From Actinomycetota bacterium (GTDB lineage Bacteria > Actinomycetota > Actinomycetes > Streptosporangiales > Streptosporangiaceae), in assembly GCA_027313705.1 (NCBI GenBank), contig DAHVDE010000058.1, forward strand, positions 1 to 64,000: a DNA stretch of 64,000 nucleotides. The letters run 5' to 3'. Below the pieces are notes generated by a model, which ran no database searches, was not told the DNA's origin, and saw only the letters and a program-made list of their open reading frames with translations. A program made the position numbers and the translations under genes. Below are positions 1 to 64,000 of the stretch, in pieces (the stretch's first letter is position 1; each line of letters opens with the position of its first letter).

Positions 1-1262
1 AGGTGTCCGACCGTGTACTGCGGCAGCCCGCCGCCCCAGCGGGTGACGCGGCTGTCCACTGGCAGGCCATTGACGCCGGTCGCGGCGGCCAGGTCGGTGG
101 CGGCGAGCCGCGCGAGGTCGGCGTCGTCGCGCTGGAGTACCGCCTCCTCGCCGATCCGGCCAACCGAGCAGCGGATGAAGTGCAACTCGCCGTTGCGTCC
201 GGCCAGCAGGTGCGGCCACTTGACCGTGCTGAACGTCACAGCCTTGACGGGCCGGCCGTCAACTGCGGGCACCAGGTAACCCGAGCTGGCGAGCGGCTCA
301 GGAAAGGCGCTGGCCTGGTACGCCAGGGTGACGATCGCCATGCTGGCGTACTCAATCGCCGCCAGATCGGCCGCCGGGCCGGCCGCGCCAGGCAATTGCG
401 CGACGAGCCGGCTGGCCGGCCTGGCAGGCAGGGCAAGGATGACGGCGTCGGCTTCGAGATGCACAGGCGTGATCGCCGGCCCGACGGTGAGCAGCCAGCC
501 GCGCGCACCGGCGCGGGCAAGCTCGCGCACCGCGGCCTTAGTGCGGACCTGCGCGCCGCTGGCCGCTGCTAGCGCAGCGGGCAAGGTGCCCGCGCCGCCC
601 GTGAGCGTCGCGAAGACCGGGGCAGGCGGGCCAGGTGCGGCCTGAACCGCCGGCTTGGGCATGAGGTCGGTGACCGATCTGGCGAGCGACGCGTGCTTTC
701 TTGAGGCCTGCGCCAGCGCGGGCAGGGTCGCCTCGTAGGACAACTGGTCGGCGCGGCCCGCGTAGACGCCGCCAAGCAGTGGCTCGACCAGGCGGTCCAC
801 GACCTCGGACCCGAACCTGGCCCCGACGTAGCTGGCGACACTTACGTCGCCTTCTCTGCGTGTCGGCGGGAGGACACTGTCATCGAGAGCCCTGGCGAGG
901 CCCGCTGGCGAGAGGATCGCGCTGTCCTCGAGCTCGGCGAAGTCACCAGGAACGCCCATGAACTGCCGTCTGGGCAGCGACCTGAACTCGCCCCTGGTCC
1001 AAAGGCGCGCCGTCGTGGCGCCCGGATGGACTAGTTGGTCAGCCAGGCCAAGCTCGGTGATGAGGCCGGTGGCCTCGGGCCGGCGCGCCAGCAGTGCCTC
1101 CGCGCCGACATCGACCTGGTGCCCGGCCACCTCGGCAACGGCCAGCTTGCCGCCGATGCCGGGCGATCCCTCAAGCACGGTCACGCTGGCGGCGCTGTCC
1201 CGCAGGAAGTAGGCGGCCGCCAGCCCGGCGATGCCGCCGCCCACGACCACGACGTGGGTCAC
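1..1262 (-). CDS. hemY: Protoporphyrinogen/coproporphyrinogen III oxidase (HemY/CgoX), 3' end outside window
   Basis: FAD-dependent oxidase of heme synthesis; in Gram-positive bacteria this family usually converts coproporphyrinogen III to coproporphyrin III. Reading the minus strand from a GTG at 1262 gives the N-terminal dinucleotide-binding motif VVVVGGGIAGLAAAYFLR, then LEGSPGIGGKLA, and near the window edge the family signature LPQYTVGHL. About 420 codons are inside the window, so roughly the last 50 residues are missing beyond the left edge; no internal stop is seen. The GTG overlaps the TGA of the cupin gene (GTGA), so translation is probably coupled. Its partner hemE lies about 3 kb away, also on the minus strand. 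Confidence 0.9.
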   Translation of the reverse strand, partial: MTHVVVVGGGIAGLAAAYFLRDSAASVTVLEGSPGIGGKLAVAEVAGHQVDVGAEALLARRPEATGLITELGLADQLVHPGATTARLWTRGEFRSLPRRQFMGVPGDFAELEDSAILSPAGLARALDDSVLPPTRREGDVSVASYVGARFGSEVVDRLVEPLLGGVYAGRADQLSYEATLPALAQASRKHASLARSVTDLMPKPAVQAAPGPPAPVFATLTGGAGTLPAALAAASGAQVRTKAAVRELARAGARGWLLTVGPAITPVHLEADAVILALPARPASRLVAQLPGAAGPAADLAAIEYASMAIVTLAYQASAFPEPLASSGYLVPAVDGRPVKAVTFSTVKWPHLLAGRNGELHFIRCSVGRIGEEAVLQRDDADLARLAATDLAAATGVNGLPVDSRVTRWGGGLPQYTVGH

Positions 1263-1696
1263 GCCGGCTCCATGCCGTAGCGGGCCATGAGCGCCCGTTC
1301 CTGGTCGCGGCCTGGCGGCTCGGCACCTGACCAGAGTTCCTGCAGCTCTTCGAAATAGGCGTCCATGGCGGGGGCATGCAATACCAGGAGCCTGGCGGGC
1401 TCGGCCGACTTGTTGCCGAAGGTGTGCGCGGCACCCCTGGGAACGAGGAGGAAGTCGCCAGGCGTGCCGGTCATCTCGGCGTCGTCGAGCCGGAACATGA
1501 TCGCTCCTTCGAGCACGAAGAAGGCCTCTGAGCAGTTGAGGTGCCGGTGCGGCGGCGGGGTCCGGCCACCTGGCGGCAAGGTGCGTTCCATCAGGGAGAA
1601 GTCACCGCCGGTCGTGCCAGCCACGGCCTTGAACGCCATCACGCTGCCGCGCGCTGTGAGCACGTGGCCAGCACCTGGAGGCAAGATTCCGGTCAC
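1259..1696 (-). CDS. Small cupin-domain protein
   Basis: 145 residues forming one cupin barrel. The metal-binding motif 1 is visible as PPHRHLNCSEAFFVLEG with the two His and a Glu, and motif 2 as PGDFLLVPRGAAHTFGN with Pro and His. Such single cupins are dioxygenases, isomerases or sugar/metal-binding proteins, and the substrate cannot be told from sequence. It starts at a GTG overlapping the TGA of the adenosine deaminase gene and ends in a GTGA overlap with hemY, so it is the middle gene of a three-gene coupled operon. Confidence 0.85.
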   Translation of the reverse strand: MTGILPPGAGHVLTARGSVMAFKAVAGTTGGDFSLMERTLPPGGRTPPPHRHLNCSEAFFVLEGAIMFRLDDAEMTGTPGDFLLVPRGAAHTFGNKSAEPARLLVLHAPAMDAYFEELQELWSGAEPPGRDQERALMARYGMEPA

Positions 1697-2697
1697 TTCG
1701 CGGTCACCTCATTCGCGGTCCAGTCGAAAGCCGCGCCGATCGATTCGAGTTTCTTCTTAGTCTCCGCGTCGCAGAGCGCGCCGTGCACGCCGGCCTCGTA
1801 GCAGGCGCGCATCGAGACGCCCATGGCGAGAGCGGCGGCGTACTCGGTGCTCAGGTCGCTTCCGAACATGGCCGGGTCGTCGGTATTAAGCGTGCACTTC
1901 ACTCCGGCCGCCAGCAGGCGGGGCAGCGGGTGTTCGGCGAGCGAGCTGACCACGCCCGTGCGCAGGTTGGACGTCGGACAGACGTCGAGCACGATGCCGC
2001 GGTCAGCCAGTTCGGCCACCAGCGCCGCGTCCTGCGCCGCCCTGATGCCGTGCCTGATCCGGTCGGCCCCGAGCGCGTCGATCGCGCCCCTGATCGACGC
2101 CGGGCCCTCCGACTCGCCCGCGTGCGGCACCGAGCCGAGGCCGCCATCCCTGGCCCGTGCGAACACCCGCTCGTAAGGCTCAGGCGGGTACTCGCTCTCC
2201 GAGCCGCCGAGACCGACACCGACGATGCCGCGGCCTGCATGTGCCAGGCTGTGCATGACGGTCAGCTCGGCGGCTTCGATCGGGTAGCCGCGCGGAATGT
2301 CTGGTGTCAGGTTGACAATAACGCCGTGGGTCTCGTAGGCCTGCGCGGCACCGTCGCAGTAGCCCGCGAAGATCTCCTCCCAGGAGACTCCCCGCCGAGC
2401 CGGCTCGGCCGGGGTGAAGATGCCTTCGAGGTAGACCGCGCCGAAGGCTGCCGCCTCGGCCGCGTAGTCGACGACGACCTGCCTGAAGTCCCTTTCTGTC
2501 ATCAGCGCCCGCGTCGTCATCGTCCACACCTCAAGAAAGTGCGGGAAGTCGCGGAACTCATAAAGCTCGGTCAACTGCTCGACCGAGCCGGCGAGCGTGA
2601 CACCATTTCTGCGGGCGATCGCCAGCATCGCGGGCGGCCGTACCGTGCCCTCGAGGTGCACGTGCAATTCGATCTTCGGGAACGTCACGGCTACCAT
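1693..2697 (-). CDS. add: Adenosine deaminase family protein
   Basis: Zinc amidohydrolase that deaminates adenosine (possibly adenine) to inosine (hypoxanthine) in purine salvage. The 334-residue length is typical. Metal and catalytic residues are visible: HVH in FPKIELHVHLEGT, the HAGE motif, the IRHGIRAA His, and NTDDPAMFGSDL with the Asp pair. The ATG at 2697 has little upstream purine; the in-frame GTG at 2688 has GGCAGGA eight bases before it and may be the true start (protein beginning TFPKIELHVH). It is the first gene of the add-cupin-hemY coupled operon. Confidence 0.92.
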   Translation of the reverse strand: MVAVTFPKIELHVHLEGTVRPPAMLAIARRNGVTLAGSVEQLTELYEFRDFPHFLEVWTMTTRALMTERDFRQVVVDYAAEAAAFGAVYLEGIFTPAEPARRGVSWEEIFAGYCDGAAQAYETHGVIVNLTPDIPRGYPIEAAELTVMHSLAHAGRGIVGVGLGGSESEYPPEPYERVFARARDGGLGSVPHAGESEGPASIRGAIDALGADRIRHGIRAAQDAALVAELADRGIVLDVCPTSNLRTGVVSSLAEHPLPRLLAAGVKCTLNTDDPAMFGSDLSTEYAAALAMGVSMRACYEAGVHGALCDAETKKKLESIGAAFDWTANEVTAK

Positions 2698-3120
2698 CCT
2701 GCCGCACGCCTAAGGGGGTCAGACGGGTTACCTGCAGTGGGCGAGCACGGCGCTGCCTACCGCGACCTGCGCAGTGCCCTCGGGCACGACCCGGCGCGAC
2801 GGATCGAGAGCCGCCCGGACTCAGATCAGGGGCGCGAACGCGCAGTCGGCATTGACGGAAACCCACTGGTCGGCTCGCCACGGGCGTCAGGGTCCGCTGG
2901 CAGCGGACGGGTTCCCTCATGGCTGTCGGCGGTGAGGCTGTGCGGCGCGCCGCGCGGATCAAGCTCCCGAACTCGGTGCCGGTGCAGGAGCTCCCTGTGC
3001 CGGCGGCTGCGTTCGGGTGGCACCGGCTCTGCCAGGCAGTTGCCGGCAACAGTTTGGTAACTGCGACAGAAATTTGGCCCTGGCAGAATCCTGATGCCCG
3101 GTCCGCCGCGTCGAAGCGGC
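2698..3120. other. Intergenic region between divergent add and DUF4349 genes
   Basis: 423 bases between two divergently transcribed genes. Open frames here have no recognisable protein and look like GC-rich chance frames. The region should hold promoters for both genes; I see no convincing paired -35/-10 box and no operator. Confidence 0.5.
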
Positions 3121-4095
3121 ATGAGCCGATCCGTTAGCTCCCTTCTTGCCGCCATTGCCACGTGCGCGGGCGCCGGGCTCCTGGTCGCCGCCTGCTCCTC
3201 CTCAGTGCCCGCCGGCTCAGGGCCCGCCGGCTCAAGGCCCGCCGGCTCAGTGCCCGCCGGCTCAGTGCCCGCCGGGTTGTCAGAACGCCACGCCGGGCCG
3301 GCCGCCGGTGCACCCATGGCCGGCCAGGCCAAAAGCGCAGCCGGCCCCGCAGGCCAGTCCGCATCGGGCGCCGGCGAGATTTCCGCGCTGCTCCCGCTCC
3401 AGAACATCATCTACACGGCCAGCCTGACGTTGGCGGTCAGCAACGTCACCGCCGCCGCGACGCAGGCCAGCAACGATGTCACCGCCGCTGGCGGCTACAT
3501 CGCCGGCGAGCAGCAGACCGCTCCTGGCGGCAAGCACGAAGGGGCGAAGGTGAGCTTGCAGCTCAAGATCCCCGTCGCCGCCTACCAGGCCACGCTGGCC
3601 AAGCTCACCGCCCTCGGCAAGCCGGTTTCCTTCAGCACCGAGGCGCAGGACGTGACCCAGCAGGTGGCCGACGTGAACAGCCGGGTAGCGTCGGCGAAAG
3701 CCGCGATCACCCAGTTGCGCGCGCTGTTGCGCCGTGCAGGCAACGTCAGCGCCTTGCTGTCGGTGCAAGATGAGATCAACGCGCAAGAGTCGGACCTGGA
3801 GTCGCTGCTCGCGCAGCAGCAGGCACTCGACCACGAGACCAGCTATGCCACCGTGACCTTGCAGGTGACCGGGCGCAAAGCCGCGTCCGCGCCAGGCAAG
3901 AAGGCAAGCCACGGGCTCGTCGCCGGGCTTGGTGCAGGCTGGCGGGCGCTCAAGCTGGTCGTCGGGTGGCTGCTGACCGCGATAGGCGCGGTGCTGCCTT
4001 TCGCGATCCCGCTCGCGGTCATCGGCTGCATCGTCTACGCCGGCCGGCGCCGCCAGGCCCGCAGGCGCAAGTCTCAGCCGGCCGGAACCGCATGA
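3121..4095 (+). CDS. DUF4349 lipoprotein
   Basis: 324-residue membrane-anchored lipoprotein of unknown function. The start at 3121 gives a good lipoprotein signal peptide ([20 protein letters not shown] then LVAAC, lipobox Cys). A short five-copy PAGS(X) linker follows, then the DUF4349 body ([14 protein letters not shown], later [21 protein letters not shown], a helical/coiled part with [19 protein letters not shown]), a C-terminal membrane helix ([20 protein letters not shown]) and a basic tail. The gene overlaps the 3' end of the convergent hemE by 22 bases. An ATG at 3094 is in frame but would spoil the signal peptide. Confidence 0.85.
3205..3279 (+). repeat. 15-bp tandem repeat in the DUF4349 gene
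   Basis: Five consecutive 15-bp units, variants of GTGCCCGCCGGCTCA, encode repeated Pro-Ala-Gly-Ser-X directly after the lipobox. The unit is a multiple of three, so copy-number change keeps the frame; it acts as a flexible spacer between the anchor and the domain. Confidence 0.9.
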
Positions 4096-5111
4096 ACCAG
4101 CTCGGTCAGCCGGGTGAGCATGTCAGGGTCGGTGTCCGGCAGCACGCCGTGGCCGAGGTTGAAGATATGGCTCTCCGCCATCCGGCCCGCAGCGAGCACC
4201 TGCCTGGCCCGCTCCTCGATGACCGGCCAGGGCGCGAGCAAGATCGCCGGGTCCAGGTTACCTTGCAGCGCCTTGCCAGGCGAGACCCGGTGCACGGCCT
4301 CGTCAAGCGGCACCCGCCAGTCCACGCCGACCACGTCCGCGCCCGCCTCGCCGAGCAACCCGAGCAGCTCCCCCGTGCCGACCCCGAAGTGGATGCGCGG
4401 CACGCCTGAATCGGCCAGCGCGCGAAAGACACGGGAGCTGAAAGGGAGCACGCTGCGCTGGTAGTCCTGCGGGCTGAGCACCCCGGCCCAGGAGTCGAAC
4501 AACTGGATCGCGGAAACACCCGCCGCCACCTGGACCTTGAGAAATGCGATCGTGATGTCGGCCAGTCGCCCGAGCAAGCCTGCCCACAGGCGAGGCTCGC
4601 CGTACATGAGTGCCCTGGTCCGGTCGAAGTTCTTGGAAGGACCGCCCTCGATCAGGTAACAGGCCAGCGTGAAGGGACCTCCGGCGAACCCGATGAGCGG
4701 CGTGCCGCCGAGCTCGGCGGTCAGCAGGCGCACCGCCGAGGTGATGTAAGGCACGTCCTCGGGGTGCAGTTCCCTCAGCGCGGCCAAGTCGGCCTCGCCG
4801 CGCACCGGCTTCTCAATGACGGGTCCGACGCCCGGGCGAATCTCGACGCCGACCCCGACCGCGCGCAGCGGCACGACGATGTCACTGAACAAGATCGCGG
4901 CATCGACACCGTACCTGCGTACCGGCTGCAAGGTGATCTCGGTGATCATCTCGGGGTCCGTGCACGTGTCGAGCATCGCCTTGCCTGCCCTGAGCGCGCG
5001 GTATTCAGGCAGCGCCCTGCCTGCCTGGCGCATGTACCAGACCGGCGCGTGCGACACCGGCTGCCTGCGGCAGGCCCTGACGAACGCCGAGTCTGACAGC
5101 TCGCTATTCAC
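4074..5111 (-). CDS. hemE: Uroporphyrinogen decarboxylase
   Basis: Decarboxylates the four acetate side chains of uroporphyrinogen III to give coproporphyrinogen III, the substrate of HemY encoded nearby. The signature [16 protein letters not shown] is present near the N-terminus, and [18 protein letters not shown] and [12 protein letters not shown] follow. The start is placed at GTG 5111 (protein [19 protein letters not shown]), giving 345 residues, the usual size; the frame is open upstream to 5204 but the extension is not conserved-looking. Convergent with the DUF4349 gene, overlapping its end by 22 bases. Confidence 0.95.
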
Positions 5112-5281
5112 GCCGCCGATCGTCTCACAGTGCCCGCGGGCCGCGAGCCGGCGGTCGCCCGATGTACCTTTGCCGACGAAACGCCCAGATGACACGCCGT
5201 TCAAGATCCACGGAATGCGGTCAAGTCCATGTCAGCATCTCTAGATACGCACAGTAAGAAATGCATAAGCAGGAGCGGTAG

Positions 5282-5482
5282 ATGAACAATACATTTCGCG
5301 ACTGCCCAGGCTGCGGTTCTTACCGCGAGTTCGTCCAGTTGCATGCGGAACCTGAGCGCTGTCCTGACGTGCCAAGCGGACGTTGCCCTGAGTGGTTCTG
5401 CACCGCGTGCGGATCGAGCCTCCTGCTAGATCTGGTCCCCGCGCTCGGATCGCGGCACGGGCACACACGGGAAGCGGCTTGA
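5282..5482 (+). CDS. Small zinc-ribbon protein
   Basis: 66-residue protein with two Cys pairs, CPGC near the N-terminus and CTAC after WF, spaced as in a zinc ribbon. The ATG has a good AGGAG six bases upstream, which supports real translation. It sits just ahead of the DUF3000 gene on the same strand with an 8-base gap. Function unknown; small zinc ribbons of this kind are often nucleic-acid or protein adaptors. Confidence 0.65.
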   Translation: MNNTFRDCPGCGSYREFVQLHAEPERCPDVPSGRCPEWFCTACGSSLLLDLVPALGSRHGHTREAA

Positions 5483-5489
5483 GAGTCCG

Positions 5490-6152
5490 ATGCCACCGCC
5501 TCGCGCGCTGAGACCCGCAGCGACGCCCGACGACCGGCCGCGGACTGCCGAGACTGCGTTCCGCCAGGCGCTATCGGAGGTAGAGGCAGGGATAGCAGGA
5601 GTCTCGCTCGTCAGGCCGCAAGTGAGCTTCGAAAGCGAGCCACCACCCCGTCGCCTGGCGCCCCAGGCAATGGCAATCGCCGCCTCCATCGAGCTAGAGC
5701 CGGGCGAGAACGATGAGGCTGAGGTGGGTTCCGGCCGGTTCGTGCTGCTCTATGACCGCGCCGGGCAAGATGGCTGGGCCGGGCCCTTCCGCGTGATCGC
5801 TTACCTGCGTGCCGACCTGGAACCTGAGATAGCCGCCGACCCGCTGATCGGGCAGGTCGGCTGGAGTTGGCTGACCGAGGCGCTTGATAACCGGCTGGCT
5901 GGGTATGCGGCCATTAGCGGTACCGTCACCAGGGTAGTAACGGAAGGGTTCGGTGCGAAGCAAGATCAGCCGGTCGCGACCGACTTCGAGATGCGGGCAT
6001 CGTGGTCACCGGTCAGTGAGGGGCAGGAGACTTTCGCGCTCGACCGGCACGTCGGTGCCTGGGCCGACGCGCTGTGCGCGGCCTGCGGCATGGCGCAGGT
6101 AGCGCCTGGCGTGGCACAGCTTCCCGCCAGGCCGCGAAGGTACCGCCCGTGA
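5490..6152 (+). CDS. DUF3000 domain protein
   Basis: 220-residue actinobacterial protein of unknown function. The family is recognised from TAFRQALSEVEA near the start, RLAPQAMAIAASIE, GRFVLLYDRAGQDGWAGPFRVIAYLRA and the WAGALC-like segment near the C-terminus (HVGAWADALCAACG). It is a regular neighbour of hemE and ribonuclease D in actinomycetes. Its TGA overlaps the GTG start of the next gene (GTGA), so the two are probably translated together. Confidence 0.85.
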   Translation: MPPPRALRPAATPDDRPRTAETAFRQALSEVEAGIAGVSLVRPQVSFESEPPPRRLAPQAMAIAASIELEPGENDEAEVGSGRFVLLYDRAGQDGWAGPFRVIAYLRADLEPEIAADPLIGQVGWSWLTEALDNRLAGYAAISGTVTRVVTEGFGAKQDQPVATDFEMRASWSPVSEGQETFALDRHVGAWADALCAACGMAQVAPGVAQLPARPRRYRP

Positions 6153-7363
6153 GCGTGCCGCTGCTCGAGCCGAGAGAAGGACTGCCACCGCTGATCTCGA
6201 CCGGGGAAAAACTGGCCGAGGCCGTCAGCCGGCTGCGCTCGGGTACCGGGCCGGTGGCCGTCGACGCCGAGCGCGCTTCCGGCTTCAGGTACGGGCACCG
6301 GGCTTTCCTCGTGCAGTTCAGGCGCACGGGCGCCGGCACCATGCTGATAGACCCGGTCGGGTGTCCCGATCTGGCTGGCCTCGATGCCGCGCTCGGCGAC
6401 ACCGAGGCCGTGCTGCACGCCGCCGGCCAGGATCTGCCCTGCCTTTCCGATCTCGGTTACCGGCCCAGGCGGCTGTTCGACACCGAACTGGCCGGGCGAC
6501 TGCTCGGCTATCCGCGGGTTGGCCTCGGCACGCTGGTGGCTGAGGTGCTTGGCTTGGCGCTAGAGAAGAGCCATTCCGCAGCCGACTGGTCGACCAGGCC
6601 GCTGCCGCTCGAGTGGCTGAAGTACGCGGCGCTCGATGTCGAGGTTCTGGTCGAATTGCGGGACGCACTGGCCGAGCAACTGGCCGAGCAGGACAAGCTA
6701 GCCTGGGCCGAACAGGAGTTCGCCAACGTCCTGGCGGCGAAGCCACCGCCGCCGCGCCGTGACCCCTGGCGCAGGACTTCCGGCATCCACCGGGTTCGAA
6801 GCAGGCGGAGCCTGGGCATCGTCCGCGAACTCTGGCTGGAGCGCGACCGGATCGCGCGGCATCGCGATATCTCGCCGACCAGGATCCTGCCCGACTCGGC
6901 GATCGTGGACGCGGCCCGCACCGCCCCTGGCACGATGGAAGAACTCGGCAAGCTGACCGGGTTCACCGGGCGGGGCGCCCGCCGGTACGGCCAGGACTGG
7001 CTGCGGGCCATCCGCATGGCCAAGTCACTGCCCGACGACGAGCTTCCTGAACCGTCGGCACCGCCGAGCGACGGACCGCCGCCAGCGCACCGCTGGGCTG
7101 AGCGCGACCCGGTGGCGGCCAAGCGGCTGACCGCGACCCGCGCGGCGGTGGCCGCGCTCGCCGACGCCGGGCACCTGCCGGCCGAGAACCTGCTCGCCCC
7201 GGACGCCGTGCGCAGGCTGGCCTGGCAGCCGCCAGAACCGCTCACGCCCGAGTCAGTAGCCGGGGAGCTAAACCGCTACGGAGCCAGGCCATGGCAGGTT
7301 GAGATCACCTCCACCCCGATAGCGATGGCGTTGCTGCGGCTGATCGAGAAGGGCGAAGCCTGA
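6149..7363 (+). CDS. rnd: Ribonuclease D-like 3'-5' exonuclease with HRDC domain
   Basis: 404-residue RNase of the DEDD exonuclease family, trimming 3' ends of tRNA precursors and other RNAs. Exonuclease motifs: VAVDAERASGF (Asp and Glu of motif I), VLHAAGQDLPCLSDLG (motif II) and LKYAALDVEVLVELRD (motif III). An HRDC nucleic-acid-binding domain follows (LWLERDRIARHRDISPTRILPDSAIVDAA). The GTG at 6149 is chosen because it overlaps the DUF3000 stop and starts just before the conserved part; 25 codons of open frame lie upstream inside DUF3000. Confidence 0.93.
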   Translation: MSVPLLEPREGLPPLISTGEKLAEAVSRLRSGTGPVAVDAERASGFRYGHRAFLVQFRRTGAGTMLIDPVGCPDLAGLDAALGDTEAVLHAAGQDLPCLSDLGYRPRRLFDTELAGRLLGYPRVGLGTLVAEVLGLALEKSHSAADWSTRPLPLEWLKYAALDVEVLVELRDALAEQLAEQDKLAWAEQEFANVLAAKPPPPRRDPWRRTSGIHRVRSRRSLGIVRELWLERDRIARHRDISPTRILPDSAIVDAARTAPGTMEELGKLTGFTGRGARRYGQDWLRAIRMAKSLPDDELPEPSAPPSDGPPPAHRWAERDPVAAKRLTATRAAVAALADAGHLPAENLLAPDAVRRLAWQPPEPLTPESVAGELNRYGARPWQVEITSTPIAMALLRLIEKGEA

Positions 7364-7399
7364 CCTGCCGGTGCCCGCCCCTCCGCCCCTCCGCCACGG

Positions 7400-7750
7400 C
7401 TAGGCGGCATTTCGAAGGAAGGGCAGGTTGCACGGCTTGGCCGAACCCGGCTTGAGCACGCCCGCGCAGGGAAGGGGCGCGACGGACGGCGGGTAGTCGG
7501 GAAAGACGTTGAGCAGAATCTCGCAGTCGCAGCAACCGCCCTTCCTGGCGAACTGAGCAAGCAGGCCGCCAGGCTGAGCCGCGCTGGTGTCCCGCCACCT
7601 GATCGTCCAGCGATAGCTGCCGTCGCAGCCGAATTCGGTGATCATGCGAAGCAGGAAACACCGCACGCACTCAAGCTCACCTGGCGCGGTTAACCGCTCG
7701 GCCAGTTCAGCAAGCTCGGTCTCTACCGCCGCTGACACGTCCTTAGCCAT
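7400..7750 (-). CDS. DUF2695-like Cys-rich small protein
   Basis: 116 residues, recognised by ELECVRCFLLRMITEFGCDGSYRWTIRW and a GGCCDCEILLNVFPDYPPS block; the Cys pattern suggests metal binding. DUF2695-type proteins are common in actinomycetes with no known role. A plausible AAAGGA ribosome binding site lies 7 bases before the ATG. Convergent with rnd, 36 bases apart, and downstream of the MutT1 gene on the same strand. Confidence 0.75.
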   Translation of the reverse strand: MAKDVSAAVETELAELAERLTAPGELECVRCFLLRMITEFGCDGSYRWTIRWRDTSAAQPGGLLAQFARKGGCCDCEILLNVFPDYPPSVAPLPCAGVLKPGSAKPCNLPFLRNAA

Positions 7751-7779
7751 TGCCCGGTCCTTTCAAGTGCCGGAATCTG

Positions 7780-8844
7780 TCAGTCGACTTCTATCGCATG
7801 GCTCGGACATCCAGGCTCGGTGATCAGGTCCTGCCGTTCGACGGAAACCAACGCGCCGCGGGCTATCTGCAGCACGATGAAGCTTCCCTTGCGCAAAGCC
7901 AGCTCAGGCCGGCCTGTGCCGTCCTGGCCTGTACCGTCCTGGCCTGTGCCGTCCTGTTCAGGGCCGCCCTGTTCAGGGCCGTCCTGGCCAAGCGCCGAGC
8001 GCGCTGCGGCGATCATGAGCGGCAGGTTTTCCCTGTGCCCGCAGATCAGCGTCGGCGCGCCTGCGCGGGCGAGGCCGGAGACCAGGCGGGCGGCATCCGC
8101 GCTGCCGTCACCGCTGCCATCACCACTGCCGTCACCGCTGCCGTCACCACTGCCGTCACCACTGGCGGCTCCGGCCGGCCTGGGCACGGTGAAGGCGGGC
8201 GCGATCTCGACCTGCGACCCGACTGCCTCCGCATAAGGACGCACCGTGGCCAGGCAACGCTCGGCGGGCGAGCTCAGGATTCGGCACCGTCCGTAGCTGG
8301 CCAGCAGCGCGGCGAGCAGCCGGGCGTCGGCATAGCCCGTGGCGTCGAGCGGCCTGGACAGGTCAAGCGGACCGGCGGGTGACTTGGCTCCCGCCTGCGC
8401 GTGCCGCAGCAAGATAAAGGGGACCGAGTCCGCCGGGCCGGCCGTGAATTCGTCGAGCAGCCTGACGTCCCGCTCGTATGACAGCCGCTCGCGTGCCAGT
8501 CCAGGGTTCAGCCAGGCTAGTTCGTCGACCTCGTGACCTGGTACGAAGCCTTCGTCAGCCACGCAGCGGGCCGCCCAGTAGCTGACGTGCTTCTGCCGGT
8601 CAGCGACCTGGTACCGGGAGGCGGCCAGCCGCCGCCCAAGCACCACCCGCAGGCCGGTTTCCTCGGCTACCTCACGGGTGGCGGTAAGCAGAACGTGCTC
8701 GCCGTCCCCTGACTTGCCCTTGGGGAACGACCAGTCGTCATATTTGGGCCGGTGAACGAGCACGACTTGCGTTTCGTCATCCGCCCGCTGCCAGACCAAG
8801 GCCCCAGCGGCGCGGATCGGTTCCGCACCGTGATGGTCAGCCAT
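7780..8844 (-). CDS. mutT1: MutT1-type Nudix hydrolase fused to histidine phosphatase domain
   Basis: 354-residue two-domain protein like mycobacterial MutT1, which removes 8-oxo-(d)GTP from the nucleotide pool. The N-terminal Nudix box is clear ([28 protein letters not shown]5EX7REVXEEXGL). The C-terminal half carries the histidine-phosphatase RHG-like motif as LLRHAQAG and a later [12 protein letters not shown] with the second His. Two low-complexity inserts, (SGDG)n and (GPEQ/DGTGQ)n, interrupt the phosphatase half. The start overlaps the stop of ppk1 by 8 bases, and pairing of MutT1 with polyphosphate kinase is a common actinobacterial arrangement. Confidence 0.9.
7915..7992 (-). repeat. 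15-bp tandem repeat in mutT1 (second insert)
   Basis: About five degenerate 15-bp units resembling CCGTCCTGGCCTGTG on the plus strand encode the DGTGQ/GGPEQ repeats of MutT1. In frame with the gene. Confidence 0.8.
8100..8160 (-). repeat. 12-bp tandem repeat in mutT1 (first insert)
   Basis: Five consecutive 12-bp units, variants of CGCTGCCGTCAC on the plus strand, encode the Ser-Gly-Asp-Gly repeats in the phosphatase domain of MutT1. Unit length keeps the reading frame. Confidence 0.9.
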
Positions 8845-11134
8845 GACCAGAGGAGGACTGGCGGTGAAACCGGCTCTTGGCAGCAGCGACCTCTGCCTCA
8901 GCGGCCCGGCTCTGCCTGGTCTTAATCAGATGATCCTGCAGGTCAAGCAGGGGCGTGCCGTCCTGATCGCGATGATGCCTGGTCCAGTCGCCGTTGCCGT
9001 CAAGCCACCACGATGCGGTGCCTGGATTCATCGCCAGGTCAATCAGGTTACGCAACTCCCGCTTCTGACTCGGCTCGACGACCCTGATCAGCAGCTCGAC
9101 TCGCCGGTCCAGGTTCCTGTGCATCAGGTCGGCGCTGCCGATCCAGACATCGTCGCTGCCCTCCTCGCCGCCAGGGCCGAAGGCGTAGATCCTTGAGTGC
9201 TCGAGGAACCTGCCGACTACACTGCGCACCCTGATGTTCTCCGACAGTCCTGGCACGCCGGGCATGAGCGAGCAGATACCGCGAACCCACAAGTCGATCG
9301 GCACCCCCTGGATGGAGGCGTTATACAGCGAGTCGATCATCGCCTCGTCGATGATCGCGGTGCACTTCATCTGGATCCTCGCCTGCATGCCTGCCTTGGC
9401 CAGCTCGACCTGCTCGTTGATCTGCCTGATGAGGCCGGATCTCAGCCCTTCAGGCGCAACGAGAATCCGGCGGTAGTTGTCGTGGCGGCTGTAGCCGGTG
9501 AGGTGGTTGAACAGGTCGGTCACGTCGGCGCCGACCTGCCGGTCGGAGGTCAGCAGGCCGTAGTCCTCGTAAAGCCGCGCCGTCTTGGGGTGGTAATTGC
9601 CCGTGCCGATATGACAGAACCGGCGCAGCGAGCCGTCCGGCTCCTCCCTGACAACGAGCACCATCTTGCAGTGGGTCTTCAGCCCGACGAACCCGTATAC
9701 GACATGACAGCCGGCTTCCTCGAGTTTGTGCACCCAGCCGATGTTGGCTTCCTCGTCGCCTCGGGCCTTGATCTCGACCACCACGACCACCTGCTTGCCT
9801 GCTCTGGCCGCGTCGATCAGGGCATCTACGATCTCCGAGTCGCCGCTTGTCCGGTACAAGGTGTGCTTGATCGCCAGCACCCGAGGGTCGGCCGCGGCCG
9901 AAGTGACCAGCCGCTGCACGCTCGCGGCGAACGAGTCGTACGGCAAGTGCACGAGCACATCGCGCTCGGACAAGGTGGAGAACACGCCGCGGTCCTGCGG
10001 CAGCGCCCCCTCCGCAGGCACGAACGCCGGGTACTTAAGACTGCGGAGGTTCAGATCCGCTATCGCTGACAAGCCGGTCAGGTCGAGCGGTCCAGGCAGC
10101 TTGAAGACGGCGCGCTCGTCAACGCCAAGTTCGGTCACCAGTTTGTCGAGCACATCGCGCGTGATGGATTCTTCCACTTCAAGCCGGACCGCCTGACCGA
10201 ACTTGGTTCGCATCAACTCCCGCTCGAGCGACTGGAGCAGGTTCTCCGTGACGTCTTCGTCGATCTCGAGGTCGCGAATCCTGGTCACCCGGAAGGCGTG
10301 GTGCTCAAGCACCTCAAGTCCGGTGAACAACTCGTCCAGGTGAGCGGCGATTACATCCTCTAGCGGTACGAACCGGTTGGGTGAGACGGCAAGGAACCTG
10401 GGCAGCACCGGCTCGGTCGGCACCTTGACCCTGGCGAACAAGGTCAGCCCCGACTTCGGGTCGGCGACCATCACGGCGAGGCTGATCGACAGGCCGGAGA
10501 TGAACGGGAACGGATGGGCCGGGTCGACGGCCAGCGGCGTGAGCACAGGGTAGATCCGCTCCCTGAACAGCCGCTGAAGCCGCACCTGCTCGTCAGGAAG
10601 CAGTTCCTTCCAGCGGAGTATCTCGATTCCCCCGCCGGCCAGCGCGGGCACAAGCTGATCACTGAAGCAGCGTGCATGCCTGCCACCAAGTTCACGTGCC
10701 AGGTCAAGGGTGTTCCCCAGTACCTGATCGGGGGATTTGCCAGTCATGTGCTCAAGCGGCAGGCCCGTCGCCATCCTCCGGATCCGCCCGGCTACCCGCA
10801 CCATGAAGAATTCGTCGAGCCCGCTGGCGAAGATCGATTCGAACCTGATCCGCTCGAGCAGCGGCACGCCAGGGTCCTCGGCCAGTTCGAGCACTCGCTG
10901 GCTGAACCGCAGCCAGCTTTCCTCTCTGTCCAGGTAGCGGTCGGCAGGCAGTTCGGCAGCAAGCAACTCGCGCTCGGCCGCCGTCATCGTGTCCTCTCCC
11001 TTGCCTGCCAGCGCTTCTGTCGCGAGTTCGCCGCCATCAACCCCGGGCATGATCCCGTCCGACCAGGTTAGCGGGCTTTGACCGTTACTATCGCCGGTGA
11101 GGTGGTCAGGTGCGAACTCCTGTCCAGAGGCCAT
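8837..11134 (-). CDS. ppk1: Polyphosphate kinase 1
   Basis: 765-residue enzyme that reversibly makes inorganic polyphosphate from ATP. Family landmarks: [21 protein letters not shown] near the N-terminus, [33 protein letters not shown] containing the phosphorylated active-site His, and [21 protein letters not shown]. The ATG at 11134 is chosen over the frame opening at 11218 because GGAGG lies 8 bases upstream. Overlaps the mutT1 start by 8 bases. Divergent from the LLM oxidoreductase with only 68 bases between them, so the promoters face each other. Confidence 0.96.
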
Positions 11135-11202
11135 GTTGCTATCCTCCCCAAGTCGGCACTGATCCAATACCCCGGCATAACAGCCAAAGGGAGAACAATC
11201 GC

Positions 11203-12114
11203 ATGAGGATCGGAACATCTCTTCCCGAGCCGACCGGGCCGCAAGCCCTGAGCGAGCTCCACGACACGCTGGCCAGGGCCGCCGACGACGGCTTCGCCTC
11301 CGTATGGATGGCGAACATCTTCGGCCTGGACGCCGTCACCGCCCTCGCAGTGGCCGGAGCCGGGGTGCCGGGTATCGAGATAGGCACCGCAGTCGTACCC
11401 ACCTACCCCAGGCACGCCGCTGTGCTCGCCCAGCAGGCACTCACCGCCAATCTGGCACTCAACGGCCAGCTAACTCTCGGTATCGGGTTGTCGCACAAGA
11501 TCGTCATAGCGGACATGTACGGGTACAGCTTCGACGCTCCCGCCACGCACATGGCCGAGTACCTGTCGATCTTGCTTCCCCTGCTCTCCGGTGAGCACGC
11601 TTCCTTTGCCGGCACGACGATGCGCGCGGCGATCGGCCTCTCCACGCCGCGCACCGGCAGGCTCCCCGTGCTGCTCGCGGCACTCGGCCCGAAGATGCTG
11701 AAGCTGGCCGGCCAGCGCACGGAGGGAACGATCCTGTGGATGACCGGTCCGGCCACCGTGCGCGACTACATCGCCCCGACCATCAACGCCGCCGCCGCGG
11801 CGGCGGGACGCGCGGCCCCGCGCATCGTCTGCATCCTGCCCGTCTGCGTGACCGACGATCCCGATGCCGCCAGAAGCCGCGCCGCTAAGGTCTTCGAGAT
11901 CTACGGGCACCTGCCCTCCTACCGGGCCATGCTTGACAAGGAAGGCGCGGCCGGCCCAGCCGGCATCGCGATCGTGGGCGACGAGGACACCGTGGCGGAG
12001 CAAATCACCGCCCTGGCCGGCTTCGGCGTCACCGACTTCGTGGCCGGCGAGTTCGCCACCGGAAGCGACAAGCACCGCACGCGCGCCCTGCTAAAGTCGC
12101 TGATCGCAAGCTAG
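11203..12114 (+). CDS. LLM-class (F420-type) oxidoreductase
   Basis: 303-residue luciferase-like TIM-barrel protein. Starts [20 protein letters not shown], with the family patterns [52 protein letters not shown] and [21 protein letters not shown]. In actinomycetes such proteins usually use coenzyme F420 rather than FMN; the substrate is unknown. ATG 11203 has AAAGGGAG about 8 bases upstream; frames open earlier but lie within the ppk1 promoter region. Confidence 0.88.
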
Positions 12115-12203
12115 TCACGCCCGCCCGTGCCGTTGACCAGCAACTAAGGCGCACAAAAGCGAACACCTAACCTGAACCCCGTTCCTTTGTCAGACCCGCC
12201 AAG

Positions 12204-12209
12204 TACTCT
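12204..12209 (+). promoter_or_regulatory. -10 box of a leaderless promoter (coiled-coil gene)
   Basis: TACTCT fits TANNNT and ends 6 bases before the ATG at 12216, placing the transcript start on or next to the start codon. No Shine-Dalgarno sequence is present. Confidence 0.6.
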
Positions 12210-12215
12210 GCCCTC

Positions 12216-12611
12216 ATGGCGGCTAGTCAACAACTACTCGTGCGGCTCAAAGAGGATGTCGAGGCGATCACCGACACACTTTCAGTGGTCGTGGAGCGCC
12301 TGGACTCACACGATGTCCAGCTAATCCAGATCAACAGGCGCCTGGCGGGACACGACGCCCGCTTTGACGAAGTGATCGCTCGCCTCGACCGGCACGACGA
12401 TCACTTCAAGGAAGTCGATAGACGCCTCGACGGCATCGAGGGACGCCTCGATGGCATCGACGGACGCCTCGAGAGGCTGGAAACCCGGTTCGACGGACTG
12501 GAAACCCGGTTCGAAAAGATGGAGATCAAGTTCGTCCGATTTGAAAATGATCTCGGCGACCTGAAGGGAACGGTAAACGAGATTCTTACCCTGATCAGGC
12601 AAAGTAAGTAG
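12216..12611 (+). CDS. Short coiled-coil protein
   Basis: 131 residues, almost entirely heptad repeat: VVERLDSHDVQLIQINRRL, then a run of seven-residue units of the form RLDGIEG/RLDGIDG/RLERLET/RFDGLET/RFEKMEI. Hydrophobic residues fall at a and d positions, so an elongated dimer or trimer is expected. No signal peptide or membrane segment. Related tandem-heptad proteins are found widely with no specific role. Probably transcribed leaderless from the TANNNT box just upstream. Confidence 0.75.
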   Translation: MAASQQLLVRLKEDVEAITDTLSVVVERLDSHDVQLIQINRRLAGHDARFDEVIARLDRHDDHFKEVDRRLDGIEGRLDGIDGRLERLETRFDGLETRFEKMEIKFVRFENDLGDLKGTVNEILTLIRQSK

Positions 12612-12677
12612 CTCACTACCAAGGGGCATAAGGCGGTGGGTGCGCCGGCCACCTTCCGCTGCTGCCTCCGGGGGCCG

Positions 12678-14183
12678 CTAGGGTTCGATCAGCCCGCAGG
12701 CGGCATAAATGTCCGCACGGCTGGACAGTTTCACCCTGGCACCGCGTCCGAGGGTAGAAGCTAGCTCCCTTTCAGCCTGCTCAACCTTGAGCCAGTCCGC
12801 ATAGCTCACAATCTTGACGCCGCGCTGGGATAGCAGCGACGCGAACTCTGACGACCACGGCTGGTCCCTTCCCGCTCCAGTCGCTCCAGTCGCTCCAGTC
12901 GCTCCAGTGGTTCCAGTCGCTCCGGGGGCGCCTGCCCCGGCCGGCAGCCTGAGCAGCCCCGGCCTCGGGAGTTGCGCTTCGCCCGCACCCGGGCCACCGG
13001 CCAGGTCGGCGAGGAGGGCGCGAACCGTCTGGGCGGCGTCCGACTTGTTGGTGCCGATGACGCCCGTCGGACCACGCTTGAGCCAGCCGGCCACGTACTC
13101 GCCGGGCAAGTGCTCGCCGTCTGGGCCAAGCACGCGGCCTTCGGCGTTCGGTACGACGTGCGAGCTCTCGTCGAAGGGGACCCCGGGCAGCGGAAGGCTC
13201 TGGTAGCCCACGCTTCTAAGCACCATCTGCACCCCGACGGTCTCGAACTGCCCGGTGCCGACGAGGCGGCCACCGGCATCGAGCCTGGTCCGTTCGAGCA
13301 CCAGGTTCTCGACCTTTGGCCAGCCCTGGATTTCTGCCGGGCTTAGCCAGAACCGAAGGGTCAGCCTGCGGCCGGCGCCGGCCGGGGCGCGGGAAGCCCA
13401 GTCGCTGATGACCGTGTAGTTCCCGCGTACATGCCGGTCGCTGGTCGCGAGCCTGGCGCTGTCGCCGCTGGCATCGAAGGCGTCCAGGTCGTGCTCGCCG
13501 TCACCGATCACGACGTCGACGCCGGCGAGCTCGCCGAGCTCGCGCAGTTCCTTGGTGGTGAATTTCGCGTGCGCCGGACCCCGGCGGCCGATCATGTGCA
13601 CCTCACGGACCTTGCTGGCCATGAGTGCTTCGAGTACCGGCTGGCTGACATCGGTCTCGCGCAGTTCCGCCGGGTCGCGGATCAGGATCCTGGCGACGTC
13701 AACCGCCACGTTGCCGACGCCGATCACCGCCACGGACTCGGCGTCGAGCGTGAACCGGTCGGGGTCCACGTCAGGATGGCCGCAGTACCAGTTCACGAAA
13801 TCGGTCGCCGCATAACTGCCAGGCAGGTCCTCGCCTGGTATGCCCAGGCGCTTGTCCGCCATCGCGCCGGTCGCGTAAACGACCGCGTCATAGCAGGAAA
13901 GCAGGTCATCTCGCGTGATCTCATCACCCAGATGCACGGCACCGACAAAGCGCACGCCCTCGTGCTCGAGCACGCCGCGCAGATAGTCGGCGATCGACTT
14001 GATCGATTTATGGTCCGGCGCTACGCCATACCGCACCAGGCCGTAGGGCGTCGGCAGGCGGTCGATCACGTCGACCCGGATGTCACACGGCGGTTCGATC
14101 GCCGCACCCTGCTTGATCAGTGCCTCAGCGGTATACAGGCCAGCCGGCCCGGATCCTACGACGGCCACGGTGAGGGTGTTCAT
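12678..14183 (-). CDS. fprA: FprA-type ferredoxin/adrenodoxin NADP+ reductase
   Basis: 501-residue FAD enzyme that passes electrons between NADPH and ferredoxin, typically feeding cytochromes P450. N-terminal FAD motif VAVVGSGPAGLYTAEALIKQ, then PTPYGLVRYGVAPDH, the NADP-site VAVIGVGNVAVDVARIL, MIGRRGPAHAKFT, and PGEYVAGWLKRGPTGVIGTNKSDA. The start is ATG 14183, since the next 44 upstream codons run into a decayed gene. A collagen-like (Gly-Ala-Thr)n stretch is inserted in the C-terminal region, an oddity for this family. Convergent with the coiled-coil gene. Confidence 0.93.
   Translation of the reverse strand: MNTLTVAVVGSGPAGLYTAEALIKQGAAIEPPCDIRVDVIDRLPTPYGLVRYGVAPDHKSIKSIADYLRGVLEHEGVRFVGAVHLGDEITRDDLLSCYDAVVYATGAMADKRLGIPGEDLPGSYAATDFVNWYCGHPDVDPDRFTLDAESVAVIGVGNVAVDVARILIRDPAELRETDVSQPVLEALMASKVREVHMIGRRGPAHAKFTTKELRELGELAGVDVVIGDGEHDLDAFDASGDSARLATSDRHVRGNYTVISDWASRAPAGAGRRLTLRFWLSPAEIQGWPKVENLVLERTRLDAGGRLVGTGQFETVGVQMVLRSVGYQSLPLPGVPFDESSHVVPNAEGRVLGPDGEHLPGEYVAGWLKRGPTGVIGTNKSDAAQTVRALLADLAGGPGAGEAQLPRPGLLRLPAGAGAPGATGTTGATGATGATGAGRDQPWSSEFASLLSQRGVKIVSYADWLKVEQAERELASTLGRGARVKLSSRADIYAACGLIEP
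12873..12926 (-). repeat. 9-bp tandem repeat in fprA
   Basis: Six 9-bp units based on CGCTCCAGT (plus strand) encode Gly-Ala-Thr repeats between the NADP+-domain end and the C-terminal tail of FprA. Four of the units are identical, which points to recent slippage. Confidence 0.9.
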
Positions 14184-14244
14184 ACCACGCGATTGTGCCA
14201 GGTCGCGCGAGTCAGGTTCACTCCCTCGCCGAGGTCGCGCGCTA

Positions 14245-14690
14245 AAGCGTGATCGAGTCGTCCGATTCGCCGCCGCGCCGTTCGGCGAAGGAGCCTCGGT
14301 CAGCGCGCTCGCCAAGCTGGATCAGATCCTGCCGGCCAGGCTGAGGCACCGCACCGCCGCGCTTGCGCACGCCACGGTCACGCTGGCCGGCCCGGCGCCC
14401 GTCATCGATCCTGGACTGCTCACCTCGCTGGCCGCGGCCTGTCGACCGGATCGCCTCGGCCAGACCGGGCGGGCGGTTCATTCCGAGGGACGCCCCTGAC
14501 GCGGCCGAGTTCGTCAGATCGGCGGTCACCACGGCACCTTACCGTTACCAGGCTCGGGTGCCCGAACTCGTCGAGCATCTCCCCGAGGTGGCCGCCAGGC
14601 TGAACCGGGCCGCCGCCAGCCGTCCCGGCCAGCCAGGCGGTCCAGGCGAGCACGCTAGACCTGGCGGTCAGGCACCAGATCAGGGGTGAG
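14245..14690 (+). pseudogene. Remnant of a WYL-domain transcriptional regulator
   Basis: Two pieces in different frames match the layout of actinobacterial HTH-WYL regulators. The first (about 14285-14460) reads ALAKLDQILPARLRHRTAALAHATVTL and VIDPGLLTSLAAACR, the linker and start of the WYL domain. The second (about 14500-14650) reads DAAEFVRSAVTTAPYRYQARV then LPEVAARLNRAAA, the C-terminal part. The middle of the WYL domain and both ends are gone, with a frame change near 14480, so this is a decaying gene between fprA and dxs. Confidence 0.55.
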
Positions 14691-16586
14691 CCTGGCCACC
14701 GCCTCGGTGATCGACAACGCTAGCTGCTGCGGCGTCAGGCCGGCCTCGGCGAGTACCTCGCCGCGCTCGCCGTGCCCGATAAAGCTCTGCGGCAGGCCGA
14801 ACGTGCGCACCGGCATGTCGATCTGATGCTCGCGCAGCAACCGCGCGACCGCGTCGCCGAACCCGCCGACCAGGCCATTGTCCTCGACCGTCGCCACTAG
14901 CCGGTGCTGGCGTGCCGCCTGCGCGAAGGCCGGGTCGAGCGGCTTGACCCACCGGGGGTCGACCACGGTGACCCCGATCCCTTGCCCGGCCAGCCGGCGG
15001 GCAGCCTCGACCGCGACAGCGGCCATGGGCCCGATAGCCGCAAGCAAGACATCAGCGGCGGCATCGCCGGCTGGCCGGGTAATGACGTCCATGCCACCGA
15101 GGTTGCCGACCGCAGGAAGGTCTTCGACGACGCTGCCACGCGGGATCCGCAGCGCGGTCGGCCCGTCGCCGACCGCCACGGCTTCGCGGAGCAACTCGGT
15201 CAGCCTGGTGCCGTCCCTTGGCACTGCCAGCCGGATTCCCGGCACAAGCTGGAGCAGCGAGCCATCCCACATGCCGTGATGGCTGGCACCGTCAGGCCCG
15301 GTTATCCCGGCCCGGTCAAGTACGAAGGTCACGGGGAGCTTGTGCATGGCCACGTCCATCAGGACCTGGTCGAAGGCACGGTTGAGGAACGTGGCATAGA
15401 CCGCGACGACCGGGTGCAGGCCGCCCATCGCCAGGCCTGCCGCGCTTGTTACCGCGTGCTGCTCGGCGATGCCGACGTCGAACACCCGGTCAGGGTAGGC
15501 GTCGGCGAAGGGCGCGAGCCCGGTCGGGTGGAGCATCGCGGCGGTAATCGCGACCACGTCAGGGCGGCGAGCGCCGATCGCCACGATCTCGTCGCTGAAC
15601 ACCTGCGTCCAGTCGCGCTTTGCCGGCACGGGCGGCTTAGGCGGCCTCGCCGCGCCGTTCAGGTGCACGGCGGCACCTGGCTTGACCTGGTGCAGGCAGT
15701 CCTCGTCGTTCTCCTCCGCCAGCGCGTAACCGCGGCCCTTCTGCGTGATCACGTGCACCAGGACCGGGCCGCCGAACTCCTTCGCCCTGGTCAGCGCGCC
15801 CTCGACCGCCTGCTCGTCGTGCCCGTCGATGGGTCCGAGATACTTAAGGCCGAGATCTTCAAAGAGCACCTGGGGCGCCAGGAAGTCCTTGAGCCCCTTC
15901 TTGATGCCGTGCAGCGTCTCGAACAGCGGCGGCCCCACCAGCGGGGTGTTTGAAAGCGTCGTCTTGACCAGTTCGAGCACTTGCTCGTAGCGCTGCGACA
16001 CCCGGACGGTGGCCAGATGGTCGGCCAGGCCGCCGATGGTGCGCTGATAGGACCGTCCGTTGTCGTTGACGACGATCACCGCGGGACGGTCCTTGGCCGC
16101 GGCGATGTTGTTAAGCGCCTCCCAGGCCATGCCGCCGGTCAGCGCGCCGTCGCCGATGATCGCGACCACCCTGTGCTGCTTGTCGCCGCGCAGCGACATG
16201 GCCTTGGCCAGGCCGTCCGCGTAGGAGAGGCTGGTCGAGGCGTGCGAGTTCTCGACGAAGTCGTGCTCGGATTCTGACCGGTTCGGGTAGCCGGACACGC
16301 CACCGCGCTGGCGCAGCCGGTCGAAGCCGTTCATCCGGCCGGTCAGCAGCTTGTGCACGTACGACTGGTGCCCGGTATCCCAGATGATCGGGTCGGCAGG
16401 CGAGTCGAACACCCGGTGCAGTGCGATGGTCAGCTCGACCACGCCGAGATTCGGGCCGAGGTGGCCGCCGTTCCTCGACACCGCCTCGATCAGGAACGCC
16501 CTGATCTCGGCGGCGAGTGCGGGCAGATCTTCTGGACTGAGCGCCTTGACATCTCCCGGAGTACTGACCGATTCGAGCAATGTCAT
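14655..16586 (-). CDS. dxs: 1-deoxy-D-xylulose-5-phosphate synthase
   Basis: 643-residue thiamine-diphosphate enzyme that condenses pyruvate and glyceraldehyde 3-phosphate in the first step of the MEP isoprenoid pathway. Seen: [38 protein letters not shown] (ThDP/Mg motif GDG with the following N), [29 protein letters not shown] (catalytic Glu) and [18 protein letters not shown]. The ATG at 16586 has AAGGAG about 8 bases upstream. Its 3' end adjoins the WYL-regulator remnant. Confidence 0.97.
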
Positions 16587-16786
16587 CAGATGCGCTCCTT
16601 AGGCCATGGCTGACACGCGCCTAGTGGACACGGGCCTCGCTGGCTCGCTCATCCCCCCATCGCGCGGACAGCGAACTCACCTGAGTCTATTTCTCATCCG
16701 GCGCGGCCTGTGCGGCGCGTGGGTAACTGGCTAACCTAACGGCCAGAAAGGCTACCCCCGTTCCCTGGCTCTATCCGGAGGCATTG

Positions 16787-17932
16787 ATGCGCGGCCGCAC
16801 CGTGACCCGTGGTTTGGTGGCTGTTTGCGTGGCGCTGGCGACCGCCGCGGCCGCAGCACCTGCCCCGGCTCCAGCCACGGCGGCGCAGCCGTGGAACCTC
16901 GACCTCGCCATCAGGTATTTCCCTTCAGCGGGCTACCACAGCCAGTACGTCACGGTCCTCGCGCTTGGCCGTACAGCCTGGTTCTTCGGCGGCTCCAACT
17001 TCGCGGGGAAAGGCACTCCTGAGGTCGAGGTCCACGCCAGGCGCGGGTGGCGCCCTTCGTTCCTGCCTTCCGGCCTGCGCAGCTGGATCGCAGGTGCCAG
17101 CGCGGTTTCTGCCAGCAACATCTGGGCGGTCACCTACCTCGGCGGCAAGGTCGTACGCTGGAACGGCGAGCACTGGGTCAAGGTCGCCGCCGGCCGGTGG
17201 AACAACGACGCGCAGTTCACCGGCATCGTCGCGATCTCGCCGGGCGATGTCTGGTTGTTCGGCGGCCGGGGCTGGTCGGCTCCGGGCGCGGGCACGTGGC
17301 ATTGGTCGGGCAGGAAGTGGACAGAGGTCAGGGGTGCGCCAGGCCGCATCTACCGGGCCAGCGAAGCCTCGAAATCCGACCTGTGGGGCATCGGCGGCAC
17401 GCCGGGCAACATGACGGAGTTGTGGCGGCATAGACGTTCAGGCTGGTATCAGGTCAGCCCGGCCAGGCTGGCCGGCTTCAGCTACTCCGCCGTGCTCGCG
17501 ATCAACCCGGACGACGTCTGGGTGGCAGGCTCGCAGAGCGGCATCCCGATGCTCGGCCACTACAACGGCCAGGGCTGGACCGCGATCAGCACCCCGGCGC
17601 TTGTGCCGCCGACCGCGATCTGCCGTGACGGGCGCGGCGGCATCTGGGTGATCGCCAACTCCGGGTTCGGGCCTTCCTCGGCCTATGACCGCGGCAGCCA
17701 TGGCAACTGGACCACGGCACCTGTCGGCCGGACTTCGGCGGACGAGGTGCTTGGCTGCGCCGCGATTCCAGGCACCACTTCAGCCTGGGGTGCGGGCAAA
17801 TCGCAGGCGCCGGCCGGCACCGCGGCCGCCGTCTACGGCTACGGCAAGGTGCCCGCGGACTACCTGAGATCAGCCAGAAGCTCACTGGGCCCTGATGGAT
17901 ATTTTCCTGCCAGCAAGCACCCCGGCGGTTAG
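16787..17932 (+). CDS. Secreted propeller-like protein
   Basis: 381 residues with an Ala/Pro-rich cleavable signal peptide (GLVAVCVALATAAAAAPAPAPATAAQP). The body has repeated blades with W-rich motifs such as VSASNIWAVTYLGGKVVRWNGEHW, ISPGDVWLFGGRGW, KSDLWGIGG and INPDDVWVAGSQSG, which resemble a beta-propeller of the type seen in secreted actinomycete proteins of unknown function. ATG 16787 has GGAGG five bases upstream, favouring it over the TTG at 16784. Its 3' end overlaps the convergent MFS gene by 51 bases. Confidence 0.8.
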   Translation: MRGRTVTRGLVAVCVALATAAAAAPAPAPATAAQPWNLDLAIRYFPSAGYHSQYVTVLALGRTAWFFGGSNFAGKGTPEVEVHARRGWRPSFLPSGLRSWIAGASAVSASNIWAVTYLGGKVVRWNGEHWVKVAAGRWNNDAQFTGIVAISPGDVWLFGGRGWSAPGAGTWHWSGRKWTEVRGAPGRIYRASEASKSDLWGIGGTPGNMTELWRHRRSGWYQVSPARLAGFSYSAVLAINPDDVWVAGSQSGIPMLGHYNGQGWTAISTPALVPPTAICRDGRGGIWVIANSGFGPSSAYDRGSHGNWTTAPVGRTSADEVLGCAAIPGTTSAWGAGKSQAPAGTAAAVYGYGKVPADYLRSARSSLGPDGYFPASKHPGG

Positions 17933-19162
17933 CTGCCCGGCCCCGAGCGCGATCAGCGTCCACGCGGGAATCGTCCAGCCGCCGGTCACCGAATGCAGCA
18001 GCCCGAGCAGCAGCGGCCCCGCCGTCGCCACCAGGTAGCCGACGCCCTGCGCGAACCCGGAGAGCGCCGCCGCCGTGTGGCCGTCCGCCGATCTGGCCGT
18101 GAACAGGAACACCGCGAGACCGAGTGCCGCGCCCTGACCCAGGCCGAGCAGGACGACGAAGGGCACCACGACGACGCCGCGGCAGAACATCGAGCCGCCG
18201 ATGCCGGCCATGATCGAGGTCGTCGCCGCGATCGCGATCAGCCGCTGGTCGGGCGCCCGGTGGGCGAGCACGGGCACGAGCAGCCCGGTCAGCGCGCCGC
18301 CGACGCTCATCAGCGCGAGCAGGTTGCCCGCGCCGGTCGCACTGATCCCGTGATCGCGGAACATGGTAGGAAACCAGGAAAGCGTGGCGTAGTACAGCAG
18401 GCTCTGCAGGCCCATGAAGGCGGTGACCTGCCAGGCAAGCGCGTGCCTGCCCATCGTGAGCACTCCGCCACCGCCGCCCGCGCCGCCCGCGCTCTGCGGC
18501 ATGGTGCGGAACCGCAGTTGCGGCAGCCATCCGATGGCGGCGATGAGCGCGGGTACCGCCCAGATCCCGATCGTCAGCCGCACGGCGCCTGCCGATCCCG
18601 CCGCGCCGTTCGCCGCGTTGAACAAGGGAACCGCCAGCGCGGCCCCGAGCACGGACCCGGCGGTGAGCAGCAGCAGATACAGCCCGATCAGCAGCCCGGC
18701 CCGGTCGGGCTTGCGGCGCTTGATCAGGCTGGGCAGCAGCACGTTGAGGAAGGCGATCGCGCAACTGGCCAAGATGGTGCCAGGGAACAGCAAGAGCCCT
18801 GGCGCGACTGCCCGCAGCCCGAGGCCGGCCGCGAGCAGCACGAGCGCCGCGCCGAGCACCCGTTCTTCGCCAAACCGCCGCGCCAGCATCGGCGCGACAG
18901 GCGAGAACAACCCGAACCCGAGCACGGGCAGCGCGGCGAGCACCGCCAGGGAGGCGGTAGAAAGCCCGGCGGCCGATCTCAGTTCGGGAAAGACGGGCGG
19001 CAGGCTGGTGATCGCCGCCCGCATGTTGAACGCGACCGCCATGATGCCCGCGACCAGCAGCACGCCGCCGGCCGCGGGCCATGGCCGGCCGGCCTGACCG
19101 GCAGCGCGGGTGCCTGAGCGGCCTGCGCCTGGCCGGCCGGTACCGGAAACGTGCGGGGTCAC
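17882..19162 (-). CDS. MFS transporter of the CynX/NimT type
   Basis: 426-residue 12-helix permease. The signature VAFNMRAAITSLPPVFPELR after helix 1 and FGLFSPVAPMLARRFGEERVL place it with the CynX/NimT (cyanate or 2-nitroimidazole) group; the real substrate is unknown. A hydrophilic, Gly/Arg-rich N-terminus precedes the first helix. The gene begins 9 bases after the aconitase stop and so is probably expressed from the acnA transcript. Convergent overlap of 51 bases with the secreted propeller-like gene. Confidence 0.85.
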   Translation of the reverse strand: MTPHVSGTGRPGAGRSGTRAAGQAGRPWPAAGGVLLVAGIMAVAFNMRAAITSLPPVFPELRSAAGLSTASLAVLAALPVLGFGLFSPVAPMLARRFGEERVLGAALVLLAAGLGLRAVAPGLLLFPGTILASCAIAFLNVLLPSLIKRRKPDRAGLLIGLYLLLLTAGSVLGAALAVPLFNAANGAAGSAGAVRLTIGIWAVPALIAAIGWLPQLRFRTMPQSAGGAGGGGGVLTMGRHALAWQVTAFMGLQSLLYYATLSWFPTMFRDHGISATGAGNLLALMSVGGALTGLLVPVLAHRAPDQRLIAIAATTSIMAGIGGSMFCRGVVVVPFVVLLGLGQGAALGLAVFLFTARSADGHTAAALSGFAQGVGYLVATAGPLLLGLLHSVTGGWTIPAWTLIALGAGQLTAGVLAGRKISIRAQ

Positions 19163-19171
19163 GCCGGGCGG

Positions 19172-21928
<2,757 letters not shown>

Positions 21929-22177
21929 CGTTCGCCCTTCTGCGCTTCCTAGCCGCAATCCTGCCCTAGCACCCGACCCGCCGTCGCGCCCGGCTCGCCT
22001 CCACCGCTCGTGCCTGGCCCTGCCCCCGAACCGGACCGCTCAGCACCGCAGCCAGCCCTGCGCAGGGCCACGCGGGCCAGGCCAGGCGCCGGCCCAGGCC
22101 GCACCGGTCAAGCCCTGCCAGGTCGCCGGTCCTGGCCCAGCCGGGCGCGAATCGCGGCAAGTCCACGCGCCAAGTAT

Positions 22178-22189
22178 CTTGACATCAAG
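22178..22189 (-). promoter_or_regulatory. Operator palindrome 1 downstream of the acnA transcript start
   Basis: CTTGACATCAAG, a near-perfect 12-bp dyad about 10 bases downstream of the predicted acnA transcription start. It has the TTGAN2TCAA form recognised by MarR-family repressors; TamR of Streptomyces, which controls aconitase, binds sites of this form as I recall. Confidence 0.55.
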
Positions 22190-22199
22190 CTACTTGCCA

Positions 22200-22228
22200 A
22201 GTCTAAGAGAGGGCTGTCTTGACGTCAA
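22200..22228 (-). promoter_or_regulatory. Predicted acnA promoter
   Basis: On the minus strand TTGACG (22228-22223) is followed after exactly 17 bases by TAGACT (22205-22200). This is close to the primary sigma consensus and implies a transcript start near 22193 and a leader of about 265 nt before the acnA start codon. Confidence 0.6.
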
Positions 22229-22229
22229 G
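22218..22229 (-). promoter_or_regulatory. Operator palindrome 2 overlapping the acnA -35 box
   Basis: CTTGACGTCAAG is a perfect 12-bp palindrome that contains the -35 hexamer. Its centre lies 40 bases from that of palindrome 1, about four helical turns, so repressor dimers would sit on the same DNA face and bracket the polymerase site. Confidence 0.6.
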
Positions 22230-22374
22230 TTACTCAAGGCGGCGCGCGCGGGCAGGGAACGCTCGATCGGCAGGCTTGGCCTGCGCCTGCGCCTGCGGCC
22301 AGTGCCGCCATCGCGGCTTCCCGGCATGGTCTCGCGTGGTCCGCGCCTGGCAGCCCTCCGCTCAGGCACGGTGT

Positions 22375-22380
22375 TAGCAT
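22375..22380 (+). promoter_or_regulatory. -10 box of a leaderless promoter (PAP2 gene)
   Basis: TAGCAT ends 6 bases before the GTG start at 22387. There is no purine-rich ribosome binding site. Confidence 0.6.
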
Positions 22381-22386
22381 GCCGCT

Positions 22387-23346
22387 GTGACCACGGGGGA
22401 ACCGAAGCCACCCGACCGCGATCAGGCAGCCGATTGCCACGGCAAGGACACGGGCAGCCACCCAGGCAACCCGCCGGGCAACCGGCCAGGCACCCAGCCG
22501 GGCGGGTTCACCGACCAGCCCGGCACCGCAGCCGCCACGTCAGTCACGGCAGTCACAGCCGCTATCGGGAGCTTCGGGCCGGCCGCGCGTCGCCTGGCGG
22601 GGGAGGCGCTGCACCAGGCGGGCGCTGTTGATCGCGCCGTTTACGACACGATTGCCGCGGTCCCTACGCCAGCGCTGGACGCGGCCATGCGCCGGTTGTC
22701 AAGCACGGCCAACCACTCCGTCCTCTGGCTGGCCATCGCCGCAGGCCTTAGCCTGACCGGCCCGCGCGGCAGGCGGGCTGCCGCCCGCGGCGTCCTGGCC
22801 ATCGGAGTCACCTCGGCAATAGTCAATCTTGCGGTCAAACCGCTCTCCACCAGGCACCGCCCGGATCGTGAGGGTGCCGGCGTACCTGGTGAGCGGCGCG
22901 TGTCCATGCCCTCGTCTACGTCGTTCCCTTCCGGTCATTCGGCGTCGGCGTTCGCGTTCGCGACGGCGGTGAGCCGTGACAACCCGTGGATCGCCATCGT
23001 CATCCAGTTTCTCGCGGGTGCGGTGGCATATTCCCGTGTCCACACCGGGGTGCACTATCCGGGTGACACGATCGCGGGCGCGCTCATCGGGGCAGGCGCC
23101 GGACAGGCTGTCAGCAGTGTTTTCGACCGGGCGCTTGGCAGCCGGCCGAAACGACGCGCCTTATTCTGCGAGCAGGTCGTCGGCTGCCGTGTACGGGTCG
23201 AGTTTGCCTGCCGCCACTCGCTCGGCCAGTTCATCGAGCCTCGACTCGCCTGGCAGCCCGCCAAGCCTTCGCCTGATGTCGGCCACCGCTATCGCGGAAA
23301 TCTCCTCCCGCGCCCGCGCGGTCCTGCGCTCTTGCCGCAGCCCTGA
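22387..23346 (+). CDS. PAP2-family membrane phosphatase
   Basis: 319-residue lipid phosphatase (undecaprenyl-pyrophosphate or phosphatidate type) after a Pro/Gly-rich cytoplasmic start. The three-part active site is complete: KPLSTRHRPDR (KX6RP), SFPSGHSAS (PSGH) and SRVHTGVHYPGDTIAGA (SRX5HX3D), with hydrophobic helices between. The catalytic fold ends near residue 255 (DRALGSRPKR); the last 60 or so residues run antisense through the 3' end of meaB and look like read-through, not domain. Start GTG 22387 follows a TANNNT box, suggesting a leaderless message. Confidence 0.87.
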   Translation: MTTGEPKPPDRDQAADCHGKDTGSHPGNPPGNRPGTQPGGFTDQPGTAAATSVTAVTAAIGSFGPAARRLAGEALHQAGAVDRAVYDTIAAVPTPALDAAMRRLSSTANHSVLWLAIAAGLSLTGPRGRRAAARGVLAIGVTSAIVNLAVKPLSTRHRPDREGAGVPGERRVSMPSSTSFPSGHSASAFAFATAVSRDNPWIAIVIQFLAGAVAYSRVHTGVHYPGDTIAGALIGAGAGQAVSSVFDRALGSRPKRRALFCEQVVGCRVRVEFACRHSLGQFIEPRLAWQPAKPSPDVGHRYRGNLLPRPRGPALLPQP

Positions 23347-24105
23347 CTTCCCGAGCCACTCCCAGTGATCAGCCACCCGCTCGGCCAGTTCGCCGATCCC
23401 TGTGCCCGTCGCGGCCGACGTGAGCACGATGGGAGGCTTCCAGCTCTTGTCGTGGCCGGCCATGGCGAGCATCGAGCGCAGGTCCCTGGACAGCTCACTG
23501 GCACCTGGCCGGTCGCTCTTGTTCACCACGAAGACGTCGGCGATCTCGAGTATGCCTGCCTTGGCGGTCTGAATCGAATCGCCAAGACCCGGCGCCATCA
23601 CTACCAAGGTGGTGTCGGCTAGTCCGGCGATCTCGACCTCGGCCTGGCCGACGCCGACGGTTTCCACGCAGATCACGTCGAACCCGGCGGCATCGAGCAG
23701 GCGCACCGCCTGCGGGGCGGACCAGGACAGGCCACCGAGATGACCGCGGCTGGCCATTGACCTGATGAAGACGCCAGAGTCGGTCGCATGGTCCTGCATC
23801 CGCACCCGGTCGCCGAGCAGTGCGCCGCCGCTGAACGGCGAGGTCGGGTCGACCGCGAGCACTCCGACTCGCTGGCCGGCCGCCCGGTACGCGCGCACTA
23901 GCTGGTCGGTGACGGTCGACTTGCCGACTCCTGGCGACCCGGTCAGCCCGACGACCCGCGCGTTACCCGTATGCGGCGCTACCGCGCGCATCACCGGGCG
24001 CAGGTCAGGCGACCCGTTCTCCACCAGGGATACCAGTCGCGCCAGCGACCTTTGGTCACCAGAACGTGCCGCCACGACCAGCGCGTCGGCCTGGGAGTCG
24101 AGCAC
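23161..24105 (-). CDS. meaB: MeaB-type GTPase chaperone of methylmalonyl-CoA mutase
   Basis: 314-residue G3E-family GTPase that guards and reloads the B12-dependent methylmalonyl-CoA mutase. Walker A GLTGSPGVGKSTVTDQLV, DPTSPFSGGALLGDRVRM, VETVGVGQAEVEI (switch region) and VNKSDRPGA (NKXD) are visible. Starts at GTG 24105, five bases after the thiolase stop. Its neighbours thiolase and mce belong to the same propionate/methylmalonyl pathway. Its last 186 bases overlap the antisense tail of the PAP2 gene. Confidence 0.94.
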   Translation of the reverse strand: MLDSQADALVVAARSGDQRSLARLVSLVENGSPDLRPVMRAVAPHTGNARVVGLTGSPGVGKSTVTDQLVRAYRAAGQRVGVLAVDPTSPFSGGALLGDRVRMQDHATDSGVFIRSMASRGHLGGLSWSAPQAVRLLDAAGFDVICVETVGVGQAEVEIAGLADTTLVVMAPGLGDSIQTAKAGILEIADVFVVNKSDRPGASELSRDLRSMLAMAGHDKSWKPPIVLTSAATGTGIGELAERVADHWEWLGKSGLRQERRTARAREEISAIAVADIRRRLGGLPGESRLDELAERVAAGKLDPYTAADDLLAE

Positions 24106-24110
24106 CGGCG

Positions 24111-25310
24111 TCAGTCGCTGCCAGCGGGCGCGGGCACGCTCAGCAGCAGCGCGTCACCCTGACCGCCGCCGCCGCACAGCGCGGCGGCACCAAGCCCGCC
24201 ACCACGTCGCCGCAACTCGCAGATCAGGTGCAGCGCCAGCCGCGCCCCTGACATGCCGATCGGATGCCCGAGCGCGATGGCACCGCCATTGACGTTGACA
24301 ATCTCGGGCCCCACGCCCAGGTCGCGCATCGACTGTATGGCGACGGCCGCGAAGGCCTCATTGATTTCGATCAGATCCAGGTCCGCCAGCGGGCGGCCGG
24401 CCTTACTCAACGCACGCTGGATAGCGCGCGAGGGCTGGGAATGCAAAGAGTTGTCCGGGCCGGCGACGACGCCGTGCTCGCCGACGACCGCAAGCACCGG
24501 TGCTCCGGCGGCTCGCGCCGCCGCCGCTGACATGACCACGACCGCGCAGGCGCCGTCGGAGATCTGCGACGCAGAACCCGCGGTAATCGTGCCTTCTGCG
24601 GCGAACGAGGGCTTCAGCTTGCCGAGCGTCTCGGCGGTGGTGTCCGCCCGCACGCCCTCGTCGGTGTCGAAGATGACCGGATCGCCGTGCCGCTGGGGCA
24701 CGGGTACTGGCACGATCTCCTCGGCCAGGAACCCGTTCTTGATCGCCTCCGCGGCCCGCTCGTGCGACCTGGCCGCGAACTCGTCTTGCTCGGCCCGGCC
24801 GATTCCTAGCCTGGTGTTGTGCCGCTCGGTCGACTCGCCCATCGATACGTGGTCGAATGCGTCGGTAAGACCGTCGAGCGCCATCGCGTCGATCAGCGCG
24901 GCCGACCCGTACTTGAATCCCTTGCGCGCTCCTGGCAGCAGGTGCGGCGCCGCCGTCATCGACTCCATCCCACCGGCCACGACGACGTCGAACTCGCCCG
25001 CCCTGATCAGCTGCGCGGCCAGCGCGATCGCGTCAAGGCCGGACAGGCAGACCTTGTTGATCGTCAGCGAGGGCACCGTCATCGGAATGCCAGCCGCGAC
25101 CGCCGCCTGCCTGGACGGGATCTGACCCGCGCCGGCCTGAAGAACCTGCCCCATGATCACGTAGTCGACCTGGTCACCGCCGACCCCGGCGCGCTGGAGC
25201 GCCGCCTTGATCGCGATGCCGCCAAGCTCGGCCGCGCTGAAGTCACTCAGCGACCCGAGCAGCCGCCCGATCGGCGTACGTGCGCCGCCGGTTATTACCG
25301 CCTCACCCAT
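24111..25310 (-). CDS. Acetyl-CoA C-acetyltransferase (thiolase)
   Basis: 399-residue thiolase catalysing reversible acetyl-CoA condensation to acetoacetyl-CoA. Active-site Cys in [34 protein letters not shown], the C-terminal His in [19 protein letters not shown] and the second Cys in [15 protein letters not shown]. Followed directly by meaB on the same strand. ATG 25310 has a TANNNT box 7 bases upstream and no ribosome binding site. Confidence 0.94.
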
Positions 25311-25317
25311 GCCTGCA

Positions 25318-25323
25318 ACGATA
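25318..25323 (-). promoter_or_regulatory. -10 box of a leaderless promoter (thiolase gene)
   Basis: On the minus strand TATCGT ends 7 bases before the ATG at 25310, in the 63-base gap shared with the divergent mce gene. Confidence 0.55.
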
Positions 25324-25373
25324 CTTCAGCAAGCACCACGCTCAAGGACCAGCCAGCACCGGAAGGTGGCCGC

Positions 25374-25820
25374 ATGCTCACCCGCATCGATCACGTTGGC
25401 ATCGCCTGCCGCGACCTGGCGGCGAAGGTCGAGTTCTACGAGTCGGTATTCGGCCTGACCGTGGTCAGCATGGAGGTCAACGAGGAGCAGGGGGTCAAGG
25501 AAGCCATGCTCGCGGTGGCGCAGGGCGCGCACGGCCAGGACGTGTCCTACGTCCAGTTGCTCGAGCCACTCGGCCCTGAGACGCCGGTCGGCAAGTTCAT
25601 CGCGCGCCGCGGCGAAGGCGTGCACCATGTCGGTTACGGCGTCGCCGACCTCGCGGCCTCGATGGCGGCGGCGGAAGCGGCCGGCCTCAGGCTGATCGAC
25701 GCGCGGCCAAGGCACGGCTCGCTCGGTGCCTCGATCGCGTTCCTGCATCCGGGCGACGTCGGCGGCGTGCTTACCGAGCTAGTCCAGTCGGCGCGGGCCA
25801 CGCGGGCCAATCCGGGCTAA
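25374..25820 (+). CDS. mce: Methylmalonyl-CoA epimerase
   Basis: 148-residue VOC-fold metalloenzyme that interconverts (R)- and (S)-methylmalonyl-CoA. Starts MLTRIDHVGIACRDL with the metal His, and continues with LLEPLGPETPVGKFIARRGEGVHHVGYGV (second His and Glu region) and FLHPGDVGGVLTELVQ (C-terminal Glu). GGAAGG lies 6-8 bases upstream of ATG 25374; the upstream open frame is antisense to the thiolase gene. Divergent from thiolase-meaB. Confidence 0.94.
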   Translation: MLTRIDHVGIACRDLAAKVEFYESVFGLTVVSMEVNEEQGVKEAMLAVAQGAHGQDVSYVQLLEPLGPETPVGKFIARRGEGVHHVGYGVADLAASMAAAEAAGLRLIDARPRHGSLGASIAFLHPGDVGGVLTELVQSARATRANPG

Positions 25821-26140
25821 AGGGCAGCCGAACGCGGGGACGAACCATGCCCGTGCGCCAGGAACCGTGCGGGCAACAGGCACAACTCCAATTAATTCGT
25901 GAGCTACGCCACGAGCAGCCGCGAACACGCCACCAAGTCCGTACCGGCGGAGTACGCTGCCAGGCACCGGGAAACGTGAAGTGGCCTGCGGGCTGCGGCC
26001 CTGGGTGTCTGATGGGGACGCGGCGGTGTTGCAAACGGCAAGGATGCACACGGCGGCGTATCTGCTGGCATCAGGTAAGTCGCGTCGGTCACAGAAGTCC
26101 CGGGCAGGCAATAACCCCCGGCTACTCAGGATTAGGCGAC
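25821..26140. other. Intergenic region upstream of the Scy-like gene
   Basis: 320 bases with no recognisable coding sequence. It should carry the terminator of mce and the promoter of the Scy-like gene; no clear -35/-10 pair or hairpin was found by eye. Confidence 0.45.
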
Positions 26141-27448
26141 ATGCAGCCCGATATCAATGCCCAGCTCGGCACCTTCTTCGATGATGAGCAGCCGCCACGC
26201 TTCTCTCAGAAGATGCGCGGTTACGACCAGGAAGAGGTCGAGACTTATCTCAGGAAGAAGGACACCGAGCTTCGCGCTATTCGCGAGAACGAGCAAGCGC
26301 TGAAGCAGGAGCTCGCCTACGCGCATCGCCAGATGCAAGAGCAAGAGCGCCCGACGTACTCGGGTCTCGGCTCGAGGATCGAGCAGTTGCTGCGGCTTGC
26401 CGAAGAGCAGCGGGACGAGATCCTTCAGGAAGCAAGGACCGAAGCCAGTCAGGTGCTGGCGTCGGCCAAGGTCGACGCCGCCGAATTGCGGGCGGGCGCC
26501 GAGAACGAGACCGCCGAGCTGAGGGCCAACGCCAAGCGCGAGACCGACGACCTGCGCAGCTCTGCCGAGCGGGAAGCCGACAGCATCCGCACCAGCGCGC
26601 GGCGCGAGTCGGACGAGCTGACCTCCACCACTGAGCGCGAAGTTGCCAAGCTGCGGGCGATGGTCGACCACGAGGTCGCGGAGAAGCGGGCCGCGGTCGA
26701 GCGCGAAATCGCCAAGCTGCGCACCACGACCGAGCGCGAAGTTGCGCAGATGAAGGCCTCGTCCAAGCGCGAACGGGACGAGATCCTCACTACCTCCAAG
26801 CGGCAGGCCGACGAGATGCGCAGCCAGGCGCAGCGGATCCTCGAGGAGAGCGAGGCACAGCGGGCTCAGGCCGAGGCCGAGTTCGACATCCAGCTTGCCT
26901 CCCGCCGTGAGGAGGCCGAGCGGCAGGAGGCCGAGCGCCTCGCAGCCGCGCAGGCCGCCACCCAGCGGCTGGTGTCCGAGGCCGAGCAGCGCGCGACGAC
27001 CGCAGAGCAGCGGGCAAGCAAGGCGAGCGCCCAGGCCGAGCAGACTCGCAGGGACGCCGACGACCACGCCAAGCAACTCGTGAGCAGCGCCAAGAAGAAC
27101 GCTGACGACATACTCGCTCAGGCCAAGGCCCAGGCTGATCAGTTCCTGGCCGAGGCGAAGGCGGAAGCCGACCGGCACGCGAACGCCGCTCAGCAGCGAG
27201 TGGACCAGGCCAACAAGCAGTACGAGACGGTGCAGGCCCACCTGTCCCAGATCAGCCAGCTGCTCGGCCCGGGTGCGGTCGGCCTCGGCGCGGCGCCCGC
27301 GCTCCAGGCGGCCTCGACCCGCGCGGTGGCCGCTGTTCCCGCCAACGGCGGCGGGTCCGGCGCGACCCGCGGCCATGCTGCCAAGACCGAGGTCAAGCCG
27401 GCTAACGGCACCAAGGCCGAAGGCGAAGAAGAGTGGTGGACCGAGTAG
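26141..27448 (+). CDS. Scy/FilP-like DivIVA-family coiled-coil protein
   Basis: 435-residue cytoskeletal-type protein. The N-terminus MRGYDQEEVETYLRKKDTEL resembles the membrane-curvature-sensing DivIVA start; residues about 60-380 are a long continuous coiled coil rich in Ala, Glu, Arg and Gln (for example AEARTEASQVLASAKVDAAE-type repeats). In Streptomyces the same place next to mce holds scy and filP, which organise polar growth; here I see only one such gene and it is much shorter than Scy. The Gly/Ala-rich C-terminus ends EEEWWTE. ATG 26141 begins the conserved part; its ribosome site is weak. Confidence 0.85.
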   Translation: MQPDINAQLGTFFDDEQPPRFSQKMRGYDQEEVETYLRKKDTELRAIRENEQALKQELAYAHRQMQEQERPTYSGLGSRIEQLLRLAEEQRDEILQEARTEASQVLASAKVDAAELRAGAENETAELRANAKRETDDLRSSAEREADSIRTSARRESDELTSTTEREVAKLRAMVDHEVAEKRAAVEREIAKLRTTTEREVAQMKASSKRERDEILTTSKRQADEMRSQAQRILEESEAQRAQAEAEFDIQLASRREEAERQEAERLAAAQAATQRLVSEAEQRATTAEQRASKASAQAEQTRRDADDHAKQLVSSAKKNADDILAQAKAQADQFLAEAKAEADRHANAAQQRVDQANKQYETVQAHLSQISQLLGPGAVGLGAAPALQAASTRAVAAVPANGGGSGATRGHAAKTEVKPANGTKAEGEEEWWTE

Positions 27449-27456
27449 GTCCGACT

Positions 27457-27505
27457 CTAAAGCGGGTGGCTGCGGGCGCGAAGCGCCCGCAGCCACCCGC
27501 TTTAG
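27457..27505. terminator. Bidirectional terminator hairpin between convergent genes
   Basis: Two 23-base arms (27457-27479 and 27483-27505) are perfectly complementary around a GAA loop. The stem includes the stop codon of the SDR gene on the minus strand and begins 8 bases after the Scy-like stop. Arms end in AAAG/CTTT but no long T tract follows. Confidence 0.8.
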
Positions 27506-28266
27506 GTGTTGATTGTCTGTCCCCCGTCTACGATGATCGCCTGCCCGGTCAGGTAGGACGAGGCGTCGCTGGCCAAGAACACCGCCGGGCCGGCCATTTC
27601 GCCTGCGGCTGCCCAGCGTTTCATCGGCACGTTCGCGATGGTCGCTGGCCCGGCTACCTGGTCATCCCACAAGTTCCTATTCAGGTCGGTCGCCGTCCAG
27701 CCCGGACAAAGCGCATTGACCCGCACGTTGTCGGCAGCCCATTCGACCGCGAGCGTCTTGGTCAGCGAAATCAGCCCGGCCTTGGCCGCGCCGTACGGGC
27801 TGATCAACGGTGCCGCCGCGACTCCGGTGATGGAGGCCACGTTGATCACCGAGCCAGAACGCCGGTCGAGCAGGTGTGGCGCGAAGGCGTGGCACACGTA
27901 GACCGCAGAGGTCAGATTCAGCCGCATCAGCTTCTCCCAGCCGTCAAGCCGCAGGTCGCGGAACCCGGCCATGAAATTCGAGCCGCCTGCATTGTTGACC
28001 ACGATGTCGACGTGCCCGAGCCGGCCGATCGCCGTCGCGACCGCGCGGGCCACGGCGCGCTGGTCGGTCACGTCGGCCGGGATCACCACGGCCTCGCGGC
28101 CGGCCGCCTTGACGTCGGTCGCGGTGTCGGCGAGTCCTTCCGTCGTGCGCGCGACCAGTGCCACGTCGGCGCCGGCCTGGGCAAGCGCCACCGCGATCAC
28201 GCGCCCGATACCGCGGGAGGCACCGGTCACGAACGCAGTCTTGCCGGTCAAGTCGAACAGGCTCAC
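27502..28266 (-). CDS. SDR-family oxidoreductase
   Basis: 254-residue classical short-chain dehydrogenase/reductase. Cofactor motif TGASRGIGRVIA, NNAG (VVNNAGGSNF), the catalytic Tyr-Lys in SPYGAAKAGLISL with an upstream Ser (NVASITG), and C-terminal ASSYLTGQAIIVDGGQTINT. Arg in the glycine-rich segment and VARTTEG suggest NADP(H). Start is GTG 28266. It is the last gene of a minus-strand group with the hydrolase, small zinc protein and 3-hydroxyacyl-CoA dehydrogenase, consistent with lipid or hydroxyacid oxidation. Confidence 0.9.
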   Translation of the reverse strand: MSLFDLTGKTAFVTGASRGIGRVIAVALAQAGADVALVARTTEGLADTATDVKAAGREAVVIPADVTDQRAVARAVATAIGRLGHVDIVVNNAGGSNFMAGFRDLRLDGWEKLMRLNLTSAVYVCHAFAPHLLDRRSGSVINVASITGVAAAPLISPYGAAKAGLISLTKTLAVEWAADNVRVNALCPGWTATDLNRNLWDDQVAGPATIANVPMKRWAAAGEMAGPAVFLASDASSYLTGQAIIVDGGQTINT

Positions 28267-28302
28267 GGCTCGTCTTTCCCTTCAGTAACCGATCTAGCTT
28301 GT

Positions 28303-29019
28303 TTACGCGGACGGTGCTGATTCCCATGGCAGCGGCCAGGCATCGGGATTGACCCACCGCACGATTTCATTAAGCACGATACGGACATAAGTCTCACCAA
28401 CCCACAGGTGCCTCGCGCCATCGACCGCGACTACCTCGGCCTGCGGCACTCGCCCGAACCTGGCACGCGCGGCGTCAGGCCGGAGGTAGTCGTCAAGCTC
28501 AGGCACAAGCGCGACAAGCGGACGCCCGCTGGCCGCCCAGGCATCAAGCTCGGTGTCGCCCGCCCGCCGCAAGGGCGGCGAGAGCAAGATCGCGCCTTGC
28601 ACCGCTGGCACGTTCCCCCACAGCAGCGCGAGTTCTGAGCCGAAGGACCAGCCGACCAGCCACAGCGCAGGCAGCCGCCTGGTCAGGCAGAATTCAAGCG
28701 CGGCGGCGACGTCTTGGCGTTCGGCCGTCCCGTCGCCGAACTCGCCCTCGCTCGTGCCGCGTTGCGAGCTAGTCCCCCTGGTGTTGAATCGCAGCACGGC
28801 CAGACCGGCCAGCGCGGGCAGCCGGTAGGAGGCCTTGCGAAGCAGATGGCTGTCCATCATGCCACCGTGCGTCGGCAGCGGGTGCAAGGTGACCAGCGTC
28901 GCGACTGGATCGCCCGCAAGCGGCAGCGCAAGCTCGCCGACTAGGTCCAGGCCGTCCTCGGTGCGCAGCACGATGTCCTCGCGCCGCGCGGGAAGCACCG
29001 TGCTCGCCCTGATGTCCAC
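28303..29019 (-). CDS. Alpha/beta hydrolase
   Basis: 238 residues with an alpha/beta-hydrolase core. Seen: the oxyanion segment TLHPLPTHGGMMDS, FNTRGTSSQRGTSEG, the nucleophile elbow GWSFGS, and a late GARHLWVGE with the catalytic His. Members of this small group are annotated as dienelactone-hydrolase-like or peptidases without known substrate. GTG 29019 has GAGGGGG about 7 bases upstream and lies 12 bases after the stop of the preceding gene. Confidence 0.87.
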   Translation of the reverse strand: MDIRASTVLPARREDIVLRTEDGLDLVGELALPLAGDPVATLVTLHPLPTHGGMMDSHLLRKASYRLPALAGLAVLRFNTRGTSSQRGTSEGEFGDGTAERQDVAAALEFCLTRRLPALWLVGWSFGSELALLWGNVPAVQGAILLSPPLRRAGDTELDAWAASGRPLVALVPELDDYLRPDAARARFGRVPQAEVVAVDGARHLWVGETYVRIVLNEIVRWVNPDAWPLPWESAPSA

Positions 29020-29031
29020 TACATCGCCCCC

Positions 29032-29382
29032 TCAGTAAGGCACCTGCGGGCCTGGCCGCCTAGGCCGGCGCCGCCAGCAGGCACTGTGCCAGTGCCTGCG
29101 TTCCTGCGGCCCCGGCGTCTGCGCTGGCCACACCACGACGTGCGCGGTGCCGGGAAAGATCTCCTGATCACAGCCAGGGCACCGGTACTGCTTGACGGCG
29201 GCCGCGCCGGGCACCTGCCTGACCACCCAGTCACCATCTGGCCACTCCTGCGTCCGGGCCGGCCCGAGCCTGACCGGTGAATCCTCGCCAGCGTCCCTGG
29301 GCGCGGATGGCGGCGTGCGCCCGCCCCGCCGCGACCTGCGCGGCACGTCACCGGGCAGCCGCCCGGCCCTGCGAGGACTCAT
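29032..29382 (-). CDS. Small actinobacterial zinc-finger-like protein
   Basis: 116 residues with a basic, disordered N-terminal half and a conserved C-terminal half: WPDGDWVVRQVPGAAAVKQ then CPGCDQEIFPGTAHVVVWP and RHWHSACW. The CPGC plus HWHXXCW arrangement can bind one zinc. Databases often label relatives 'ATP/GTP-binding protein', a name not supported by any motif here. ATG 29382 starts 8 bases after the dehydrogenase stop. Confidence 0.75.
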   Translation of the reverse strand: MSPRRAGRLPGDVPRRSRRGGRTPPSAPRDAGEDSPVRLGPARTQEWPDGDWVVRQVPGAAAVKQYRCPGCDQEIFPGTAHVVVWPAQTPGPQERRHWHSACWRRRPRRPGPQVPY

Positions 29383-29390
29383 CGAGCCGG

Positions 29391-30911
29391 CTAACCACGA
29401 GGCGCCAGCGCCAGCCCGGCCGAAGCGCACGCCATCAGCAACGGCGGCGGCGCGAACGCCGGATCCCCGTAGGCAGCATGCATCGCCGACAAGATCGCGG
29501 CCGCCTGCGCCAGCCCGGCTTCGTCGAGCATCCGGATCGGTCCGCGCGGGTACCCGCAGCCGAGCGTCATGGCGCTGTCGACATCGGAAGGCCTGGCATA
29601 GCCATCGGCCACCATGGCGGCCGCGTCCCGCAGGTGCGGGTAGAGCAGGGCACCGACGAGCAGCCCTGGCCGGTCGGGCGCGGTTACCGTCCGCAGGCCC
29701 GCCTTCACTGCCAGTGCCCTCGCCTTGTCCATGGCGACGGCGGAAGTCAGCGGACTCGGCACCACTTCGGCCAGTTCGGCGTTCACCAGCCGGATGCCGA
29801 CCGCGTCCGCTGACCGGTCACCGGCTTCGGCTTCGGCTACCGCGTCGAGCACTCCGCCCATCGCGCCGATCGCCACGACCACGAGGCCAGAACCGGCCGC
29901 CGGATCGCGGCTGACCTCGATACCGGCGCCGGCCAGCAGGCCGGCCAGGGCGGCGGCACGCCCGGCGCTGGCGGCATCGGCACCGGCCACGGGGTCGAGC
30001 AGCGTGACGGCTCCAGGCGCGCCAGCCGCCAGCCCGGCCTCGTCAGGTACCTGGCCGCCGTCGGGGTACGCATAGAACCCCGCGCCGCTCTTCCTGCCCA
30101 GCCGCCCGGCGTCGGTGAGCCTGCGCAGCAGCGAAGCCGGGGTGTACCTGGTCCCGCCGAACTCGCGGGCAAGCACCTCGAGCACGGCAAGCGAGGTGTC
30201 AAGGCCGATCAGGTCGAGCAAGGTGAGCGGGCCCATCGGCAGGCCAGCACCCAGGGTCATCGCGCGGTCAATGTCCTCGCGGGTGGCGTAGCCGGTCTCC
30301 AGCAGCCGTACGGCGTGGTTCAGGTAAGGCAGCAGCAGGGCATTGGCTACGAAGCCTGCCCGGTCACTGACCTGGACAGGCGTCTTGCCGAGTCGCTCGG
30401 CAAGACCGCTGACCGATCCGGCCGCGGCCGGATCGGTCAGCACCGTCGTCACCACCTCGACCAGCCGCATCACCGGTGCCGGGTTGAAGAAGTGCATGCC
30501 GATCACCCGGCCCGGATGCGCCGTCCCCGCGGCGATCGTGGTGACAGAAAGCGACGAGGTGTTGGTGGCGAAGATAGCGTCGGGCCTGCACGCCCGGTCG
30601 AGTTCGGTGAGCACCTGACGTTTGATGGCAAGTTGCTCAGGTACCACCTCGACGACGAGGTCCGCGCCGGCCAGGTCGGCCAGTTTTCCTGCCTGGGTGA
30701 CCCGGCCGGCGATCTCACCGGACTGCGCGGGAGTCAGCTTGCCGCGCTTGACCGCGCGGTCAAGCGAACTGGCGAGGGCCGCCATCCCGCGGGCCAGTGC
30801 CTGCGGGTCCGCCTCTACGGCCGTCACCGCGAGCCCGCCCCTGGCGAACACCTCAGCTATCCCCGCGCCCATGGTGCCGAGCCCGACCACGCCGACCGTG
30901 CGAATCTCCAT
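29391..30911 (-). CDS. 3-hydroxyacyl-CoA dehydrogenase (two C-terminal domains)
   Basis: 506-residue NAD-dependent dehydrogenase of beta-oxidation or hydroxybutyryl/phenylacetate catabolism (FadB/PaaH type). N-terminal NAD motif VGVVGLGTMGAGIAEVFARG, NTSSLSVTTIA, catalytic His in GMHFFNPAPVMRLVEVV, then the helical domain GFVANALLLPYLNHAVRLLETGYATREDIDRAM. A second helical domain with the same pattern (GLLVGALLYPHLRDAAAMVADGY, DSAMTLGCGYPRGPI) follows a linker. First gene of its operon, with a leaderless-type promoter. Confidence 0.93.
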   Translation of the reverse strand: MEIRTVGVVGLGTMGAGIAEVFARGGLAVTAVEADPQALARGMAALASSLDRAVKRGKLTPAQSGEIAGRVTQAGKLADLAGADLVVEVVPEQLAIKRQVLTELDRACRPDAIFATNTSSLSVTTIAAGTAHPGRVIGMHFFNPAPVMRLVEVVTTVLTDPAAAGSVSGLAERLGKTPVQVSDRAGFVANALLLPYLNHAVRLLETGYATREDIDRAMTLGAGLPMGPLTLLDLIGLDTSLAVLEVLAREFGGTRYTPASLLRRLTDAGRLGRKSGAGFYAYPDGGQVPDEAGLAAGAPGAVTLLDPVAGADAASAGRAAALAGLLAGAGIEVSRDPAAGSGLVVVAIGAMGGVLDAVAEAEAGDRSADAVGIRLVNAELAEVVPSPLTSAVAMDKARALAVKAGLRTVTAPDRPGLLVGALLYPHLRDAAAMVADGYARPSDVDSAMTLGCGYPRGPIRMLDEAGLAQAAAILSAMHAAYGDPAFAPPPLLMACASAGLALAPRG

Positions 30912-30917
30912 ATCGAG

Positions 30918-30923
30918 ACATTA
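30918..30923 (-). promoter_or_regulatory. -10 box of a leaderless promoter (3-hydroxyacyl-CoA dehydrogenase)
   Basis: On the minus strand TAATGT ends 6 bases before the ATG at 30911; no ribosome binding site. Confidence 0.6.
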
Positions 30924-30988
30924 CCGAGAGCCGGGGAATGGCTGAGCGCGGGCCGGCCAAACGGCCCTCGCGCCGCGGTCAGCCGGCA

Positions 30989-30994
30989 TAGGGT
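30989..30994 (+). promoter_or_regulatory. -10 box of a leaderless promoter (phosphotransferase gene)
   Basis: TAGGGT ends 6 bases before the GTG at 31001. It faces the opposite leaderless box at 30918-30923 across about 65 bases. Confidence 0.6.
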
Positions 30995-31000
30995 GTCGCC

Positions 31001-31936
31001 GTGCCGGACTATGAGCGCATCGCGATGGAATTCGGTCTCGGCACGCTGGTCGATGCCAGTCCGCTGGCCGGAGCCCGCAGCACGGCGGTGCGGCTGACGG
31101 CGAGCGCCGGCGTGTACGTCGTCAAGCCGGTGCCAGCGCCTGACACCTGGGAACTTGTCGAAGCAGCCGCAAGCGCGCTGAACAAGGCGGGCATCAGGCA
31201 GGCTCAGCCGCTGCGCACCACAGCGGGCCGCCTGATCGGCGAGTCAGGCTACGGCGTGCTGAAGTTCCTTCCCGGCGAGGTCTGCCTCAGGCCGACCAGG
31301 GCGCAGGTCAGCGCCACCATGCGGCACCTCGCCGAATACCACGCAGTACTCGCTGGAGTGGCCGTCCCCGCGACGCTGATCACCGCGGACACGATCTGGG
31401 CTCGGGTTACGTCGGCCGAGTATCTCCTGCAGCAGCTTCCGGTGCTTTTTGGCAGATTCGGGCCTAGAAACGGAGCCGAACGCCTGGTCGCGGCCGCGCT
31501 CGGGCAAGTGGAGACCTCGCTGCCGCTGATCCGTACCCTGGGCAGGCAACTCGTGCACGGCGACATCGCGCCAGGCAACGTGCTCATGGACGGCGACGAA
31601 GTAGCCGCGATCATCGACTTCGAGCCCCACTACCAGCCAGTCCTGTTCGCGGTGGCGACGGCCGTCTACTGGACCCATGTGCACGGCAGGCCAGAGCCAG
31701 CCGCCGACGCGATCTGGTCGAGCCTGATGGCCGCTGCTCCGGCGGGCGACTGGAGCGAGGTCGAACGGGCGGTATGGCCGTCGATGCTGCTGCTTGAGTC
31801 GCTGCGGCGGCTGGCTACCCCGCTGGCACTGGCCGCGGAAACCGGGGCGGACGTGCCCGCGAGCACCAGCGCGCGCTACGAGGCGGTAGCCGCCCTGATC
31901 GAGTCCTGGCCGACCCTGAGCCAGTCCAGGCGCTGA
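31001..31936 (+). CDS. APH-family phosphotransferase
   Basis: 311-residue protein-kinase-like small-molecule kinase. An ATP-binding Lys lies in YVVKPVPAP; the catalytic loop is LVHGDIAPGNVLM and the metal motif AAIIDFEPHYQPVLF. Substrates of such homoserine-kinase/APH-like proteins vary, and nothing nearby identifies this one. Starts at GTG 31001 behind a TANNNT box. Confidence 0.85.
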   Translation: MPDYERIAMEFGLGTLVDASPLAGARSTAVRLTASAGVYVVKPVPAPDTWELVEAAASALNKAGIRQAQPLRTTAGRLIGESGYGVLKFLPGEVCLRPTRAQVSATMRHLAEYHAVLAGVAVPATLITADTIWARVTSAEYLLQQLPVLFGRFGPRNGAERLVAAALGQVETSLPLIRTLGRQLVHGDIAPGNVLMDGDEVAAIIDFEPHYQPVLFAVATAVYWTHVHGRPEPAADAIWSSLMAAAPAGDWSEVERAVWPSMLLLESLRRLATPLALAAETGADVPASTSARYEAVAALIESWPTLSQSRR

Positions 31937-31953
31937 TCAGACGCTGGCCCGCG

Positions 31954-33087
31954 TCAGGATTTGGACAGGCCGCGTTTGACGTTCTTGCCGAACTCCGCCA
32001 TGAAGGCCTCGCGAACGGCGCTGGCATCGAGCGTTCCTGCTGCCGTCGACAGTTCACCCCTGGCGATCCGGCCGCACACCGCCATCCAGGACTCCCCGAT
32101 CGCCAGCGTTATCCCCGACGCCACGCTGGCCGCGATCGTGCCGCCGATCACGGACCCGACGCCTGGAACCAGCTTGATCAGGCCGGTGACCAGGCTGCGA
32201 CCGCCAGCAGTGGCAGCGGCGGTGGCGGCGACCGCCGCAGCCGTCGCCCGGTCGATCCGCACGCCGAAGATGACCGCGATGCTCGCCATCATCGCCAGCT
32301 GGATGGGAACGAGGATGGCCGCGTCCGAGAACGGTATCGGCACCGCGCCGACCGCAGCGGCGCTGGCGGCCGCCGCCGTGATGGCCTTGTGCGCGTCCGC
32401 CCGCTTACGTCCCATGTCTATCTTCTGCGCCGCCGTGAGCGCGTTCCGTACGCCTTCAGGGGCAACGCGAAAGGTGGCATCGAGCAGCGCCTGAAGACCG
32501 TGCGGCTGGTAGCCGTGGAAGGTGTCCTCCCTGGCATAGGTCAGGAAGATCGGCTCGCCGTGCAGCGGCAACTGCCGCCTGCTGATGCTGGCGGCTAGCT
32601 CGAGTGCCGCCGGATGGTACCTGCCGTTCGCGAACGGCACCTGAGTGAGCACGACAAGCACGGGCAGGCCGAGCCGGTCAAGGGCGCGGATGAATTCCTC
32701 TTCTGTGTCTTCGAACCTGTTGTCGGTGGACCTGACGCAATACCAGGCGGCATGAAGCTGCTCGGGGAGCGGAAGCCGTCGCATCCGGCTCACGAATTCT
32801 TCAAGCTCACCCACGATGGTGCCGGTGTCACGGCCGATCTCGAGTCCGCGGGTGTCGAGTACGCCGAGGCAACCGCTCACGTGCAAATACAAATGACTGT
32901 CCCTGGTGACCGGCTTGCCGATCCCTGTCTCAGCTAGATCGCTGCCGAAAATAGCGTTGACCAGGGTGCTCTTGCCGACGCCCGTCTTGCCGAAGATGGC
33001 CAGGTTGAAACGGCCAAGGCTGCGGCTCTTCTCCTCGAACTGCTTCGTGAACTGCCTGACGATCCAATCTGGTGCCTGCCCGGCCAC
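31954..33087 (-). CDS. Dynamin/YcjF-like GTPase with DUF697-like membrane domain
   Basis: 377-residue G protein. Walker [20 protein letters not shown], a G3 motif VLDTRGLE and a G4-like LTQVPF (Gln in place of the usual NKXD Lys), then a hydrophobic Ala-rich C-terminal half with two or three helices ([42 protein letters not shown]) of the DUF697 type. GTG 33087 with AGGGAG about 6 bases upstream is preferred to the GTG at 33147. Role unknown; membrane stress or trafficking have been suggested for such proteins. Confidence 0.82.
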
Positions 33088-33173
33088 CGGCGCTCCCTTA
33101 TCGTCAGCATCAACGTCGCCATGAACGCCAGCCGCTACCCGGCGCACGCTAATCGTAAGCGACCAGGACGCAC

Positions 33174-33179
33174 TAGAGT
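33174..33179 (+). promoter_or_regulatory. -10 box of a leaderless promoter (nucS)
   Basis: TAGAGT ends 7 bases before the GTG at 33187; no ribosome binding site. Confidence 0.6.
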
Positions 33180-33186
33180 TACTCGC

Positions 33187-33927
33187 GTGCGACTCGTCAT
33201 TGCCAGGTGCAGCGTCGATTATGCGGGCCGGCTATCCGCGCATCTACCCCTGGCGACCCGCCTCATCATGGTCAAGGCCGACGGCTCCGTGCTCGTGCAC
33301 AGCGACGGCGGCAGCTACAAACCGCTGAACTGGATGTCCCCGCCCTGCCGGCTCGCCGAGGCCGAGCGCGAGTGGATCGTCACCGGCAAGTCGGGTGAGA
33401 CCCTCACGATCCACATCGATGAGGTCATCAGTGACGTCGCTCATCCGCTCGGCGAAGACCCCGGCCTGGTCAAGGACGGCGTCGAGGCGCACCTTCAGGA
33501 ACTGCTTGCCGCGCAGCCGCAGGTGCTTGGTGAAGGGTGGCGCCTGGTGCGGCGCGAATTCCCGACCCCGATCGGGCCGGTGGACATCATGTGCAGGGAC
33601 GCGCTCGGGGTGAGCGTGGCGATCGATGTGAAGCGGCGCGGCGAGATCGACGGGGTCAATTCTAGCAAAGGTACCGCTCCGAGCAGGCCGAAACACTGCG
33701 CCGTCGAGGTCAAGCGACGCGCCACCATCGACGCCGTCGAGCAACTCAGTCGCTACCTAGAGCTACTGAACCGTGACCCGTTGCTAGCTCCCGTGGGCGG
33801 TATTCTTGCAGCTCAGAGTGTAACGCCGCAGGCCCGGACTCTAGCCGAGGACCGGGGCATCCGCTGCGTGATCCTGGACTATGAGGCTATGCGCGGCATG
33901 CCCAACGATGAGATGACGCTGTTTTGA
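33187..33927 (+). CDS. nucS: Mismatch endonuclease NucS/EndoMS with duplicated catalytic motif
   Basis: 246-residue enzyme of the actinobacterial/archaeal non-canonical mismatch repair that cuts both strands at mismatches. N-terminus [21 protein letters not shown] and [29 protein letters not shown], and C-terminus [19 protein letters not shown] followed by a LF end (the clamp-binding tail). The PD-(D/E)XK core motif appears twice: [14 protein letters not shown] (residues about 145-158, Asp instead of Glu) and [16 protein letters not shown] (about 172-187), separated by a 13-residue linker. Relatives I know have one copy, so about 27 codons are extra. Starts at GTG 33187, leaderless. Confidence 0.92.
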
Positions 33928-34050
33928 ACTCACGCCGATCGGCGTCCGATGATCGACGTGCCGCAGAATGACAGTCACTGCCGATCGGCAAGCCACTCCA
34001 CGACCGGCAAGACGGCAGCGGACTTCAGGCGTAGTACATCTGCTCGTCTC

Positions 34051-34461
34051 TCAGGGATCTGTTCGGTTCCACAGCGGTGACCGACCCTCCCGCAACCGCC
34101 GATCAAGGACAACTGCATCTCGGCGCATACGCAGGGCCATCGCGTTCAGGCCGATTAGATACAGCCCGGCCATGCTGCGAACCCGGCTCAACGCCACGTA
34201 CCCCATGCCCGGCAAGAACGCCTGACTTAAGTCGACCTCCGCCGCGTCCAGGCTCATGCCCTGGCTCTTGTGAACCGTGATCGCCCATGCCAGGCGCAGC
34301 GGTAGCTGGATAGCCTCTGCCTGCACGCTCCGATCCTCCTGCATGGTCCAGCGGTACGGCTCGATGGTCAGTGTGCGTCTCTCAGATAGCAGCCTGACTC
34401 GGGGTAGACCACGCCTGAAACCGACTACCTCGCTGCGGCTACCGTTGACGTGCGGGCGCCG
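34051..34461 (-). pseudogene. C-terminal fragment of a PIF1/RecD-like helicase
   Basis: About 135 codons on the minus strand read [20 protein letters not shown], then LTIEPYRW and the helicase motif [21 protein letters not shown] plus [18 protein letters not shown], ending at a TGA at 34051. These are the last motifs of a PIF1-like helicase; the ATP-binding N-terminal two thirds are missing. Homology begins where the serine-recombinase coding sequence ends, in another frame, so the two are joined by a deletion or insertion. Confidence 0.75.
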
Positions 34462-34973
34462 TGCTCGGGGGTCTTGCGGGTGAAGCGGTAGCCGAACGGG
34501 GCACCGGACAGCACGTTGACCGACCCGGATCTGGCCCGGTAGGTCTTGCCGCGCCGGTACCGCTCCATCAGCTGAGCCTTCTCATACTCGGCGAACATGC
34601 CCTGGAACTGGACCAGCAGCTGATCCTCGGGACTGTCGCCGCGCGGCCCGTTCACGAACTCCACCCGGGTGCCGGCGCGGGCGAACTCCTCGATCAGCAA
34701 TGCCTGGCAGGCGAACTTGCGGGCGAGGCGGTCCGGGGCGTAGACCAGCACCACGTCGACACCGACCCCGGCGACCACGTCCCGCAGCCTCTCCAGCGCG
34801 GGCCGGACCAGGGTCGCCCCGGAATGGCCCTCGTCCTCGAACACCCACTCCTCGGGCAATTCAAGACGCAGCTGGGCGGCGTGCGCGCGCAGCGCGGCCG
34901 TCTGAGATCCGATCGTCTGGTCTTTCTTCTGCCGGGCCGAGGACACCCGGGCGTAGATGGCCGCGCTCGTCAT
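34425..34973 (-). pseudogene. Serine recombinase, truncated after catalytic domain
   Basis: 182 residues containing the complete resolvase catalytic domain: YARVSSARQKKDQTIGSQ with the nucleophilic Ser, DEGHSGATLVRPALERL, VLVYAPDRLARKF and [17 protein letters not shown]. It continues into [22 protein letters not shown], the beginning of the recombinase domain of a large serine integrase/transposase, and then leaves the family and stops within a few codons as it enters the helicase remnant. DNA-binding and zinc-ribbon domains are absent. A good ribosome site (AGGAAGGA) precedes the ATG, so the fragment may still be made. Confidence 0.8.
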
Positions 34974-35120
34974 GCTTTCGTCCTTCCTGGCCGGTGCGGG
35001 CCCGCCGCTGCGGCACCAATATGCCGTAGGCCACTGACAATTCCGCTGCCGCGTGCCGGCCGAAGCGGGACGAGCTGACCTTGTTCTGAACTCCCGTGAT
35101 CATTGCGGGCGCACGGCAGG

Positions 35121-35570
35121 TCAGCCCTGGTCGAGCACCGCAAGGTTGACGGCGCGGGCGGCGTCGGCAAGCTCAGGCACCTCGACGACCGCCACGCCCT
35201 GCCCCTCAAGCCAGGCCGCTCCCCCGCCTGGCTGGAATACCGGTGGCTCTCGCCAGGCGATCACGACCCGCTTGATGCCGCTGCGGACAATGAGCTCGGC
35301 GCAGGACACCGGACGCGACGCCCGCGCCAGGCATGGCTCGAGCGAGCTGTACAGGGTGACTCCGGCCTGGCCGAGAACCTCGGCCTTCGCCAGCGCCACC
35401 TCTTCCGCATGCGCCTTAGGATCGGTTTCCCTTGAGTATCCGGTGGCCATGACCTGATTAGACTGACTGACCAGGACCGCGCCGACGCAGAAGGCGGACG
35501 CCGAGGGCGGGCAAAGCGCGGACAACTCGATAGCGAAGGCCAGCCAGGCCCGATCGTTGTCGTATCGCAC
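35121..35570 (-). CDS. Cytidine/dCMP deaminase-like zinc enzyme
   Basis: 149-residue deaminase of the CDA/RibD-N type. Zinc and catalytic residues: HAEEVAL (HAE) and SLEPCLARASRPVSCAELIV (PCX8-9C with a longer than usual spacing). The substrate may be a pyrimidine nucleotide or a riboflavin precursor; no riboflavin genes are nearby. GTG 35570 is chosen because a TANNNT box ends 6 bases upstream; the open frame to 35615 would pass through that promoter. Divergent from the aldehyde dehydrogenase gene. Confidence 0.85.
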   Translation of the reverse strand: MRYDNDRAWLAFAIELSALCPPSASAFCVGAVLVSQSNQVMATGYSRETDPKAHAEEVALAKAEVLGQAGVTLYSSLEPCLARASRPVSCAELIVRSGIKRVVIAWREPPVFQPGGGAAWLEGQGVAVVEVPELADAARAVNLAVLDQG

Positions 35571-35576
35571 TACCTG

Positions 35577-35582
35577 ACAGTA
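35577..35582 (-). promoter_or_regulatory. -10 box of a leaderless promoter (deaminase gene)
   Basis: On the minus strand TACTGT ends 6 bases before the GTG at 35570; no ribosome binding site. Confidence 0.6.
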
Positions 35583-35675
35583 TCGTCCGCCCGCCGCGCG
35601 GTGATTTACTGGCACCCGAAGAATGCTCGCCCGCGATCAGGCGAGCCGCCAAGGAAGAGGGATGGTGCACGAGCG

Positions 35676-37190
35676 ATGGTCACCACCATGCGTACCTCGT
35701 CTCACCAAGGCACGGCCAAGACGTTCGACTCGCTGAACCCGGCGACCGGCGAGCCCATCGGCACGTTCGGCGTTTTCGGCGAGCATGAAGTCGCCGAGAC
35801 GGTGGCCAGGGCCCGCGAGGCGGCGCAATGGTGGGCCGGGCTGCCAGGTAAGGAGCGCAAGGCCAGGATGCTGGCCTGGAAGTCCTACCTGACCAGGTAC
35901 ATCATGCGGATTGCCGAGCTCATGCACGCCGAGACAGGCAAGCCGGTCGCCGATGCCCAGCTTGAGGTGCTCCTCGCGGTCGTGCATATCGACTGGGCCG
36001 CGAAGAACGCGGCCAAGGTACTCGGCCCGCACAAGGTACGCAGCGGCATCGTCGCCATCAACCAGGTATCGAGCGTCGAGTATCAGCCGCTCGGCGTGGT
36101 GGGCGTCATCGGGCCATGGAACTACCCGGTGTTCACTCCGGTCGGCTCGATCGCCTACGCGCTGGCGGCGGGCAACGCGGTGGTGTTCAAGCCGAGCGAG
36201 TTCAGCCCGGCCGTCGGCGGCTGGCTAGTCAGTTCTTTCGCCGAGGTCGTGCCAGAGTATCCGGTGCTTTCGCTGGTCACCGGCTTCGGTGAGAGTGGCA
36301 GTCTGCTCGCCAAGAGCGGCGTCGACAAGATCGCATTCACCGGTTCGACGAAGACCGCGAAGAAGGTGATGGCGGCCTGCGCGGAGAACCTGACGCCGAT
36401 GGTCGCCGAGTGCGGCGGAAAGGACGCCCTGCTGGTCTCGGCCGACGCCGACCTCGACGCCGCGGCGGACGCCGCCGTCTGGGGCGCTCTGTCCAACGCC
36501 GGGCAGACCTGCATCGGCGTCGAGCGAATCTACGTAGCGCAGGACATTTATCATACTTTCCTGGAGAAACTCGCCGAGCGGGTCAAGGGCCTGCGGCCTG
36601 GCGACGACCGCGAGGCCAACTACGGCCCGATGACGATGCCCGGCCAGGTCGAGGTGATCGAGCAGCACATCGCGGACGCGATGGCGTGCGGTGGCCGCGC
36701 CGTGGTCGGCGGCCTTGGCAGCATCCGCAAGCCCTACGTCGGCCCGGTGATCCTCGCCGATGTGCCCGAGTCGAGCACCGCGATCACGGACGAGACGTTC
36801 GGCCCGACCATGACCGTCACCCCGGTATCAAGCCTGTCTGAAGGGGTCAAGCTTGCGAACAATAGCAAGTACGGCCTGGGCGGCAGTATCTTCGCCAAGA
36901 ACAAGAACGCCGCCATGGCGGCCGCCAGGGCACTGAACTCGGGCATGACCTCGATAAACTCGGTGATCTCCTTCGCCAGCGTGCCTTCGCTGCCGTTCGG
37001 CGGCTCGGGTGATTCAGGCTTCGGCCGCATTCACGGTGCCGACGGCCTGCGCGAGTTCTCCAAGGCCAAGGCGATCACCAGGCAGCGGATGAAGCCGATG
37101 GTGAACCTCACCTCGTTCACCAGGACCGACGCCGACATGAAGAAGATCTTGACCCTGGCCAGCCTGCTGCACGGCCGCAAGTACAAGTAA
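35676..37190 (+). CDS. Aldehyde dehydrogenase
   Basis: 504-residue NAD(P)-dependent aldehyde dehydrogenase. Seen: PLGVVGVIGPWNYPVFTPVG, FKPSEFSP, the cofactor loop FTGSTKTAKKV, catalytic Glu in VAECGGKDALLVS, catalytic Cys in NAGQTCIGVERIYV, and LPFGGSGDSGFGRIHG near the end. Closest in feel to succinate-semialdehyde/broad-range dehydrogenases. It converges on a GMC oxidoreductase gene 33 bases away, an alcohol-to-acid pairing. ATG 35676 is used; the purine-rich AAGGAAGAGGG lies about 14 bases upstream, so an ATG at 35688 is an alternative. Confidence 0.93.
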   Translation: MVTTMRTSSHQGTAKTFDSLNPATGEPIGTFGVFGEHEVAETVARAREAAQWWAGLPGKERKARMLAWKSYLTRYIMRIAELMHAETGKPVADAQLEVLLAVVHIDWAAKNAAKVLGPHKVRSGIVAINQVSSVEYQPLGVVGVIGPWNYPVFTPVGSIAYALAAGNAVVFKPSEFSPAVGGWLVSSFAEVVPEYPVLSLVTGFGESGSLLAKSGVDKIAFTGSTKTAKKVMAACAENLTPMVAECGGKDALLVSADADLDAAADAAVWGALSNAGQTCIGVERIYVAQDIYHTFLEKLAERVKGLRPGDDREANYGPMTMPGQVEVIEQHIADAMACGGRAVVGGLGSIRKPYVGPVILADVPESSTAITDETFGPTMTVTPVSSLSEGVKLANNSKYGLGGSIFAKNKNAAMAAARALNSGMTSINSVISFASVPSLPFGGSGDSGFGRIHGADGLREFSKAKAITRQRMKPMVNLTSFTRTDADMKKILTLASLLHGRKYK

Positions 37191-37223
37191 CCGCCCGGCC
37201 GCAGGCCCGGTCGCGGAAACGTG

Positions 37224-38864
37224 CTAGCGTGCGGCCGCCAGGGCCAGGTCAGCAGGCTCAAGCGCCGCCAGCGGCGCCCGGCCTGAGATCAGGTCGGCCG
37301 CTCGCTCGGCGATCGCGATGACCGGCGCGTTAGTGTTCCCGCGCGGCACGGTCGGCATGACAGAAGCATCAACGACTCGCAGAGCCTCTATGCCCCTGAC
37401 CCGCAACTCCGTGTCCACCACCCCGGTGATCCGGCTCGCGTCGAGTTGCGCGCGGCCGCTCATCGCGCAGGTGCCAACCGGGTGGTACACGGTGGTCACG
37501 TCATGCCTGACGAAGTCGCGCAGCTCGGCTTCGCTGGTCACGTCCGGCCCAGGTGCCAGCTCTTCCCTGCACATCCGCCGCAGCGGCTTGGCTGCGGCGA
37601 TTTCCCGCACCAGGCCGATGCCCCTGACCAGCGCGTCGAGGTCGGCCCTGTCATGCAGGTAACCGGGGTCGATCAGCGGCTTGTGCCTTGGGTCGGCGCT
37701 GCGCAGGGTGATACGGCCGCGGCTCCGCACGTCGACCAGGGTCACGAGCACCGACATGCCGCGGTCGGTGGTATCGGCGAGGCCGCCCTGCCGGTACGGC
37801 ACGGGGAGCACGTGCCACTGAAGGTCAGGCGCGGGAAGGTCGGGCAGGCTACGAACGAACCCGCCCGACTGGGCGACATTAGTTGTCATGGGGCCGGAGT
37901 GGGTGAGCCGCCAGCGCAACAGGTTCTTTGGCCCGGCCAGTTCAGCCAGGCTGCGCAGCCCGGGAGTTGACCACAGCGCGGTCACGATCGGATGATCTGA
38001 AAGGTTCGCCCCGACTCCTGGACTGTCTGCCTGCACCAGGATCCCGTGCTCGCGCAGGTGATCGGCCGGGCCGATACCGGAAAGCATCAGCAGCTGCGGG
38101 CTGTTGATCGCGCCGCCGCACAGAATCACCTCGGCCTGCGCCCTCGCCATCTGCTCGACGCCCTGGTGCAGGTACCTGACGCCTACGGCCCGGCCAGCCT
38201 CGATCACGACCGACGTGACCAGCGAGTCGGTCTGCACCGTCAGGTTGGGCCTGCCAGCCGCCGGATGCAGGTACGCGTCAGCGGCCGACCAGCGCCTGCC
38301 TTCCTTCTGCGTCACCTGGTAGAAGCCGGCACCGTCCTGGCTCGCGCCGTTGAAGTCACTGTTGGCGGTGCTTCCGCAGTTCGCGGCCGCCTGCACGAAA
38401 CCGCTGGCTGCGGGCGACTTGAACTTGGGGTCCACGACACTGAGCGGGCCTGAGCCCCCGTGATAGGCCGACGCGCCACGTGAGTTGCGCTCGGCCCTGA
38501 TGAAGTACGGCAGCACGTCGTGATAACCCCAGCCGTCGCAGCCGTACTCATCACGCCAGGTGTTGTAATCGTGCTTGTTGCCCCGGATGTAGATCATCGC
38601 GTTGATGGACGACGAACCGCCGATGACCTTGCCTCGCGGCCAGTAGACCGACTGCCCGGCCGCCCGGTCCTGCGGCACCGTACGGAAACCCCAGTCGTAG
38701 CTGCTCTGGAACAGCAAGTTCAGCGCGGCAGGGATGTGGATCTCGTCGGCGTCATCGGGCGGTCCGGCCTCAAGCAGCAGCACGTTAACCGAAGGGTTCT
38801 CCGTGAGCCTGGCGGCAAGCACGCAGCCAGCGCTGCCCGCACCCACGATGATGTAGTCATGCAT
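37224..38864 (-). CDS. GMC-family FAD oxidoreductase (choline dehydrogenase-like)
   Basis: 546-residue flavoprotein oxidising an alcohol. N-terminal FAD motif YIIVGAGSAGCVLAARLTE, GMC signature 1 PRGKVIGGSSSINAMIYIRG, signature 2 GAINSPQLLMLSGIGP, and the C-terminal His-Asn active site in TTVYHPVGTCAMSG and VPRGNTNAPVIAIAERAADLI. Choline, other alcohols or alkyl substrates are possible. Convergent with the aldehyde dehydrogenase. Confidence 0.92.
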   Translation of the reverse strand: MHDYIIVGAGSAGCVLAARLTENPSVNVLLLEAGPPDDADEIHIPAALNLLFQSSYDWGFRTVPQDRAAGQSVYWPRGKVIGGSSSINAMIYIRGNKHDYNTWRDEYGCDGWGYHDVLPYFIRAERNSRGASAYHGGSGPLSVVDPKFKSPAASGFVQAAANCGSTANSDFNGASQDGAGFYQVTQKEGRRWSAADAYLHPAAGRPNLTVQTDSLVTSVVIEAGRAVGVRYLHQGVEQMARAQAEVILCGGAINSPQLLMLSGIGPADHLREHGILVQADSPGVGANLSDHPIVTALWSTPGLRSLAELAGPKNLLRWRLTHSGPMTTNVAQSGGFVRSLPDLPAPDLQWHVLPVPYRQGGLADTTDRGMSVLVTLVDVRSRGRITLRSADPRHKPLIDPGYLHDRADLDALVRGIGLVREIAAAKPLRRMCREELAPGPDVTSEAELRDFVRHDVTTVYHPVGTCAMSGRAQLDASRITGVVDTELRVRGIEALRVVDASVMPTVPRGNTNAPVIAIAERAADLISGRAPLAALEPADLALAAAR

Positions 38865-38950
38865 TCCGGCTCCCGCGACCCAGGCCGAATATTTCCCTAA
38901 ACCCTACTAGGTGCAGCCTGGGCGCGCGGAGTTAGACGGCTGCGGACCGA

Positions 38951-38956
38951 TAACGT
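38951..38956 (+). promoter_or_regulatory. -10 box of a leaderless promoter (adenosyltransferase gene)
   Basis: TAACGT ends 7 bases before the ATG at 38964; no ribosome binding site. Confidence 0.55.
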
Positions 38957-38963
38957 AGATAGC

Positions 38964-39563
38964 ATGCCCACGGACCGAACTGATACCCCAGTCGTACTTT
39001 CCAGGATCTATACCCGCGTCGGCGACGACGGCACCACCGCGCTAGGTGACGGCAGCCGCACTGCCAAGACCGACCCGAGGCTCGCCGCATATGCCGACGT
39101 AGACGAGGCCAACTGCACCATCGGCCTGGCCATGACCATGGGCAGCCTGCCCGAGGACATCGTGACGCTGCTCGCGAGGATCCAGAACGAGTTGTTCGAC
39201 GTCGGCGCCGATTTGTGCAATCCCGTGCAGCCCGATCCGCCTTATACCCCGCTGCGGATCGAAGAAAGCTACATAACGACTCTTGAACAGGCGTGTGACA
39301 AATACAACGAGAATCTGCCCGTGCTCCGCAGCTTCATCCTGCCTGGCGGCGCGCCAGGGGCAGCGCTGCTGCACCTGGCGCGGACAGCGGTGCGCCGAGC
39401 CGAGCGCAGCGCCTGGGCAGCCATCGAGGTACATGGCGACACCATGAACGAGCTCGCCGCCCGTTACCTGAACCGCCTGTCCGACCTGCTCTTTATCCTC
39501 GCCCGCACCGCCGCCCAGCCAACCGGCGAAGTCCTATGGAAACCAGGCGGCCAACGCTCATAA
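38964..39563 (+). CDS. pduO: PduO-type cob(I)alamin adenosyltransferase
   Basis: 199-residue trimeric enzyme adding the adenosyl group of ATP to cob(I)alamin, giving the coenzyme for methylmalonyl-CoA mutase. Signature SRIYTRVGDDGTTALGDGSR near the N-terminus (ATP site), AAYADVDEANCTIGLA, FDVGADLCNP, and LHLARTAVRRAERSAWA with NRLSDLLFILAR at the end. Links functionally to meaB and mce in this window. Confidence 0.93.
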   Translation: MPTDRTDTPVVLSRIYTRVGDDGTTALGDGSRTAKTDPRLAAYADVDEANCTIGLAMTMGSLPEDIVTLLARIQNELFDVGADLCNPVQPDPPYTPLRIEESYITTLEQACDKYNENLPVLRSFILPGGAPGAALLHLARTAVRRAERSAWAAIEVHGDTMNELAARYLNRLSDLLFILARTAAQPTGEVLWKPGGQRS

Positions 39564-39601
39564 CCCCCCACCCCGCCCGCGGGCGCCGCCCGGCGCGGGA
39601 C

Positions 39602-39661
39602 TACCCCCACTCCGCCGCAACGCGGGCACCAAGACGCGCACGTTGCGGCGGAGTGGGGGTA
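39602..39661. terminator. Large perfect inverted repeat between convergent genes
   Basis: Arms 39602-39622 and 39641-39661 are perfectly complementary over 21 bases with an 18-base loop. It lies between the adenosyltransferase stop and the DUF2550 stop, as expected for a bidirectional terminator. There is no T tract. Confidence 0.65.
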
Positions 39662-39671
39662 AGGCGAGGGG

Positions 39672-40124
39672 TTAGCAGGTGGAGCCGATCCAGTATTGAG
39701 GGCCGGCCTCAAGCCAGGCGAGGAGGCCGGTCAAGGCGTCTCGGCTGAGCGCCAGCCAGACCGGCCCGTCATCGCCGCCGGTCTCGAACCGGACTACGAC
39801 GGTTTCTTCCATCGCGCCACGCGGACCGCCGACACTCACAACATTGGCGTCATGCCTGGTGACAAGCTGCAGTGCATGCCGGTCAAAGGCGGCGTCCGGC
39901 CGCAGGCCCATGCCGTTGCTGCGGAACCAGCAGAGCTGATCGGTGCGGTAAGCGGCGACACCGCGCCGCCACCGGTCTTCACCGTCCTGGCGCAGGCTGC
40001 AGTCCACCGCACCGCCCGGCCTGCGGATCACCATCCGGCGCATCACCATGGCGGCGATGTAGAGCGAGGGGATGACCACACTGGCGATCAGGATCCAGCC
40101 GATGAATGCCAGATCCTGTTCCAC
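39672..40124 (-). CDS. DUF2550 membrane protein
   Basis: 150 residues with one N-terminal membrane helix (DLAFIGWILIASVVIPSLYIAAMV) followed by a basic stretch and a soluble beta-rich domain (WFRSNGMGLRPDAAFDRHAL, DGPVWLALSRDALTGLLAWLE). The DUF2550 family is typically found right after atpC in actinomycetes, as here, 24 bases downstream. Function unknown. Confidence 0.88.
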   Translation of the reverse strand: MEQDLAFIGWILIASVVIPSLYIAAMVMRRMVIRRPGGAVDCSLRQDGEDRWRRGVAAYRTDQLCWFRSNGMGLRPDAAFDRHALQLVTRHDANVVSVGGPRGAMEETVVVRFETGGDDGPVWLALSRDALTGLLAWLEAGPQYWIGSTC

Positions 40125-40148
40125 TCCGCTCGCCCTCCGGCCGGTCGG

Positions 40149-42898
<2,750 letters not shown>

Positions 42899-42899
<1 letters not shown>

Positions 42900-44569
42900 T
42901 AGGCCAGCGGGCTCCCCTCGGTGGTGTCAGGTGGCGGAGGCACCTGACGGGTGATGCTTTCCTTCTCGATCTCGGACTCGCCGGCCGGCTTGACATGTTC
43001 CTCGATGATCAGCAACTGGCCGTCGCTGGTCTCGAAGCCGCGGCGGAAGTTGTCGATCGCGTCCTTGAGCGCCGTCGCGGTGTCGTCGGAAAGCTCGCCA
43101 GTCTCCCTGATCGCGTCGAAGATGCCTGCGTGCTCCCGGCCAAGGTAGTCGAGGAATTCCGTCTCGAACCTGCCGACGTCGCCGATCGGCACGTCGTCGA
43201 TCTGGCCCGTAGTTCCGGCCCAGACTGAAACCACTTCTCTTTCGACGGGGAACGGGCTGTACTGGGCCTGCTTGAGCAACTCGACTAGCCGTGCGCCGCG
43301 GTCAAGCTGGGCGCGGGAGGCCGCGTCCAGGTCGGAGGCGAAGGCCGCGAAAGCCTCGAGGTCGCGGAATTGGGAAAGACCGAGGCGAAGCGTGCCCGAT
43401 ACCTTCTTCATGGCCTTGACCTGGGCGTTACCGCCGACTCTTGACACCGAGATACCGACGTTGATGGCCGGCCTGACCCCGGAGTTGAACAGGTCGGTCT
43501 CCAGGAAGATCTGGCCGTCGGTGATCGAGATGACGTTGGTGGGGATGTACGCGGAGACGTCGTTGCCCTTGGTCTCGATGATCGGCAGGCCGGTCATCGA
43601 GCCGCCGCCAAGCTCGTCTGAGAGCTTCGCGCAGCGCTCGAGCAGCCGTGAGTGCAGGTAGAAGACGTCACCGGGATAGGCCTCACGGCCAGGCGGCCGG
43701 CGCAGCAGCAGCGAGATCGCACGGTATGCCTCAGCCTGCTTGGTCAGGTCGTCGAAGATGATCAGCGCGTGCTTGCCCTGGTACATCCAGTGCTGGCCGA
43801 TCGCGGAACCTGTGTAAGGCGCGATGTACTTGTAGCCGGACGGGTCAGAGGCGGGAGCCGCCACGATCGTCGTGTACGCCATCGCGCCCGCGTCTTCAAG
43901 TGACTGCCTGACCTGCGCGATCGTCGATCCCTTCTGGCCGATCGCGACGTAAATGCAGCGGACCTGGCGAGCCGGGTCACCCGACTCCCAGTTGGAGCGC
44001 TGGTTGATGATCGTGTCGATCGCGATCGCGGTCTTGCCTGTCTGCCGGTCGCCGATGATCAGCTGCCGCTGGCCGCGGCCGATCGCGGTCATGGCGTCGA
44101 TCGCCTTAATGCCGGTCTGGAGCGGCTCCTTCACCGGCTGGCGCTGAACCACGGTGGGTGCCTGAAGCTCAAGCGCGCGCAGGGTGGTGTTCTCGATCGG
44201 GCCCTGGCCGTCGAGCGGCTCGCCTAGCGGTCCGACCACGCGGCCAAGGAATGCGTCACCGACAGGGACGGAAAGCACCTCGCCGGTACGCTTGACCCGC
44301 TGGCCCTCCTCGATCTTGCTGAAGTCACCGAGGATGACGACGCCGATCTCGCGGACGTCGAGGTTAAGCGCGATACCGCGAGTTCCGTCCTCGAACTCAA
44401 GTAGCTCATTGGCCATCGCCGATGGCAGACCCTCGATCCTGGCGATGCCGTCGCCGCACTCGACGACGACGCCGATCTCTTCTGTGGTGGCGCCGGCCGG
44501 CTCGTACTGCTCGACGAACCGCGCCAGAGCGTCCCTGATCTCATCGGGCCGGATGGTCAGTTCGGTCAT
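42899..44569 (-). CDS. atpA: ATP synthase F1 alpha subunit
   Basis: 556-residue non-catalytic nucleotide-binding subunit. Walker [36 protein letters not shown], and [20 protein letters not shown] are visible. A longer than usual C-terminal tail ([18 protein letters not shown] and a Pro-rich end) is typical of actinobacteria. Confidence 0.97.
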
Positions 44570-44652
44570 CTTCCTCGTGTCCTTCTCGTCTGGTTACGGC
44601 TCGTCTGATGGTGCGAAACGGCCGGCTTGTCTGTCATGTCAGGCATCTTGGA

Positions 44653-45471
44653 TCAGGCCGCCAGCTCGCGCCGCACGGCTGCCAGCCGACTCAGGGCGCT
44701 GCCGTTGATCAGCTCGTCGCCGATCTTTACCGTCATGCCGCCGACCAGCTCGGGATCGAGCACCACGTTCAGATGAACGTCGTGCCCGTAAGCCGCGCTG
44801 AGCGCCGCCACCAGCCTCGACCGCTGCCCGGTGCTCAGCGGTGCCACCACGTGCACCTCGGCGACCAGGCGCTGACGCAGATCAGCGGCCAGGCCGGCAT
44901 ATTCCTCCAGGCTGGTATCCACACTACGTCCGCGCGGGTACGCGGCGGCCTGGCTGATCAGCCTGAGCGATGGCGCGGCGACCTTGCCATCGAGCAGGTC
45001 AGTCACGATGCTGCGGCGCGCCTGCGCGGGCACGAACTGGTTGGCGAGTGCGTAACGCAGGCCAGGATTGCCGCCGACGATGCGGCCGAACCTGAACAGC
45101 TCGTCCTCGACCTCGTCGAGCGTGCCGTCGGAGTTGGCCGCGGTGCAGACGGCAAGCACGGCGAGCTGCTCAGTAGCGTCGACCAGGTCACCCGGCTGGG
45201 ACCACCGCTCCTGCGCCAGCCCCGCCACCTGCTCGACCGCCTGAGCCGACACCCGGCCGCTCAGCAGCATCGCAGCCAGCCCGGCACGGGCCGACCCCGC
45301 GATGGTGGGGTCGGACAGGTTCCTGCGCACCGAGGGCTCACGGTCGAGCAGCCCGGTGATCGCGAACAACTCATCACCCAGGCCGGCCGCCTGCGCCGAG
45401 GTGCCGCCGGACAGTGCGCCGGCCAGGCGTTCCTTGGCCGCGGCGAGCGAAGCCCTGCTTGCGCCTCTCAT
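44653..45471 (-). CDS. atpH: ATP synthase F1 delta subunit
   Basis: 272-residue peripheral-stalk subunit, long as in many actinomycetes. C-terminal OSCP signature VVLDPELVGGMTVKIGDELINGS. The ATG overlaps the atpF stop by four bases (ATGA). An 83-base gap, the largest within the F1 genes, separates it from atpA. Confidence 0.94.
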   Translation of the reverse strand: MRGASRASLAAAKERLAGALSGGTSAQAAGLGDELFAITGLLDREPSVRRNLSDPTIAGSARAGLAAMLLSGRVSAQAVEQVAGLAQERWSQPGDLVDATEQLAVLAVCTAANSDGTLDEVEDELFRFGRIVGGNPGLRYALANQFVPAQARRSIVTDLLDGKVAAPSLRLISQAAAYPRGRSVDTSLEEYAGLAADLRQRLVAEVHVVAPLSTGQRSRLVAALSAAYGHDVHLNVVLDPELVGGMTVKIGDELINGSALSRLAAVRRELAA

Positions 45472-46016
45472 CGCGCGGCGGCCCTCGCAGACGTCTCGCT
45501 GTCAAGCTCATCGAGGAACCGGTCGACCATGCGGCTCTGCCTGGCTTCGTCGGCGAGCGACTCGCCCACGATCTTGCTGGCCAGTTCCACCGCCATGGCG
45601 CCGACCTCGGACCGCAGCGCGATCAGCGCCTGCTGCCGGTCAGCCTGGATCTGAGCGTTCGCCGCGTCGATGATGCGCTGCTTCTCCGCCACGCCGTCGG
45701 CCCTGCCCTTTGCCACGATCTGAGCGGCCTCCTCCTTGGCCGCCTCGCGCAACCTGGCGGCCTCGTGCCTGGCGTCGGCGAGTTGCGCCCGGTACTCGGC
45801 GAGCACCCGGTCAGCTTCTTGCTGCGTCTCGTCGGCCTTCTTCAGGCCGCCTTCGATGGCCTCCGTCCGCTCGGAAAGCGTCTGGTTGATCCGCGGCATC
45901 AGCACCCGCGCGAGCAGGATGAACACGATCAGGAAGGCGATCGTGCCGATGATGAACTCAGGCCAGTGCGGGATGAGCGGATTCGGGCTACTGGCGGCCA
46001 GGTAAGTTGCCGGCAT
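45468..46016 (-). CDS. atpF: ATP synthase Fo b subunit
   Basis: 182 residues: one N-terminal membrane helix (FIIGTIAFLIVFILLARVLM) followed by a long charged helix (EGGLKKADETQQEADRVLAEYRAQLADARHEAARL) that dimerises as the peripheral stalk. Overlaps atpH by four bases. Confidence 0.95.
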   Translation of the reverse strand: MPATYLAASSPNPLIPHWPEFIIGTIAFLIVFILLARVLMPRINQTLSERTEAIEGGLKKADETQQEADRVLAEYRAQLADARHEAARLREAAKEEAAQIVAKGRADGVAEKQRIIDAANAQIQADRQQALIALRSEVGAMAVELASKIVGESLADEARQSRMVDRFLDELDSETSARAAAR

Positions 46017-46041
46017 CTCTACTGCTCCTTGCCGTCAGATG

Positions 46042-46428
<387 letters not shown>

Positions 46429-46440
46429 CTACCGCCCATC

Positions 46441-47280
46441 TCAGTGCTCCGCTTCCAGGGAGCCGCCGATGTACTGCGCGGTCAAGATCGTGAAAATGTA
46501 GGCCTGAAGTGCCTGGATCAGCAGCTCGAAGGCGGTAAGCACGATCGTCAGGATGAACGAGGTCGCGCTCCACAGCAATCCGATCCCTGAGCTGAGCAGG
46601 TACCAGGTAGCCAGCGTGAACACCAGCAGCAGGATGTGCCCGGCGAACATGTTGGCGAACAACCGGACAGCCAGCGTGAACGGCCGGACGATGGTGTACT
46701 GCAATATCTCGACCGGAGCCAGGATGAGCAGGATGCCGACCGGCACTCCACGGGGGATCATGTTGCGGAAATAGCCGCCGAGGCCCTGGTTCTTGATGCC
46801 GATGTAGTTGTAGGTCCCGTACACCATTAGCATCAGGCAGGCGGGGAAGGCGATCTCCGACATCGGCGGGAACTGCGCTGCCGGGATGATCTCCATGATG
46901 TTCATGATCCAGATGAAGAAGAACAGCGAGACCAGGAAGGGCAGGTAGTTGTCGCCCTTCTTGCCCATCATCGGCCGCAGGATCTGGTCCCTGACGAAGA
47001 AGATGCCGATCTCGGCGAGGTTCTGCACCCCCCGCGGCACCAGTTTCGGCTTGGAGAACGCACTCCAGAAGAACACGACTACGATGACCGCGCAGATGCA
47101 GGCGAGCAGCATCGGCTTGTTAAAGGTGAAGGAGCCGATCCGGAACAGCGCGCCGTAGGTGAAACTGGCCGGGTAGCCCGGCGCCGGATAGCCGCAATGA
47201 CTAGACGAACCGAGATGTGAGTTCGTCTCGTTGCAGGCGAACTTGCCGGCGGCGAACAAGTCAGCGGCCAACTCGGCCAC
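46441..47280 (-). CDS. atpB: ATP synthase Fo a subunit
   Basis: 279-residue membrane subunit with about five helices. Essential Arg in RPFTLAVRLFANMFAGHILL, and C-terminal ALQAYIFTILTAQYIGGSLE. NLAEIGIFFVRDQILRPMMGKKGDNYLPFLVSLFFFIWIMN precedes it. The start (GTG 47280) is uncertain: AGG is immediately next to it, and the first 30 residues are poorly conserved. A 206-base gap separates it from the upstream AtpZ gene. Confidence 0.94.
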   Translation of the reverse strand: MAELAADLFAAGKFACNETNSHLGSSSHCGYPAPGYPASFTYGALFRIGSFTFNKPMLLACICAVIVVVFFWSAFSKPKLVPRGVQNLAEIGIFFVRDQILRPMMGKKGDNYLPFLVSLFFFIWIMNIMEIIPAAQFPPMSEIAFPACLMLMVYGTYNYIGIKNQGLGGYFRNMIPRGVPVGILLILAPVEILQYTIVRPFTLAVRLFANMFAGHILLLVFTLATWYLLSSGIGLLWSATSFILTIVLTAFELLIQALQAYIFTILTAQYIGGSLEAEH

Positions 47281-47487
47281 CTCCAGGCCCGCGCTTGCGC
47301 GCGAGGTCGGTCAACGCCACGTCGTGGTTCCTTCCCATCGGTACGCCCCTGCCGGGCGACGCCGGCGGCTGAAAGCGCCAGGCGGCCAGGTGAGCGTAAC
47401 CGGACGTCTTGAATCCCCGCACAGCGGGGTGTACTTGAGATGAAACTGTGCTGTAACTCGCCGGAAACCCGCTGGCCGGAAACTTGG

Positions 47488-47679
47488 TCACGACCGCCCG
47501 TACTTGTAGATGACCGCAAATACCCCGACCCCGAGCCCGGCCAGCATGCCGAGCGGGAACAAGACAGAAATGTGCGTCCAGTGCCCGATCAGCCAGCCGA
47601 CTGCACCGTAGAAGGCCATCCCCGAGATCAGGTACCCGAAGATCGACCAGCCGGCATTCTGCGAGCCATCCTGCGTCAT
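47488..47679 (-). CDS. AtpZ/AtpI-like small membrane protein
   Basis: 63 residues forming two membrane helices: SIFGYLISGMAFYGAVGWLIGHW and SVLFPLGMLAGLGVGVFAVIYKYG. This is the size and layout of AtpZ, which with AtpI helps assemble the c-ring or import Mg2+/Ca2+. The ATG at 47679 is used; an adjacent GTG at 47682 is also possible. Lies between atpI and atpB. Confidence 0.75.
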   Translation of the reverse strand: MTQDGSQNAGWSIFGYLISGMAFYGAVGWLIGHWTHISVLFPLGMLAGLGVGVFAVIYKYGRS

Positions 47680-47716
47680 CACGCCTGGCCCCGCTCCCGC
47701 AGTCCCCCACGGCTCA

Positions 47717-48118
47717 TCACCGTCCGGAGGGTTCTACGTAGGGCGTCTTGAGGCGCATAGACCAGAAGACCTGTGACGCCGACCAGGCCAGAATGCAGAC
47801 AAGCGCGGTAAGGCCGAACATTCGCGAATTGAAGGCCGTGGTTCCCGCGAATCTCGTCACGAAGAACAGGAGCAGCAGTATCTTGAGGATGTAGGTAGTC
47901 ATCGCGGTGATCATCATCGCCTGCGGGCTCTTGCGAGCGGCCCGGCCGACGGCGAAGACGCTGATCCCGAAGAACACGGCCACCAGCGCGATGCCGAGCA
48001 CCGCGCCAATGAGGCCCTTCGAGCCGCCGATGGCCAGGCTGATGACTATCATGACCGCGCCGAGCGCCGCCGTCGTGAGAACCGACCGGCGGACGATCTG
48101 GGCGTAGTTCGCCAGCAT
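47717..48118 (-). CDS. atpI: ATP synthase I-like membrane protein
   Basis: 133 residues with four predicted helices (VLTTAALGAVMIVISLAIG, LIGAVLGIALVAVFFGISVFAVG, MMITAMTTYILKILLLLFFVTRF, FGLTALVCILAWSASQVFWSMRL), the layout of AtpI, which aids c-ring assembly. First gene of the atp operon on this strand. Confidence 0.85.
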   Translation of the reverse strand: MLANYAQIVRRSVLTTAALGAVMIVISLAIGGSKGLIGAVLGIALVAVFFGISVFAVGRAARKSPQAMMITAMTTYILKILLLLFFVTRFAGTTAFNSRMFGLTALVCILAWSASQVFWSMRLKTPYVEPSGR

Positions 48119-48531
48119 CGCTATCAGACTCCGGAGGAACTGGCCGGCGGCCGGGTCGGCCTACCGGTACGAACTCAAGCGTGGTGTCGGTGACACTACG
48201 TCACCTGCTCGCGCAGGCAGTTAACTCCTGCACTATCAGGCGAGCGAAACGTATCACGAGCCTTGCCGCAGACTACAGCCGCCTGCTCGTGAAAGATATC
48301 ACAAGCTCTCCGGCCTTGGGCTCACCAGGTTACCGAACGTGACGTAACCCTCCGATACAGCCGGCGTACCGGGTCCGGCTACCCAATCCCGCCCCGCGAG
48401 GAGCGCTAAGCCTAAGACGCGGTCGCGCGCGGCGTGGACTGGCGGACAGGTGCCCGATGATCATCAGGACGGGGCCGGCGACGCTGACACCTGCAGCGCG
48501 CTGAGCCTGCCGATCGCAGGCGAAGGGACGA
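48119..48531. other. Upstream region of the atp operon
   Basis: 413 bases between the wecA-like stop and the atpI start, no credible gene. It should contain the atp promoter; a Rex/CRP-like dyad lies at 48287-48302. Confidence 0.5.
48287..48302 (-). promoter_or_regulatory. Rex/CRP-like dyad upstream of atpI
   Basis: On the minus strand TGTGATATCTTTCACG, a TGTGA-N6-TCAC(A/G) dyad, about 170 bases before the atpI start. It fits the CRP-type consensus and partly the Rex consensus (TGTGAACNNNTTCACA). Rex, which senses NADH/NAD+, is known to control respiratory operons in Streptomyces. Confidence 0.4.
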
Positions 48532-50154
48532 CTAAGGAATGATCGAGCCCGAGGCTCTGGTGATTCGTGGCGGAGGTTCGCCGTCCGCCTGACCGGCGGC
48601 CGGAGGCAAGAGGTCAAAGCCGTCGCCCGACCGCGGCCTCCGCTCGATCCACTCCAGGCCCGTCCCCGCCTCGCCCGCCGCCAGCGCGGAACCGGCCACT
48701 GCGGCTCCCGGCACCGCGGACCCTGACGGCGCGGACCCTGACGGCGCGGACCCTGACGGCGCGGACCCTGATGGCGCGGACCCTGACGGTACTGAACCGG
48801 ATGGCGTGGTCTCGGTCGGCGTCGTCTGAAGGTGTGGCGGCGACTCGGGCCGGTTCCCGGATTGCCGCCCGTCTTGCCAGGTGAGAACGCCAAGCAGGTC
48901 AGGCTTGGTCTCCTCATGTACCTGACCTGGCGAAGTCACGGGAGCAGTCGGGACCGGGGCGGCTGGCACCCGTGGCGGTGATTCCCTGGGCGCGGGAGCG
49001 GCGGTTGCCTGGCGGGCGGGCACGGGTGCCTTACCACGGTCCCACCAGCGCAGCCTGGGAATCGACAACAGCACGAGCACCAGCATGGCGAACAGCGTGA
49101 TACCAGCCAGGATCAGCAAAGGCGTGGCAAGGATCGACAACCCGACGACTGCGCTGGCGAACAAGATGGCCCAGGCGTACAAGATCAGCACGCTCGACCG
49201 GTGCGAGTGCCCGATGTCGAGCATCCGGTGGTGCAGGTGCTTGCGGTCGGGCGCGAGCGGAGAAAGACCTGCCCTGGTGCGTCTGACTACGGCCCGCAGC
49301 AGGTCGGTGTAGGGAATGACCATGACCGCCGCTGGCAGCAGGAACGGGAGGATCTCCGCGTACCTGTTGGCCGAATGGCTCAGGTCGGTGGGATCGAGTT
49401 GCGAGATCGCCGAGATCGGAATGTAGGCGAGCAGGAGACCGAGCAGCATCGATCCTGTATCGCCCATGAAGATCCGGGCCGGATAGAAGTTATGCGGCAA
49501 GAACCCGATGCAGGCACCGACGAGCAGTATCGCCGCCAGGGCGGGCACGGCCTCCACCGGGATCGCCAGCCGCGGAGTGGTGACCCTGGTCAGCGAGTAG
49601 TAGTAGAAGAAGAACGAGAGGGCCGCGATACAGACGATGCCCGCCGCTAGGCCGTCGAGGCCGTCGATGAAATTGACGGCGTTGATGGTAGCGACGATCA
49701 GGACGATCGTGAGGACGACGCCCTCGTTATGGGTCAGGTCGAACACGCCCTCTTTCGGAAGCGGGAACGTGGAAAGCAGGGCACCGTTAGCGACCAGAAC
49801 GCCGGCCGCGGCGATCTGACCGGCCAGCTTGGCGATCGAGTTCAGGTCGTACTTGTCGTCCATGATGCCGACGACCACGATCAGGCCACCGGCCAGGAGC
49901 AGGCCCTTGACCAGGCCGCTGCCCGCGATCACGGTGCGGAAAGGTACGAGTTCCGTCGCCACGATCAGTCCGGCGGCCACACCGAAGTACATGGCCAGCC
50001 CGCCCATGCGCGGGATCGGCTCGGCATGCACGTCGCGATCGCGGGTGGCAGGAACGGCCTTGATCTTGATGGCCAGTTTTCGTACCACAGGCGTCAGAAG
50101 GTAGGTGACCGCAGCGGTGACGAGCAGCGTCAGGAAGTACTCGTACTCACGCAC
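48532..50154 (-). CDS. WecA/MraY-family undecaprenyl-phosphate sugar-1-phosphate transferase
   Basis: 540 residues: a polytopic N-terminal two thirds (about ten helices) and a Pro/Ser-rich cytoplasmic tail. Active-site blocks: RMGGLAMYFG, VGIMDDKYDLNSIAKLAGQI (DDxxD-like), NFIDGLDGLAAG, and MGDTGSMLLG. It transfers a sugar phosphate (GlcNAc or similar) to decaprenyl/undecaprenyl phosphate to start a wall glycopolymer. The tail carries an SGSAP tandem repeat. Start GTG 50154. It sits between prmC and atpI, as in related genomes. Confidence 0.9.
   Translation of the reverse strand: MREYEYFLTLLVTAAVTYLLTPVVRKLAIKIKAVPATRDRDVHAEPIPRMGGLAMYFGVAAGLIVATELVPFRTVIAGSGLVKGLLLAGGLIVVVGIMDDKYDLNSIAKLAGQIAAAGVLVANGALLSTFPLPKEGVFDLTHNEGVVLTIVLIVATINAVNFIDGLDGLAAGIVCIAALSFFFYYYSLTRVTTPRLAIPVEAVPALAAILLVGACIGFLPHNFYPARIFMGDTGSMLLGLLLAYIPISAISQLDPTDLSHSANRYAEILPFLLPAAVMVIPYTDLLRAVVRRTRAGLSPLAPDRKHLHHRMLDIGHSHRSSVLILYAWAILFASAVVGLSILATPLLILAGITLFAMLVLVLLSIPRLRWWDRGKAPVPARQATAAPAPRESPPRVPAAPVPTAPVTSPGQVHEETKPDLLGVLTWQDGRQSGNRPESPPHLQTTPTETTPSGSVPSGSAPSGSAPSGSAPSGSAPSGSAVPGAAVAGSALAAGEAGTGLEWIERRPRSGDGFDLLPPAAGQADGEPPPRITRASGSIIP
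48713..48795 (-). repeat. 15-bp tandem repeat in the wecA-like gene
   Basis: Five to six 15-bp units of GGCGCGGACCCTGAC (plus strand) encode Ser-Gly-Ser-Ala-Pro repeats in the C-terminal tail. Several units are identical. Confidence 0.9.
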
Positions 50155-50244
50155 TGCGGCTCACCGGACCGAAGATGTCTCGCATCAAAGCCAACTCTAT
50201 GACACTGCGACGGGCGCGCAGGTTAGTAAGGCGGCTTGGTTTTG

Positions 50245-51105
50245 TCACGGCCAGGTCGCCGTAACGAAGCGGTCAAGGCCGGCCAGATCGGTGTGGTTAC
50301 GGGTCTGCCGCCAGCCGTTTTCTTCGGCGAATACCCAGTAAACCGAGGCCCCCTGCGGGGAGCCGTGCTCTACGGCAACCTGCCCGCCCGGCCGCAATAG
50401 CCGCCGCGCGACCCGCTCGACCACCCGGATAGCGTCAAGCCCGTCTTCGCCAGAGAACAACGCGGCGGTCGGCTCGTATTCGGCTACTTCAGGCGGCAGT
50501 TCCGCGCTTACCGGAATATAGGGCGGGTTGGCGATGACGAGATCAACGGTGCCGTTGAATTCGGTGAGGGCTGACTCGAAATCCCCTGAATGCAACCTCA
50601 CCCGGCCCGCCGTGTGCGGGGCGGCCGCCGCGCACCTGCTGATGTTCCGCTCGGTCCACGAACGGGCAAGCGGGTCGCCTTCCACGGCGTGCACCTGCGC
50701 TCTGGGCACCTCCTGGGCGATTGCCAGCGCGATAGCGCCCGAGCCGGTGCCGAGATCGGCGGCCACGGGCTCGGCTACGTCCATCTCCGTCAGCCGGTCG
50801 ATCGCCCAGCCCGTCATCACCTCCGTCTCTGGCCTGGGAACGAACACTCCAGGCCCGACCTCGAGGTCAAGGTAACGGAAGTACGCGACCCCCGTGATGT
50901 GCTGCAGTGGTTCCCTGGCCGCCCGCCTGGCCACGTCGTCCCAGAACCTGGGGTCGAAGTCGGCATCGGCGACCAGGTGCAGCCGGGTCCTGTGCACCTG
51001 GTGCCGGTGCGCGGCAAGTAGCTCGGCGTCGGTTCGCGGCGACTCGACGTCCGCCTCGGCCAGCCTGGTAACGGCAAGGCCGATCTCGCTCATCAGCAGG
51101 CTCAT
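50245..51105 (-). CDS. prmC: Release-factor glutamine methyltransferase
   Basis: 286-residue SAM-dependent enzyme that methylates the Gln of the GGQ motif in release factors. SAM motif ADLGTGSGAIALAIA and the catalytic NPPY in DLVIANPPYIPVSAEL, plus FVPRPETEVM. Its substrate gene prfA lies just upstream on the same strand with a 49-base gap. Confidence 0.95.
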   Translation of the reverse strand: MSLLMSEIGLAVTRLAEADVESPRTDAELLAAHRHQVHRTRLHLVADADFDPRFWDDVARRAAREPLQHITGVAYFRYLDLEVGPGVFVPRPETEVMTGWAIDRLTEMDVAEPVAADLGTGSGAIALAIAQEVPRAQVHAVEGDPLARSWTERNISRCAAAAPHTAGRVRLHSGDFESALTEFNGTVDLVIANPPYIPVSAELPPEVAEYEPTAALFSGEDGLDAIRVVERVARRLLRPGGQVAVEHGSPQGASVYWVFAEENGWRQTRNHTDLAGLDRFVTATWP

Positions 51106-51154
51106 TTGTCTGGTCGGTTGTCCCCGTCTGCAGGTTGCTCCGTCTGGTGACGGC

Positions 51155-52234
51155 CTACTGCGCGGCCGCCATCTTGTCGGCCCGGTCAGCGTCGATCAGC
51201 GCGCCGATTACGGCCTCAAGGTCGCCGTCCAGGACCTGATCAAGGTTATAGGCCTTGTAGCCCACCCTGTGATCAGATATCCGATTTTCCGGATAGTTGT
51301 AGGTGCGGACGCGCTGGGACCGGTCGACGGTCACGACCTGGCTGCGGCGCTCGGCAGCGGCAAGTGCTTCGGCTTCCTCCTGCGCCGCCGCGAGCAGTCG
51401 CGCCCGCAGGACGCGCAGCGCCGCTTCCTTGTTCTGGAGCTGGCTCTTTTCGTTCTGGCATGAAACCACGATGCCACTCGGCAAGTGGGTGATCCGAACC
51501 GCCGAGTCGGTAGTGTTCACGCTCTGCCCGCCTGGTCCCGAGGACCGGAAGACGTCAATGCGCAGATCGTTCGGGTCGATGCTGACCTCGACAGGGTCGG
51601 CCTCTGGCATGACTAGCACCCCGGCCGCCGAGGTGTGAATCCTTCCTTGCGACTCGGTGACAGGGACGCGCTGTACCCGGTGCACGCCGCCTTCGTACTT
51701 GAGCTGGCTCCAGGCGCCATCGGGCGTGCCCGCCAGCTTGCCCCGGCCGGCTGCCTTGACCGCGACGGTCACGTCCTTATAGCCGCCGAGCCCGGTGACG
51801 GTGGCATCGATTATCTCGGTCTTCCAGCCCTGCCGCTCGGCGAACCTCAGGTACATGCGCAGCAAGTCGCCCGCGAACAAAGCCGACTCCTCGCCGCCCT
51901 CCCCCGCCTTGACCTCGAGGATGACATCCTTGTCGTCGAGGGCGTCGCGGGGCACGAGCAGATGCTCGAGCCGCTCCTGAAGTTCGGCCTTGCGGCGGGC
52001 GAGCAGTTCGGCTTCCTGGGCGAAAGACGGGTCCTCGTCGGCTAGCTCGATGGCCGTCTGCTCGTCGTCGGTGACCTGCCGCCACTGCCGGTAAGCCTGG
52101 ACAATCGGGGTCAGCTCGCTGTAGCGCTTGCCAAGCGCCCTTGCCTTGTCCTGGTCGGCGTGCACCGCCGGATCGGCAAGGTCACCCTCAATCTGGGCAT
52201 GCTCAGACGCGAGGTCGGCAAGCCGCTCAAGCAT
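51155..52234 (-). CDS. prfA: Peptide chain release factor 1
   Basis: 359 residues. GGQ motif in [25 protein letters not shown]; the codon-recognition domain includes the PXT-like [20 protein letters not shown] segment. Terminates translation at UAA/UAG. Confidence 0.97.
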
Positions 52235-52372
52235 CGCTTACCTCCTGCCGCTGATTTTGATCACGTTGATCTTGTCCCGCGCGTCGCCCCGGTACGCCAC
52301 CTTCAGGGCGTGCCGGGGCGGGGGCAAATTTGCCGAGCTGAAGTAGTTAAGGCGACCGGCTGGGTAGCGGCG

Positions 52373-52594
52373 CTACTTGGCCTGGCTGCCCTGCTTGCCG
52401 AAGCGGCGCTCGAAGCGAGCGACCCGGCCGCCAGTGTCCAGGATCTTCTGCTTGCCGGTGTAGAACGGGTGGCAGTTCGAGCAGACGTCGGCATGGATCT
52501 CGCCGTTCCTGGCGGTGCTCCGGGTGGTAAAGGTGTTACCGCAGGTGCAGGTTACCGTCGTGGTGACGTACTGCGGGTGAATGTCTGACTTCAT
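52373..52594 (-). CDS. rpmE: Ribosomal protein L31 (zinc-containing type)
   Basis: 73 residues starting [23 protein letters not shown] and [21 protein letters not shown] supply the zinc ligands, so this is the C+ form, the one replaced under zinc starvation. Ribosome site AGGAGAG before ATG 52594. Upstream frame to 52678 is not used. Confidence 0.96.
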
Positions 52595-52723
52595 GTCTCT
52601 CTCCTGGTTCCGGCGGTCGCCGGGTCGCCGCAGTGCGCAGGCACCGCGGCGTGAACCGGAACCGCGCTTTCGGTGCACCAGTGTGCCACACCGATAACTG
52701 CCAGCGGGCTCTGGTGATTCCCG

Positions 52724-55255
52724 CTACTGGGCGACCGTGGTCTTCTGCACGTGCAGCAAGAACTCGGCATTGCTCTTGGTTTCCTTCATGCGCTCCATCA
52801 GGACCTCGAGCGCCTGCTGCGGCTCGAGCGCGTGCAGCACCCGGCGCAGCTGCCAGACGATCTTGAGTTCCTCCGGGGTCATCAGCAGCTCTTCCTTCCT
52901 GGTGCCGGACGCGTCCACGTCGATGGCGGGGAAGATGCGCTTGTCGGCGAGCTCGCGGCGCAGCCTGAGCTCCATGTTGCCCGTGCCCTTGAACTCCTCG
53001 AAAATGACCTCGTCGGCACGGGAGCCGGTCTCGATCAGCGCGGTCGCGAGGATGGTCAGCGATCCGCCGTGCTCGATGTTGCGCGCCGCGCCGAAGAAGC
53101 GCTTGGGCGGGTACAACGCGGTGGAGTCAACACCACCTGACATGATGCGCCCGCTGGCCGGGGCAGCCAGGTTGTAGGCGCGGCCGAGCCTGGTGATCGA
53201 GTCGAGCAGCACGACCACGTCGTGGCCCATCTCGACCAGGCGCTTGGCCCGCTCGATCGCGAGCTCGGCGACCATGGTGTGGTCCTCGGCCGGGCGGTCG
53301 AAGGTCGAGTGGATGACCTCGCCCTTGACCGACCGCTGCATGTCGGTGACTTCCTCGGGCCGCTCGTCCACGAGGACGACCATCAGGTGGCACTCGGGGT
53401 TGTTCTTGGTGATCGCATTGGCGATGGCCTGGAGGATCATCGTCTTGCCTGCCTTGGGCGGCGACACGATGAGGCCGCGCTGGCCCTTGCCGATCGGGCA
53501 GATCAGGTCGACGATCCTGGTCGTCATGATGGTCGGGTCGGACTCAAGACGCAGCCGCTGCTGCGGGTAGAGCGGTACCAGCTTGGAGAACTCAGGGCGG
53601 CCCTTGGATTCTTCGGGATCAAGGCCGTTGACCTTATCCAGGCGAACCAGGGCGTTGAACTTCTCGCGGCGCTCGCCTTCCCTCGGCTGCCTGATCGCGC
53701 CTTCGATCACGTCACCCTTGCGCAGGCCATAGCGGCGGACCTGAGAGAGGGAGACGTAGACGTCGTTGGAACCCGGCAGGTAACCCGTGGTGCGGACAAA
53801 GCCGTAGTTGTCGAGCACGTCGAGGATGCCCGCGATCGGGATCAGGATGTCGTCTTCGGTGATGACCGGCTCTGAATCGCCTGAACCGCGCTCGCGACGG
53901 CGGTTGGTTCCGCCTTGCTGGCTGCGGTTGCGGAACCGGTCACGCTCACGGCCGCGGCGGCCGCCGTCGCGGTCGTCGTCGCGTCCGCCGTTGTCGCGGT
54001 CCCTGTTCGAGTCGCGGCTTGAATCGCGGCTTGTGTCGCGGCTTGTGTCGCGGCTTGAATCGCGGCTTGTGTCGCGGCTTGTGTCGCGGCTTGAATCGCG
54101 GCTTGTGTCGCGGCCTGAGTCACGGTGGCTCTGCTGACCGTTGGCGCTGCCGGCACCAGCGGCTGAGTCGCGCTGCTGGTCGCCTCGGGTGGCGCCGGCC
54201 GGCTGGTCCCCGGCATCGGCGGCGCGAGCCTGCTCCTCGCGACGGCCGTTGCTAGTCCGGGTGCGGCGGTCTCGCTGGCTCTCCCGTCGAGTGCCACCGT
54301 CGGCGCCCTGGGTACGGCGCGGGCCAGGGGCGTCGCCATCGGCACCTTGCTCGGTGGCCGATGCCGTCTCGCCTGGCGCCTCGCCCGCTACCTGGCCGGC
54401 CGTCTCGGCGGTGTCTGTGCGTGTCGCCTGGGCCGTGCTCGCCACTCTGGCAGCCTCCGCGCCGGCATGGGCGGTGACCTGGGCATCGGCCTGGGCCGTC
54501 ATGCCGGTCTCAGCCTCGGCGTGAGAGCGGCTCGCCGTTGCCGGTGCGGTGGCGTCGGCCAGGGTCGGGGCAGCGGCCTGAGCCGTGGTTACTGCCGGGG
54601 CGCTGACCGTGACGTCGCTGACCGCAGGGGTGCTGACCGCAGGGGTGCTGACCGCAGGGGCGCTGATCACGGGGTTGCTGACCGCGCGGGCGGGGCTTGG
54701 CTCACTAGGTGCTGAAGTGAACTCACTGACCATGCTGAGCTGGCCTGATCCGTCTGATTCCATGGCGTCCTGCTCGAAGGGGCGATTAGCGCCTGCTCCC
54801 GCGGGCGCATTCCGCTTGACTGAATTTCCGTTTACTTCGCTTTGATTGTGCTCGACTCGATCGATCGGCTCCGCCGCGTTGCCCGGCTCCCCGGATCGGG
54901 CGGTAACTGACCCTTGGCCGACCCCATCGCGCGTGCCGCCGGCCGCATTGCGGCCATGCCGCCGTTCTTCGATCGCGGCGATGATCTGACCTTTACGCAT
55001 CCGGCCAGTGCCGGTAATGCCGAGTGATTGCGCTAGCCGCTGCAGTTCGGCGAGGAGCATGCTCTCCAGGCGCCCGGTCTCATGCGTCCCCTGTGAGCTG
55101 GCCTCCTGGCCACCAACCAAAGAGCGTACTGCGCCGCCGTGTCCTAGGGAAGACCCCGCACTGTCAGAAGTGTGTTCCGCCTGCCCAGCGGTGATTGGGC
55201 CTTCGGTCGAAGACGGCTCGGTAGCGCCGGAGAACAGATCGGTAGTTTCGGTCAC
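52724..55255 (-). CDS. rho: Transcription termination factor Rho
   Basis: 843 residues with a very long N-terminal extension (about 430 residues). After a Rho-N-like helical part (LLAELQRLAQSLGITGTGRMRKGQIIAAI) comes a low-complexity Ala/Thr/Ser and then RDTSRDSS/RG-rich basic region of the actinobacterial type. The C-terminal motor is complete: RNA-binding cold-shock fold (GFVRTTGYLPGSNDVYVS), Walker A VSPPKAGKTMILQAI, Walker B DVVVLLDSITRLGRAYN and the Q/R loops in TALIETGSRADEVIFEEFKG. GTG 55255 is preferred: GGAAGGA lies 6 bases upstream, while the frame opening at 55270 is TTG. Confidence 0.96.
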   Translation of the reverse strand: MTETTDLFSGATEPSSTEGPITAGQAEHTSDSAGSSLGHGGAVRSLVGGQEASSQGTHETGRLESMLLAELQRLAQSLGITGTGRMRKGQIIAAIEERRHGRNAAGGTRDGVGQGSVTARSGEPGNAAEPIDRVEHNQSEVNGNSVKRNAPAGAGANRPFEQDAMESDGSGQLSMVSEFTSAPSEPSPARAVSNPVISAPAVSTPAVSTPAVSDVTVSAPAVTTAQAAAPTLADATAPATASRSHAEAETGMTAQADAQVTAHAGAEAARVASTAQATRTDTAETAGQVAGEAPGETASATEQGADGDAPGPRRTQGADGGTRRESQRDRRTRTSNGRREEQARAADAGDQPAGATRGDQQRDSAAGAGSANGQQSHRDSGRDTSRDSSRDTSRDTSRDSSRDTSRDTSRDSSRDSNRDRDNGGRDDDRDGGRRGRERDRFRNRSQQGGTNRRRERGSGDSEPVITEDDILIPIAGILDVLDNYGFVRTTGYLPGSNDVYVSLSQVRRYGLRKGDVIEGAIRQPREGERREKFNALVRLDKVNGLDPEESKGRPEFSKLVPLYPQQRLRLESDPTIMTTRIVDLICPIGKGQRGLIVSPPKAGKTMILQAIANAITKNNPECHLMVVLVDERPEEVTDMQRSVKGEVIHSTFDRPAEDHTMVAELAIERAKRLVEMGHDVVVLLDSITRLGRAYNLAAPASGRIMSGGVDSTALYPPKRFFGAARNIEHGGSLTILATALIETGSRADEVIFEEFKGTGNMELRLRRELADKRIFPAIDVDASGTRKEELLMTPEELKIVWQLRRVLHALEPQQALEVLMERMKETKSNAEFLLHVQKTTVAQ
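54009..54119 (-). repeat. 12-bp/36-bp tandem repeat in rho
   Basis: Nine or so 12-bp units alternate as CGCGGCTTGTGT and CGCGGCTTGAAT, forming a higher-order 36-bp period with three near-identical copies. They encode the Ser-Arg-Asp-(Thr/Ser) repeats of the basic RNA-binding extension. Confidence 0.9.
54605..54670 (-). repeat. 15-bp repeat in the rho N-terminal region
   Basis: Short 15-bp units of GCTGACCGCAGGGGT type (plus strand) encode Val-Ser-Thr-Pro-Ala repeats. In frame with rho. Confidence 0.75.
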
Positions 55256-55947
55256 AAGGGGTCCTTCCAAGATGCGGGCTTACTAAAGTGCGATCGCCTA
55301 ACGCTTTTCGCCACCAGACTCCCGCTATCGCCGCCAACCTGATCTATCAGGCTGCTTTTACTAAATTTAGCCATTCCCATATTTATCGGCAGTCGGCCGA
55401 CTACCGCGCGCGCGAAACATCGCCGCCTCAAGCTGGCGCTAGGACTTGGCGTAGGCGCGTGCAGGCTTTGAACGTCTCCCGACGGACGGTTATCACCGAG
55501 AGCAACCCGCTGTCGCCTGGTACTGCCACAACTACGGCCTGACGGGGTGCGAATATGCACCGCGCCCCGGGACGGGGCATCTGGTGCCTCGCCCAGTCTA
55601 ACACCAACACCGGCCACGACATTCCTTCTGAACCACTTGACGCGCCCGAGCACTGCTATCACAAGCCTGAACCGGCTGTCCAAGCTGCGGGAATTCGACT
55701 CCGAAGGGGCTGGCGCCTCCGGCCTGGAGGGCTGGTTAGGGCCTAGCCTGCGGGGGTGGAACTACGCCGATATCATCGACGCCTTGGGGGCTTACAGGCA
55801 TCCGATACCCGGCTTCGCTCACGCTTAATCTCGGCCAGCAGAACACTGTCGCCTCGGTAGCGGATAGATATCAGGCCGAAGGTATAGGACGTAGGAGTTT
55901 CTGACAAGAGCCTGTTCGGCCGGCCCGCATGGCCTGCCCCCGTCCGG
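55256..55947. other. Long non-coding stretch upstream of rho
   Basis: 692 bases between rho and nrtL with no recognisable gene. An unusually AT-rich part (about 55350-55395) holds three palindromes: CCTGATCTATCAGG (55338-55351), CTAAATTTAG (55361-55370) and AGTCGGCCGACT (55391-55402). Rho genes are often autoregulated through a leader, so this may be the promoter/leader region. In related genomes homoserine/threonine genes are often nearby; none is present here. Confidence 0.5.
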
Positions 55948-57033
55948 TCATATTCTCGGCGGTGCCGAGACGCCAAGCAGGCCAAGGCCGACCGAGAGCG
56001 TCACCCTTGCTGCATCAGCTAGCTCCAGCCTGGCAGCGACCCGCAAGCTGGCCCCGGCGGCTGCCGCACCGCGGCGCCGACCCGGCAGGACTGCGCAGGT
56101 CTCCGCGCAGTCGAGCCAGACTCCGGCGACGAATACGAGGTAGCTGACCAGGTCGGCCGGGCGCCGGCGCCTGGCCGCCGCCCCGGTGCGTTCTGGCAGC
56201 CATGACATGGCATCGATGAGCGCGAACTCGGCCTGCTCAAGCTGATCTTGGGCGCGGACTCCCTGAGAAGCCGGCAGCGGTGCAGGCGTTGCGGCCAGGC
56301 CGAGCTCAGCCGCCCAGCGGAGTGTTGCGGTCGCGTCCGAGTGCGCGTACCTGACCAGGACGAACGGATTCGAGAGGTCAAGTGGCCTGGCAAGCTGCTC
56401 TTGCACTTTGGCAATCACAGGGGTTGGCGCCGCGGCAAGCGCGAAGCGGACAGCGTCGGAGCCGTGCCTGGTCACGGCGGCTAGCAAGCTGTCCTGGCCA
56501 GCGTTACCAGGCGCCATGGCCGCGCTTCGTTCCGACACGAACGAGACGTCGGCTCCCGCAGCGGCGGCGAGCCGCCCGGTGAGCCAGTCATGGTGTGCGC
56601 GCCACGCCTGCGCCCAGCCCAATCCGGCAGTTAGATCCGGCGGCACGGGCGCGCTGACCCGCACCCCGGCCAGCGCGTCGCTGTGCCCGGCCGAGCTTCC
56701 GGCGGCGACGACCCTGGCGGGCAGTAGGGCGAGGTGACTGGCGGCCACCGTCACGTTGAGATAGCCACCCGCCGGTCGTGCGGCCAAAATCCAAGGCAAC
56801 TCCGCGAGCGATCCTGCCAGCCGCGCAGCGACATCCTCAGGAGGCCGGCCAGCAGCCCTTGCCACCGCGAAAGGAAGAGACGTAGCGTAACTGCCCGGCC
56901 GATGGCGATGGCCGGCCGGGCGGCGCCAGGTGCCAGAAGCACCGAGCGCGGCCGCAGCGGCCGGCAACTCACCCGCGATGACCGCCGCGCGAACAGCGTC
57001 CGCCAGCGCGGAGCCGATATCGGCAGGAATCAT
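55948..57033 (-). CDS. nrtL: ArgRS-related anticodon-binding protein (NrtL-like)
   Basis: 361 residues. The C-terminal part (GLGLLGVSAPPRI, with SYLVFVAGVWLDCAETC before it) matches the DALR anticodon-binding domain of arginyl-tRNA synthetase, and the N-terminal part resembles the Arg-N domain (YATSLPFAVARAAGRPPEDVAARLAGSL). The catalytic HIGH and KMSKS motifs are missing, so it cannot charge tRNA. Such paralogs are called NrtL in Streptomyces; role unknown. ATG directly follows the TGA of the response regulator (TGAATG). Confidence 0.8.
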   Translation of the reverse strand: MIPADIGSALADAVRAAVIAGELPAAAAALGASGTWRRPAGHRHRPGSYATSLPFAVARAAGRPPEDVAARLAGSLAELPWILAARPAGGYLNVTVAASHLALLPARVVAAGSSAGHSDALAGVRVSAPVPPDLTAGLGWAQAWRAHHDWLTGRLAAAAGADVSFVSERSAAMAPGNAGQDSLLAAVTRHGSDAVRFALAAAPTPVIAKVQEQLARPLDLSNPFVLVRYAHSDATATLRWAAELGLAATPAPLPASQGVRAQDQLEQAEFALIDAMSWLPERTGAAARRRRPADLVSYLVFVAGVWLDCAETCAVLPGRRRGAAAAGASLRVAARLELADAARVTLSVGLGLLGVSAPPRI

Positions 57034-57429
57034 TCAGTCGAAGGCTGTGCTCGAGGTTCCGGCTAGCTCACGCACCACTCTGATCATCTCGGCAGGGTCG
57101 AAGGGCTTGGTGAGATAGGCATCCACCCCGACCTGCCTGCCGCGGTCCCTGTCGTCCTCCTGAGCACGGGCGGTAATCAAGACGACCCTAATCGCCGACG
57201 TGAGCGGATTGCGACGAAGCTGAGTCGCCGTCACCCAGCCGTCCAGTCTGGGCATCATGACGTCCAGCGTGATCACGTCGGGCTGGACTGCTACGACACG
57301 GTCCAGGCAGTCCTGACCGTCAACAGCCGTGAAGACCTCGAAGCCCTCAAGCTCAAGGTTTACGGCGATAAGCTGACGAATGACCTCGTCGTCATCGACA
57401 ACCAGCACTCGCCCAAGTCCCTGTGTCAC
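57034..57429 (-). CDS. Receiver-only response regulator
   Basis: 131 residues consisting of a single CheY-like receiver. Acidic pocket VLVVDDDEV, phospho-acceptor Asp in VITLDVMMPRLDGW, and LITARAQ plus YLTKPFDPAEM (Thr and Lys). No output domain, so it acts by protein contact. Upstream of nrtL with no gap. GTG 57429 has a TANNNT box 6 bases upstream. Confidence 0.88.
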   Translation of the reverse strand: MTQGLGRVLVVDDDEVIRQLIAVNLELEGFEVFTAVDGQDCLDRVVAVQPDVITLDVMMPRLDGWVTATQLRRNPLTSAIRVVLITARAQEDDRDRGRQVGVDAYLTKPFDPAEMIRVVRELAGTSSTAFD

Positions 57430-57435
57430 GGCGTG

Positions 57436-57441
57436 AGGCTA
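57436..57441 (-). promoter_or_regulatory. -10 box of a leaderless promoter (response regulator)
   Basis: On the minus strand TAGCCT ends 6 bases before the GTG at 57429; no ribosome binding site. Confidence 0.6.
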
Positions 57442-57576
57442 TCGGCCACGCGCCCGTTCTCGCTCGCAGATTGGCCAGGTGTCTTGCAGGCAAGCTTTAC
57501 GTGCGCTAACCGGCCTGGGTGACTGGTACTCTTGCTCAGTCCCCATCAGACGGTGATCTCGGGGACGAACGCGCCA

Positions 57577-57648
57577 GCCCCCATAGCTCAGGGGATAGAG
57601 CAACGGCCTCCGGAGCCGTGTGCGCAGGTTCGAATCCTGCTGGGGGCG
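57577..57648 (+). tRNA. tRNA-Arg (anticodon CCG)
   Basis: A 72-nt cloverleaf: acceptor GCCCCCA pairs with TGGGGGC, D-arm GCTC/GAGC, anticodon stem ACGGC/GCCGT with loop CTCCGGA (anticodon CCG, reads CGG), T-arm GCAGG-TTCGAAT-CCTGC. CCA is not encoded. The 3' part is the left copy of a 41-bp repeat found again at 62905-62945, so this gene is an integration site. Confidence 0.95.
57606..57646 (+). repeat. attL-like repeat in the tRNA-Arg gene
   Basis: Covers the anticodon loop to the end of the acceptor stem. Identical over 41 bases to 62905-62945; the flanks differ at both ends. Confidence 0.85.
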
Positions 57649-57703
57649 CACCCTCTGACCTGGACAAATGCCCGCTGACCTGCCGTTATGACGGGTCGGT
57701 CAT

Positions 57704-57907
57704 TTGATCATGTGCAGCCGGATGCCGCTGAACATACGCGGAACGAACCCAGGTCATCGGCCACCCGAGCCGGTCGCCGCGTGGAAGTCCGAACTCCAAG
57801 CCCGGCAGCGCGATGCCGTCCGTCCCGAGCCCATGCCGCGCGTGCCGCACGCCGAGGCCATTGCGGCCGAGGTCACTCGCATCCCCGAGCCAGAGGCAGC
57901 AGGCTAA
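57704..57907 (+). CDS. Small hypothetical protein of the island
   Basis: 67 residues, rich in Pro, Arg and Ala, no recognised domain. It ends just before the strong ribosome site of the next gene, so the two could be co-translated. Start and reality uncertain. Confidence 0.35.
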   Translation: MIMCSRMPLNIRGTNPGHRPPEPVAAWKSELQARQRDAVRPEPMPRVPHAEAIAAEVTRIPEPEAAG

Positions 57908-57925
57908 GGAAAGGAGGTGCTGACC

Positions 57926-58780
57926 ATGGACGCAGACCAGGTCCCCGACGCCCTCCCCGCCACCGTCATCCGGCCCCGGCCGCTGATCATGGCAGTCATG
58001 ACGCAGTCCCTGACCGAACTCGGACCCGCCAGCCGCACAGCTTTGGCGTGGCAGTGGGTACTCACCGGCCACGGACCGGCTCCCGTCAGCGGGACGCCCG
58101 GCACCGGCAGCCCGCCCACGGACACCGAAATCACCGCCGAGGCGCGGCAGGGCACGGATTCCGCCCCGCCCGAATGCGGCTGGCCGCCCTGGCGGTACGC
58201 CCGCGATCCAGACCCCGACCGGCAGCAGGCCCGCCGCGTCCTGCACTGGCTGACCGGAGCCGCCGACGCCATCCCGCTGTTCGACCCCGGCTGCGGCCGG
58301 CACGTCGGCGACACGCCGATGAGCGCGCTCTCCCGTCGGCACTCGCCGCTCGACCCGGTGACCAACCTCGCCCACCCGGAACCGGCTTACCCCCTAGCCG
58401 ACCTGATCTCCATCAGCGGTGCCGGCTGTGGCGTCACCAACATCGACGGAGAAAACATGGTGTACCTCGATATCGTCATCATGCAAGGACACGAAGGCCA
58501 GCCCCCGGCCGAGCCCGACAGGCACCCGCCACCGCAATGGGGCGAAGGAGTCCAGCAAGTCCACGACTGGGCAACCGGAGAGGATCAGAAGCCTCCCGCC
58601 GACCACCACGGCTGCGGCGACTACCACCCCTGCCCGGCCAACGCCGATGCCAGTGCGAAGCCGCCGGGCACTGCCTCGGCGGCCGGTGCCCAGCGTGCAC
58701 CGAGCACATCTGCGGCGCCGCATGGCCAACGATCGAGTCGACCTTCTAACCTCCGGCATTCAACTCATCCGGCGATTTAG
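57926..58780 (+). CDS. Hypothetical protein of the island
   Basis: 284 residues, not recognised. AAAGGAGG lies 8 bases before ATG 57926, so it is very likely translated. The segment RTALAWQWVLTGHGPAPVSG and a later RQQARRVLHWLTGAADAIPLF resemble, as I recall, hypothetical proteins on actinomycete integrative elements. A Cys/His-rich C-terminal third (HHGCGDYHPCPAN) is low complexity. No membrane helix or signal peptide. Confidence 0.6.
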   Translation: MDADQVPDALPATVIRPRPLIMAVMTQSLTELGPASRTALAWQWVLTGHGPAPVSGTPGTGSPPTDTEITAEARQGTDSAPPECGWPPWRYARDPDPDRQQARRVLHWLTGAADAIPLFDPGCGRHVGDTPMSALSRRHSPLDPVTNLAHPEPAYPLADLISISGAGCGVTNIDGENMVYLDIVIMQGHEGQPPAEPDRHPPPQWGEGVQQVHDWATGEDQKPPADHHGCGDYHPCPANADASAKPPGTASAAGAQRAPSTSAAPHGQRSSRPSNLRHSTHPAI

Positions 58781-58969
58781 CGCTGCCTCTGTTTTCACAG
58801 GGCTTTGAGCTGGGATTTTGTGGCCTTTTCCCTGGCGGCGGGCGTGGCGCGGGCGCACCCGGCGGGTGCGCGGCGCGGGATCACCGGTTCAGCAGCGAAG
58901 GGCGCCCTGGTCCTGGAAGATTTCGGGTTACCACACCAGCGAAAATTCCAGATCGGAGCGCCCTTCGCG

Positions 58970-59490
58970 ATGAAAGGATACGTCCTGAGACCGTGCCCTG
59001 GAGGTCTCTGCCGACGGGCACGGCCTGGTCGGCCACGCCGGCGCGATACTGCTACGCAAGCTCGCCGACCAGTGCGGCCTGACCGCCGCGCTCGACGGGG
59101 CGCTCACCCAGAAGGGAACGTTCCCGCAGCTCGGCAGGGGCATGGTGCTGGTCTCGACGGCGATCGCGATCGCGATGGGCGCCACCGCGATGGCGGACAT
59201 CGCGGTCCTGGACCATCTCGCCCTCGTGCTCGGGGCCGTGCCGTCCGGGTCCACGGTCCGCCGTGTGCTGGGCCTGGCCTCCGACCCGGTCCTGGTGAGG
59301 ATCGCGCAGGCCAGGGCGAGAACCCGCAGGCACGTGTGGGAGCTGATCGAGGAAGCCGGCGGGTTCCCGTGGCTGACGGTCGCGGGCAAGACCCTGGCCG
59401 GGTACGTGGTCATCGACATGGACGCGACCCTGGTCACCGCGCACTCAGGCAAGGAGAAAGCGGCTCCTACCTGGAAAAAAGGGTACGGAC
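58970..59490 (+). pseudogene. IS1380-family transposase, 5' fragment
   Basis: Begins ATGAAAGGATACGTCCTGAG; after one frameshift near 58995 the frame reads LEVSADGHGLVGHAGAILL, VLVSTAIAIAMGATAMADIAVL and GYVVIDMDATLVTAHSGKEKAAP, the N-terminal half of an IS1380-type DDE transposase (the first catalytic Asp is in IDMDAT). It breaks off at WKKGYG and the remaining catalytic domain is missing. Confidence 0.7.
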
Positions 59491-59565
59491 TGTTAACTGA
59501 ACTACCGGCGGCGTCTTCCCAGTTCAGCGGACGTGCGGATTGGCTGTTGGCTACGGTCCCTGCTC

Positions 59566-59710
59566 ATGGCCGATGACGGGAATTTCTTGGACACGGCGGG
59601 GCTGGCGGTCCTGGCGAGGGGTGAGCTGCGAGAGACGGGCAATCCGTGGAAGCCGTTCGAGCTGGTCGACGCGGACGGCGGCGTGGTCGCCCCGGTCGCC
59701 GGCGGTCTCC
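59566..59710 (+). pseudogene. N-terminal fragment of a tyrosine integrase
   Basis: About 48 codons read NFLDTAGLAVLARGELRETG and PWKPFELVDADGGVVAPVA, the start of Tn554-like tyrosine integrases that pair with DUF6262 proteins. The catalytic domain is absent; homology stops near 59710. Confidence 0.5.
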
Positions 59711-59823
59711 GTCATCCGCAAGCACCGCGCGGTCAGCCTCGGCATGCCGGGCACCCGGCCGCACGCGGCCGGATCCCGGGTTCGCCCGTGACCCGGGATC
59801 CGGGCACGCCGCGAACCAGGCCG

Positions 59824-60240
59824 ATGAGGCAAGGGCGCCAGGCCGACTCCGCCCGCCGGCGCCAGCGGGTCACCGCCGCGATAAACAAGGCCTCCGCCGA
59901 CGGCGCCGAGATCAGCGTGTCCGCCATCGCCCGCGCAGCCGGAGTCGACCGCACCTTCCTCTACCGCCACCGCGACCTCCTCGCCCAGGTCCACGCCCTG
60001 GAAGCCGCCCCGCCCGTGACCGGCGCGCACGAACCGGGCACAGCCGTCACCCGGGCATCGCTGCAGGCAGACCTGCTCGCCGCCCACGAACGAGCCACCC
60101 GCCTCACCGCCCGCATCCGCCAGCTCGAGAAGCGGCTGTCGGAATCCCTCGGCGAGCAGGCATGGCGGGAATCCGGGCTCGGCGCCCCCGCCGACATCGA
60201 CGCGCTCACCCAGAAGATCACCTACCTCGAGCAGCAGTCC
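59824..60240 (+). pseudogene. DUF6262/TnpC-like protein, 3' truncated
   Basis: About 139 codons: RRRQRVTAAINKASADGAEI then VSAIARAAGVDRTFLYRHRDLL (helix-turn-helix) and a coiled-coil (ARIRQLEKRLSESLGEQAW, DALTQKITYLEQQ). This is the small third protein of Tn554-like transposition modules. The coiled coil is cut at about 60240, where the ATPase remnant begins in another frame. A GTG at 59788 is an alternative start. Confidence 0.6.
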
Positions 60241-61136
60241 GCACCCTCACCGCCATCACTCCAGCGGACTGTCCCACCTGCCACCAAGAGCTACCGTCCA
60301 CTCTCCTCGATCCGGCTGCGGCGATCGTGGCGATGCCAATTGAGCGCAATATCCAGCTCCTTGAAGAGCAGATTAATCTCTTCCAAGCGATGCGCAGCGA
60401 TCTAACCTGGGCAATTATCCCAAAAGGCAGCAAATAGTCGCGCTTAGCCAACGGATCCGGGCCTTGCAGCAGGCCGTGCGGGCGCAACGAGAAACCTTGG
60501 TGTCCGCTAGCGGAACACCCTCCATCAACGACGCCGAGAGGCGGGTTCACCTGCGCGACCGGCTTGAGGCACTAAACAACGTCGTATTCAGGCTTACAAG
60601 CCTGAATACGACGTTGGTACAGATCGCCCAGACATGGTCCAGCCTGCCGTCGGAACAGGCGGAACTCCGCGAGCAAGGAACCCCCCCAGGCAGACCGGGA
60701 CAAGGTCGACGCCCTGCAAGCGAGCTTTCTCAATCAACTGCGAGACTACGGATTCACAAGCCTGCCAATCTCCGAGCTGACGATCTCGGAGGACACCTAC
60801 CAACCAGTGTACGAGCGCTTCGATCTAGGCTTCGACCTGTCTGCCAGCGACATGGTGCGGAGCATCTGGAGTCATCGGATGGGGTTGCTTGAGGTGGCAC
60901 GCGGATTCACCAACCGCCACGCGCAGCTCCTGATCTTCGACGAGCCACGCCAGCAGAGCACCGATCCCTTGAGTTTCGCCGCGCTCTTCGAGCGAGCAGG
61001 ACAGGCGAATCAGTACGGGCAGCAGGTTATTTTCGCGACGAGTGAACCGGAGGTGAGCGTTCGGGCCATGCTCCAGGGGGTCGCTCACCAATATCTGGGG
61101 TTTGCCGGGAAGATGATCCGGCGGTTGGAGCATTAG
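60240..61136 (+). pseudogene. Rad50/SMC-like ATPase, C-terminal remnant with frameshifts
   Basis: Three frames read on. Piece 1 (to about 60420): CPTCHQELPSTLLDPAA and IQLLEEQINLFQAMRSDL (zinc-hook-like CXXC and coiled coil). Piece 2 (about 60425-60685): QIVALSQRIRALQQAVRAQ and RDRLEALNNVVFRL. Piece 3 (about 60685-61136): SASDMVRSIWSHRMGLLEVA (signature-like) and LLIFDEPRQQ (Walker B) and GQQVIFATSEPE. Frame changes lie near 60400-60425 (AAAA) and at the seven-C run near 60685. Those homopolymers could also be sequencing errors. The N-terminal Walker A half is missing. Confidence 0.6.
60577..60616. repeat. 19-bp perfect palindrome inside the ATPase remnant
   Basis: Arms 60577-60595 and 60598-60616 are exactly complementary, separated by only two bases. 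It falls in sequence that otherwise reads as protein. Confidence 0.85.
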
Positions 61137-61275
61137 CGACGCCGCCTAGCGTCGATTTACAAGGTGCCTCAAACTCCCGCCAGCGCTCAGGATCGTATGC
61201 AGGTCGTGTCTGCGCGCAGCTCTTCCTATCGGAACTACCTGGTACTACGCGGCGCTACTACAGACTACGGTGATG

Positions 61276-61281
61276 TAGGAT
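61276..61281 (+). promoter_or_regulatory. -10 box of a leaderless promoter (toxin-antitoxin operon)
   Basis: TAGGAT ends 6 bases before the ATG at 61288. Repeated CTAC motifs just upstream (about 61235-61270) may be operator sites. Confidence 0.5.
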
Positions 61282-61287
61282 TGGTGC

Positions 61288-61701
61288 ATGAGTCAGCCGC
61301 TGAGCGTCCGACTGAACGATGCCACCCTGGCCCGTCTGGGCAACCGCGCCCAACGGGTCCGTCTGCCGTCCAGGACCCTGGCCCAGCGGTACGTCGAAGA
61401 AGGCCTGCGGATGGACGAGCACCCCCTCATCCGCTTCGCCGACGGCCCGGCCGGACGCCGAGCCCGCCTCATCGGCACCGGCAAGGACATCTGGGAAATC
61501 ATCGCCGTCGTCCAGGACAACGACGGCAACCCCGCCGAAGCCGCCCGCTACCTCGAGCTCCCGCTCGGACTCATCCAGGCCGCCATCGCCTACTACGGCG
61601 CCTACACCGAAGAGATCAACCAGCTCATCGCCCTCAACGAACAGGAAACCGCCGACACCCACGCCGCCTACCTCGCCGGGCAGGCAGCCCTCAGACGGTG
61701 A
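61288..61701 (+). CDS. DUF433-type antitoxin candidate
   Basis: 137 residues. N-terminal LSVRLNDATLARLGNRAQRV with RTLAQRYVEEGLRMDEHPLI (DNA-binding-like), then the DUF433-like helices IWEIIAVVQDNDGNPAEAAR and GLIQAAIAYYGAYTEEINQL. DUF433 proteins are commonly encoded just before a DUF5615 PIN-like protein, as here. Its TGA overlaps the next gene's GTG. Likely represses its own promoter and neutralises the toxin. Confidence 0.8.
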   Translation: MSQPLSVRLNDATLARLGNRAQRVRLPSRTLAQRYVEEGLRMDEHPLIRFADGPAGRRARLIGTGKDIWEIIAVVQDNDGNPAEAARYLELPLGLIQAAIAYYGAYTEEINQLIALNEQETADTHAAYLAGQAALRR

Positions 61702-62057
61702 AACTCCTCCTGGATGAGATGCTCTCACCCGCCATCGCCCGCGAACTGCGCGACCGCGGACACGACGCCCAGGCAGTCGGCGAAGACCCAGCCCGCAAAG
61801 CACTATCCGACCCGGAAGTCCTCGCCCTCGCTGTCGCTGAGCACCGCGCCGTCGTCACTAACAACCTCCGCGACTTCCGGCCCCTCCACAACGAAGCCAT
61901 CACCCCCGGCGGACCCGGCCACTACGGCATGATCTTCATCCCCGGCACCTACCGCCTCACCAGAAACGACACCGGAAAGATCACCACCGCCCTCGAACAA
62001 CTCCTCGACCAGAACCCCGGCGAAGACAACCTCGCCAACGGCGAAGCCTGGCTCTGA
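61698..62057 (+). CDS. DUF5615 PIN-like toxin candidate
   Basis: 119 residues: KLLLDEMLSPAIARELRDRGHDA with the first acidic residues of a PIN-like nuclease, SDPEVLALAVAEHRAVVTNNLRDFRPLH with further conserved Asp/Asn, and a variable C-terminus. DUF5615 proteins resemble VapC RNases. GTG 61698 overlaps the antitoxin stop (GTGA). Confidence 0.8.
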   Translation: MKLLLDEMLSPAIARELRDRGHDAQAVGEDPARKALSDPEVLALAVAEHRAVVTNNLRDFRPLHNEAITPGGPGHYGMIFIPGTYRLTRNDTGKITTALEQLLDQNPGEDNLANGEAWL

Positions 62058-62169
62058 CCGGCAAGCCAACCCGTGCGCCCGATCCCGCCACAGAAATCCC
62101 CTTCCCGTACGCTCCCCGGAAGCAGGCAAAAGTCGCATCCCCGCCGGTCAAAGACCTTCAGCGCATTGC

Positions 62170-62190
62170 CCTCCGGAGCCGTGTGCGCAG
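62170..62190 (+). repeat. Third, partial copy of the tRNA-Arg attachment repeat
   Basis: 21 bases identical to 57607-57627 (anticodon loop to variable arm). The match stops before the T-arm. It is flanked by short inverted bases (CATTGC / GCAATG). Confidence 0.65.
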
Positions 62191-62231
62191 CGCAATGGGT
62201 CCCGGGGCGGCGCAGTACGGGTTCTGCGCTC

Positions 62232-62501
62232 ATGCCCGCCGAAGCCACGGTCTACCATCTGCGCACTCGCAACGGCGACCACGAGATCGACTTCATCGTC
62301 CAGCGTGCCGATCACCGGACCGTCGCCCTGGAAGTCAAGCTCAGCACCAACGTCACCGACACGGACGTCACGCACCTCAAATGGCTGCGCGGTCAGCTAG
62401 GGGACGATCTGCTCGATGCCGCTGTCCTGACCACCGGCCAGCACGCCTACCGGCGCTCGGACGGTATCGCAGTAATTCCTGCCGCCCTACTCGGCCCGTG
62501 A
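62232..62501 (+). pseudogene. C-terminal fragment of a DUF4143 AAA+ ATPase
   Basis: 89 codons: TVYHLRTRNGDHEIDFIVQR, VALEVKLSTNVTDTDV and LDAAVLTTGQHAYRRSDGIAV. This is the nuclease-like C-terminal domain of the AAA+/DUF4143 protein family (EIDFIV... EVK resembles a PD-(D/E)XK core). The ATPase part is missing; the upstream side adjoins the partial tRNA copy. Confidence 0.7.
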
Positions 62502-62610
62502 TTGCCGGGTAAGCATGACAACAGACATCCCATGTTGTTTGTTGTCTGGCCAGGGACGCGACGGTCGGCGGGCAGGCAGGACATCGTTCTCCATGACCTC
62601 CGGCACCCCC

Positions 62611-62641
62611 TTGCACCTGACGTGGCGTCAGGCTCTAACGT
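62611..62641 (+). promoter_or_regulatory. MerR-type promoter/operator
   Basis: TTGCAC and TAACGT are separated by 19 bases, the overlong spacer of MerR-activated promoters. A 7-bp-arm dyad (CCTGACG-TGG-CGTCAGG, 62616-62632) sits in the spacer. Confidence 0.65.
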
Positions 62642-62686
62642 CCGGGATATGACCGGAACGGGCAGCCGGATCGCTCCGGAATCACC

Positions 62687-62820
62687 ATGAAGATCGGCGC
62701 GCTGGCAAAAGCCACCGGGCTGACTATCAGGACGCCGCATTACTACGACCAGATCGGCCTGCTGTGCCCATCGGCACGTCTAGCCGGCGGGCACCGGATC
62801 TACGACGCCGCCGACGCGCG
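62687..62820 (+). pseudogene. MerR-family regulator, truncated after the HTH
   Basis: About 45 codons: KIGALAKATGLTIRTPHYYD and GLLCPSARLAGGHRIYDAAD, the winged-helix start of MerR regulators. Homology ends abruptly near 62820; the frame runs on to 63049 through the attR repeat but is not MerR. The promoter upstream is intact. Confidence 0.7.
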
Positions 62821-62904
62821 AGATACGCGAGAAAGAATCCTGCCGGACGTTCCATCCGGCGTACTTTCGGCAGGTCAGCGCGGTGCCGCAGATTGCCGCG
62901 AACA

Positions 62905-62945
62905 GCCTCCGGAGCCGTGTGCGCAGGTTCGAATCCTGCTGGGGG
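62905..62945 (+). repeat. attR-like copy of the tRNA-Arg 3' end
   Basis: Identical to 57606-57646 over 41 bases. It bounds a segment of about 5.3 kb. The next base differs (T for C), so the acceptor end is not perfect here. Confidence 0.85.
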
Positions 62946-63056
62946 TGCTAGTTAAATGCGCTGGTAGAGGCGGTCTTTCGAAAGAATTGCCGACATCGCT
63001 GCGCGATCTTAGCACCTTGAACGTGCCCGCGATGTCAGTCTGCCTCTGAAGAGAAG

Positions 63057-63098
63057 AAACGGCCCGCTAGCCGAGAATCCGCAGCTAGTGGGCCGTTT
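63057..63098 (+). terminator. Hairpin terminator-like structure
   Basis: Arms 63057-63070 and 63085-63098 form a 14-bp stem with one G-T pair; four T's follow the stem region. It also holds the first of two GCAGCTAGTGG direct repeats (63081-63091, 63101-63111). Confidence 0.5.
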
Positions 63099-63108
63099 TC
63101 GCAGCTAG

Positions 63109-63160
63109 TGGCAGGTGCTGGGTTCGAACCAGCGTAGCTTACGCGACGGTTTTACAGACC
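63109..63160 (-). pseudogene. 3' half of a tRNA-Tyr gene
   Basis: Minus strand reads anticodon stem and loop GGTCTGTAAAACC (anticodon GTA), a long class II variable arm, T-arm GCTGGTTCGAACCCAGC, and acceptor 3' CACCTGCC plus A. The 5' half is absent; on that side the sequence becomes the Fic-like frame. This is the form left by integration into a tRNA gene. Confidence 0.65.
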
Positions 63161-63163
63161 TGT

Positions 63164-63685
63164 CGCTACGCCAAGCTCAGCTCCGCCGGCCAGGTCAGGA
63201 TCGTCATCCCCACCGTGTACCGAAACAACTACCTGGCCGCCCTCATGGGCCTGAGCAACCAGGCAGGGACCGGAGAAAGCCTCACCGCGGTCCTCCAATT
63301 CACACAACGCTGGACAGCAGCGATCAACTGGTCAACTTTCGAGGCCGCCAACGCGGACCTCACCGCCAGCAATGCCTACCTTGATCCCGGCATCGCAGAT
63401 AACACCGGGCAACGACTCCAGCTGCCCCGCTTAGCGCCGCTCCGGCTCCTGGAGATCGGCGAGGCCGTCAAGGCACTCCCCGCGGACCTGCTCGCCGCCC
63501 AGCCGCAGATTCCCTGGCGGCAGATCACCAGAATGCGCGACCACCTCGCCCACCGCTACTTCGACACCGCCCACGCCATCCTCCAGGCCACCGTCGACGA
63601 GGACCTCCCGCCACTCGGACAAGCGGTAACCGAACTGATCCGATCACTGCCCGACTACCCGCCAGCCAGCCAGAACCCAGCCTGA
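63164..63685 (+). pseudogene. Chimeric ORF: Fic C-terminal tail fused to HepT tail
   Basis: An uninterrupted frame begins inside the tRNA-Tyr remnant without a proper start (first usable GTG 63215). Part 1 (to about 63430): VRIVIPTVYRNNYLAALMGL, FTQRWTAAINWSTFEAANADL and SNAYLDPGIADNTGQRLQLP, the C-terminal tail of Fic-domain proteins. Part 2 (about 63440-63640): LLEIGEAVKALPADLLAAQP and ITRMRDHLAHRYFDTAHAIL with the RX4HXY motif of HepT (DUF86) toxins. Both lack their N-terminal parts. Confidence 0.65.
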
Positions 63686-63810
63686 GCAACAGACGCCAGA
63701 ACGTGGCCGACGGCCGACGATATCGCAGCAATCTCGGCGCATGTCCGCTGCCGGACGACACTGCTATCGCCTGGCTGAGCCCCGCCCGGTGCGTCCCCGG
63801 CCTCCTGGCC

Positions 63811-63837
63811 GGTTAGCGAGCAAGCGGCTCGCTAACC
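63811..63837 (+). promoter_or_regulatory. Hairpin/operator upstream of the APH gene
   Basis: 11-bp perfect arms 63811-63821 and 63827-63837 around AAGCG, ending 5 bases before the -10 box. It could be a repressor site or the terminator of the upstream ORF. Confidence 0.45.
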
Positions 63838-63842
63838 GTGGT

Positions 63843-63848
63843 TATCCT
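63843..63848 (+). promoter_or_regulatory. -10 box of a leaderless promoter (APH gene)
   Basis: TATCCT ends 7 bases before the GTG at 63856; no ribosome binding site. Confidence 0.55.
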
Positions 63849-63855
63849 GGCGATT

Positions 63856-64000
63856 GTGACGGCCTCGGTTTCAGACGGCTGGATGTCCGCTGGCCCGGCG
63901 CGGCCGGATATCCCGGTTCCGGCGGCCGTCGCGGACCTGGCCAGCGGGGCGGCTGTCCCGGTATGGCGGAACGACGCTGGCGGCGTGGTCTTCGAGGTCA
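63856..64000 (+). CDS. Aminoglycoside phosphotransferase-like protein, 5' part
   Basis: The first 48 codons, cut by the window edge: DIPVPAAVADLASGAAVPVWRNDAGGVVFEV. The pattern WRN(D/E)XGGVXFEV is the start of APH(3')-like phosphotransferases. Chosen start is GTG 63856, preceded by the TANNNT box. Confidence 0.6.
   Translation, partial: MTASVSDGWMSAGPARPDIPVPAAVADLASGAAVPVWRNDAGGVVFEV

What the first reader, a model, noticed from the sequence alone, without database searches (positions are those of the whole stretch)
63164..63685. One open frame fuses the tails of two different toxin families (Fic and HepT)
The frame passes without a stop from a Fic C-terminal tail into the HepT C-terminal half containing RMRDHLAHRYFD (RX4HXY). 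Both partners lack their N-terminal parts. Chance in-frame fusion of two decayed genes is the simple reading; retention of an open frame of more than 500 bases and an intact HepT active motif leaves room for a domesticated small protein.
Basis: partly seen in the sequence, partly recalled or inferred. Interest (0 to 1): 0.55.

Follow-up and report, generated by a model that had tools for sequence, protein, structure and literature searches.

The report
Accidental joint of two gene remnants
A stretch that reads as one small protein is most likely two leftover gene ends, one from a Fic enzyme and one from a HepT RNase toxin, joined in frame by chance in a DNA-insertion hotspot.

Summary
The open frame 63164-63685 passes from the last ~87 residues of a Fic-type protein (76% identical to the tail of a 292-aa Fic frame in a family member) into the last ~80 residues of a HepT toxin (Pfam HepT-like, profile 33-118 of 120; RX4HXY intact). 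The joint lies at about 63425-63441. The functional reading gains no support. None of 152 fetched loci holds both pieces, and no match in another searched genome spans both halves. One relative carries the two as separate genes. The Fic piece lacks the catalytic motif. The HepT piece lacks helix 1, half of helix 2 (dimer interface in a published relative) and any MntA partner, whose motif 65 of 69 homologues have upstream. The open frame is unremarkable: resampled sequence of this composition gives about 7 such frames per 6.35 kb. The Fic piece abuts a tRNA-Tyr 3' half, about 220 bp beyond a 48-bp copy of the tRNA-Arg 3' end, among other gene fragments. Verdict: an ordinary in-frame chimera of decayed genes. 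The HepT piece's conserved residues fit a recent joint as well as selection on the fusion; strains of the same species, which would decide, were not available.

The parts
63164..63685 (+). open frame joining a Fic tail to a HepT C-terminal part (stop codon 63683-63685; first start codon GTG 63215, 156 aa)
63168..63427 (+). C-terminal ~87 residues of a Fic-family protein, up to about one codon before its natural stop; catalytic motif absent
   Evidence: 76% aa to L005 (G051:C61), whose gene ends LILPP-stop where the window reads LQLPRLAP; motif scan
63425..63441 (+). junction: Fic DNA similarity ends at 63417 (protein similarity to 63427), HepT DNA similarity starts at 63437-63446
63437..63685 (+). 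C-terminal ~80 residues of a HepT toxin with RX4HXY; helix 1 and half of helix 2 missing
63099..63160 (-). 3' half of a tRNA-Tyr gene (anticodon stem to 3' end) with about 8 bp of what follows it; 63050-63160 as a whole matches G000:C95 (87%)
   Evidence: complete tRNA-Tyr at G000:C19; the ten tRNA-Tyr-type matches other than the window itself end at window 63157-63160
62901..62948 (+). 48-bp direct copy (96%) of the 3' part of the tRNA-Arg(CCG) gene at 57577-57649; probable element end (att remnant, inferred)
57577..57649 (+). tRNA-Arg (CCG), with further 3' copies downstream of it in G001 and G004: an insertion site in the genus (inferred)

Best explanation
The frame is a composite remnant. 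A fic gene and a mntA-hepT operon, probably cargo of elements that insert at tRNA-Arg and tRNA-Tyr sites, were broken by rearrangement: the Fic 5' part was lost at a joint to a tRNA-Tyr 3' half, and a second deletion joined the last sense codons of fic to an internal codon of hepT. The second joint fell in the frame of both pieces (one chance in three, given that both lie in the same orientation), so the pieces read through. Shown: identity of the pieces, the breakpoints, separate parent genes in a relative, the missing parts, no other copy in the collections searched. Inferred: the order of events, arrival on mobile elements, and that no functional protein is made.
For: Separate parents in one relative: Fic in G051:C61 (76% aa, its own TAG at the Fic end) and HepT in G051:C14 (73%). 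No locus of 152 holds both pieces. 62 of 62 genome-contig loci match only from residue 91 on. Of 69 HepT homologues with 750 nt upstream on hand, 65 have an MntA-type GSX10DXD motif there, against 1 of 69 on the opposite strand and 1 of 66 downstream as controls; the window has none in 1,500 nt on either strand. No other HepT-like hit and no Polbeta hit in this genome. Fic motif absent from 60001-63685 in six frames. The Fic piece has a higher Ka than L005 to each of six more distant Fic relatives (6 of 6, not independent), as slight decay would give. AlphaFold: intact HepT pLDDT 85.4, fusion 57.2 with pTM 0.35 (the alignment of the fusion had no Fic rows). Neighbouring fragments: a frame that matches only positions 126-160 of 160 of DUF4143, and a MerR head. 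tRNA copies.
Against: The HepT piece departs at 0 of 27 positions conserved in 90% or more of 52 relatives, and its Ka/Ks against eight relatives is 0.14-0.35, so it shows little decay. The relatives were found with patterns from this sequence and kept at over 50% identity to it, which favours that result, and a recent joint explains it as well. Only one genome per species is held, so strain-level conservation was not tested. No integrase was recognised in the frames scanned.
Confidence: 0.92

Rival explanations
1. A domesticated small chimeric protein: the HepT half keeps its RNA-binding or adenylylation surface and is expressed, for instance as a decoy for MntA antitoxins.
For: Open frame and RX4HXY kept; 0 of 27 conserved positions broken in the HepT half, Ka/Ks 0.14-0.35.
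Against: No other copy; helix 1 and half of helix 2 gone, which form most of the dimer interface of a Legionella HEPN toxin (PMC11586414, passages); no start codon with a good Shine-Dalgarno match (best 4 of 6 at 12 nt); no MntA motif nearby. No sigma-70-type site was found in 62500-64000, but shuffles give only 0.3, so that absence says little.
Confidence: 0.04
2. An assembly error (chimeric join) in a draft genome with 4.28% estimated contamination.
For: Draft assembly of 118 contigs.
Against: The pieces lie about 12 kb inside a 76-kb contig, with further gene and tRNA fragments around them. No second copy of either piece was found in the assembly (two other Fic-domain genes exist, whose tails did not match), so no repeat explains a mis-join. 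Reads were not available.
Confidence: 0.04

Closest known systems
HepT toxin of the type VII HepT/MntA (HEPN/MNT) toxin-antitoxin system, PF01934
   Same: ~80 C-terminal residues, up to 76% aa identity over 72-76 residues to members with an open N-terminal part (L029, L006, L007); RX4HXY intact
   Different: First ~40 residues (helix 1, half of helix 2) and the MntA gene missing; joined to a foreign N-terminal part
Fic/DOC-family protein of G051:C61 (L005)
   Same: C-terminal ~87 residues at 76% identity
   Different: Fic domain with its HPFxxGNGR motif missing; natural stop lost
Gene debris in tRNA-associated genomic islands, including in-frame chimeric pseudogenes (general knowledge, from no call)
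   Same: Truncated genes beside 3' halves of tRNA genes, in a region that varies between species
   Different: Here two remnants happen to share a frame

Membership tests
HepT (type VII toxin) | Pfam HepT-like domain above cut-off | tested here: met
   47.7 bits, cut-off 23.5, but only profile 33-118 of 120
HepT (type VII toxin) | NCBIfam HepT equivalog NF047751 above cut-off | tested here: not met
   15.2 bits, cut-off 60; whether intact relatives of this branch pass was not tested
HepT (type VII toxin) | RX4HXY motif | tested here: met
   RDHLAHRY; motif as defined in PMC7641770 (passages)
HepT (type VII toxin) | complete helical domain including helices 1 and 2 of the dimer interface | tested here: not met
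   piece starts at residue 41 of the L007 HepT; modelled helices 3-26 and 32-51
HepT (type VII toxin) | adjacent MntA antitoxin with GSX10DXD | tested here: not met
   none in 1,500 nt upstream, both strands; 65 of 69 homologues have it within 750 nt, controls 1 of 69 and 1 of 66
HepT (type VII toxin) | RNase activity and neutralisation by adenylylation | not testable with these tools
   bench assay needed
Fic/DOC | Fic domain and HPFx[D/E]GNGR-type motif (motif recalled; seen as HPFDDGNGR in L005) | tested here: not met
   no PF02661 hit; no motif in 60001-63685, six frames
tRNA-associated integrated element | direct repeats of the tRNA 3' end | tested here: met
   48 bp, 96%
tRNA-associated integrated element | integrase gene | tested here: inconclusive
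   none recognised among the frames scanned between 57686 and 63049; not all frames were scanned

The most novel reading that the evidence does not exclude
A newly born chimeric protein, expressed from the fused frame, in which the HepT C-terminal part acts as a decoy substrate or inhibitor for incoming HepT/MntA systems.
Probability: 0.03. Interest if true: 0.45.

Novelty: new member of a known kind. Interest (0 to 1): 0.1.

Why it matters
Little by itself. It is a clear example of how tRNA-linked islands can leave in-frame chimeras of toxin-gene remnants that a gene caller could list as a protein with a toxin domain, and of why an open frame at 67% G+C is weak evidence of function.

Tried and rejected
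Conserved fusion: sought in 149 relatives (own genome included), 341 family genomes (own included; for many genomes only the best 10 first-look candidates were scored), genome contigs (62 loci), viral contigs (no relative; an exact 27-base junction pattern, 0), plasmids (5 records, Fic half only) and phages (none); not found. No metagenome scan was allowed. The three Fic-half patterns are specific to this sequence: the G051 Fic tail differs from at least the first, and no Fic locus was returned. Those scans therefore say little about Fic alone; a fusion would still have been reached through the three HepT patterns.

Branch counts by codon position for the HepT half were too few and too dependent on the outgroup to tell relaxed from purifying selection (window first+second to third position 9:9 against 5:6 for L029 with L007 as outgroup; 5:4 against 9:9 with L055). 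A mixed alignment of Fic and HepT rows misplaced the Fic rows and was not used; the fold used HepT rows only (A4), so the low confidence of its Fic part is partly for lack of rows. A PDB sequence search gave only one match, E=0.35, taken as chance. PADLOC gave nothing. Literature: a search for six terms around Fic, HEPN and gene fusion listed 2 papers holding 5 of 6, and a search for Fic, HepT, fusion protein and toxin-antitoxin together listed none, in an open-licence library only; of PMC3710099, PMC7641770 and PMC11586414 I saw passages, of the rest listings and abstract starts.

Full report
Observation. The window is 64,000 bases of a 76,013-base contig (C38) in a draft genome of 5.31 Mb and 118 contigs. 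The frame 63164-63685 is open; stop to stop it has 198 codons, and its first ATG/GTG/TTG is GTG 63215. The C-terminal half is HepT-like (PF01934, E=1.5e-12, profile 33-118 of 120). The N-terminal half has no Pfam Fic match, but it is 76% identical over residues 3-92 to the end of a Fic frame in G051:C61, which itself scores as Fic (E=7.2e-12, residues 119-206 of 292).

Anatomy of the joint. The G051 Fic ends ...GQRLILPP-stop; the window reads ...GQRLQLPRLAPLRLLEIGEAVK. Longer HepT genes read ...FDAVRIRLLEIGEAVK. So the window keeps Fic to within about one codon of its natural stop and picks up HepT at about residue 41 of the L007 protein. DNA similarity to Fic ends at 63417 and to HepT begins at 63437-63446 in the closer relatives. 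On the other side, similarity to tRNA-Tyr genes ends at 63157-63160 and DNA similarity to Fic begins at 63168. The Fic piece is therefore cut on both sides.

Is the open frame surprising? No. In 300 order-1 resamples of 57650-64000 the mean number of frames of 174 codons or more was 7.3 and every resample had at least one; the window itself has 115 such frames, 55 of them at least 80% covered by a longer frame. Given two intact tails in the same orientation, one joint in three is in frame (arithmetic).

Is the fusion found elsewhere? 33 of 341 family genomes, own included, have a match, and 25 of 149 in the wider set. No match in another genome spans both halves: matches to the Fic half end by residue 101, and matches to the HepT half start no earlier than residue 69. 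The HepT matches that nominally reach back over the joint (start 69-88) are weak or distant HepT genes; the two printed from residue 68 on (L015, L022) show the HepT gene's own N-terminal part aligned loosely, not a Fic tail. In genome contigs 62 of 62 loci match only from residue 91 on. Of 152 fetched loci other than the window's own stretch, 109 have a match at E 1e-3: 8 to the Fic half, 99 to the HepT half, 2 (L015, L022) as just said; none has both pieces. Several of these loci are overlapping stretches of the same place, so these are not independent counts. In G051 the two pieces belong to separate genes on separate contigs.

What is missing? Of 73 distinct HepT homologues (E 1e-9 or better), 69 had 750 nt upstream on hand and 65 of these carry an MntA-type GSX10DXD motif there; on the opposite strand of the same stretches 1 of 69 does, and downstream 1 of 66. 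The window has none within 1,500 nt on either strand. The genome has no other HepT-like hit, no Polbeta hit, and six matches to the MntA-like protein of L007, all within its residues 6-94 (helix-turn-helix part), outside its nucleotidyltransferase domain at 103-165; the family PF01909 itself was not searched in the genome. An AlphaFold model of the L007 HepT (117 residues, pLDDT 85.4) has helix 1 at residues 3-26 and helix 2 at 32-51; the window piece starts at residue 41. In a Legionella HEPN toxin the dimer interface is mainly helices 1 and 2 and the RX4HXY loop (PMC11586414, passages); that paper also argues that RX4HXY is not the catalytic site there, whereas PMC7641770 (passages) treats RX4H as the RNase motif. 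The fusion is predicted poorly (pLDDT 57.2, pTM 0.35), partly because its alignment had no Fic rows.

Setting. Upstream lies tRNA-Arg(CCG) at 57577-57649, whose 3' 48 bases recur at 62901-62948 (96%). The DNA just before this tRNA is shared with G001-G004; beyond the tRNA the similarity stops within about 45 bases in G001, G002 and G004 except for further tRNA copies, and the G003 contig ends at the tRNA. G001:C303 has three further tRNA-Arg 3' copies in a row and G004:C101 one, as expected for stacked insertions. G028:C259 carries a hepT with its mntA-like gene, a tRNA-Arg 3' copy and a relative of 61375-61640 within about 1.9 kb, so these modules occur together elsewhere. Around the fusion lie fragments: a DUF4143 tail in 62073-62501 and a MerR head in 62687-63049. 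No integrase was recognised in the frames scanned. PMC3710099 (a table passage) lists Fic/Doc-like toxin genes as neighbours of another HEPN family, so finding both kinds in one island is not strange.

Selection. Ka/Ks of the HepT half against eight relatives is 0.14-0.35. For the Fic half it is 0.15 against L005 and 0.50-0.91 against six more distant relatives, where L005 itself gives 0.41-0.68; the window's Ka exceeds that of L005 for all six, a slight sign of relaxed constraint. The HepT half breaks 0 of 27 conserved positions, as do 19 of 52 relatives. These values reflect mostly the parents' history. They say that the joint is young or that decay is slow; they do not test selection on the fusion, and the choice of relatives favours the window.

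Conclusion. An in-frame chimera of two decayed genes in a tRNA-linked island.

Noticed in passing
window 57577-62948: tRNA-Arg(CCG) with a 48-bp direct copy 5.3 kb downstream and a shorter partial copy at about 62160-62190; further copies lie downstream of the same tRNA in G001 and G004.
   Followed up: partly
window 61288-62057: An apparently intact two-gene pair: a 137-aa frame (no Pfam match; it reminded me of DUF433, from memory) followed by a DUF5615 PIN-like protein; 79% DNA identity over 770 bp to G004:C60, there about 1.7 kb from a complete tRNA-Tyr.
   Followed up: partly
window 60577-60616: A perfect 19-bp inverted repeat with a 2-bp spacer.
   Followed up: no
window 60807-61136: A 109-aa frame that matches only positions 566-672 of the 673-position phrog_25112 (E=2.5e-19), which looks like another C-terminal fragment.
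   Followed up: no
window 59533-60405: A 290-aa frame with a DUF6262 match (E=1.7e-8, residues 98-203) inside the tRNA-Arg interval.
   Followed up: no
L008 (G015:C177) about 1350-1680: A second hepT that looks decayed: its sequence continues across more than one frame and it has no MntA motif within 750 nt upstream.
   Followed up: no
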